Source: Candidatus Zixiibacteriota bacterium | Lineage (GTDB): Bacteria > Zixibacteria > MSB-5A5 > WJJR01 | Length of the DNA stretch: 32,062 nt | NCBI GenBank assembly: GCA_016199865.1 | Contig: JACQFV010000159.1 | Span: forward strand, 1-32,062 | Direction: 5' to 3' | Part shown: piece by piece, positions 1 through 32,062 of the stretch | Position numbering within the stretch: the stretch's first letter is position 1 | Layout: every line of letters begins with the position of its first letter | Made by a program: the position numbers and the translations under genes | The notes under the pieces: model-generated | What the model saw: only the letters and a program-made list of their open reading frames with translations | Databases searched by the model: none | What the model was told of the DNA's origin: nothing

Positions 1-1
1 C

Positions 2-229
2 GGACTCAAGACCACCCAGACCGAGTTCTTGCCGCCGTACGCGCCCGAGCTGAATCCGGTGGAGGGGCTGTGGGGTTACCTCAAAATGAACCCGCTGGCC
101 AATCACGCCCCCCGGGATGCCGATGAGCTCGCCGTCCAGGCCGACTGGATCGTCCGAGAGGTTCAGGACGACACCCACCTGCTTCGTTCGTTCATCAAGA
201 GGACCCCGCTTTCTCTATGCCTTAAATAG
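2..229 (+). CDS. IS630-family transposase, C-terminal part (cut by window edge)
   Basis: The reading frame is open from base 2 to a TAG at 227-229, so the track start (TTG at 29) is only the first start-like codon and the gene continues off the left edge. The peptide carries PPYAPELNPVEGLWGYLK, the C-terminal signature of IS630/Tc1-type DDE transposases, in which the Glu of NPVE is the third catalytic acidic residue. The rest is the usual short helical tail. The protein would cut and paste the element into TA targets. It converges on the membrane-protein operon, with only 4 bases between its stop and that of the neighbour. Whether the element is intact cannot be judged from this end alone. 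Confidence 0.85.
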   Translation, partial: GLKTTQTEFLPPYAPELNPVEGLWGYLKMNPLANHAPRDADELAVQADWIVREVQDDTHLLRSFIKRTPLSLCLK

Positions 230-233
230 GACA

Positions 234-905
234 TTAGTTATGCGTATACCAATAGTACCAGGGGAGCCAGCTGGCGGCATTGAGCCACGTGAAGACGAGG
301 AACTGGAAGCGGTCGATCAACAATGAGACGCGGGCCATGACGGTGAATCCAAAAGAAGCGCCGAATCCAACCATCAGCACGACAATGCCGACTTTGGCGA
401 TCAGGCCGATCGCGCCCTTGTGCTCCTTGGAGAAGAAGAAGTAGATGAGCGCGGCCACCAGACCCAGAAGAATGATGACGTTGTTGATAATGCCGCCAGT
501 GGTGGCCTGGGGGGAGTGCATGTAGGTCACCAGTGCGACCGAGCCGTTCAAATGCTCGACGACCTTTGCCTTCATCTCGAGCGGAATGGCCGCGCCGGTG
601 GCGACGCCGAGGTAGAGCGCCAAGGGGTAACGGGAAATCCAGGTCCATTTCGGCACCAAGCGCGTCCACATCAGAATCCCCAGACACAGGGGGATGACGT
701 ACCACCACTTCCCCTGTTGGAGTCGCTCGATGATGTTCGGCATCACGACGGTGTAATAGAAGATCACCACCCAATACCCGGCCGTGACCCCTACCACCAG
801 GTGCTCGGCAAATTTGTAGAACGGGTTGTCTTTGTAAAGAAATGAGAAGATCGCGAGCGTCAGAAACGCGGCAATGGTCGTCGATATCACGGAACCCCAA
901 TCCAT
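234..905 (-). CDS. Polytopic membrane protein of unknown function (operon gene 4)
   Basis: A 223-residue hydrophobic protein with six or seven predicted transmembrane segments, the first near residues 8-26 and the last two near 175-215. I do not recognise a named family. It is the last gene of a four-gene minus-strand operon, 19 bases after its upstream partner, so it probably forms a membrane complex with the other three products. Its end is odd: the final residues (YTHN) and stop lie within a few bases of the IS630 transposase stop. The inserted element may therefore have supplied the C-terminus and removed a few native residues. The ATG start at 905 is the natural one. Confidence 0.8.
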   Translation of the reverse strand: MDWGSVISTTIAAFLTLAIFSFLYKDNPFYKFAEHLVVGVTAGYWVVIFYYTVVMPNIIERLQQGKWWYVIPLCLGILMWTRLVPKWTWISRYPLALYLGVATGAAIPLEMKAKVVEHLNGSVALVTYMHSPQATTGGIINNVIILLGLVAALIYFFFSKEHKGAIGLIAKVGIVVLMVGFGASFGFTVMARVSLLIDRFQFLVFTWLNAASWLPWYYWYTHN

Positions 906-924
906 CTCTCGTCCCGCTCTCTTC

Positions 925-1776
925 TCAAGTCAAGCGACGGCGTTGGCTCTTGGGTATGGCGAAGTAGCCAACGTTGCCGGCGATGATGAAGAGAATGATG
1001 ACCATGTGGGCCACCACTTGCACCTTCATGCCTTCCACCGCCCGGCCCGGCGCTCCCACCAATTCTTCATATTCGGCGGCCCCCTTGAGTCCGCCCAAGA
1101 GCCCGAATATCTGATGGGTTTGCATGTAGGGATAGTAGTCGCTGGCCATGACGCCGGTGAGCCCCAGCGCCAAGGGCACGCCATAGCGGCCGTTGCCGTA
1201 GGTAATCCAGTAATCCGTCCCCGAGGTGCCCGAGACGTTTAGAACGGCGCGAACGTCGGTGAGGTTGCGAACGTGGGCCATCATCGGGAGGGAGTCGACG
1301 GGCACGTTGTAGTAATCCGTGGGAAATGGGATCCGGTAGTTCTGGCCCATGCCCAGAATGATCAGCGCCGGATAGGGTTTGTAACCCAAGAATACATAAT
1401 CAATGCCTCTTTTCATGCGCTCGCCGGTGCGGGCAAAATGCCGCGCCACGGCCGTGTCGAGGAGCATGGCCGTCATCACGGGACCGTTGGGGTGAAGCGC
1501 GGTCACCACAACCTTGATCTTTTTGTCAAAACACTGCCGCAGGATCGACAGACTCATCGGGTGCAATTCGGCGATGGTGGAGGGATCGTAGTCGATGGCC
1601 AGATGGATCACGTCACCGGCCTTTAGCGAGTCGACGTAATTGTAGATGTTCCGCGCCTCCTGCGAGATCGGGATGGGAACCGTGAACGGGATGACCAGAG
1701 AAATCAGCACGGACAACCCCAGCACCAGATAGATCCAGCGCCGGTCAAGGGCGAACATTTTCTCGAAAACCGTCAT
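925..1776 (-). CDS. Membrane-anchored protein with large extracytoplasmic alpha/beta domain (operon gene 3)
   Basis: The 283-residue product has an N-terminal transmembrane helix (about residues 14-36), a soluble domain of about 200 residues, and a C-terminal helix (about 254-274). The soluble part alternates beta strands and helices (for example GDVIHLAIDYDP, then IKVVVTALHP) and has a glycine-rich end (GLLGGLKGAAEYEE). It resembles in outline the PgsW-type protein at 26.5 kb: a helix, an alpha/beta domain starting with a GD-I strand, and a helix. That is my inference, not a detected homology. Spacing of 15 and 19 bases to its neighbours supports one transcript. No catalytic motif is evident. 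Confidence 0.8.
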   Translation of the reverse strand: MTVFEKMFALDRRWIYLVLGLSVLISLVIPFTVPIPISQEARNIYNYVDSLKAGDVIHLAIDYDPSTIAELHPMSLSILRQCFDKKIKVVVTALHPNGPVMTAMLLDTAVARHFARTGERMKRGIDYVFLGYKPYPALIILGMGQNYRIPFPTDYYNVPVDSLPMMAHVRNLTDVRAVLNVSGTSGTDYWITYGNGRYGVPLALGLTGVMASDYYPYMQTHQIFGLLGGLKGAAEYEELVGAPGRAVEGMKVQVVAHMVIILFIIAGNVGYFAIPKSQRRRLT

Positions 1777-1791
1777 GCGCGTCCCAAACGA

Positions 1792-2415
1792 TCAATCTCT
1801 TCCCAAGTACGAGCGTTCTATCCCCAAGACCACCTTCAGAGCGGTCGACACGATCCCCAAGCCGACGCCGATCGTGATGGCGCGCTTGGCGGCCAGATTC
1901 GGAACATTGAGTAGCCAACTGGCCGTACTGGCGGCCGGGATCGACAACGGACCCATGGGAAAGAACCGGATCATCACGATGAAGGCCGAGACGAGCAGAA
2001 CCGACGCGACGGCCGAGCGCGCCCGGAAGGCGCGGTACGCCGCGGACGCAATGAAAAACGACAGCAAGGCGAACATCGTGGGCAGGATCGACTGCATGAT
2101 GTATTGAAACTCCCACTTGTAGACCGGAGACTCCTGTCCGCCGAACCACGGGAGGCCGGCAACGATCATCGACGCCAAGCCGGCGAGCGTGACGACCGAG
2201 TACCCCCAGTCGGGCGTACGCGTTCGGACACGCTTGGCTGACATGCGGATCAGTGAGATGATTCCCAAGGAGAGGGCGAACACGCCGATGATCGGTGGCC
2301 AGTCGAGCGCCACAAACTCGTAAAAGAACTCCGACGATTCGTGCGGCACGAAATATTGGAAGACCATGAAGGCCCCAAACAGAAAGAGGAGGATTAAGGG
2401 CAACTGTCGCTTCAT
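1792..2415 (-). CDS. Six-helix membrane protein of unknown function (operon gene 2)
   Basis: The 207-residue product has about six predicted transmembrane segments (near residues 4-22, 40-58, 74-92, 103-125, 136-155 and 178-198) and short polar loops. No family is recognised. The gene starts with ATG 15 bases after the DUF6754-like gene ends and is followed 15 bases later by the next membrane protein, so co-transcription is very likely. It could be the core membrane subunit of a complex whose soluble domains face outward. A transporter or an assembly scaffold are both possible. Confidence 0.8.
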   Translation of the reverse strand: MKRQLPLILLFLFGAFMVFQYFVPHESSEFFYEFVALDWPPIIGVFALSLGIISLIRMSAKRVRTRTPDWGYSVVTLAGLASMIVAGLPWFGGQESPVYKWEFQYIMQSILPTMFALLSFFIASAAYRAFRARSAVASVLLVSAFIVMIRFFPMGPLSIPAASTASWLLNVPNLAAKRAITIGVGLGIVSTALKVVLGIERSYLGRD

Positions 2416-2430
2416 GGCACGCTCATCCCG

Positions 2431-3762
2431 CTAACGCAAATTCATCCGAAACATGGCCACGATCGAGTCCCACTGCAGCGCCGCGCCAACAACCCCGACT
2501 ACGAGAGCCGTCAGAAAGGCGGCCTTGGCCCAATCCTGGGCCTTGAGCGCGCCCAAGAGCTTGGGCTCACGCCCCAGATACGCCGAGGCGGCGTACAGTT
2601 CCTCGCCGATCAAAGCATAGTCGCAGGCGACGACAAAAAATGGTATCTGAGTCACTTGGTCGGTACCGGCAATCTGGATCGAACCGGCTACCGAGCCGGT
2701 CTCCGCGAGAACCAAGGACTCAGCGAAGAACATCCCCAGATAAAGATTGGTGGCCGTCTGCCGGCGGAGCATCGTGCCGCTCACGGCCGCCACATAAGCG
2801 AATTGCTCTTGGGTCACGAAGTAGACAATGTCCTGCTTGTAGTCCTCGGGCCGGCCGGCATCCAGGTATGACTGCCTCACGGTCTCTTGTGCGATCGTCA
2901 TCACCACACCGTCATAGCACGGCACCAACAACTCGGTGCGATGCTCGGCCACCTTCTTGGCGACACGTGACAAGATCGTCAGGGAGGCAATGGTGGCGAT
3001 GTCATCCGCGGCGCCGAGCCCCAAAACGTACAGGATCGGGCGATTCATCTCCGTCGCGCGACCGATCGCCTCATCCACGGCTGAGATCCCGGCCAGCGGC
3101 CGGATGTAGAGTGCTTTCCCGCTCTTGGCGATGCTGATGAACATCAACACGAGAACGGTGAATAGCGCCACCGGCAAGCCGATGTGCAGAATCTTATCGA
3201 CGTGGAATATCTGCCCGTGCGCCTGAACCGGAGCACTCGGATCCGAGGCGGCACGGCTGCCTGTGGCGGTCACCGCCACCACGCGGTATTGGAAGTCATT
3301 GTTGTCCGGGAGAAAATCATCGCCGTCACGGAATTTCCCTCCCGAATTGACGTAGCTCGATTGCCCCGACGGCGCCTGCCCGATGGTATCCCATTCTCCC
3401 GGGATAAAACGCCACGCCGCCGCACCATAGACCGCTGAAGCGAACAGCCGCACGTCGGGATGGGCAGGGCCGGCTGAATCGACGGGGAGCGGGCCCTTCA
3501 TCCCCGGCGACCGGAGAATCTTGTAGGCCAGGATATTCTTCTGCCCGCGCCCGTCATCAAGGGACGGATCCCACGTCACGGTGATCGCATGCCCATGATC
3601 GTTTGGAGAATCGACCGCCCGAACATTCGTGGGCGGAGCGGGATTTGTGTCGGACGTCAGACGGCTGCCATCCTGAGCCAACAGAGGCGGCGCAGACAAC
3701 AACATCAACGTCGCGAGAACGGGGAAGCTCGTTGTCGCAAGGCAAAACCGCATCATCCACAT
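2431..3762 (-). CDS. FN3-DUF6754-like membrane protein (operon gene 1)
   Basis: With the start at 3762 (MWMMRFCLATTSF) the protein has 443 residues. Its order is a signal peptide ending around LLAQ, a fibronectin type III domain (PPTNVRAVDSP... to ...YKILRS), a long linker, a central transmembrane helix (LHIGLPVALFTVLVLMF), a Rossmann-like cytosolic or membrane-apposed domain resembling DUF6754 (RPILYVLGLGAADDIATIAS, then TELLVPCYDGVVMTIAQE), and a C-terminal helix. The track start at 3822 is a TTG that forms part of the -35 box of an excellent promoter, so it cannot be translated from that transcript. ATG at 3756 or 3753 are alternatives. The function of DUF6754 is unknown. The gene heads a four-gene operon of membrane proteins. 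Confidence 0.75.
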   Translation of the reverse strand: MWMMRFCLATTSFPVLATLMLLSAPPLLAQDGSRLTSDTNPAPPTNVRAVDSPNDHGHAITVTWDPSLDDGRGQKNILAYKILRSPGMKGPLPVDSAGPAHPDVRLFASAVYGAAAWRFIPGEWDTIGQAPSGQSSYVNSGGKFRDGDDFLPDNNDFQYRVVAVTATGSRAASDPSAPVQAHGQIFHVDKILHIGLPVALFTVLVLMFISIAKSGKALYIRPLAGISAVDEAIGRATEMNRPILYVLGLGAADDIATIASLTILSRVAKKVAEHRTELLVPCYDGVVMTIAQETVRQSYLDAGRPEDYKQDIVYFVTQEQFAYVAAVSGTMLRRQTATNLYLGMFFAESLVLAETGSVAGSIQIAGTDQVTQIPFFVVACDYALIGEELYAASAYLGREPKLLGALKAQDWAKAAFLTALVVGVVGAALQWDSIVAMFRMNLR

Positions 3763-3793
3763 CCGGGCAAGGGCGAGAACGCCGACTCTCCAC

Positions 3794-3822
3794 AGTATAA
3801 GCCGATGATCAGACGCCGTCAA
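3794..3822 (-). promoter_or_regulatory. Sigma70-type promoter of the DUF6754 operon
   Basis: On the minus strand TTGACG (3822-3817) and TATACT (3799-3794) are separated by exactly 17 bases. Transcription would start near 3787, giving a leader of about 25 bases before ATG 3762. The -35 box coincides with the TTG that the ORF track uses as a start. Confidence 0.7.
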
Positions 3823-3965
3823 GCGCCGGCTGCTGTCAAGAATAACTCAGGGTTGGCCCCCCGTTCAATCGAGGCCACTGTGCGAAGTAGAGCGGTCGAT
3901 GAGCTATGCTCGTGACTTCGCCATGATGCCGAATGACCTGGATTCTACGGCTGCAGAGATCGGAG

Positions 3966-4116
3966 CTATCCGGGCGCCGCGGCCGGCAACATAACCTGGA
4001 CTTCACTCTCGGCCGAGCACACGATCCGCTCGACCAGCAGATGGATCAGCCGGGGCCGGGACAAGACAGGTCGCGGCAAACAAGGCAGTCATGATCAGAC
4101 TCTTCCGCAGCATCAT
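3966..4116 (-). pseudogene. Fused remnants: signal-peptide start overlapping a recombinase-like 3' end
   Basis: Two short minus-strand frames overlap. One starts at ATG 4116 after a good ribosome binding site (GGAGAGGACAGAAG), reads like a signal peptide (MMLRKSLIMTALFAATCLV) and stops after 37 residues at 4003. The other ends at TAG 3966 and reads LLVERIVCSAESEVQVMLP, which resembles the C-terminal tail of serine recombinases; that likeness is weak. I read this as a junction where a secreted-protein gene lost its body and a recombinase lost everything but its tail. The remaining bases from 3823 to 4325 hold no gene I can support. Confidence 0.3.
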
Positions 4117-4325
4117 CTTCTGTCCTCTCCGTCTGGCGTGCCCCCAAACGACTCTCAATGCTCCAAGTGTTGTACGTCAAGGGCGCAAATTGGCGCCAGA
4201 TCGGGTGAGGGATCGCCGAACCTTTATGGTTAGGCAATTCCCACGGCGTCTTGTAAGATGGAAGGAGATGGCCAAAGAGGTCTGAAGAGAAGGAGGCAGG
4301 CGTCTTTCTTCTCAAGGAGTGAAGC

Positions 4326-4799
4326 ATGGTAGGCGGGACCAAGAAGAGGAGTTCCACACCGAAGCGGACAACCTCTACCACGGTGGCGGGGCGCCGCGTC
4401 ACACGGCGCGCGACGGCCAAGCACACGAAGATTACTAAGCGCCCCACAGCGGCCAAGCCGAAGAAGGCCGTGAAACCGGGAGCGTCGGCCAAGCGCCGGG
4501 TGATCCCTCCCGCCACCAGGGCGGAGCACCGTGCCCCATCGACCGCCAAGAAGTCGGTGACCTTCACTCTCGACGCACCGGCAGGATGGGACGTGGCCAT
4601 CGCCGGGACCTTCAACAATTGGCAGCCCCAGGCGATGACAAAAAGCCCAGGCGGTTTGTGGCGCGTTGCCATCAAGCTGGCGCCCGGGACCTACCAGTAC
4701 AAGTTCTTGGCGGACACCCAGTGGCGGGAAGACCCCAACAATCCCCGCAAGACCTCCAACGAGCAGGGCGGATTCAATTCGATCTGCGCCGTGTTGTGA
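4326..4799 (+). CDS. CBM48/glycogen-binding domain protein with basic histone-like N-terminus
   Basis: The 157-residue product begins after a good ribosome binding site (AAGGAGTGAAGC). Residues 1-70 are rich in Lys, Arg, Thr, Ala and Pro (TKKRSSTPKRTTSTT, AAKPKKAVKPGASAKRR), like histone H1 or DNA-binding tails. Residues about 73-157 form a family 48 carbohydrate-binding (AMPK-type glycogen-binding) domain, with the hallmark VAIAGTFNNWQP, GLWRVAIKLAPGTYQYKFL and WREDPNNP. Such isolated domains bind alpha-glucans, and the tail should bind nucleic acid or anionic polymers. There is no signal peptide, so it is probably cytoplasmic. It ends 10 bases before a recombinase remnant facing it. The ORF 4046-4675 on the other strand is its shadow. 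Confidence 0.85.
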   Translation: MVGGTKKRSSTPKRTTSTTVAGRRVTRRATAKHTKITKRPTAAKPKKAVKPGASAKRRVIPPATRAEHRAPSTAKKSVTFTLDAPAGWDVAIAGTFNNWQPQAMTKSPGGLWRVAIKLAPGTYQYKFLADTQWREDPNNPRKTSNEQGGFNSICAVL

Positions 4800-4808
4800 C
4801 CGTCGGAG

Positions 4809-4943
4809 TCACGCCTTAGCCACGGCCCGCTTCAACGTCTCATCGCTCCCCCGCGCCCATATCTCCGTCGTCGTAATCTGCCGATGTCCCAGAGCCCGTT
4901 GCACCAGGTACAGGTCGCCGGTCTTGTGGTACAGCCGGGTGGC
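4809..4943 (-). pseudogene. Tyrosine recombinase 3'-end fragment, copy A
   Basis: The minus strand reads ATRLYHKTGDLYLVQRALGH followed by RQITTTEIWARGSDETLKRA and a stop. This is the C-terminus of a XerC/D-like phage integrase: the LGH-x-x-I-x-TTEIY block normally carries the catalytic Tyr. Here that Tyr is Trp (EIW), so even a complete copy would be dead. Upstream only degenerate traces of the HxxR region remain. It sits between the CBM48 gene and a tRNA gene, a classic integrase target, and belongs to the dispersed set of fragments in this window. Confidence 0.8.
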
Positions 4944-4990
4944 GTTGGATAGCTGGCCATTCCGGGCGGGATGAAAATCTCGCGCGAAAC

Positions 4991-5020
4991 TTGACACAGG
5001 TAGACATTTTCGCTCATCTT
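4991..5020 (+). promoter_or_regulatory. Probable tRNA promoter
   Basis: A perfect -35 box TTGACA (4991-4996) is followed 18 bases later by CATCTT (5015-5020), a weak -10. It lies 10 bases before the tRNA 5' end, where a tRNA promoter should be. Confidence 0.5.
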
Positions 5021-5029
5021 CGCACACAG

Positions 5030-5106
5030 GGCGGTGTGGCTCAACTGGTTAGAGCGGCGGAATCATAATCCGCGTGTCCGGGGTTCGAATCCCTGCACCG
5101 CTACCA
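5030..5106 (+). tRNA. tRNA with CAU anticodon (elongator Met or Ile2)
   Basis: The 77 nt fold as a full cloverleaf. The acceptor is GGCGGTG with CACCGCT (first pair G-U), U8 is present, the D stem is GCTC/GAGC, the anticodon stem is GCGGA/TCCGC with loop ATCATAA (anticodon CAT), the variable loop is GTGTC, the T stem is CGGGG/CCCTG with loop TTCGAAT, and the discriminator A is followed by an encoded CCA. The C1-A72 mismatch of initiator tRNA is absent, so it is elongator Met or the lysidine-modified Ile isoacceptor; I cannot decide which. It is bordered on the left by an integrase remnant. Confidence 0.92.
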
Positions 5107-5139
5107 CTGCGGGCTGGGGATTGCCGGTCGGGTTGGACC

Positions 5140-6879
5140 ATGGCTGCTGACCATTCGGACCAGGAGAGGACAAACTTCGACGCGCCGCTGGCGGGCGGGA
5201 CGGTCGTTTCGCATTACCGCATTATCGAGAAGATCGGCGCCGGCGGAATGGGCGAGGTATATCTGGCCGAGGATACGGCCCTGAACCGGCCGGTGGCGCT
5301 GAAGTTCCTCTCTGGACGGTTGACCTCCGACGCCAGTCTGCGGTCACGCTTCACCCGTGAAGTGCAGGCGGTGGCCGCATTGAACCATCCAAACATCATC
5401 CACGTCTACGGGGTGTCCGAATTCGAGAATCGCCCCTTTTTTGCCATGGAATATGTGGAGGGGGAATCGCTGCGCGAACTGATCCAGCGTTGTCCCATCC
5501 CGATGGATCAGGTGCTCAGGATCGCCTTTGGCATCGGCGAGGGGCTGAAGGCGGCGCATCAGGTCGGTATTGTACACCGTGACGTCAAGCCGGCTAATAT
5601 CATTGTCGACCAAAGCGGCCATGTGAAGATCCTGGATTTCGGCCTGGCGAAGCGGGTCACCGATCCGGCGCTCACCAGCATGGGGTCTACTCTGGGCACG
5701 ATTTCGTACATGTCGCCGGAGCAGGCCCAGGGGCGCGAATTGGACCGGCGTTCCGACATCTTTTCCTTTGGGGTTGTCCTCTACGAGATGATCACCGGCA
5801 GACTGCCGTTCAAGGGCGACTATGACGCCGCGACACTGACGGCCATCGTCAATGAAACACCGGCGCCGCTGGCAGACCGTCGTCCGGACGCGCCGACGGC
5901 GCTGCAGCCGATCGTCGATCGGCTATTGGCCAAGGACGCCAACCACCGGTACCAGCAACTCTCTGAGGCGCTGACGGAGTTGGCAACGGTACGCGACCAG
6001 CTACGTTTGCCGACCGGCCAGCGGATTGCACCATCAAGGCGGACGAAGCAAAGAATCACCATCTACGCAGGTGCCGCCGTTGTGCTGGCCGTGCTTCTTG
6101 TTGCGTTCAGCAGATTTCTCGGCTCACGGGCGGATGTCGTGGCGCGCGGCGACAAACAAGCCGCCGTGGCGCCGGCCGATGCTGCGGCCAGCGTGAAGCA
6201 GGCCCATCCCGACACAGAGCCGATGGCGACAGTCGTAAACCATCCCGGCTCAAACGCAGGAAAACTTAGCCCTCCGTCTGAGGAGCGTGCCGCACCCGCA
6301 GCCCAGCCGATCAAAGCGCAGATCGAGGCTTCGAGCACGGCAGCGAACCGCACCAGCCAAGTGGACAATTCCGCCACGATCGCATGGCAAAAACCTGATA
6401 GCATTGTCAAAAACCCGGAGCTGCAACCGACGACGCAGACGGTAGATGAACTGCAGAGCACTCCGGAGAAACCACCGTACGGGGCAATACAGTCGGGCAG
6501 TGCTTCGGCAACTGTGCCGTCGACAGGAGCAAGTGTCGACTCGCGGCGCCAAGACTCCCTCGATATTGATGGCGTCATCCGGCGATTCTGGAAGACCCTG
6601 GAGAACCGGCGGGTTTCGGAACTCAAAGATATATATCCCCGCATGGCCGCCGACCGGGAAGCGATCTGGCGGCGTTTTGTGGACAATGCCAAAGACCTGC
6701 AGGTGGGATCGACGATCGCGAGTCTCGACCTGGGCGACAATGAGGCCGATGCGGTCGTATCAGTGAACATGGCGTTCAGGGATTCGCGTGGTTCCCGGAA
6801 ACAGACCGTGCGCTATGAGCTGCGGCTGCGTAAAACCGGAAGCCAATGGGTGATCGTGAACATGGAGCAGAGCCGCTGA
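5140..6879 (+). CDS. Transmembrane Ser/Thr protein kinase (PknB type) with C-terminal NTF2-like domain
   Basis: The track start at 5074 lies inside the tRNA, so ATG 5140 is chosen (579 residues). The kinase domain spans about residues 26-285, with glycine loop GAGGMGEV (33-40), catalytic Lys in VALKF (about 54), HRDVKPAN (146-153), DFG (166-168) and SPEQAQG in the activation segment. All are the residues needed for an active Hanks-type kinase. A juxtamembrane stretch leads to one transmembrane helix (about 306-326). A Pro/Ala/Ser/Thr-rich linker then leads to a domain at about 480-579 (IDGVIRRFWKTLENRRVSEL) that looks NTF2/DUF4440-like and would be extracytoplasmic as a sensor. No PASTA repeats are present. 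The outer-membrane protein gene follows 21 bases later, suggesting a pair. Confidence 0.88.
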   Translation: MAADHSDQERTNFDAPLAGGTVVSHYRIIEKIGAGGMGEVYLAEDTALNRPVALKFLSGRLTSDASLRSRFTREVQAVAALNHPNIIHVYGVSEFENRPFFAMEYVEGESLRELIQRCPIPMDQVLRIAFGIGEGLKAAHQVGIVHRDVKPANIIVDQSGHVKILDFGLAKRVTDPALTSMGSTLGTISYMSPEQAQGRELDRRSDIFSFGVVLYEMITGRLPFKGDYDAATLTAIVNETPAPLADRRPDAPTALQPIVDRLLAKDANHRYQQLSEALTELATVRDQLRLPTGQRIAPSRRTKQRITIYAGAAVVLAVLLVAFSRFLGSRADVVARGDKQAAVAPADAAASVKQAHPDTEPMATVVNHPGSNAGKLSPPSEERAAPAAQPIKAQIEASSTAANRTSQVDNSATIAWQKPDSIVKNPELQPTTQTVDELQSTPEKPPYGAIQSGSASATVPSTGASVDSRRQDSLDIDGVIRRFWKTLENRRVSELKDIYPRMAADREAIWRRFVDNAKDLQVGSTIASLDLGDNEADAVVSVNMAFRDSRGSRKQTVRYELRLRKTGSQWVIVNMEQSR

Positions 6880-6900
6880 CGGCATACGAGAGGAGGGTTT

Positions 6901-8232
6901 GTGGCCAGGAGGCATTTGCGATGGTTTGTGTGGGCTGTGTGTCTGGGATGGGGTCTGGCAGCGACGGCGCAGGGGCAAAGTCTGCGCAGGCAACTCGAGG
7001 GGGTCTTCAATGACCCCTTGGCCATCGAACTGGCGGGGCCGCCGGGGACGCAGCACGGCGACCATTTCAAGCCGGAAAACGTCAAGACGAGCGGACGGAT
7101 CATCTCGACCATCAGCGATTTTGTCGCGAACAACACCGCCTCGTTTCCACTGAGTTCGACCGCGGCGGGAATCACCTTTGATTTCAGTTCCGGCGTTCCA
7201 GTCGCCACCACGTCCAGCGCCGGGCCGATCTTTGCCGAGAGGGCGCAGACGCTGGGGAAAAACAAGTTGAACGTCGGCGCCAATTTCTCGCGCTTGAACC
7301 TCAACAAACTGCGCGGCATCCCGACCGACGACCTGCGATTCACCTTCACCCATCAGAACGTCGGCGACACGAGCGTCTTCGGCGACTCCCCAAATGAATT
7401 CGACGCGATCGTGCTGGAGCCGCACCTCGATCTGAACGTTTCCATTGTCGCCCTCCATGCCACATATGGCTTGACCGACCGCCTCGACGTCGGGATTGCC
7501 CTACCCCTGGTGAACGTGAGTCTGAAGGCCAAACCATTCGCGCGGATCAACAGTTTCACCTATGCCCACAGCCAACATGCCAACCACTTCTACGGCGGCA
7601 CCTCCGAAAACCCGGTTCTGACCCTGAGCGCCCAATCCGTGGACGACGTGGCCTCCGGCGTGGGCGACGTCGCGCTGCGCGCCAAGGACAACATCTATCG
7701 CGGTGATGGCCTGGACTTGGGGATTCTGGCGGAGGTGCGTCTACCGACCGGTCGCGCGGAGGATCTGCTCGGGGCGGGCAAGTCCAGCGTCAAGGCGGCA
7801 TTGATCGCCTCGGCGGCGTGGGGAAATGTCTCCCCGCATCTGAATCTCGGCTACAACTGGCGCGCCGGCGACCTGTACCGCGACCGGGTCGAACTGATCG
7901 CCGGCTATGACATGAAGGCGACTGACAAGGTCACGCTCGCTGCCGAATGGCTGGGGCAATTCGAAATCGGCCGCGAAGTCGCCGCACTGCGCTTTCCGGA
8001 ACCGACGCAGATACAAACCGCCACGCCCGACGGTGGCGAGGTCACGACCATCGTCGTGGCGCCGACCAATATCCCCAACCGGTCGCACGATCACGTGATG
8101 AATTCATCGTTCGGCATCAAATACGCGCCCAAGGCCAACGTGATCCTGGTCGCCAACGTGATGCTGCCGGTCAACGACGGCGGGCTGAGGTCAAACTTTG
8201 TGCCGACGGTGGGGGTGGAGGTGAACTTCTGA
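6901..8232 (+). CDS. Predicted outer-membrane beta-barrel protein
   Basis: The GTG start at 6901 follows GAGGAGG. The N-terminus is a signal peptide (LRWFVWAVCLGWGLAATAQG). The mature part of about 420 residues alternates short amphipathic strands with Gly and Asp turns (LNLNKLRG, LDLGILAEVRLPTGRAEDLL, NVSPHLNLGYNWRAGDLYRD) and ends in Phe (VGVEVNF), the typical barrel C-terminus. It resembles the broad class of outer-membrane transporter or DUF-type barrels that follow LPTG-D-L signatures, but no substrate can be named. It is probably co-transcribed with the kinase gene. A recombinase 5' fragment starts just after its stop, in the opposite orientation. Confidence 0.75.
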   Translation: MARRHLRWFVWAVCLGWGLAATAQGQSLRRQLEGVFNDPLAIELAGPPGTQHGDHFKPENVKTSGRIISTISDFVANNTASFPLSSTAAGITFDFSSGVPVATTSSAGPIFAERAQTLGKNKLNVGANFSRLNLNKLRGIPTDDLRFTFTHQNVGDTSVFGDSPNEFDAIVLEPHLDLNVSIVALHATYGLTDRLDVGIALPLVNVSLKAKPFARINSFTYAHSQHANHFYGGTSENPVLTLSAQSVDDVASGVGDVALRAKDNIYRGDGLDLGILAEVRLPTGRAEDLLGAGKSSVKAALIASAAWGNVSPHLNLGYNWRAGDLYRDRVELIAGYDMKATDKVTLAAEWLGQFEIGREVAALRFPEPTQIQTATPDGGEVTTIVVAPTNIPNRSHDHVMNSSFGIKYAPKANVILVANVMLPVNDGGLRSNFVPTVGVEVNF

Positions 8233-8249
8233 GTTTCAGCGACAAGATG

Positions 8250-8389
8250 GCTTGAGAGTCCGCTCTTTCAGTGATCCACCAGCGGGCCAGCGCCTCCAGA
8301 TCCCGCCGGTAGGCAGACCGGGTGTGGGCCGAACGGCCGTTGGCGGCCAGTTGGCGGGTGAAGCGGTCGATGGCAGTCGTTACATTCAT
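8250..8389 (-). pseudogene. Tyrosine recombinase 5'-end fragment, copy B
   Basis: From ATG 8389, with a strong ribosome binding site (AGGGGAGGACCAG), the minus strand encodes MNVTTAIDRFTRQLAANGRS, then a TRSAYRRDLEALARWW stretch. That is the first half of the SAM-like core-binding domain of phage-type integrases. Homology fades after about 45 residues and the frame runs into the end of the barrel gene. This is the only 5' fragment in the window; together with the 3' fragments it suggests what the parent integrase looked like. Confidence 0.7.
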
Positions 8390-8602
8390 CTGGTCCTCCC
8401 CTTAAACGTCATCAGAGTTCGGGAGGGGAAGTCAAGGGGGAGAATTGACAGCGCCTGCGCGTCGAACACATTGACTATCGATGGTCGTTTGCGTCATTTC
8501 CGAGGGCGTCGTACTTTGGAGGTCATTAGCAGAAAGGATTGAGCCGGGGAATTGCGAATGCACCGAATCAACAGCAGTTGACTTCCATCTCTTACGAGAC
8601 CC

Positions 8603-11600
8603 ATGGCCAAGAATCCATTCGATTCCTATGTCTCTGCCGTCGAGAAAGACTTTCAGACCGGCAGGGCAACGGAGCATACGCATAGGCCGGCCCTGAAGAA
8701 GCTCTTGGAGGCCCTCGCGCCAGGTGTGACTGCGACGAACGATCCGAAGCGGATCGAATGTGGCGCGCCGGACCTGCACGTGTCGCGAGACTCTGGACAC
8801 GGCCCCATCACTATCGGTCAGGTTGAAACAAAGGACATCGGGAAGAACCTCGACGAGGTCCTGAAGACCGAGCAACTTGAACGATATCTGGCCGCGCTGC
8901 CCAACCTTGTCCTCACCGACTACCTGGAGTTCCGTTGGCTCGTAGACGGAGCTCTGCGGCTCTCCGCGCGATTGGCGCGCCCTGACAGGCAGAAAAAACT
9001 CCGGGAAGAGCCGGGCGGGAACGTGTCGGTTAACGATCTCTTGGATTCCTTTCTCTCGCACCGCCCTCAACCAATCAGCACTCCGAAAGAACTGGCGGTT
9101 CGAATGGCCCGGCTGACGCACGAGATCAGAGAGATCGTCGTCGCGGCCTTCGAGAAGGGTGTTGTTTCCGAAACTCTAAGCGATCTGCGCCGGTCGTTTG
9201 AGACGGTCCTCCTTCCCGATCTGACGGACCGCGCCTTTGCCGACATGTATGCCCAGACGCTGTCCTATGGTCTTTTTGCGGCACGCTGCAACCACACGGG
9301 GAGTGAACGATTCCGCCGTTTAGGAGCCGCGGCTGAAATTCCCAAGACGAATCCTCTTCTGAGGCAGCTATTCGAAACGGTTACCGGAACGGCGCTCGAT
9401 GAGGAACCCTACGTAGGATTTGTTGACGATTTGGCACAGCTCTTGGCAGATTCCGACATTGAAGCCATTCTCAGCAATTTTGGCAAGAGGACCGCCCGCC
9501 AGGACCCGGTGGTCCATTTCTATGAGACGTACCTTTCCGAATACGATCCCAAGCTGCGCGAAACACGAGGCGTGTACTACACGCCGGAGCCGGTTGTGTC
9601 CTACATCGTCCGCTCGGTCGACCACCTGCTGCGGACGCGCTTCAATTGCGAGTCCGGACTTGCCGACACAGCCAGGGTCACCTACCAGAAAGAAACTCAG
9701 ACAGCAGACAAGACCCAGATCATTTCAGAAATCGCGCCCAAGGTACTGGTGCTGGATCCGGCTTGCGGCACTGGGACCTTCCTTTATGCGGTGGTCGATC
9801 TCATCCGCAGTGAGTTCGCCAAGCAAGGCAACGCCGGGCTTTGGTCCGGGTACGTGCGCGATCATCTTTTGCCGCGGCTGTTCGGCTTTGAATTGCTCAT
9901 GGCGCCATACGCGGTCGCTCACTTCAAGCTGGGGATGCAGTTGGCAGCTCAGGACATGACCTTATCCGAGCGCAGTCGATGGGCCTATGATTTCTCCGGC
10001 GCTGAGCGCTTGGGGGTCTACTTGACGAATACCTTGGATGAGGCCGAACGGCTGATCCAGGAGCAGTGGGGCTTCTCGCGAACGCTTGCATCGGAAGCCA
10101 ACGCCGCTTCCCGGATCAAACGTGACTTGCCGATCATGGTGGTGCTCGGTAATCCCCCCTACTCGGGCCATTCGGCGAATCGCAGTTGGGAACTCGAAAA
10201 TGGTAAGAAAGTGCACAACTTCATCGGGCGTCTGCTGGAAGACTACTACAAAGTTGACGACCAGCCCCTCGGCGAGCGAAATCCAAAATGGCTGCAAGAT
10301 GACTATGTGAAGTTCATCCGCTTCGCCCAGTGGCGCATCGAACAGACTGGAGCTGGGGTACTCGCCTTCATCACCAATCACAGCTACATCGACAGTCCAA
10401 CTTTCCGGGGGATGCGCCAGCAATTGATGCGCGCTTTCACCGACGTCTACATTTTGGATCTACATGGAAATGCAAAGAAAAAGGAACGTTCACCTGACGG
10501 TTCAAAGGACGAGAATGTCTTCGACATTCAGCAGGGCGTGGCCATCGGCATTTTCATTAAAGAGAAAGGTAAGTCTGGCCCGGCCGCGGTCCATCACGCC
10601 AACTTCTGGGGGACAAGAGGCGGCAAGCACGAGAGTCTCTTCGCCGAAGACATCTCGAACACCACTTGGGCAGAAGTCGTTCCCCAGAGTCCCTTCTACC
10701 TCTTCACGCCTCAGGATGCGGATCTACAGAGGGAATACGAGCGCTGGTGGAAAATTACCGAAATCATGCCTGTCAATGTGCTCGGCTTTCAGACACACAG
10801 AGATCACTTCGCAGTCGACTTCGACAGAGACGAGATGCGACGACGCATTCAGGAGATGCGATCGACCAGACTCGACGACGAGGAGTGCCGTGCAAAGTAT
10901 GAAGTCAAAGACAATCGGGATTGGAGCCTCGCCGGCGCCAGGACCCGGCTTCGGGCAGACCGCCGTTGGGAGGAGAGGCTGATTCGCTGTCTGTACAGAC
11001 CGTTTGATTGGCGCTGGTGCTACTTCAGCGAAGTGGCCATGGACTACCCTCGACGAGAATTGTTGGACCATGTTTGGGGACGAGAGAACTATTGTCTACT
11101 TGCATCGAGGCAACAGGCCACCGTAGGCTACCGGCATTGCTGGGTGGCGAAAGAGCCTCCGAACGACTGTGTTGTATCCACGACGAGTAGGGAAGCAAAC
11201 CAGGCGTTCCTGCTTTACACCTACCCACCAAGTGGGGAGCACCCCAGAGCCAATCAGGAAGAGGCCGACTTGCATGTTTGGCCGTCCGGGAAGGACGGTC
11301 GACGTCCGAACTTCATGCCTGCATTCGTTCGGGAGATGGAGGGCCTTCTTCGCCTGCGGTTCATCGCCGACGGTCGTGGTGATTTGAAGGAGACTGTTGG
11401 GCCAGAGGATATTCTTCACTACATGTACGCGGTGTTTCATTCGCCTACGTACCGCACCCGGTATGCCGAGTACCTAAAGATCGATTACCCGCGTTTGCCT
11501 TTGACTTCCGACATGACGCTCTTCCGGTCCCTCTGCCATTTTGGGTCAGACCTGATAGGGCTGCATCTTCTGGACTCGCCGCGTTTGATGGAGCCCGGCA

Positions 11601-11995
11601 TCAAGTATCCCGTTGCGGGCTCAAATGTCGTTGAAAAGGGGCATCCCAAGTATCTCGCACCCGGTGCGCCAGAACCGAGTAGCGGAATCCCCCTTGCCGC
11701 GGGACGCGTTTACGTCAACAGGGGCGACGTTAGATCAAGAGTAGCGGCACAGTATTTCGATGGTGTGCCCGCAGAGGTATGGGATTTTCACATTGGCGGA
11801 TATCGGGTATGCGAGAAGTGGCTCAAAGACCGCCAGGGTAGAACGCTGACGTTCGATGAACTCGACCATTACCGGGGAATGGTAGCCGCGCTCAGAGAGA
11901 CGATTCGTATTATGGCCGAAATTGACGTCGTGATTGATGACCACGGCGGCTGGCCGGCCGCGTTTGCATCCGGAAAGCACGAAGATTCCAGATAG
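8603..11995 (+). CDS. Single-chain restriction-modification enzyme, type ISP/IIG-like
   Basis: The 1130-residue product combines restriction and modification. Residues about 50-80 show a PD-(D/E)xK nuclease pattern (APDLHV then IGQVETKDIG). A helical connector follows. The N6-adenine methyltransferase domain has motif I LVLDPACGTGTF (about 381-392) and catalytic NPPY (about 517). The C-terminal third (for example FHSPTYRTRYAEYLKIDYPR and YFDGVPAEVWDFHIGGY) is the target-recognition part common in type ISP enzymes. It lacks the SF2 helicase of LlaGI-type proteins (about 1570 residues), so it is nearer to type IIG. It would methylate and cut foreign DNA without partners, and no separate R, M or S gene is nearby. 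It lies between a recombinase fragment and a 62-bp repeat, which suggests horizontal arrival. Confidence 0.88.
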   Translation: MAKNPFDSYVSAVEKDFQTGRATEHTHRPALKKLLEALAPGVTATNDPKRIECGAPDLHVSRDSGHGPITIGQVETKDIGKNLDEVLKTEQLERYLAALPNLVLTDYLEFRWLVDGALRLSARLARPDRQKKLREEPGGNVSVNDLLDSFLSHRPQPISTPKELAVRMARLTHEIREIVVAAFEKGVVSETLSDLRRSFETVLLPDLTDRAFADMYAQTLSYGLFAARCNHTGSERFRRLGAAAEIPKTNPLLRQLFETVTGTALDEEPYVGFVDDLAQLLADSDIEAILSNFGKRTARQDPVVHFYETYLSEYDPKLRETRGVYYTPEPVVSYIVRSVDHLLRTRFNCESGLADTARVTYQKETQTADKTQIISEIAPKVLVLDPACGTGTFLYAVVDLIRSEFAKQGNAGLWSGYVRDHLLPRLFGFELLMAPYAVAHFKLGMQLAAQDMTLSERSRWAYDFSGAERLGVYLTNTLDEAERLIQEQWGFSRTLASEANAASRIKRDLPIMVVLGNPPYSGHSANRSWELENGKKVHNFIGRLLEDYYKVDDQPLGERNPKWLQDDYVKFIRFAQWRIEQTGAGVLAFITNHSYIDSPTFRGMRQQLMRAFTDVYILDLHGNAKKKERSPDGSKDENVFDIQQGVAIGIFIKEKGKSGPAAVHHANFWGTRGGKHESLFAEDISNTTWAEVVPQSPFYLFTPQDADLQREYERWWKITEIMPVNVLGFQTHRDHFAVDFDRDEMRRRIQEMRSTRLDDEECRAKYEVKDNRDWSLAGARTRLRADRRWEERLIRCLYRPFDWRWCYFSEVAMDYPRRELLDHVWGRENYCLLASRQQATVGYRHCWVAKEPPNDCVVSTTSREANQAFLLYTYPPSGEHPRANQEEADLHVWPSGKDGRRPNFMPAFVREMEGLLRLRFIADGRGDLKETVGPEDILHYMYAVFHSPTYRTRYAEYLKIDYPRLPLTSDMTLFRSLCHFGSDLIGLHLLDSPRLMEPGIKYPVAGSNVVEKGHPKYLAPGAPEPSSGIPLAAGRVYVNRGDVRSRVAAQYFDGVPAEVWDFHIGGYRVCEKWLKDRQGRTLTFDELDHYRGMVAALRETIRIMAEIDVVIDDHGGWPAAFASGKHEDSR

Positions 11996-12042
11996 CCGAA
12001 GAGCCCCCTGCCCCGGCAACGGAAGGTTCTGAGGAGCAAGCT

Positions 12043-12104
12043 ATTCAGGCCAGAGGTGTCTTAACTAGTAGTCCGAACGTGTCCGAATTGACCGACGACG
12101 TACA
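12043..12104. repeat. 62-bp repeat, copy R1 (downstream of restriction-modification gene)
   Basis: This stretch matches 21332-21393 without gaps at 52 of 62 bases (hand count), both in the same orientation. On the minus strand both copies read as a C-terminal peptide ending in TFGL...TPLA and TGA, and several differences fall at third codon positions. R1 starts 48 bases after the restriction gene stop. It is followed by a GCCCGG-TG-CCGGGC hairpin (12122-12135). The rest of 11996-12502 holds no gene I can support. Confidence 0.75.
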
Positions 12105-12502
12105 ACTGATCGCTTGGGGCTGCCCGGTGCCGGGCGGCCGACTCGCATAAGCTCCAGAGGGCCAGGCGGCAGGTTGGGCTCTTGGAGGCAAAGCACAGGA
12201 CCGGTCGGCTATCTCCATGGCGCCCGCAGCTTCGGACCTCATAACTTCTTGCAAATCAAAGAGCAACGGGTTATGAAACGGATTCCATGTCAGCCACGCG
12301 CGGGATGGTACCGTCCTGCGCCAACGGCTGCGAAAGTTGTCACGACGGCGTCCGGACTTGGGCCATCCCTGACAGCACTACCAGCTTCAACGGCAAGGGA
12401 TGATAAGAATTTTTGGGGCGAATCGAGCGGCTCCAACGTATACCGACTAATTACGATGTATTTTGTCCCTATTTCACCACGATCGAGAAAGGAGAAAGAA
12501 AG

Positions 12503-13111
12503 ATGTTCGGAGGAAAAAACAGCAGCCATGACCGACCCACGCACGACTTGGGGATGGTGGCAATCATCTGCTTCGCGTTAGCCATGACCGGGGCAGTTGC
12601 GTCCGCGGGCGGGCCGCCAGGATATGAGCCGGCCTACGTCAACGGCACCACCGTGACGATCAATGCGATTGAAGTCAAACAGAACCCGACAGAGAAAGCC
12701 CAGGCCGACTTTTACGAGCTCGTGTATCCCTTTGATCCCGTGACCGGCCAGGAACTACCTGCCTTTTGGCCGTCGGCGCCGCAGTGCAACCCGTGCGATC
12801 ATGTGGGCGACGGCATCACACCCGACGATTTTCACGATCACATTCTGGATTCTCAGCCGTCGAACCCGGGTCATGGAGAGTACAGCCCGCTCTGGCGCGT
12901 GTTCGTCGTAGTTCCCAATTATACCGGCAGCGCCGCCCACAATGCAGCGGTAAACGCCCAATACCAGGCGTTACTGCCGGTAAAGTCGGAGGCCGCCATG
13001 GATGCTCTGATAGCGACGCAGGTGGACGGCGTTCCGATAGCCAACGAGATTGACACGCATTTCTACTTCGTTTGCGCGGTCGTGAACCAGAATGCAGCCG
13101 CTGATCATTAG
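12503..13111 (+). CDS. Secreted protein of unknown function with a CNPCDH motif
   Basis: The ATG at 12503 follows AAAGGAGAAAGAAAG, so the upstream start of the track (12413) is rejected. The 202-residue product has a signal sequence (MVAIICFALAMTGAVASAGG). The mature part contains TTVTINAIEVKQNPT, a Cys/His motif APQCNPCDHVGDG, FHDHILDSQPS and SPLWRVFVVVPNYT. The Cys and His residues could bind metal, but nothing here proves it. I do not recognise the family. It stands alone, with a probable terminator 73 bases downstream. Confidence 0.75.
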   Translation: MFGGKNSSHDRPTHDLGMVAIICFALAMTGAVASAGGPPGYEPAYVNGTTVTINAIEVKQNPTEKAQADFYELVYPFDPVTGQELPAFWPSAPQCNPCDHVGDGITPDDFHDHILDSQPSNPGHGEYSPLWRVFVVVPNYTGSAAHNAAVNAQYQALLPVKSEAAMDALIATQVDGVPIANEIDTHFYFVCAVVNQNAAADH

Positions 13112-13183
13112 CGTGGCGCAACCGGCTTCCTCGAACTGAACGGGGATGCTGAGGCCGCGACGTCGCGCGTGGCGCGTGCTTGC

Positions 13184-13241
13184 AATGGCGGCATCTGCCG
13201 GTTGAGGACGGGTATCCGCCGGCAGAGGCCGCCATTTCTTT
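13184..13241 (+). terminator. Long hairpin, probable terminator
   Basis: Arms 13184-13201 and 13219-13236 pair over 18 bases with one mismatch (AATGGCGGCATCTGCCGG), with a 17-base loop followed by TCTTT. It lies 73 bases after the stop of the secreted orphan gene. It could also be an inverted repeat of a former mobile element. Confidence 0.5.
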
Positions 13242-13350
13242 CGCTGGTCTTGGGCACTGGCCAAAAACCCTGCGCGAAACCGCCTTGTGAAGAGGCCCGT
13301 TCTTCGGCCATTTTCGGATGTCACCTGCGCATGGCCGGCCTCGCATACAC

Positions 13351-13382
13351 CCGTCGTCGTAATCTGCCGGCGCCACGGCGCC
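13351..13382 (-). pseudogene. Tyrosine recombinase fragment, copy C (very short)
   Basis: Nineteen bases (CCGTCGTCGTAATCTGCCG) are identical to copy A in the block coding for RQITTT, and similarity continues weakly for about 13 more. This is the smallest trace of the family, in the same orientation as the others. The remaining bases of 13112-13516 show no other gene. Confidence 0.5.
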
Positions 13383-13516
13383 TTTCACTTGGGTGGGAGA
13401 ATCGCCATCATGACGATGCCGCGCAGCGGCTGTCCGCGGGCGGTTCTTCGATCGCACCCTTTTACGACGGGTTGAAGCCGGGCGGCCGGGCTCAGGATCA
13501 GAGGAGGCACAACAGA

Positions 13517-14533
13517 ATGATGCCCGCTGCTGTCACGCGCCCGCTTCACATTGCCGGGATCTTGGCGGCAAGCCTCGGGACCGCACGCGCTCAGCATGCC
13601 CTCTCGACAAACGAGCCCCTCCGACATGTTCAAACCATGGCGCTGCCAGGGATCACGGGGCGCCTCGATCATATGGCGGTGGACGTAGAACGCCAACGCC
13701 TGTATGTCGCTGCGCTCGGGCACAACACCGTCGAAGTCCTGGATTTGCGGACGGGCGGGAGAATTCGCTCTCTGGGTGGCTGTCGTGAACCGCAGGGCGT
13801 CGCCTGCCTGCTGCATTCCGATCGCGTCTGCGTCACCAATGGGGATGGCGGGGAATGCCTGTTCTTCACGGCTGATTCATTGCCGGTCGTCGGGTCGCTC
13901 CCTCTCACCGATGACGCCGACAACGTCCGGTATGACGCCGGCCGCGCAAGGTTGTACGTCGGATACGGTAGTGGCGGTCTGGCGATCATCAGAGAGTCGG
14001 ACGCCAAACTGCTCGGGACGGTGCCGTTGTCGGGGCATCCTGAGGCGTTCCAGGCGGAGTCATCCGGCGCTCGGGCCTACGTGAACATTCCGTCCGGAAA
14101 CCAGATCGCGGTCGTTCAGTTGGACTCAGGGCGAGTGGTGGAACGGTGGAGGCTGGGCAGCACTCATTCCAACTTCCCGATGGCACTGGATGAGGCGGCA
14201 CACCGCCTGTATGTGGGTTGTCGCACTCCCCCGACCCTCTTGGTCTACAACACGCAGACGGGGCAGATCGTCTCGCACTCCGAAATCGAGGGGGATGTGG
14301 ATGATGTGTTCCTCGACCGACAGAAACAGCGCCTCTACATCTCCTGTGGTTCGGGGTTTGTGCAGGTGCTGCAGCGGGACGGAGATGACCGTCTCGAGAC
14401 GGTTGCCAAGATCACCACGCGGCGAGGCGCTCGGACTTGTCTGTTTGTCCCCGAACTGGGACGGCTCTACGTGGCGGCGCCGCGGCAAGGGGATCAGGAC
14501 GCAGTGATTGAGGTGTTCGAAGTACTGCCATAG
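13517..14533 (+). CDS. Secreted YncE-like beta-propeller protein
   Basis: ATG 13517 follows GAGGAGG, giving 338 residues; the longer track ORF (from 13169) has no such site. A signal peptide (LHIAGILAASLGTARA) is followed by repeated propeller blades of about 40 residues with the recurrent pattern RLYVAALGHNTVEVLD, RLYVGYGSGGLAII, RLYVGCRTPPTLLVYN, RLYISCGSGFVQVL and RLYVAA. This matches the YVTN/YncE family of seven-bladed periplasmic or extracellular propellers, which act mostly as binding scaffolds. The substrate is unknown. The gene stands alone on the plus strand. Confidence 0.85.
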   Translation: MMPAAVTRPLHIAGILAASLGTARAQHALSTNEPLRHVQTMALPGITGRLDHMAVDVERQRLYVAALGHNTVEVLDLRTGGRIRSLGGCREPQGVACLLHSDRVCVTNGDGGECLFFTADSLPVVGSLPLTDDADNVRYDAGRARLYVGYGSGGLAIIRESDAKLLGTVPLSGHPEAFQAESSGARAYVNIPSGNQIAVVQLDSGRVVERWRLGSTHSNFPMALDEAAHRLYVGCRTPPTLLVYNTQTGQIVSHSEIEGDVDDVFLDRQKQRLYISCGSGFVQVLQRDGDDRLETVAKITTRRGARTCLFVPELGRLYVAAPRQGDQDAVIEVFEVLP

Positions 14534-14649
14534 ACGTCGGTCTTCGAAGGTGCGCGCGCGGAGATGCTATGAAGGCAAGAGTCCCATATGTTTCCCTTGA
14601 CAGGTCCTGCTCGGACCCCGACCATACCTTCGGACAAAGGAGGTCAGAG

Positions 14650-14766
14650 ATGACGAAAAAGAAGACCACGAGACGGAAAGTCCGGTGTACCGCCAAGACG
14701 GCGACCGGAAAGCCGTGCAAGAACTACGCCGCCGGCAAGTCGAAGCGCTGTTCAAGCCATCGTTGA
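14650..14766 (+). CDS. Small Lys/Arg-rich zinc-finger-like protein
   Basis: ATG 14650 follows AGGAGGTCAGAG, giving only 38 residues. The N-terminus is basic (MTKKKTTRRKVR). The rest is a Cys/His pattern C-x9-C-x10-C-x2-H (RCTAKTATGKPCKN ... RCSSHR), which resembles the small DUF5763-type finger. It probably binds zinc and perhaps nucleic acid. The track start at 14569 adds a stretch without a ribosome binding site. A strong hairpin follows 33 bases after the stop. Confidence 0.7.
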   Translation: MTKKKTTRRKVRCTAKTATGKPCKNYAAGKSKRCSSHR

Positions 14767-14799
14767 ACGGAGCGCCTGGGAGAATCTGCAATCTCTGAA

Positions 14800-14830
14800 G
14801 AGGGGTGTGGCGGCAACCGCCGCGCCCCTC
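14800..14830 (+). terminator. Stem-loop terminator
   Basis: GAGGGGTGTGGCGG and CCGCCGCGCCCCTC pair over 14 positions (two G-U) with a three-base loop. A short T-containing tail follows. It ends the small zinc-finger-like gene. Confidence 0.65.
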
Positions 14831-14879
14831 AATCGTTTGGCTTCCGCAGTGTGCTGACGGTATATCGCAGCATTCGAGG

Positions 14880-14955
14880 TCAAACTGATCCCACTGCCCG
14901 TTTCAACGACTCATCGCTGACGCGGGCGTAGATCTCGGTCGTCGTCATCCGGCAC
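14880..14955 (-). pseudogene. Tyrosine recombinase 3'-end fragment, copy D
   Basis: The minus strand reads CRMTTTEIYARVSDESLKRA plus VGSV and a stop: the last 25 or so codons of the integrase, with the catalytic Tyr kept. It is cut off abruptly only 35 bases before the start of mddA, so the junction lies next to that gene's ribosome binding site. Confidence 0.8.
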
Positions 14956-14990
14956 TGGCTCTGGACCGAGGAATCCAAGGAGGTAGGACT

Positions 14991-15710
14991 ATGGCACGGG
15001 TCTTGGCGTTCGTGTACGGCGTCATCTGCTATCTCGTGTTCTTTGCGACCTTTCTTTACGCGATCTGGTTTGTCTGGACCATGGATCAACATTCCCCGGC
15101 GTCCGGTCCGTGGCAGAAGGCGTTGGCGATTGATGCGGTTGTGCTGGCCGTCTTTGCTCTCCAGCACAGCATCATGGCGCGGCAGGGATTCAAGCGGGCC
15201 TGGACCAAGGCCATCCCACATCCGATCGAGCGCAGCACCTATGTCTTGCTCGCCAGCCTGGCCCTCCTACTGATCATTCGGCTCTGGCAACCACTGCCCG
15301 GCGTCGTCTGGAACCTGGAGTCCTCGGTGGGTCACTTGATCCTGCAGGGGCTGTTCTGGCTTGGCTGGGCCACCGTCCTTGTTTCGACCTTTCTGATCGG
15401 CCATTTCGATCTGTTCGGCTTGAAGCAGGTCTGGCTGTTCCTCCGGGGCGAGACGTACCAGCCTCCCGCCTTTGTCAAGCCCGGCCTCTACAAGTTTGTC
15501 CGGCATCCAATCTACATGGGGTTCACCTTGGCCTTCTGGAGCACGCCGCACATGACAACGGGACACCTCTTCTTCGCGATCATGACGCTGGCGTACGTCC
15601 TCGTCGCCATCCAACTGGAAGAGCGCGATCTGATCACGTTCCACGGGGAAGAGTACCGGATTTATCGGAGTGGCGTCTCGATGCTGGTACCGTGGCCCAG
15701 CAAGCGGTAG
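14991..15710 (+). CDS. mddA: Methanethiol S-methyltransferase (MddA-like)
   Basis: The 239-residue integral membrane protein starts after AAGGAGGTAGGACT. It has about six helices and the conserved motifs of the MddA branch of the NnrU/isoprenylcysteine methyltransferase superfamily: FALQHSIMARQGFKRAW (about residues 56-72), PIERSTYVLLASLALLL, HFDLFGLKQVWLFLRG, and the SAM-site end FVRHPIYMGF plus EERDLI-HGEEYRIYR. MddA methylates methanethiol to dimethyl sulfide with S-adenosylmethionine. Length and motif order fit the full family. It stands alone between two recombinase fragments (D and E), like a transferred cassette. A general NnrU-type methyltransferase is the alternative. Confidence 0.8.
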   Translation: MARVLAFVYGVICYLVFFATFLYAIWFVWTMDQHSPASGPWQKALAIDAVVLAVFALQHSIMARQGFKRAWTKAIPHPIERSTYVLLASLALLLIIRLWQPLPGVVWNLESSVGHLILQGLFWLGWATVLVSTFLIGHFDLFGLKQVWLFLRGETYQPPAFVKPGLYKFVRHPIYMGFTLAFWSTPHMTTGHLFFAIMTLAYVLVAIQLEERDLITFHGEEYRIYRSGVSMLVPWPSKR

Positions 15711-15786
15711 CAACAATCGCCCTGCTCACTCTGTCGCTGATCCAAACAATGCGACCGTGCCAGGGATTCACGCACCACGGACGGCG

Positions 15787-15862
15787 CCTCAGCGACTCAT
15801 CGCTGACCCGTGCGTAAATCTCGGTCGTCGTAATCTGCCGATGCCCCAGCGCCCGCTGGACG
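15787..15862 (-). pseudogene. Tyrosine recombinase 3'-end fragment, copy E
   Basis: The minus strand encodes VQRALGHRQITTTEIYARVS followed by DESLRR, then diverges without the usual stop. The catalytic Tyr is kept. It lies 76 bases after mddA and about 110 bases before the RRM gene. Confidence 0.8.
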
Positions 15863-15975
15863 GTCTTGGAAATTGGTCTCGCAACCCGCCGATCTGTCTG
15901 AGTTATTGCATCTGACCGTGCCCGACGGGCAGGCCAGACGCAGTGGCTGAGGCCGGACACTGAGAGGAGATAGGT

Positions 15976-16296
15976 GTGAAGATCTATGTGGGCGGTCTCG
16001 CGCCCGAGGTGGACGATGGCAAACTCAAAGATCTGTTCACTCCCTATGGCCAGGTCGAATCCGCCGTGGTAGTCAAGGGTCACTACACCCGCCAGTCGCG
16101 GGGATTCGGCTTCGTCGAGATGCCCGTCCGTGCCGAAGCCAGCGCGGCCATCACCGCCCTGAGTGGGACGCGGTTGATGGAGCGCGCACTCGAGGTCAGT
16201 GAAGCGAGGCCGCCGGCAGACAGGCCCCCCCACGGGGATCGCAAGGGCGGTGGATCTCCTCGCCGCGGTCGACCGGACGGTGGGAATCGTCACTGA
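15976..16296 (+). CDS. RRM-domain RNA-binding protein
   Basis: GTG 15976 follows GAGAGGAGATAG. The 106-residue product is one RNA recognition motif (residues 1-78) with RNP2 IYVGGL and RNP1 RGFGFVEM, then a Gly/Arg/Pro-rich tail (DRKGGGSPRRGRPDGG). This is the architecture of the small cyanobacterial and other bacterial Rbp proteins, which bind single-stranded RNA and often act in cold response or mRNA localisation. Those proteins are usually monocistronic, as here. Confidence 0.92.
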   Translation: MKIYVGGLAPEVDDGKLKDLFTPYGQVESAVVVKGHYTRQSRGFGFVEMPVRAEASAAITALSGTRLMERALEVSEARPPADRPPHGDRKGGGSPRRGRPDGGNRH

Positions 16297-16618
16297 ACAG
16301 AGCGGCGACGCTGCCTTCCCGATGTCGCCGGCATTTCTCGCAATCTGGCATCGGGCAGCACCCGGCATCAGTTCAGACTCAAGCCGGCGGCTGACTCGTC
16401 GAGTGCGGACGCTCACGAGTAAATTGAACCGTTCTTCCCCGCTTTTCGCTTGACGTCACTGACCCGTAGAGGTTGATTATTGGCGAGCCCAGAGGGCTCA
16501 GGCGGGGCGATTAACCGCCATACCTCATTGCGGGCTCCAACCGCAGCTGTAAAGTCGACGACAATTGATTCGAGACTTGGTCAGGCCAGTGCCGTACGTA
16601 TAACAAGGAGGTTCCACC
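16297..16618. other. Intergenic stretch without supported gene
   Basis: Short ORFs here look like shadows. The only structure seen is a GAGCCC-AGA-GGGCTC hairpin at 16485-16499. A TTGACG at 16450 lacks a convincing -10 partner. Confidence 0.4.
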
Positions 16619-17371
16619 ATGAGAGTCAGACGACGCGTTCACCCCGCACCTCTCTTGGCGGCCCTGCTGGCCGCCGTGGCGCTCACCCCTTGGACGGCGT
16701 ATGCCGCCGCCGGGGCAGGGTGCGCCGACCTGAACCATGACGGCGTGGCCAACATCCAGGACGTCATGGTTGCGGTCAACACGGTCTTCCGGGGCGACAC
16801 ATCGCTGCATTGTGCGGACTTGACCGCCCCGGCTGAGGCACTGTCGAACTGGTTTGGTCCGGCGCTGTCCAACGTCAGTGATCCTTTGCAGCAGCAGGCG
16901 CTCTCATCGCTCGCCTCTCCCGTCACGTTCAACGCCGTCGTCCACGACTCCGGGCGTGCCGTGCCCGCGCTGTTGGCCTTCGGCGACGCGGTGATTCAAC
17001 TGGAGGGAACCGGCCTTTTGGATCAGTATCAGGCCGCCGGCCTGCTGGACGTGGCGACCAGCGCTTGGCCAATGGCGACGGGGGCGGAGGGTATCAGTTC
17101 CGACAGTCTTCTGCTGACTTTGCGCTGCCTGCACGAGTGCAAGGAGCGGTTCGAACATTGCCGCCGGGACAGCGTTGACAGTCTACCACAGTGCGTGTCG
17201 GAATTGGTTCACTGTCTGGTCGGCTGTTTGCGCCACGACCGGTCCGTGCCGCAGGATTGCATCGACATATGCCTGCACGAGTACCGGGACTGCCTCACCT
17301 CGGGCAAGCCGGCCTGGTGGTGCACTTCGCGCCTTGCTTGGTGCATTGTGCGCTGTTTCCGGAACGGCTGA
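16619..17371 (+). CDS. Secreted dockerin-like protein with patterned 12-Cys C-terminal domain
   Basis: ATG 16619 follows AAGGAGGTTCCACC. The 250-residue product has a signal peptide (PLLAALLAAVALTPWTAYAA) and one Ca-binding dockerin-like loop (DLNHDGVANIQDVMVAVNTV). A central helical region of about 100 residues follows. The last 80 residues hold twelve cysteines spaced CX3CX6C-X10-CX6CX3C-X10-CX3CX6C-X9-CX6CX3C. The mirrored spacing fits two disulfide-stapled helical hairpins in tandem. The family of the Cys domain is not one I recognise. A strong terminator follows. The protein is most likely extracellular. Confidence 0.82.
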   Translation: MRVRRRVHPAPLLAALLAAVALTPWTAYAAAGAGCADLNHDGVANIQDVMVAVNTVFRGDTSLHCADLTAPAEALSNWFGPALSNVSDPLQQQALSSLASPVTFNAVVHDSGRAVPALLAFGDAVIQLEGTGLLDQYQAAGLLDVATSAWPMATGAEGISSDSLLLTLRCLHECKERFEHCRRDSVDSLPQCVSELVHCLVGCLRHDRSVPQDCIDICLHEYRDCLTSGKPAWWCTSRLAWCIVRCFRNG

Positions 17372-17399
17372 TCTCGATCAACAAGGCTTATGTCAGGAC

Positions 17400-17436
17400 A
17401 AAACCCCCGGCCGGATGTTCTCCCGCCGGGGGTTCT
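17400..17436 (+). terminator. Intrinsic terminator
   Basis: AACCCCCGGC (17402-17411) pairs perfectly with GCCGGGGGTT (17425-17434), with A before and TTCTT after. It lies about 30 bases after the stop of the Cys-rich protein gene. Confidence 0.8.
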
Positions 17437-17493
17437 TGCGCTCTGGCCACAGAAACCGGAACGTGGCTCGGTCTGCGAGGTAGTGTAGCTGAT

Positions 17494-17640
17494 CTATTGA
17501 GTCTCGCGTAATATAGAGACATGCTGTGTACGGCCCCACCGCTTGCGGTGGGATTGCCCGAACCATCCTCCCACAGCACGCTGTGGGCCACCAATCTCTT
17601 CTCTTGACCCGCTGTCACTGGATTATACGAGACTCAATAG
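17494..17640. repeat. 147-bp palindromic element with two internal hairpins
   Basis: The ends CTATTGAGTCTCG and CGAGACTCAATAG are perfect 13-base inverted repeats, with similarity continuing a few bases inward (CGTAAT/TATAAT). Inside are two perfect hairpins, CCCACCGC-TT-GCGGTGGG (17535-17552) and CCCACAGC-AC-GCTGTGGG (17570-17587). The layout could be a MITE-like element or a structured RNA with a multi-branch fold. No direct target duplication is obvious. Confidence 0.7.
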
Positions 17641-17864
17641 GTTAGAACTGATTTCAAAATACCCGCAACGCGGAGCAGGTTGACGCCATGGCCTTGCAGA
17701 ACGAGGTGAGCCATGGCGTTCAGTGGACGACTGAGCGATGCGCCGTCCGTCAGGGCGAGGACGGCGTCGAGACCGGTCGCGCGCCGGAATAGGGTCCGAT
17801 GAGCATTGAAACATTCCCGCTTGCTCGTGCTCGGTCACTTCGACGCGACGCCGCGAGCGACCCC
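17641..17864 (-). other. Possible coding remnant, unidentified
   Basis: One minus-strand frame stays open for about 65 codons (ECFNAHRTLFRRATGLDAVL ... VLQGHGVNLLRVAGILKS) and stops inside the right arm of the palindromic element. It has no clear start and I do not recognise it. It may be the tail of a lost gene. Confidence 0.25.
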
Positions 17865-18191
17865 TCATTCGCCAGGCGGGTGATAGCGAATCTTTTCGAC
17901 CCGCCCAAGCGCCTCCAGAGTCTCCTCGACCGTCAGTAAGACCGTCGTCTCGAACTTCGAGAGCGCCCCACCGCCGCTGATCGCGAACGATACCGCCGCC
18001 ATCGCCACGTTGTCCGGGGCCTCCCACAGGGTGTAGCCGTCGTACTCCCCGAACGCGTACCAAAAACCGTGGAGTTTTCCGCCAACCGACTCGATGTAGG
18101 ATCGGGCCGCGACTCGCCGGTCCTCGGGATGCTTGGACAGTCGAGCCCACGTCTCGGGGGTGTAGCTGAAGCGCGTCAGGTACATCGCCAT
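17865..18191 (-). CDS. GYD-domain protein
   Basis: With ATG 18191 after CAAGGAGGCAGACC the protein has 108 residues and is a complete GYD domain (PF08734 type): MYLTRFSYTPETWARL, GKLHGFWYAFGEYDGYTLWE, then the ALSKFETTVLLTVEE strand and helix. GYD proteins are small ferredoxin-fold proteins of unknown role. The frame stays open upstream to 18389, and that part reads like a Tat signal (SRRQFLSACSVLAGAVA). That extension has no ribosome binding site of its own, whereas 18191 has a strong one, so I prefer the short form. A Tat-exported long form remains possible. Confidence 0.8.
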   Translation of the reverse strand: MAMYLTRFSYTPETWARLSKHPEDRRVAARSYIESVGGKLHGFWYAFGEYDGYTLWEAPDNVAMAAVSFAISGGGALSKFETTVLLTVEETLEALGRVEKIRYHPPGE

Positions 18192-18467
18192 GGTCTGCCT
18201 CCTTGGGGATACGGGGTCAATACCACTCAAAATTGCCTTCAAGTCAACTCGGGATTCCGCAACTGGAACGTACTGCGTAGCGACCGCACCCGCAAGCACC
18301 GAGCACGCCGAAAGGAACTGCCGACGTGACAAGGCAGATTGCTCTCCCGACGTTGCCGGATTCCGCAATGTGATGTCGCCAGTGGACATGCGCAGTCAAG
18401 ATGACCGATGGATCGATGGTTAACAATAGTCGATGTGATGGAGGCTTCAGTTGAATTCGAGAGGACC

Positions 18468-19028
18468 TCAAGCCAATAGCCGTAACCACTTCTTGCCCCA
18501 GCCGCTCGTCGCCGGCGGAGCCGGAAGGGTCGACAAGGACGAGTGCCAGTGCACCCACTTCCAGCCGTCGTCGCCCCTGCGCAATACGACCGTGGTCCGG
18601 GTTGGCTGTGAGAGTGTGCTTCCGTCGGGCATTGTCGCCACAAAGTCGTACTCCAAGGCGCAGAAGGCCAAAGCGGAGATCGCATGACAGTCGGTAGAGT
18701 GCCGATCGAATCTCAGTCTTGCGCCCGCCTTCTTGGCCCAGGCGAAGATATCGTTGAAGTAGCGGACGGCCTCATCCCGCGACCCCATCCGCACCGGCTT
18801 GCCCTCCACGTCGATGTCGAATCCCGACACGTCCTTGCCCATGGCGACACTTACCCAGGCCGAATCCATCGCAGCAATGGCATCCATCCCCTTGTCGATT
18901 ACCTGGCGCACTTCTCGTGTCGCCGCGTCGTCCCAGAGTGCCGTGGGTGGCTTCTGTTCCGCCGACGCGATCGTGAGACTGCAAACTCCCAATACAGCCG
19001 CGAGAACGATCCATCGAATTCTGCGCAT
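18468..19028 (-). CDS. Secreted SnoaL/NTF2-like protein
   Basis: The 186-residue product has a signal peptide (IRWIVLAAVLGVCSLTIASA). The mature domain fits the DUF4440/SnoaL-like fold: a long N-terminal helix (EVRQVIDKGMDAIAAMDSAW), a loop with GKPVRMGSRDEAVRYFNDIF, then strands ending in TTVVLRRGDDGWKWVHWHSS. The closing HWHSS strand is typical of that family. Such domains bind small molecules or mediate dimerisation, and the function here is unknown. The start ATG 19028 lacks a strong ribosome binding site. Confidence 0.8.
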   Translation of the reverse strand: MRRIRWIVLAAVLGVCSLTIASAEQKPPTALWDDAATREVRQVIDKGMDAIAAMDSAWVSVAMGKDVSGFDIDVEGKPVRMGSRDEAVRYFNDIFAWAKKAGARLRFDRHSTDCHAISALAFCALEYDFVATMPDGSTLSQPTRTTVVLRRGDDGWKWVHWHSSLSTLPAPPATSGWGKKWLRLLA

Positions 19029-19180
19029 CGGGTTTCACTCTTGGTGACGAGACTTGAAAACGATCAAGAACGGGTGAGAGGTTGATTTCCAAACAACCGA
19101 CCGAATCGGTGCGAAGAGGGTACCCGAAGTTAGAATCCCGGACAATCAGATTTCGAGATCGGCACTACTCGGGTGGGCTG

Positions 19181-19270
19181 TCAGAGACGTCCTACGGCCT
19201 GCCGCACCGAATCATCGCTCACCCGCGCGCAGATCTCGGTCGTCGTGATCTGTCTATGCCCCAGCGCCCG
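19181..19270 (-). pseudogene. Tyrosine recombinase 3'-end fragment, copy F
   Basis: The minus strand reads RALGHRQITTTEICARVSDD followed by SVRQAVGRL and a stop. The catalytic Tyr is replaced by Cys (EIC). It lies between the SnoaL-like gene and the lipocalin-like gene. Confidence 0.8.
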
Positions 19271-19405
19271 CGGGGTGATCGCGGGACAGGCAGGCCCACT
19301 GCCGGGGGCAACTCGCAGCAGCATTGTACTGACAATGTGAGTTGCCCCGATTTGTTGTCCGCAAATCAGGACTGAGACTTGAGGGGCCCCGTCCCCCGCC
19401 AGCCC

Positions 19406-19930
19406 TCATCGGACTTTTTCCCAATGGTCCACGAACACGCCGGGACGTGTCGCCGTCAGCTTGCTGCCCTCGAACACGATTTCGGGTTCGTCGTGAAGCG
19501 GGAGCTTGATCTTGAGCTTGGAACCGTCCGTTGTCACGGGAGCTTTGCCGTTTGCCTGAGTGAAATCATACTTCAGGCCGGTGCCGGTGATCTCGTCGTT
19601 CATGCAAAAGTACAGATTTTTCTCGACGTATTCCTTGTCGGTGAGTGTGTACTCGGCGACGTAGGAGATGGAAACATGCTTCCCCGCCGAATCCGACCAC
19701 GCCACATTGAAGTTCCGGTATTTCTCCGTATACGTGACCATCCCGACGATGGCCGGCGGCTTCTGCACCGCACCATTGGGAAGATCCCGCGACACCAGCA
19801 TGTAGGTGCCCTGAATGTTCGGCGTCTTGACCGCCGCAGTGCCCGCCTTGTCCTGGCCGGGGGCAAGCGACACAGCGCCAGCCACCAAGGCGGCGACGAT
19901 AACCACGAGGCCAACCGGTTTCTTACGCAT
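19406..19930 (-). CDS. Secreted lipocalin-like protein
   Basis: ATG 19930 follows AGGAGGAGAC, so the longer track start (20005) is rejected. The 174-residue product has a signal peptide (LVVIVAALVAGAVSLAPGQ). The mature part begins IQGTYMLVSRDLPNG and continues with strands such as AIVGMVTYTEKYRNFNVAW and SYVAEYTLTDKEY, ending in FVDHWEKVR. The G-T-Y/W-L-V-S start and beta-rich layout fit the bacterial lipocalin-like class, a small-molecule-binding barrel. The ligand is unknown and the assignment is moderate. Confidence 0.7.
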   Translation of the reverse strand: MRKKPVGLVVIVAALVAGAVSLAPGQDKAGTAAVKTPNIQGTYMLVSRDLPNGAVQKPPAIVGMVTYTEKYRNFNVAWSDSAGKHVSISYVAEYTLTDKEYVEKNLYFCMNDEITGTGLKYDFTQANGKAPVTTDGSKLKIKLPLHDEPEIVFEGSKLTATRPGVFVDHWEKVR

Positions 19931-20053
19931 GTCTCCTCCTGAAGGTTGAGAGTGCACACTTACAGCCCCGGTCCATATCCGTGTGGCAGATACCCGGGCT
20001 GACAACGGGGCCAGTCACGCCCAGAGATGTTCGAGTGTCAAGCGGAAATGCTG

Positions 20054-20227
20054 TCAGGTGGAACGGACGGCCCGCTTCAGGCGGTCATCGCTGACCCGCG
20101 CATAGATCTCAGTCGTCGTGATCTGTCGGTGCCCCAGCGCCCGCTGGACCAGGTACAGGTCTCCAGTCTTATGGCACAGGCGGGTCGCGAAGGTGTGGCG
20201 GGTGATTCCTGCTTTCTGGCACGGGCC
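20054..20227 (-). pseudogene. Tyrosine recombinase 3'-end fragment, copy G (longest)
   Basis: The minus strand reads QKAGITRHTFATRLCHKTGD, LYLVQRALGH, then RQITTTEIYARVSDDRLKRA and a stop. It keeps RHTFAT, LGH and the catalytic EIY block, but the HPHxLR part is collapsed and everything upstream is replaced. Across 4815-4943 of copy A the nucleotide match is high, roughly 80 percent by eye. The track ORF up to 20452 continues into unrelated sequence. Confidence 0.85.
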
Positions 20228-20515
20228 GGAGAGCCGCCATTGCACCTGCCGGGTTGCCGACCGCGACCTTGGCTTTTCCCGACTTGGCGGACGCATCGAA
20301 AATGATGCATATTCACTCTCGTTGCTTGAGCTAAGAGCTGCATGCGGCGTCGGTTCACGCGGGAGTTTAAGCTTGGGAGGGACGGTGTATGGCAGTAGCG
20401 TCATCGAAATCGCAGGCCCGGCGTAACGGCGATCCGTCCGCTCCCGGAACACCGATCGCCATGTCCGTCATGCGCTCCCCCGTTGTAATACCCCGATCTG
20501 CCGGTGGCTGGCTGA

Positions 20516-21295
20516 GTGTCGAGCGAAATCCCTCTCTATCCGCTCCTGCGCGGGCGTGATGTTAGCGCGTGGCTTGCGAATCTGTCCGCGCTCATAATAG
20601 TCCCTCATGCTGCCGCGGACTTTTCTGTGCCCTTGAGTGTCGAGGAGGTAAGCCGCAGCGCGCCCCTAACGCTCGAATACTTCGGAGAGTTCGAGAAGGC
20701 GCTCCGATCTCGTAGCGGGTACCGACAACTCCACAAGGAGAGACCAGAATTCTACGTTGTGGGGAATACCGGCAACTACACGCTCGCGCCCCATAAGGTG
20801 GTGTTCAAAGAGCTCACCGATGTGTTCCAATGTGCGGTCATCAGCCCGGAGCAGACGGCGAATCGGGTTTCAAAGCCAGTGATCCCAGATCACAAGCTGC
20901 TCTTTCTCGTATGCTCCTGCGCAGAGGAAGCACATTTTGTCGCGGGTTTGCCCAATTCAATTCCCGCCCGTGCAGCGCTCTACAGCGCCTCAGTCGGGGT
21001 TCAGACGCAGGCCGACTATCCCACCGACGTGTCACGCATCCGGCTGCCGGATTGCGATCCAAAGAATGCAGTTCACCGAAATGTAGTCCGACTGTCACAA
21101 GAGTGTCACGAGATCGCAAGGGCCGACGGGGGCTCCGGGCAGCTTGTGGCGCTGGGGACAGATCTTGCCTCCGCAACGTCGGATATTGGGAAGATCCCAA
21201 GCAGCGAGCGGGAGCCGCTGATGGCCTACTACACGAAGATTCGGTCATTCCGAAAACGCGCGGCTCCCTCTGAGTCGATGGAGGAGGAAGTATAA
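20516..21295 (+). pseudogene. C-terminal recognition domain of an N6-adenine methyltransferase/restriction enzyme (truncated)
   Basis: The 259-residue ORF begins at GTG directly after an in-frame TGA. It reads LYPLLRGRDVSAWLANLSAL, then PLTLEYFGEFEKALRSRSGY and NYTLAPHKVVFKELTDVFQ. This is the TaqI/Eco57I-type specificity domain that normally follows an NPPY methyltransferase domain; motif I and NPPY are missing. It is most likely the tail of a lost type IIG enzyme. A second small frame (20389-20559, MAVASSKSQARRNG, preceded by GGGAGGGACGGTGT) overlaps its start and might be a trace of the lost 5' part, but this is weak. The R2 repeat follows 36 bases later. Confidence 0.75.
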
Positions 21296-21331
21296 CCCCG
21301 CGCCGAGGACGAGATGTGGAAAGACCAAGTC

Positions 21332-21393
21332 ATTCAGGCCAAAGGTGTGTGAGCTTGGAGTCCGAACGTGCCCGAATTGTCTGACGATGTACA
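21332..21393. repeat. 62-bp repeat, copy R2 (downstream of truncated restriction-modification gene)
   Basis: This is the partner of R1 at 12043-12104, 52 of 62 identical without gaps. As with R1 it lies shortly after a restriction-modification reading frame and is followed within a few bases by a small hairpin (CCCCA-TCCTC-TGGGG, 21398-21412). Confidence 0.75.
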
Positions 21394-21526
21394 GTCCCCC
21401 CATCCTCTGGGGTCCTGGCACTCAAACCGACCCAACGAAGGCGGATTCCTTGAGCCGGATCTGACATGGCCGCGGGACAAAATCACAGGTGACCTCCGCC
21501 GAATCGATGACAATGATAGAATGAAA

Positions 21527-21559
21527 CATCCCCCATAGCCGTCCGGGCTATGGGGGATG
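21527..21559. terminator. Bidirectional terminator
   Basis: CATCCCCCATAGCC pairs perfectly over 14 bases with GGCTATGGGGGATG around a five-base loop. Minus-strand read-through continues into TTTCATTC. It fits as the end of the minus-strand gene that stops at 21581. Confidence 0.8.
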
Positions 21560-21580
21560 TGATTTCACGCAACACGCGGC

Positions 21581-22669
21581 TTACTTCAAGAGTAGCATTT
21601 CCCGGCTTTGGCCGAATTCTCCGGCCACGAGGCGATAGAAGTAGACGCCCGAAGCAGGCGGACTGCTGCTGCCATCCGTGCCGTCCCAACCCACCGTGTA
21701 GCGACCGGCCGGTTGGAATCCCGATACCAGCGTCCTGACCCGCTGACCGAGAACATTGTAAAGTGTCAGGTCGACATTTCCGTCTCTCGGAAGCAGATAG
21801 ACGATCTGGGTCCCCGCGTTGAATGGATTGGGATAGTTCTGTTTGAGCACATAGTCGGACGGGACCGCGCCCGGCGCACTCGCCGTCGAAGGACTCAGAT
21901 TCACTGCCAGCGCCACCTCACCGCAGAAGATCAGGAACTGGCATCCATCGAATCCAATATTGATAGCGTCGACGGCCATGTTAATTTGGGAAATCGCCGC
22001 ACCGCCCGTGGGCCGCCCTGCCAGCGCACGATCGGCCAGTTCCAAAAGCCCGTTCACATTGACGCCGAGACTCAGACTCGACAAGGCATTAAGAACGGCC
22101 TGCGTGATAATGAAGCTGCTGACCGGATCATCGGCCGTACCCAAAATACCATCCGGGCCCGGATCGGGCACGTCGTTGCCATTCCCGAGGATGTTATCTG
22201 ATCCTGGCAGCGCCTTCTGGGTATTCATCGCATGGCAGAGAAGCAGACTGCCGAGATTGGCGTCGTACCGGACATTGAGACCCAGCGTGATCGTCTGACC
22301 CAACAGCACATTGGTGAATTTGCCCTTGCCGTCCACCGGCAGGATCGGCGCCGTCTGGCAGGAGGTATGATCGATCGTCTTGTCGCCGAGATTCGACGGT
22401 AACGCGCGCGGTGAAGAACCAGCCGGCAGACGCAGAATGATGCAACTCTCCGACCCTTCATCGAATGTCACTGACCGCCCCGGCTTACCCACAACGAGGG
22501 GCCAGGCCAGCGCGATCTTGAACCTCACTCGTTCTTCTCGGAGGCGTTGGCAGAATACGGACAACAGCGGGTCGCAATGCCTCCGGCTCGCGTGGGTCCA
22601 AGGCTTGGTACCGTTCGAGTTCCGACGGGCATGAATCGGTTGGCTTGTCAGCCGCCCGTTGACGATCAA
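21581..22669 (-). pseudogene. Secreted protein C-terminal part with FCB-type sorting tail (5' end lost)
   Basis: The 362-residue frame starts at a TTG with no ribosome binding site or signal peptide. The part before about residue 50 looks noncoding. From about 50 on it reads like a large secreted protein (CIILRLPAGSSPRALPSNLG, TNVLLGQTITLGLNVRYDAN) with a PGPDGILGTADDP calcium-type loop. Residues about 275-362 are a FlgD-like/T9SS type A sorting domain: NYPNPFNAGTQIVYLLPRDG, LTLYNVLGQRVRTL, GVYFYRL and a final Lys. Such tails direct export and surface attachment in FCB bacteria. Loss of the front makes this a likely pseudogene or rearranged gene. Confidence 0.7.
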
Positions 22670-23139
22670 TGACTTACGCTTCTCGGGTCGGGCACCGAGA
22701 TTTCGAACAACGTATCACTCGCCCCGCCATTGAATCCTTCTTCCAATTCCATCCGCAGATCAAGATCAAGGCCGATCCCGATGGGGTCGGCCTTTCGCTC
22801 TTGCATCCCTTTGCGTGGCAAAGGGTCGCGGGGCCAGGTCGGCGCGTGACAAGATGGGGATCTTCCACTGTGCCGTCACGGAGCGCGGCCGCGGGCCGCG
22901 GTTTGGCCTGAACCCGCTCGTTTCGCGTCTGAAACTCTCGGGTTCGGTGACCGCAAATTACCGCCGCTTCTCGCCACGGAGACCAACGCAAAGTCCGTGG
23001 ATCGTGACGGACCCACGGGCCTTGTGGGCGTCGTTTCGGACTGATTCTACCGGCACGTATTGCAGAGCTCTGCCGGGGGATGCAAGTCTTCTCTTGGTCA
23101 CGAGCATTCAGCATTCGCTCGTAATTTGCGAACGTGTTT
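22670..23139. other. Intergenic stretch with hairpins and a weak ORF
   Basis: Hairpins are seen at 22768-22794 (AAGGCCGATCCC with GGGGTCGGCCTT, terminator-like) and 22807-22825 (CCCTTTG/CAAAGGG). A 46-codon minus-strand frame (22666-22806, MQERKADPIGIGLDLDLRME) looks protein-like but has no proper ribosome binding site. The track ORF 22674-23156 overlaps it in another frame and is not convincing. Confidence 0.4.
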
Positions 23140-24432
23140 TCAGCGCTCCCGGGCAAAGTAGGTGACCGCCCAGTCGGCGATCCGGTGCGATTCCAAAAGT
23201 GAAAGAGGAGCCCGCAGCGCGCACAGACCGGTCTTGCCCCCGCCTTGTCGAGTCTTGATGATCAGACGACAGATGGAGTCGGTGGGAATGAGATTGCGAT
23301 ATCGGATTGCGGAAGTCGAATCGGAGCCGTAGGCGTAGAGCGACGCATAGGAGTCCGTGCGATAGAAACCATGGACGGAATCCGGAAGGTCGGAGCCGTG
23401 GCAACGGTTGCAGGACTGGGCGAAGAGCGGCGCGAGGTCGTCAACGTAGGTGAGCAGAGCCCGGTATTCCGACGCGGCGGAATCGAACAGGCGATTGCCA
23501 TAGGGATCATTCATGCCGTCGACCGAGAGACGATAGTGATGGAACAGCTTCTGTTCTGGGAAGGAGAGCGTGACGATTCGTCCCAAATCGGAGCTCAATG
23601 CTGCGGCTGCCGGGGCATGAGGCAATTCGGGTGAGTCCAGGTCGACCAAGTGGTAACGGCTCGTGTCTGAAGCGTCGGCGGAATCCGGACGGGTGTGGAA
23701 CTCCACGCGAACATGCGTGAAGTCGGCCGTCTGGGTCGTCACCTGATCCGCTGGCCCACTGATTGGAGGATCCGAGGCGTCGCCATGGAGTATCCATTCC
23801 CGTACCAGGTCGGACTCGAAGGCGGTCAGACCGGCACGCCGATACTCCCGGCCGGTGAAGGCGGTCTTAGCGGCCAGTTGGCATCGGTCGTTGCCGGCAA
23901 TCAGATCGGGCGACCGATTCAAGTCGGCTTCATCACTACCGAAGGCGTACAGCGCCGCGCGCGAGTCGGTCCGATAGTTACCCGATGCCAACGTCTGGTT
24001 GTGGCAACTGTTGCACCGTGCCGCGAAGACAGGCGCCATGTCGCGATCGTATCGCAGGCCAGGGGCCACCCCCAGTTCGATTGGCTTCTCGGAAACATCA
24101 ATGCCGCGTTCGTAGCGCAGACCGGACAGGCGCACCAGAAGAGGCGTGCGCAGACTGTACGCCGGCGAGACGGTGATGGTCAACAGCGTCGCCGACAGCG
24201 AGTCGACGTCTGCCGCAGTGACAGCGAACGGAGTGCCGTCGGCGCTCCAAACGCCAAGGCCCGTCTTATCGATGAGGGGATTGAGGGCATCGGGAAAACC
24301 CACGATCAGATGGACGCCATCGGGGGCCATGACTCGAAAGGTCGCAAGCGGCGGAGACTCGACCGGGCTCTCGCAGCCAAGGATCAGGAGGCAAGCGGGC
24401 AATGTCAGGAGATTCCGTCGGGAGATTCGCAT
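23140..24432 (-). CDS. Lipoprotein with two duplicated CxxCH (cytochrome c-like) modules
   Basis: The 430-residue product has a lipoprotein signal peptide with lipobox LILGC (Cys about 20). An N-terminal Ig-like region follows. Then come two homologous modules: DMAPVFAARCNSCHNQ...NYRTDSRAALYAFGSD (about residues 130-220) and DLAPLFAQSCNRCHGS...FYRTDSYASLYAYGSD (about 330-425). Between them lies a second Ig-like stretch. The CxxCH motifs fit covalent c-type haem, as in planctomycete-type cytochrome domains. A redox role on the envelope is inferred. It is the last gene of the pgs operon, starting 4 bases after the barrel gene ends, so it is translationally coupled. Confidence 0.82.
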   Translation of the reverse strand: MRISRRNLLTLPACLLILGCESPVESPPLATFRVMAPDGVHLIVGFPDALNPLIDKTGLGVWSADGTPFAVTAADVDSLSATLLTITVSPAYSLRTPLLVRLSGLRYERGIDVSEKPIELGVAPGLRYDRDMAPVFAARCNSCHNQTLASGNYRTDSRAALYAFGSDEADLNRSPDLIAGNDRCQLAAKTAFTGREYRRAGLTAFESDLVREWILHGDASDPPISGPADQVTTQTADFTHVRVEFHTRPDSADASDTSRYHLVDLDSPELPHAPAAAALSSDLGRIVTLSFPEQKLFHHYRLSVDGMNDPYGNRLFDSAASEYRALLTYVDDLAPLFAQSCNRCHGSDLPDSVHGFYRTDSYASLYAYGSDSTSAIRYRNLIPTDSICRLIIKTRQGGGKTGLCALRAPLSLLESHRIADWAVTYFARER

Positions 24433-24436
24433 CAGA

Positions 24437-25609
24437 TCACCAAGAACGCGCTAAGCGGGCGCCGAACTGATTGTCGTTGTAGGCGCCAAAATCGGACGTC
24501 TCCGGTCGATTGGACGTCGCCTGCGTCCAATGCTCCAGCAGGCGAATCTGCCAGCCCCCACCGGCAGGGATCCGCACCTCCGACTGTAGGCGCCACTCGT
24601 GGTCTCGGCGACCGACATGGTAGGGATCGGCCGGTTTCTGTGACGTATAGAGTTCGAGTTGGTAAGCGACGTCGATACCGACCGTCCACGACGACTTCGA
24701 TTGGTATTGCAGGCCCGCCTCCCACTCGTGTTCGTGGTGGCTGACGTCGATCACGGCGTCCGCCTGGCGAGCACCATCGGCGCCGAAGTGCGAGTATCGG
24801 TAGTCCCAACTGGCCTCCCATCGATCGTGAATGGGCATCACCCAACCGTACGAACCCCACCAAGTCGTGCTGTTGCGCTCGTTGAACGCGCGGTTGTAGG
24901 ATGTGCGTTTCCATCCCGCCGCCAGCCGCTGTTCCGCGGGCAGGCCTTGTCGCAAACGATACTCCAGGTCCCCCGTCCAAGAATGGTACCCGGCTCGGGC
25001 ATACGACGGCGTGGCCGGATGAGGATTTGCCGTGTCCCGAAGGAGCAGGTCCCGCAGATAGAAGTGGGGGGTCCAGCCGACGTGGGCAATCAAGGCCCGG
25101 CGCGGGCTGGCCCAGCGTCCCTCCAGATCGTAGTCCAGCCAGTTCTTGATCACATTGCGGGCGTACCAGTGGCCGTTGCCGGAGAGCCGCAGACGATACT
25201 CGCGGCGCGATTTCGCGCCGCGTCGCCGTTCCACGAACGCACCCACGTCGGTGATCCAGTCGTCGGCGCTCAAGATGGAAAATTTGTTGGGATGGGCGCG
25301 GGACGTGAACAGATCCCGGTCACGGCGGGAGTAATCGAGTATGTTGTCGTCGTAATACCCACGCAAATAGGAATTGCCGTTCCAGCGCCAGCGCGGACGA
25401 CTGCTCCGACGGTGCGGTGAACGGCTCCGGGGCGTGCCGGCAGTTCGGGCCGGCCGGTTGAGCGAGTCACCGGATGAAGAGGCGTTAAGCGGCGACCCCA
25501 GGGACGTGGCGTCGCCGGCCAGAAACACCGAAAGAAACAACAAGCCGGCCGATGTTATTCGCAGCGGCACATCGCTGGATTGATTAATCCTTTTCTTCGT
25601 TGCCCACAT
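24437..25609 (-). CDS. Predicted outer-membrane beta-barrel protein in the pgs operon
   Basis: The track start (25816) lies inside the upstream gene; ATG 25609 (MWATKKRINQSS, 390 residues), which overlaps that gene by 26 bases, is more likely. A signal peptide (ITSAGLLFLSVFLAG) is followed by an Arg/Pro/Ser-rich linker and about 300 residues of alternating strands rich in Tyr and Trp (NGNSYLRGYYDDNILDYSRR, YRLRLSGNGHWYARN, WEASWDYRYSHFG, WRLQSEVRIPAGGGWQIRLL). The C-terminus is aromatic (ARSW). This is the look of an outer-membrane barrel. Placed right after pgsBCW and a periplasmic protein, it is a candidate exit port or anchor for polyglutamate, though nothing in the sequence proves that. 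Confidence 0.7.
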   Translation of the reverse strand: MWATKKRINQSSDVPLRITSAGLLFLSVFLAGDATSLGSPLNASSSGDSLNRPARTAGTPRSRSPHRRSSRPRWRWNGNSYLRGYYDDNILDYSRRDRDLFTSRAHPNKFSILSADDWITDVGAFVERRRGAKSRREYRLRLSGNGHWYARNVIKNWLDYDLEGRWASPRRALIAHVGWTPHFYLRDLLLRDTANPHPATPSYARAGYHSWTGDLEYRLRQGLPAEQRLAAGWKRTSYNRAFNERNSTTWWGSYGWVMPIHDRWEASWDYRYSHFGADGARQADAVIDVSHHEHEWEAGLQYQSKSSWTVGIDVAYQLELYTSQKPADPYHVGRRDHEWRLQSEVRIPAGGGWQIRLLEHWTQATSNRPETSDFGAYNDNQFGARLARSW

Positions 25610-26483
25610 CGTCGGCCGGGAGGGTGAATCGGAGGGCGACGCCGGGCGCGTCGGTCGAGGTGGGCGTGACCCCCAACTCATGCTCGCCAGGCGGGATGGC
25701 AACATAGATGGTGCGGCTCTTGCCGGGAACCCATTCGCCTTCCTCTTCGAATTCACTGTTGACCGCCTTGGTCGTGGACAATTCCTCCTGCTTGAGCGGC
25801 TTCGCGTCCAGCGCAAGGTTGAGCGCGTATTTTTGAGTTCCCTTCATCGTGGCGCCATACACCAGCCGGGTTACCACGCGCAAGCGGGTCGGGCCGATCG
25901 CCCGGACTTTGACCGGTTTGGTCGGCGTCGCGAGATGATAATCGAGTCGCCGCTCATGATAGATGAGAGTCAGGGTGCGATCCATCGCGACCGGGTACAA
26001 AGGCGATTGATCGGCGTGAGGCGCGGGGCGAGCAAGCTGGAATCGCAAGCCGCAGTACGGCCCGTCCGCTTCCAGCAGGCGGACGTGATAGGTGTGCAGA
26101 CCCGTTTCGACCGTGAATGAGAATTTGCGTGACAGCCCCGGTTGTTCGGTCTGGCCGACCCATTCGGCGTCGGCGGATGCCGTCGTGGTTCTGACGTCTC
26201 GGGCCGTGTCGACGCCACTCTGGACCAGTACACGATAGTGGGCGGAGTCTTTGACGAATCCAGCCGGCAAAGCCAGACGGACGATCGCGGTCAGTGTGCC
26301 GGGGCCCGAGGCCTTCACTTCCAAGGTCGAGTCCAGAGCCAGCCGATAATACGCGCTTTGGCGACCGGCAATATTCAATGAGAGGACCGTGCCGCTCGTC
26401 GGCGCCAGAAGCTCAGAGGCGTCGGCGGAGAACGCGACCAGCGCGGTCATCACAAGAACAAGGAAGAACAAGCGGCGCGGCAC
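25584..26483 (-). CDS. Secreted/periplasmic protein of unknown function in the pgs operon
   Basis: GTG 26483 follows GGGGGAGGTCATT. The 299-residue product has a signal peptide (RLFFLVLVMTALVAFSADAS). It holds two beta-rich halves, the first around TVLSLNIAGRQSAYYRLALD and the second around RTLTLIYHERRLDYHLATPT, both followed by strands such as LEVKASGPGTLTAIVRLALP and VKVRAIGPTRLRVVTRLVYG. This suggests an internal duplication of a jelly-roll-like domain. The end is acidic. It starts 12 bases after pgsW and overlaps the barrel gene, so it likely acts between the two membranes with both. Confidence 0.75.
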   Translation of the reverse strand: MPRRLFFLVLVMTALVAFSADASELLAPTSGTVLSLNIAGRQSAYYRLALDSTLEVKASGPGTLTAIVRLALPAGFVKDSAHYRVLVQSGVDTARDVRTTTASADAEWVGQTEQPGLSRKFSFTVETGLHTYHVRLLEADGPYCGLRFQLARPAPHADQSPLYPVAMDRTLTLIYHERRLDYHLATPTKPVKVRAIGPTRLRVVTRLVYGATMKGTQKYALNLALDAKPLKQEELSTTKAVNSEFEEEGEWVPGKSRTIYVAIPPGEHELGVTPTSTDAPGVALRFTLPADDVGNEEKD

Positions 26484-26495
26484 AATGACCTCCCC

Positions 26496-27617
26496 CTACG
26501 CGTTCGTGAATTGAGTGCGGCGACGAAACAGCCATGGGCGCAGATCGACGCGGATGACAATGAACACGACCACGGTGAGGATTACGGTCAGGATGATGGC
26601 GCTGGAGATGTTGTATTGGTCGCGGAAATACAGCGACCCTTCGCCGACGGTTGGGGGATCGGGAGTGACGACGGTGGGCAGCTCGAATTGATCGGCGATA
26701 TGGACGACGTTGGAGAGATTGATGATCGGGAGGCCGCGCTCGGCCATGCGATTGAGGACGGCCCGGACCGGATAGTTGCGCCGCGCCAAGTGACGGGTCA
26801 CGCCGGGTGGAATCAGTTTGTTGTTGAGTGCCCCACCCATGTCCGCCAACCCGCCACCAATGTTGACGAAACAGGAGACCGATCCGGCCGACCCGGCGAT
26901 CGAATCATAGATCTGCATCCGACGTTCGATGTTGCCTTCCAGTGACCGCTCCTCGATCAGCTTGACTTGATTGCGCGCAATGGCCTGGCGCACCATGTTA
27001 CGGCCATCGGGAGACAACCCCCGTCCGTAGTCACCACCGCCGCCCAATGAGGCGGCCACGGCGTGGAAGTCCCAGACCCCGCCCTTGGCGACAATGTCCT
27101 CCATGTCCAGCCAGGTCAAGTCCGGGCGGGTGGCGCCCCAGTCGGAGGCGCCGACCGAAACGATGGAGATCGGCGTGAGTTCCAAGGCCGCGCACGCGGC
27201 ATAAAAGGCGACATTCCACCCGGGCAACGAGCCGGTCATCCCGACCGCGATGGTATCACCCTTCTTCACGCCCGCGCGATTGAACAGATCGACGAATCCC
27301 GCGGCGAAGTTGGGGTTGGTGGCCAGTATCTTGGCCGTCGCCACGCCGCGGTCCGAGGTAATCGGGGTGCGCTCCTCGCCGATCAGACCCGATCCCCACG
27401 GATCATTACGGGCGTCGATCTTGATCCCTTTCTCATTCAGGAATGACTTGACCTCGCGCTGCGCGGCCTTGGCCAGTTCGGCGGCACGCAATTTGGCGCG
27501 ATACCGCGGCTGCTGGATCGGCCGCGCCGTGTGCTCGGCGGCGTAGAAGATCAACACCGCGAAGAGCGCCAGGCCGACCAGCGCGCCATCACCGATCCGT
27601 CCCTCGCGCCAGGTCAT
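26496..27617 (-). CDS. pgsW: Poly-gamma-glutamate system protein (PgsW type)
   Basis: ATG 27617 overlaps the pgsC stop as ATGA, giving 373 residues; the track start in another gene's frame is rejected. It has an N-terminal transmembrane helix (GALVGLALFAVLIFYAAE), a large alpha/beta domain (GVKKGDTIAVGMTGSLPGWN, LELTPISIVSVGASDWGATR, FVNIGGGLADMGGALNN) and a C-terminal helix (SAIILTVILTVVVFIVIRV). This matches the poly-gamma-glutamate system family that accompanies pgsB and pgsC in many non-Firmicute genomes. Its biochemical role is not settled; the position suggests a partner of the synthase on the outer face of the inner membrane. Confidence 0.82.
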   Translation of the reverse strand: MTWREGRIGDGALVGLALFAVLIFYAAEHTARPIQQPRYRAKLRAAELAKAAQREVKSFLNEKGIKIDARNDPWGSGLIGEERTPITSDRGVATAKILATNPNFAAGFVDLFNRAGVKKGDTIAVGMTGSLPGWNVAFYAACAALELTPISIVSVGASDWGATRPDLTWLDMEDIVAKGGVWDFHAVAASLGGGGDYGRGLSPDGRNMVRQAIARNQVKLIEERSLEGNIERRMQIYDSIAGSAGSVSCFVNIGGGLADMGGALNNKLIPPGVTRHLARRNYPVRAVLNRMAERGLPIINLSNVVHIADQFELPTVVTPDPPTVGEGSLYFRDQYNISSAIILTVILTVVVFIVIRVDLRPWLFRRRTQFTNA

Positions 27618-28105
27618 ACGATCACGTCGCTCCCCAAGGCGATGTCCCCGCCGGTGAGAATCATGAGCAGGAGCCGGATGAAGATGGCCGCGATGACCAT
27701 CATGGACAAGGTGGCGACCACGCCCTGGCGGTCCATCCAATTGGCGATCAGCCCGGGGATGATCAGGCCGATCGTCTGAAATTCCAACGATGACTGACCC
27801 ACACGAAACACCAACAGATCGCGGGACAGCCAGCCCAGGAAGAATCCGATCAGGACCGTCAGAACGATCCGGCGCAATCCAAAGATGAACGCGTAGGTCG
27901 ACAGAAGTTTCACGAGCCCGAAGGTCGCGACCGCGACCGCGACCGTGCCCACGACCCGGGTGGGTTCGTGGATCATCAGCGCGATGTACCCCGGCACCAC
28001 CATGCCGCCGGCGGCCAGACCCAGCGTCTCCGCAAAGACCAGACTGATCACCAACCCCAGTCCGACCGAGTGGATGATCAGATCACGCAGCGCTTCGGTA
28101 GACAA
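27614..28105 (-). CDS. pgsC: Poly-gamma-glutamate synthesis membrane protein PgsC/CapC
   Basis: A TTG start at 28105 follows GAGGACAGGAAG and overlaps the pgsB end by 23 bases; the track start (28252) is inside pgsB. The product has 163 residues, close to the family (about 150). It contains several membrane helices with the PgsC signature LVFAETLGLAAGGMVVPGYI near the N-terminus, then FGLRRIVLTVLIGFFLGWL and a repeat-like TIGLIIPGLIANWMDRQG. PgsC forms the membrane-bound synthase with PgsB. Gene overlap implies translational coupling. Confidence 0.88.
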   Translation of the reverse strand: MSTEALRDLIIHSVGLGLVISLVFAETLGLAAGGMVVPGYIALMIHEPTRVVGTVAVAVATFGLVKLLSTYAFIFGLRRIVLTVLIGFFLGWLSRDLLVFRVGQSSLEFQTIGLIIPGLIANWMDRQGVVATLSMMVIAAIFIRLLLMILTGGDIALGSDVIV

Positions 28106-29273
28106 CTTCCTGTCCTCGGTGTTGAAAGTATAGGGCGAGTTCCTCACCCAGACCGACAATATTGCCGATGCCGATGACCATGACCGGCCGGTGTTCCGCC
28201 ACCTCCAAGACCTGCTCGAACAGCCGTGCCGCGTCCTGGCCGCCGAAGTCATGCACGCAGGCTCTGTTCATTCCCAGGCCGATCGCGGCTTGATGGACGG
28301 GACGCGTTGATTCACCGCAGATGAAGTATTGGTCGGCCTCGACCCCGGTGGCAATAAACTCCGCGAGCTGTTCAGCACGCGAGATGCGATCCTTACGGCA
28401 GGTCACCAGCGCCACCAACTTTCCCTCTCTGGGCCGCCAGGGCGCCAGACGTTCCCAGAGGATGCGGTAACTATCAGGGTCATTGGCGGCAAAGGCATTC
28501 ACGAAGGTGATCGAAGCGCCAAAGGCATTCAGAGTGTGGATGCGCAGCGCGCCCGGGTCGGGCGTGGCGGCATGCATGCCGGCCAACGCCGAATCCGGAT
28601 CGATGCCGAACCATCCGGTCACCGCCAGCGCCAGGGCGACGTTTTCCTTGTGTTCGAAGTACGTGAAGCCGGCCATCATGGCGTCGGTGACAGCGTCTGG
28701 CCGTGATACGGCAATCGCCGATTCACGCCCTCGCGCCTGTTCGATCAGCGGGCCCAGATGCGTCTGCTCCGCGGTAAAGAGGATTCCCCGTCTCGGGGTG
28801 GTGCTGGCGAGCGCCCGGGCGACGTCGGTGACGGTGGGACCCATCTCATCCAGGTGGTCGGCCCGGACATTCGTGATCACACCAACCGTCGCCCGGATCA
28901 GTTTGTCTTCCGCCACCTTTTGCAGCTCGGGTTTGACCGCCATGCATTCGATCACCAGGGCCTGAGCCCCCTGATCGCGGGCGCGTCGGACGATGCGGAC
29001 CTGCTCAATGATGTTCGGCTTGCCGGCCCGGGCGATGGGAGCTTCGACGCCATCGGGAAAGATGAAGCGGGGCTTTGTGCCGGTTGTCTTGGCCACTGTG
29101 CGGTATCCGCCGGCCCGCATTCCCGACGCAATCAGGCGGGTGACCGAGGACTTGCCCCGGGTGCCGTTGACATGAATTCGAACGGGAATGTCCGCCAGGG
29201 TTCGTCGATGGCGATGTGCTTCGTACAACAAGTACGCCGCCATTCCCAGAATCTCGGCTCCGATTACCCACAT
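28083..29273 (-). CDS. pgsB: Poly-gamma-glutamate synthase subunit PgsB/CapB
   Basis: The 396-residue product fits the PgsB/CapB family (about 390). After an N-terminal membrane anchor (ILGMAAYLLYEAH) comes the Mur-ligase-type ATP-binding loop HVNGTRGKSSVTR (about residues 34-46). Then follow the TTGTKPR motif, ALVIECMAVKPELQ and ITNVRADHLDEMG, all characteristic of this amide ligase. It polymerises glutamate through gamma-carboxyl linkages using ATP. It heads the six-gene pgs operon. No CapA/PgsA-type gene, usual in Gram-positive loci, is found within the window. The gene starts 69 bases after the large dockerin protein gene on the same strand. Confidence 0.92.
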   Translation of the reverse strand: MWVIGAEILGMAAYLLYEAHRHRRTLADIPVRIHVNGTRGKSSVTRLIASGMRAGGYRTVAKTTGTKPRFIFPDGVEAPIARAGKPNIIEQVRIVRRARDQGAQALVIECMAVKPELQKVAEDKLIRATVGVITNVRADHLDEMGPTVTDVARALASTTPRRGILFTAEQTHLGPLIEQARGRESAIAVSRPDAVTDAMMAGFTYFEHKENVALALAVTGWFGIDPDSALAGMHAATPDPGALRIHTLNAFGASITFVNAFAANDPDSYRILWERLAPWRPREGKLVALVTCRKDRISRAEQLAEFIATGVEADQYFICGESTRPVHQAAIGLGMNRACVHDFGGQDAARLFEQVLEVAEHRPVMVIGIGNIVGLGEELALYFQHRGQEVVYRSAA

Positions 29274-29342
29274 GTCTCAACCAATGACGCTCAAGCCGAT
29301 CCCCCGTCCTTCGCCGTGTGCATCATCCCCCATCAGCCCATG

Positions 29343-31589
29343 TCAGGCGCAGGGGTTGCAAATCGTCGTCGCCGGATCAGCGCCACGGAACGCCACGCCG
29401 ATCATCCTCACGACGTCGAGGACGTCGGTGACACCGTTGCAATCGAGATCGGTTTGTTGCCTCGGGCAACCGGGGTCGGTCACAGCGGGGCTGCCGCGAA
29501 AGGCCACGCCGATGGTCTTGACGACGTCCAGTACATCGGTAACGCCGTCGCATTGCGGATCGTGATGGCAGGGGCAGGTGCAATTCGGGTTGTATGACCC
29601 TTTGAACAGGCCGGTCTGGCCGGTGCCCAAGTAGATGTTGGCGGCAGGGCCGGCGGGGTCCAACTCCAGCGAGTACAATTCCGAGTCAGGGAGATTGCCG
29701 GAGATATTCGACCAACTGCTGCCGCCATCCCCCGACACAAAGACCCCACCCCCAAAGGTGGCGGCAAATAATCGTGTACTGCTGGCCGGATCGATGCGAA
29801 TCGCGCGCACGGAATGAGTCGTCAGCAAGCTCGTGAGGGGGCTCCAGGTTGCACCGTTGTCCGAGGAAGCATACACGTGGCCGCTGTCGCAGCCGGCATA
29901 GACGCGACCGGACGTCGTCGGATCGAAATCGATTGTTCGGATGAAAGCATCATTTGCATGAAAACCCGCGGCTGTCGCAACGTGTGTCCAGTTCGTGCCG
30001 CCATTGGTCGAACGGTAGAGGTAATCAACATCGGTTCCGGCGAGGACGGTCGACGTCGCGGATGGAGACACTTCCAATGACCGCATCGAAGTCGAAAACG
30101 GGATCGAGGCGCCGTTCATGTTGGACCAACTGGTGCCGCCGTTGGTGGTCTTGAATACGCCATTGCCGGTCCCGGCGTAAACGACCGTGGCGGACCCGGG
30201 AACGACCGCGATGCGGCGGACAAATGTGTTCATGCCGGTGGTATCCGTCAACACCCATGTCTGGCCGTTGTCGATGGATTTCAGCACTCCGGTGGCGTAG
30301 GCCCCTGCATACAGTGTGCCCGGAGTTGACGTGCGATCCAGATCCTCGATGGAATTGCTCGTCGGGACCGAGGCCTGTATCCAGCTCGATCCGACGTTGT
30401 CGGAGTACCAAATCCCATCGCCAAAGCCGGTGGCCGCGATCAGTCGGCCGGTATTGCCGAAAACGATGTCGCGAACGGCGGTCCCCAGCATTCCCGTGTT
30501 CCGCGCACCGAACGTTGCGCCGCTGTCGGTGGAGCGATAGACGCCTTCTCCGGCGGTCCCCACGAGCACTTCCACGCCGGCGCCATCGGACCATCCCGTG
30601 TTGACAAGAGCCGGCATGGCCGGCAACCCGGTTGACACAGGCCACCCCTGGTTCACATCGCCGAGGGCCCGTCGGAAGAAGCCGCCCACGTCGAGCGCCG
30701 TCATGCGGTAACCCTGAGTGAACAGGACGCACGTCGTATTGGAATCGGGGAGTGGATGGGTAGTTCCCACGCCGTTGATGGCCTCCCACACGCCAAAGAC
30801 GCCGTTCGCATTGTTCTTGTACACGCCGCGACCAGCCGTCCCGATGATCAAGCTGGCTTCGGGATTGTTGGGGCTGATGGCGATGCCCATGACCGTGCTG
30901 CGAATGCCGGTTCCGCGCTGCACCTGATTCCACGACGTGCCGCCATTGAGAGTGACAAAGAGGGCGCCGCCGGAGGGTATGTCGCCGATCGAACCCCCGG
31001 CGTACGCGGAATCGCGGCCAAAGACGGCGACGCTGCGAACGTGTTTGAGTTCCACCCCGGAGGTATCGTCCCTCACCGGCGATAGACTCCAAGTGCCCGA
31101 AGCTCCGCCCCCGGTCGAGATATACACCCCATCGCCGAACGTACCGGCATACATCCTCCCGGTGATGTTGTCGCGCCCCAGGGCGCGGATCGACACCAAT
31201 GTCGGCAGCACCGACGACCAGGTGGCGCCGCCGTCGAGTGAGCGGAAGATCCCATCATTGGTCCCGGCGAAGACGTTGAGGGAACTCACCGCCAAGACAG
31301 AACGCACATAGGTATTGGTCATGCCCACGTTGCCGGCTTTCCACGTGACGCCGCCATCGCTGGATTTGTAGACGCCCGATCCGAAGGCGCCCGCGTAGCG
31401 GACCTGCGCATTGTCCGGCGCGACGCTGATCGCATCAATCACCTTCCACTGTGGCCCGACCCCAACCCATGCCGCCACGACGGAGGAGCCGAACAGAATG
31501 ATAAGAATAAAAAAACAGCCGCTCACGACAAGCCGGACACACTGATCTGCGAACTTCAAGCCGGATATCATGCGATGCAACTTCATCAT
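29343..31589 (-). CDS. Large secreted BNR/YCF48-like propeller protein with double dockerin tail
   Basis: With ATG 31589 (or 31586) the product has about 748 residues; the track start (31631) has no ribosome binding site. A signal peptide (RLVVSGCFFILIILFGSSVV) is followed by about twelve to fourteen repeats of the sortilin/BNR type. Each has the Asp-box-like GxxWxxxN or S-DGG-TW pattern (VYKSSDGGVTWKAGNVG, VLKSIDNGQTWVLTD, VYASSDNGATWSPLTS), forming one or two beta-propellers. The C-terminus carries two dockerin-like Ca-binding repeats (DPQCDGVTDVLDVVKTIGVA and DLDCNGVTDVLDVVRMIGVA). It is probably exported or surface-bound. It lies upstream of pgsB on the same strand and could be co-transcribed with it. 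Confidence 0.85.
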   Translation of the reverse strand: MMKLHRMISGLKFADQCVRLVVSGCFFILIILFGSSVVAAWVGVGPQWKVIDAISVAPDNAQVRYAGAFGSGVYKSSDGGVTWKAGNVGMTNTYVRSVLAVSSLNVFAGTNDGIFRSLDGGATWSSVLPTLVSIRALGRDNITGRMYAGTFGDGVYISTGGGASGTWSLSPVRDDTSGVELKHVRSVAVFGRDSAYAGGSIGDIPSGGALFVTLNGGTSWNQVQRGTGIRSTVMGIAISPNNPEASLIIGTAGRGVYKNNANGVFGVWEAINGVGTTHPLPDSNTTCVLFTQGYRMTALDVGGFFRRALGDVNQGWPVSTGLPAMPALVNTGWSDGAGVEVLVGTAGEGVYRSTDSGATFGARNTGMLGTAVRDIVFGNTGRLIAATGFGDGIWYSDNVGSSWIQASVPTSNSIEDLDRTSTPGTLYAGAYATGVLKSIDNGQTWVLTDTTGMNTFVRRIAVVPGSATVVYAGTGNGVFKTTNGGTSWSNMNGASIPFSTSMRSLEVSPSATSTVLAGTDVDYLYRSTNGGTNWTHVATAAGFHANDAFIRTIDFDPTTSGRVYAGCDSGHVYASSDNGATWSPLTSLLTTHSVRAIRIDPASSTRLFAATFGGGVFVSGDGGSSWSNISGNLPDSELYSLELDPAGPAANIYLGTGQTGLFKGSYNPNCTCPCHHDPQCDGVTDVLDVVKTIGVAFRGSPAVTDPGCPRQQTDLDCNGVTDVLDVVRMIGVAFRGADPATTICNPCA

Positions 31590-31636
31590 CCCCTTTGTCG
31601 ATGCTGGAAGTGCTTCTGAATCTATCGGCATGTATT

Positions 31637-31655
31637 GCCAGATGACTCATCTGGC
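31637..31655. promoter_or_regulatory. Palindromic operator candidate
   Basis: GCCAGATGACTCATCTGGC is a perfect 9-base inverted repeat around one central base. It lies just downstream of the predicted transcription start of the 31589 gene, where a repressor could act. It could also fold as a 5' hairpin in the mRNA. Confidence 0.5.
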
Positions 31656-31671
31656 CGACGGTCTCGGTGGC

Positions 31672-31699
31672 AAGATAGCACACCGATTCATTCTGTCAA
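31672..31699 (-). promoter_or_regulatory. Sigma70-type promoter of the propeller/dockerin gene
   Basis: On the minus strand TTGACA (31699-31694) and TATCTT (31677-31672) are 16 bases apart, and TGC before the -10 gives an extended -10. The predicted leader is about 75 bases. It may also serve the pgs operon downstream. Confidence 0.65.
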
Positions 31700-32003
31700 C
31701 ACGGCGGGGCGACGAAGGTTCCACATTCCTATCAAATTCCGCTACTGGATCGTTATCTTAGAGACGGCCGGCGAGCGTCATCACAGTCTCCCAAATGATG
31801 ACGCAATTACCCCCGATTGGGGGGGGATATTTCTTGTCCGTCTGAAGGCCTGGGGCGGATCGCTCGGATCACTTGCGACCTAAACCCAAGGATTGGTGTC
31901 GCTTAAGGCATGATGGAGAGACTCGGATGCCGGGTATTCACCTGGTCTCCAGATCGGCGCACGGCCGCCAGCGGAAGACCTCAAGCAGGAATAGGAAGAC
32001 GTT
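31700..32003. other. Divergent intergenic stretch
   Basis: No gene is supported. A small CCCCC-GATT-GGGGG hairpin lies near 31812-31826. The stretch separates the minus-strand propeller gene from a plus-strand gene that starts at 32004. Confidence 0.4.
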
Positions 32004-32062
32004 GTGACGCGTGACGCATACCGTTCCTTCAAAGAATTGGCCGCCAGTCAGCGCGAGAACGA
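32004..32062 (+). CDS. Start of a probable poly-gamma-glutamate hydrolase-like gene (cut by window edge)
   Basis: GTG 32004 follows ATAGGAAGACGTT and opens a frame reading MTRDAYRSFKELAASQREN to the end of the window. The YRSF-ELAA-xRE opening resembles the N-terminus of PF05908-type poly-gamma-glutamate hydrolases (phage PghP and YmaC-like), which usually continue with a DYRI strand. Only 19 residues are visible, so the call leans on this short likeness and on the nearby pgs operon. It is too short for the ORF track. Confidence 0.4.
   Translation, partial: MTRDAYRSFKELAASQREN

What the first reader, a model, noticed from the sequence alone, without database searches (positions are those of the whole stretch)
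23140..29273. Six-gene poly-gamma-glutamate operon with periplasmic, outer-membrane and haem-lipoprotein partners
pgsB, pgsC and pgsW overlap or touch, and the next three genes (secreted protein, predicted barrel, lipoprotein with two CxxCH modules) continue with a 12-base gap, a 26-base overlap and a 4-base gap. Such packing argues for one functional unit. Gram-positive loci have PgsA and no outer-membrane part. This arrangement could be a polyglutamate assembly and export route for a two-membrane envelope, with a barrel exit and an unexpected redox lipoprotein.
Basis: partly seen in the sequence, partly recalled or inferred. Interest (0 to 1): 0.78.

Follow-up and report, generated by a model that had tools for sequence, protein, structure and literature searches.

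The report
Polyglutamate operon with outer-membrane exit barrel
A bacterial gene set for making the polymer poly-gamma-glutamate is accompanied, in three groups of two-membrane bacteria, by a polymer-binding-like periplasmic protein and an outer-membrane pore, which suggests how this polymer leaves such cells, a step for which we found no description.

Summary
pgsB, pgsC and pgsW match their curated families. The next two genes belong to families with no database name: X (secreted) and Y (barrel). Across three phyla, 41 pgsW loci also carry X; in the 36 where all five genes are readable they share one strand with near-zero gaps. X is absent from essentially all genomes without this operon. The five gene trees are congruent.

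AlphaFold2 gives Y as a confident 14-strand barrel, like the open pores CymA and OmpG. X is a tandem pair of sandwich domains of the carbohydrate-binding-module type, as in cellulose escort protein BcsB, and is unusually basic. PgsW is a two-helix membrane-anchored alpha/beta protein. The window genome has no PgsA/CapA.

Best reading: a synthesis, periplasmic escort and outer-membrane exit route for a gamma-glutamyl polyanion, built like cellulose secretion from different parts. The route is inferred, not shown; uptake remains possible.

The haem lipoprotein is real and operonic but occurs only in three genomes of the window's family, so it is an accessory. A second pgsW type, with gamma-glutamyltranspeptidase and a TRAP permease, lacks X and Y.

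The parts
28083..29273 (-). pgsB: poly-gamma-glutamate synthase (Mur-ligase type), P-loop NGTRGKSS intact
   Evidence: TIGR04012 435.6 bits vs cut-off 222.7; PF08245
27614..28102 (-). pgsC: inner-membrane partner of PgsB (TTG start)
   Evidence: TIGR04011 122.9 bits vs 96.45; PF14102 111.8 bits
26496..27617 (-). pgsW: inner-membrane anchored protein; helices 10-28 and 337-356 flank a periplasmic alpha/beta domain
   Evidence: TIGR04332 303.4 bits vs 100; model of W plus X, mean pLDDT 92.4
25584..26483 (-). X: secreted periplasmic protein, two tandem CBM-like beta-sandwich domains, basic in most members
   Evidence: unnamed family, linked to pgsBCW in 41 loci; halves align with hhalign E 3.4e-31; fold matches CBM35/36/6 and BcsB CBDs
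24437..25609 (-). Y: outer-membrane 14-strand beta-barrel (alternative GTG start at 25570)
   Evidence: AlphaFold2 pLDDT 83.9, 14 strands between residues 75 and 389; Z 24.2 to CymA and 21.9 to OmpG
23140..24432 (-). Z: lipoprotein with two CxxCH motifs; lineage-specific accessory
   Evidence: invariant cysteines and histidines; only in G000, G129, G130, gap 4-5 bases in all three

Best explanation
The five genes pgsB-C-W-X-Y encode a dedicated synthesis and secretion line for a gamma-glutamyl polymer in two-membrane bacteria. PgsB with PgsC polymerises glutamate at the inner membrane (established for the families, inferred here). PgsW, anchored by two helices, holds an alpha/beta domain on the periplasmic side and occupies the place that PgsA has in Gram-positive loci. 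X, a basic tandem CBM-like protein, receives and guides the polyanion through the periplasm, docked on PgsW. Y, a 14-strand open barrel, lets it out through the outer membrane. Architecturally this resembles cellulose secretion (BcsA synthase, BcsB escort with CBD plus flavodoxin-like domains, BcsC barrel), but built from unrelated proteins. The haem lipoprotein is an accessory of the window's own family whose role is open. Shown: gene content, linkage, folds as predicted, exclusivity. Inferred: the product, direction of transport, W-X docking, order of steps.
For: Conserved order B-C-W-X-Y in 36 of 36 readable loci, one strand, median gaps -8, -4, 7 and 2 bases. X found in 16 of 19 pgsW genomes and (weakly) 1 of 113 others in the phylum, in 7 of 14 versus 0 of 381 in Bacteroidota, and in 37 of 39 in a third phylum (Fisher 1e-16 and 1e-11). 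The X-less pgsW genomes whose locus was read (3 in the own phylum, 6 in Bacteroidota) are all of the GGT/TRAP type; one further Bacteroidota match is a broken fragment. Y strong in the same 16 genomes and otherwise only two marginal hits. Tree distances of the five genes correlate, rho 0.60-0.88, 0 of 500 permutations as high. Y is a 14-strand barrel closest to CymA and OmpG; 1 of 37 members hits the polysaccharide outer-membrane barrel EpsL. X resembles CBM domains and the CBDs of BcsB and is basic: median pI 9.5, 37 of 40 above 8.5, against 43 of 125 secreted or membrane neighbours. The joint W-X model has pTM 0.81, more than two unplaced domains of this size would allow (inference). BcsB and BcsC anatomy: PMC11379886. 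The published PGA capsule model has no outer-membrane part: PMC5542703.
Against: No assay; polymer not demonstrated in any carrier. CymA and OmpG are uptake-type channels, so the fold does not give direction. Inferred lumen-facing residues of Y are nearly neutral (19 basic, 16 acidic on average), with no strong sign of a polyanion channel. The window's own X has pI only 7.2. CBM-like sandwiches are common (Z 8-10). The W-X model was made as one read-through chain, which favours contact.
Confidence: 0.58

Rival explanations
1. X and Y retain or anchor poly-gamma-glutamate at the outer surface or in the periplasm rather than export it: Y is a surface attachment or general porin and X a polymer-binding tether.
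For: X is basic and CBM-like, which suits binding; the barrel lumen is not markedly positive.
Against: A tether needs no 14-strand open barrel; no other exit component recurs in the loci.
Confidence: 0.17
2. The barrel works inward: it is a porin for glutamate oligomers or gamma-glutamyl compounds, and the operon recycles rather than secretes.
For: CymA and OmpG, the nearest folds, are uptake channels (direction from general knowledge); the other pgsW class carries GGT and a DctM TRAP permease.
Against: The X-Y class lacks GGT, TRAP or hydrolase genes in a conserved position and has the ligase PgsB and PgsC throughout; the one polymer-operon barrel family that a Y protein matches, EpsL, belongs to polysaccharide biosynthesis.
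Confidence: 0.13
3. The PgsB-type ligase makes a short gamma-glutamyl modification of an envelope component, not a free polymer, and W, X and Y deliver or display it.
For: No polymer has been shown; PgsB-like ligases are related to FolC and Mur ligases.
Against: PgsB and PgsC exceed equivalog cut-offs for the polymer synthase.
Confidence: 0.08
4. The haem lipoprotein is an essential redox part of the polymer machine.
For: Gap of 4-5 bases after Y in all three carriers; CxxCH motifs invariant at 54% identity; no close copy outside these operons among 132 genomes.
Against: Absent from all other 38 X-carrying loci, some of which are cut short downstream.
Confidence: 0.04

Closest known systems
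Gram-positive PgsBCA(E) / CapBCADE poly-gamma-glutamate systems
   Same: PgsB and PgsC equivalogs adjacent and in the same order
   Different: No PgsA/CapA (PF09587) in the window genome or most own-phylum carriers; PgsW, X and Y instead
Francisella CapBCA and Fusobacterium/Cetobacterium pgsBCW (Gram-negative, PgsW type)
   Same: pgsB-C-W order; Cetobacterium annotated pgsBCW; Francisella capA is described as a hypothetical poly-gamma-glutamate system protein in PMC5362203
   Different: The Cetobacterium locus has GGT, TRAP, AstE-like and DUF6305 neighbours and no X or Y; the Francisella locus was not examined here
Bacterial cellulose secretion BcsA-BcsB-BcsC
   Same: Inner-membrane synthase, periplasmic protein with CBM-like domains plus an alpha/beta domain (BcsB: CBD plus flavodoxin-like; here split over X and W), outer-membrane barrel
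   Different: 14 not 16 strands, no TPR region in Y, X has no membrane anchor, no sequence similarity
EpsL (XrtB/PEP-CTERM polysaccharide outer-membrane protein, TIGR03014) and BBP2 barrels
   Same: Outer-membrane barrel in a polymer operon; 1 of 37 Y proteins matches EpsL at 8.6e-5, 2 match BBP2_2
   Different: The window's Y and the other members do not match; operons differ
CymA and OmpG monomeric porins
   Same: 14-strand barrel, Z 24 and 22
   Different: 8-9% identity; other gene context

Membership tests
PgsB (TIGR04012) | score above curated equivalog cut-off | tested here: met
   435.6 vs 222.7 bits
PgsC (TIGR04011) | score above curated equivalog cut-off | tested here: met
   122.9 vs 96.45 bits
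PgsW (TIGR04332) | score above curated cut-off | tested here: met
   303.4 vs 100 bits
PgsBCA/CapBCA (Gram-positive type) | PgsA/CapA partner (PF09587) | tested here: not met
   no match in G000 (94% complete) nor in 10 of the 12 other X-carrying own-phylum genomes searched
Poly-gamma-glutamate producer | gamma-linked glutamate polymer outside the cell | not testable with these tools
   needs chemistry
Outer-membrane beta-barrel (Y) | closed antiparallel barrel with even strand number and signal peptide | tested here: met
   14 strands, pLDDT at or above 90 for 255 residues; Z 24.2 over 272 residues to CymA; signal peptide judged by eye
BcsC | 16-strand barrel behind a periplasmic TPR solenoid | tested here: not met
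   14 strands, no helical region ahead of the barrel; feature from PMC11379886
BcsB | two CBD plus flavodoxin-like repeats in one membrane-anchored chain | tested here: not met
   X has two CBM-like domains only; the alpha/beta domain is in separate PgsW, whose fold was not searched alone
EpsL (TIGR03014) | match of the window protein to the family model | tested here: not met
   P0005 no match at 0.001; 1 of 37 relatives matches
c-type cytochrome (Z) | CxxCH haem-attachment motifs | tested here: met
   two, invariant in three proteins; Pfam hits all below cut-off
c-type cytochrome (Z) | covalently bound haem | not testable with these tools
   needs protein

The most novel reading that the evidence does not exclude
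PgsW-X-Y is a previously undescribed, dedicated trans-envelope secretion line for poly-gamma-glutamate, shared by several diderm phyla, that reproduces the logic of the cellulose BcsB-BcsC route with unrelated proteins and supplies the missing outer-membrane step for this polymer.
Probability: 0.45. Interest if true: 0.75.

Novelty: new variant of a known kind. Interest (0 to 1): 0.62.

Why it matters
Poly-gamma-glutamate capsules are predicted in many diderm phyla, but a published model of the system has no outer-membrane component although diderms need one (PMC5542703). X and Y are concrete candidates for the periplasmic and outer-membrane steps, with a defined taxonomic range and a clean contrast class (pgsW with GGT and TRAP, without X and Y). 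They also give two unnamed protein families a likely function and a way to tell secretion loci from other pgs loci in annotation.

Tried and rejected
Sequence searches of solved structures with W, X and Y profiles gave only chance-level hits. A first joint W-X alignment put X rows on W and was discarded; it was replaced with one holding eleven read-through rows from other loci. PgsW has not been searched by fold alone: X filled the hit list of the joint model, so nothing is claimed about its nearest fold. Lumen charge of Y was tested as support for a polyanion pore and did not give it. Y and X are unrelated by profile comparison. Promoter and terminator scans were at chance level. A DNA pattern for CxxCH was mis-specified and is not used. 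Literature searches for PgsW or for outer-membrane export of poly-gamma-glutamate found nothing describing X or Y; the library is open access only, so absence there is weak. The third phylum could not be named.

Full report
What is there. Six genes lie on the minus strand between 29273 and 23140, in the order pgsB, pgsC, pgsW, X, Y, Z, with overlaps or gaps of at most 26 bases. PgsB, PgsC and PgsW exceed the curated cut-offs of their NCBIfam models. X and Y match no Pfam or NCBIfam family. Z has a lipobox and two CxxCH motifs. The 26-base overlap of X and Y depends on the start codon; a GTG at 25570 would leave a 13-base gap.

Linkage. A tblastn of the six proteins against pgsW loci found X and Y right after pgsBCW in the same phylum and in Bacteroidales. 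I then took wide flanks of pgsW loci from three phyla and searched them with iterated profiles. Forty-one loci hold W and X; 36 hold all five genes readable, every one on a single strand in the order B-C-W-X-Y, with median gaps of -8, -4, 7 and 2 bases. The five incomplete loci lie at or near contig ends. No other neighbour is conserved across all phyla: own-phylum loci of families f17 and f18 often have an ECF sigma and zinc-finger anti-sigma pair upstream, and Bacteroidota loci have an LVIVD-repeat protein and often an HGSNAT-type acyltransferase.

Exclusivity. In the own phylum, X occurs in 16 of 19 pgsW genomes; the only other hit among 113 genomes is marginal (E 7e-5). In Bacteroidota, X occurs in 7 of 14 pgsW genomes and in none of 381 others. 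In the third phylum pgsW is in 39 of 39 genomes and X in 37; the two without X have a single, short pgsW whose neighbourhood I did not read. Y gives strong hits in the same 16 own-phylum genomes and only two marginal ones elsewhere. Distances in the five gene trees correlate at rho 0.60 to 0.88, with no permutation in 500 reaching the observed value, and in the pgsW tree all 39 X-linked pgsW rows used there fall on one side of one branch (support 88/83). The five genes therefore travel as a unit.

A second class. The X-less loci are also consistent: a DctM-type TRAP permease, an AstE/AspA-family enzyme, DUF6305, a gamma-glutamyltranspeptidase, then pgsB-C-W, in own-phylum, Bacteroidota and Cetobacterium loci. 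In the third phylum a second pgsW sits in a GGT-W-TRAP-AstE-DUF6305 cluster without pgsB or pgsC. One locus (L080) has pgsBCW followed by an HGSNAT-type acyltransferase and neither set. PgsW alone is thus not diagnostic of the secretion-type operon; X and Y are.

Structures. Y, folded with 37 family members, is a 14-strand barrel with mean pLDDT 83.9 and 255 of 390 residues at 90 or more; the poor part is mainly the N-terminal signal and linker. Its best solved relatives by fold are CymA (Z 24.2, rmsd 3.2, 272 residues) and OmpG (Z 21.9, rmsd 3.5, 263 residues). W and X happen to be in one reading frame, so I modelled them as one read-through chain purely as a device; mean pLDDT is 92.4 and pTM 0.81. 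X is two beta-sandwich domains that align with each other as profiles at E 3.4e-31 and match CBM35, CBM36, CBM6 and related modules at Z 8-10, and BcsB of cellulose synthase with both domains, though in a different relative orientation (rmsd 17-19). W has a helix at 10-28, an alpha/beta domain and a helix at 337-356, so both ends are expected in the cytoplasm and the domain in the periplasm (inference from the arginine-rich C-terminal tail). A pTM of 0.81 for two domains of about 365 and 290 residues implies that the model places them relative to each other with some confidence; the covalent link weakens this.

Charge. X is basic across the family: median pI 9.5, 37 of 40 above 8.5, compared with 43 of 125 predicted secreted or membrane neighbours (Mann-Whitney 1e-10). 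This suits a polyanion partner. The window's own X is an exception at pI 7.2, and the inferred lumen of Y is nearly neutral.

PgsA. The PgsA/CapA domain PF09587 is absent from the window genome and from 10 of the 12 other X-carrying own-phylum genomes searched; where it occurs in other carriers it lies outside the B-C-W-X-Y run.

The haem lipoprotein. Z follows Y with gaps of 4-5 bases in three genomes of one family, at 54% identity, with all haem-motif residues invariant, and has no close copy outside these operons in 132 genomes. It is absent from the other 38 X-carrying loci, a few of which are cut short downstream. It is a genuine operon member here but not part of the conserved machine.

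Mechanism. PgsB and PgsC make the chain at the inner membrane; PgsW is the anchored periplasmic partner; X binds and escorts the chain; Y is the exit. The comparison with cellulose secretion is anatomical: BcsB has CBD-like domains fused to flavodoxin-like ones and BcsC ends in a 16-strand barrel behind TPRs (PMC11379886). Y has no TPRs and 14 strands, X has no anchor, and none is related in sequence, so this may work like a BcsB-BcsC route but is not a member of it. A published capsule survey states that diderms need an extra protein for the outer membrane, yet defines the poly-gamma-glutamate group by CapB and CapC with no such part (PMC5542703). F. nucleatum is cited as the first Gram-negative shown to make the polymer (PMC3815933).

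Weaknesses. Product, direction and binding are untested. Uptake or tethering by X and Y would fit the same genes. The named genomes available here were few, so the phylum range beyond these three is unknown.

Noticed in passing
L123, L126, L131, L132 (third phylum): A second pgsW lies between a gamma-glutamyltranspeptidase and a DctM TRAP permease, AstE/AspA enzyme and DUF6305, with no pgsB or pgsC: PgsW has a role apart from synthesis.
   Followed up: partly
G135 phylum (L027, L081, L114-L133): pgsW in 39 of 39 and X in 37 of 39 genomes: the operon is close to core in this unnamed phylum, many members having two pgsW genes.
   Followed up: partly
G007:C51:48872-49063: A Y fragment with an internal stop in a genome that lacks pgsW but shares its genus with a carrier; possible decayed operon.
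   Followed up: no
L030, L031, L034, L037, L042 upstream of pgsB: ECF sigma factor and zinc-finger anti-sigma genes directly upstream of pgsB in two own-phylum families, suggesting stress control.
   Followed up: partly
L025, L066, L067, L070, L080, L083: HGSNAT-type membrane acyltransferase next to pgs operons, mainly Bacteroidota; possible polymer modification.
   Followed up: no
window 8603-11995 +: Type ISP restriction-modification enzyme (PF18135 272 bits).
   Followed up: no
window 5074-6879 + and 5030-5106 +: Ser/Thr protein kinase ORF whose mechanical GTG start overlaps a tRNA-Met gene; the true start is probably further in.
   Followed up: no
window 29343-31631 -: Large BNR/YCF48-like repeat protein with a C-terminal cysteine cluster and repeated VTDVLDVV motifs, directly upstream of pgsB but not conserved there in other phyla.
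   Followed up: no
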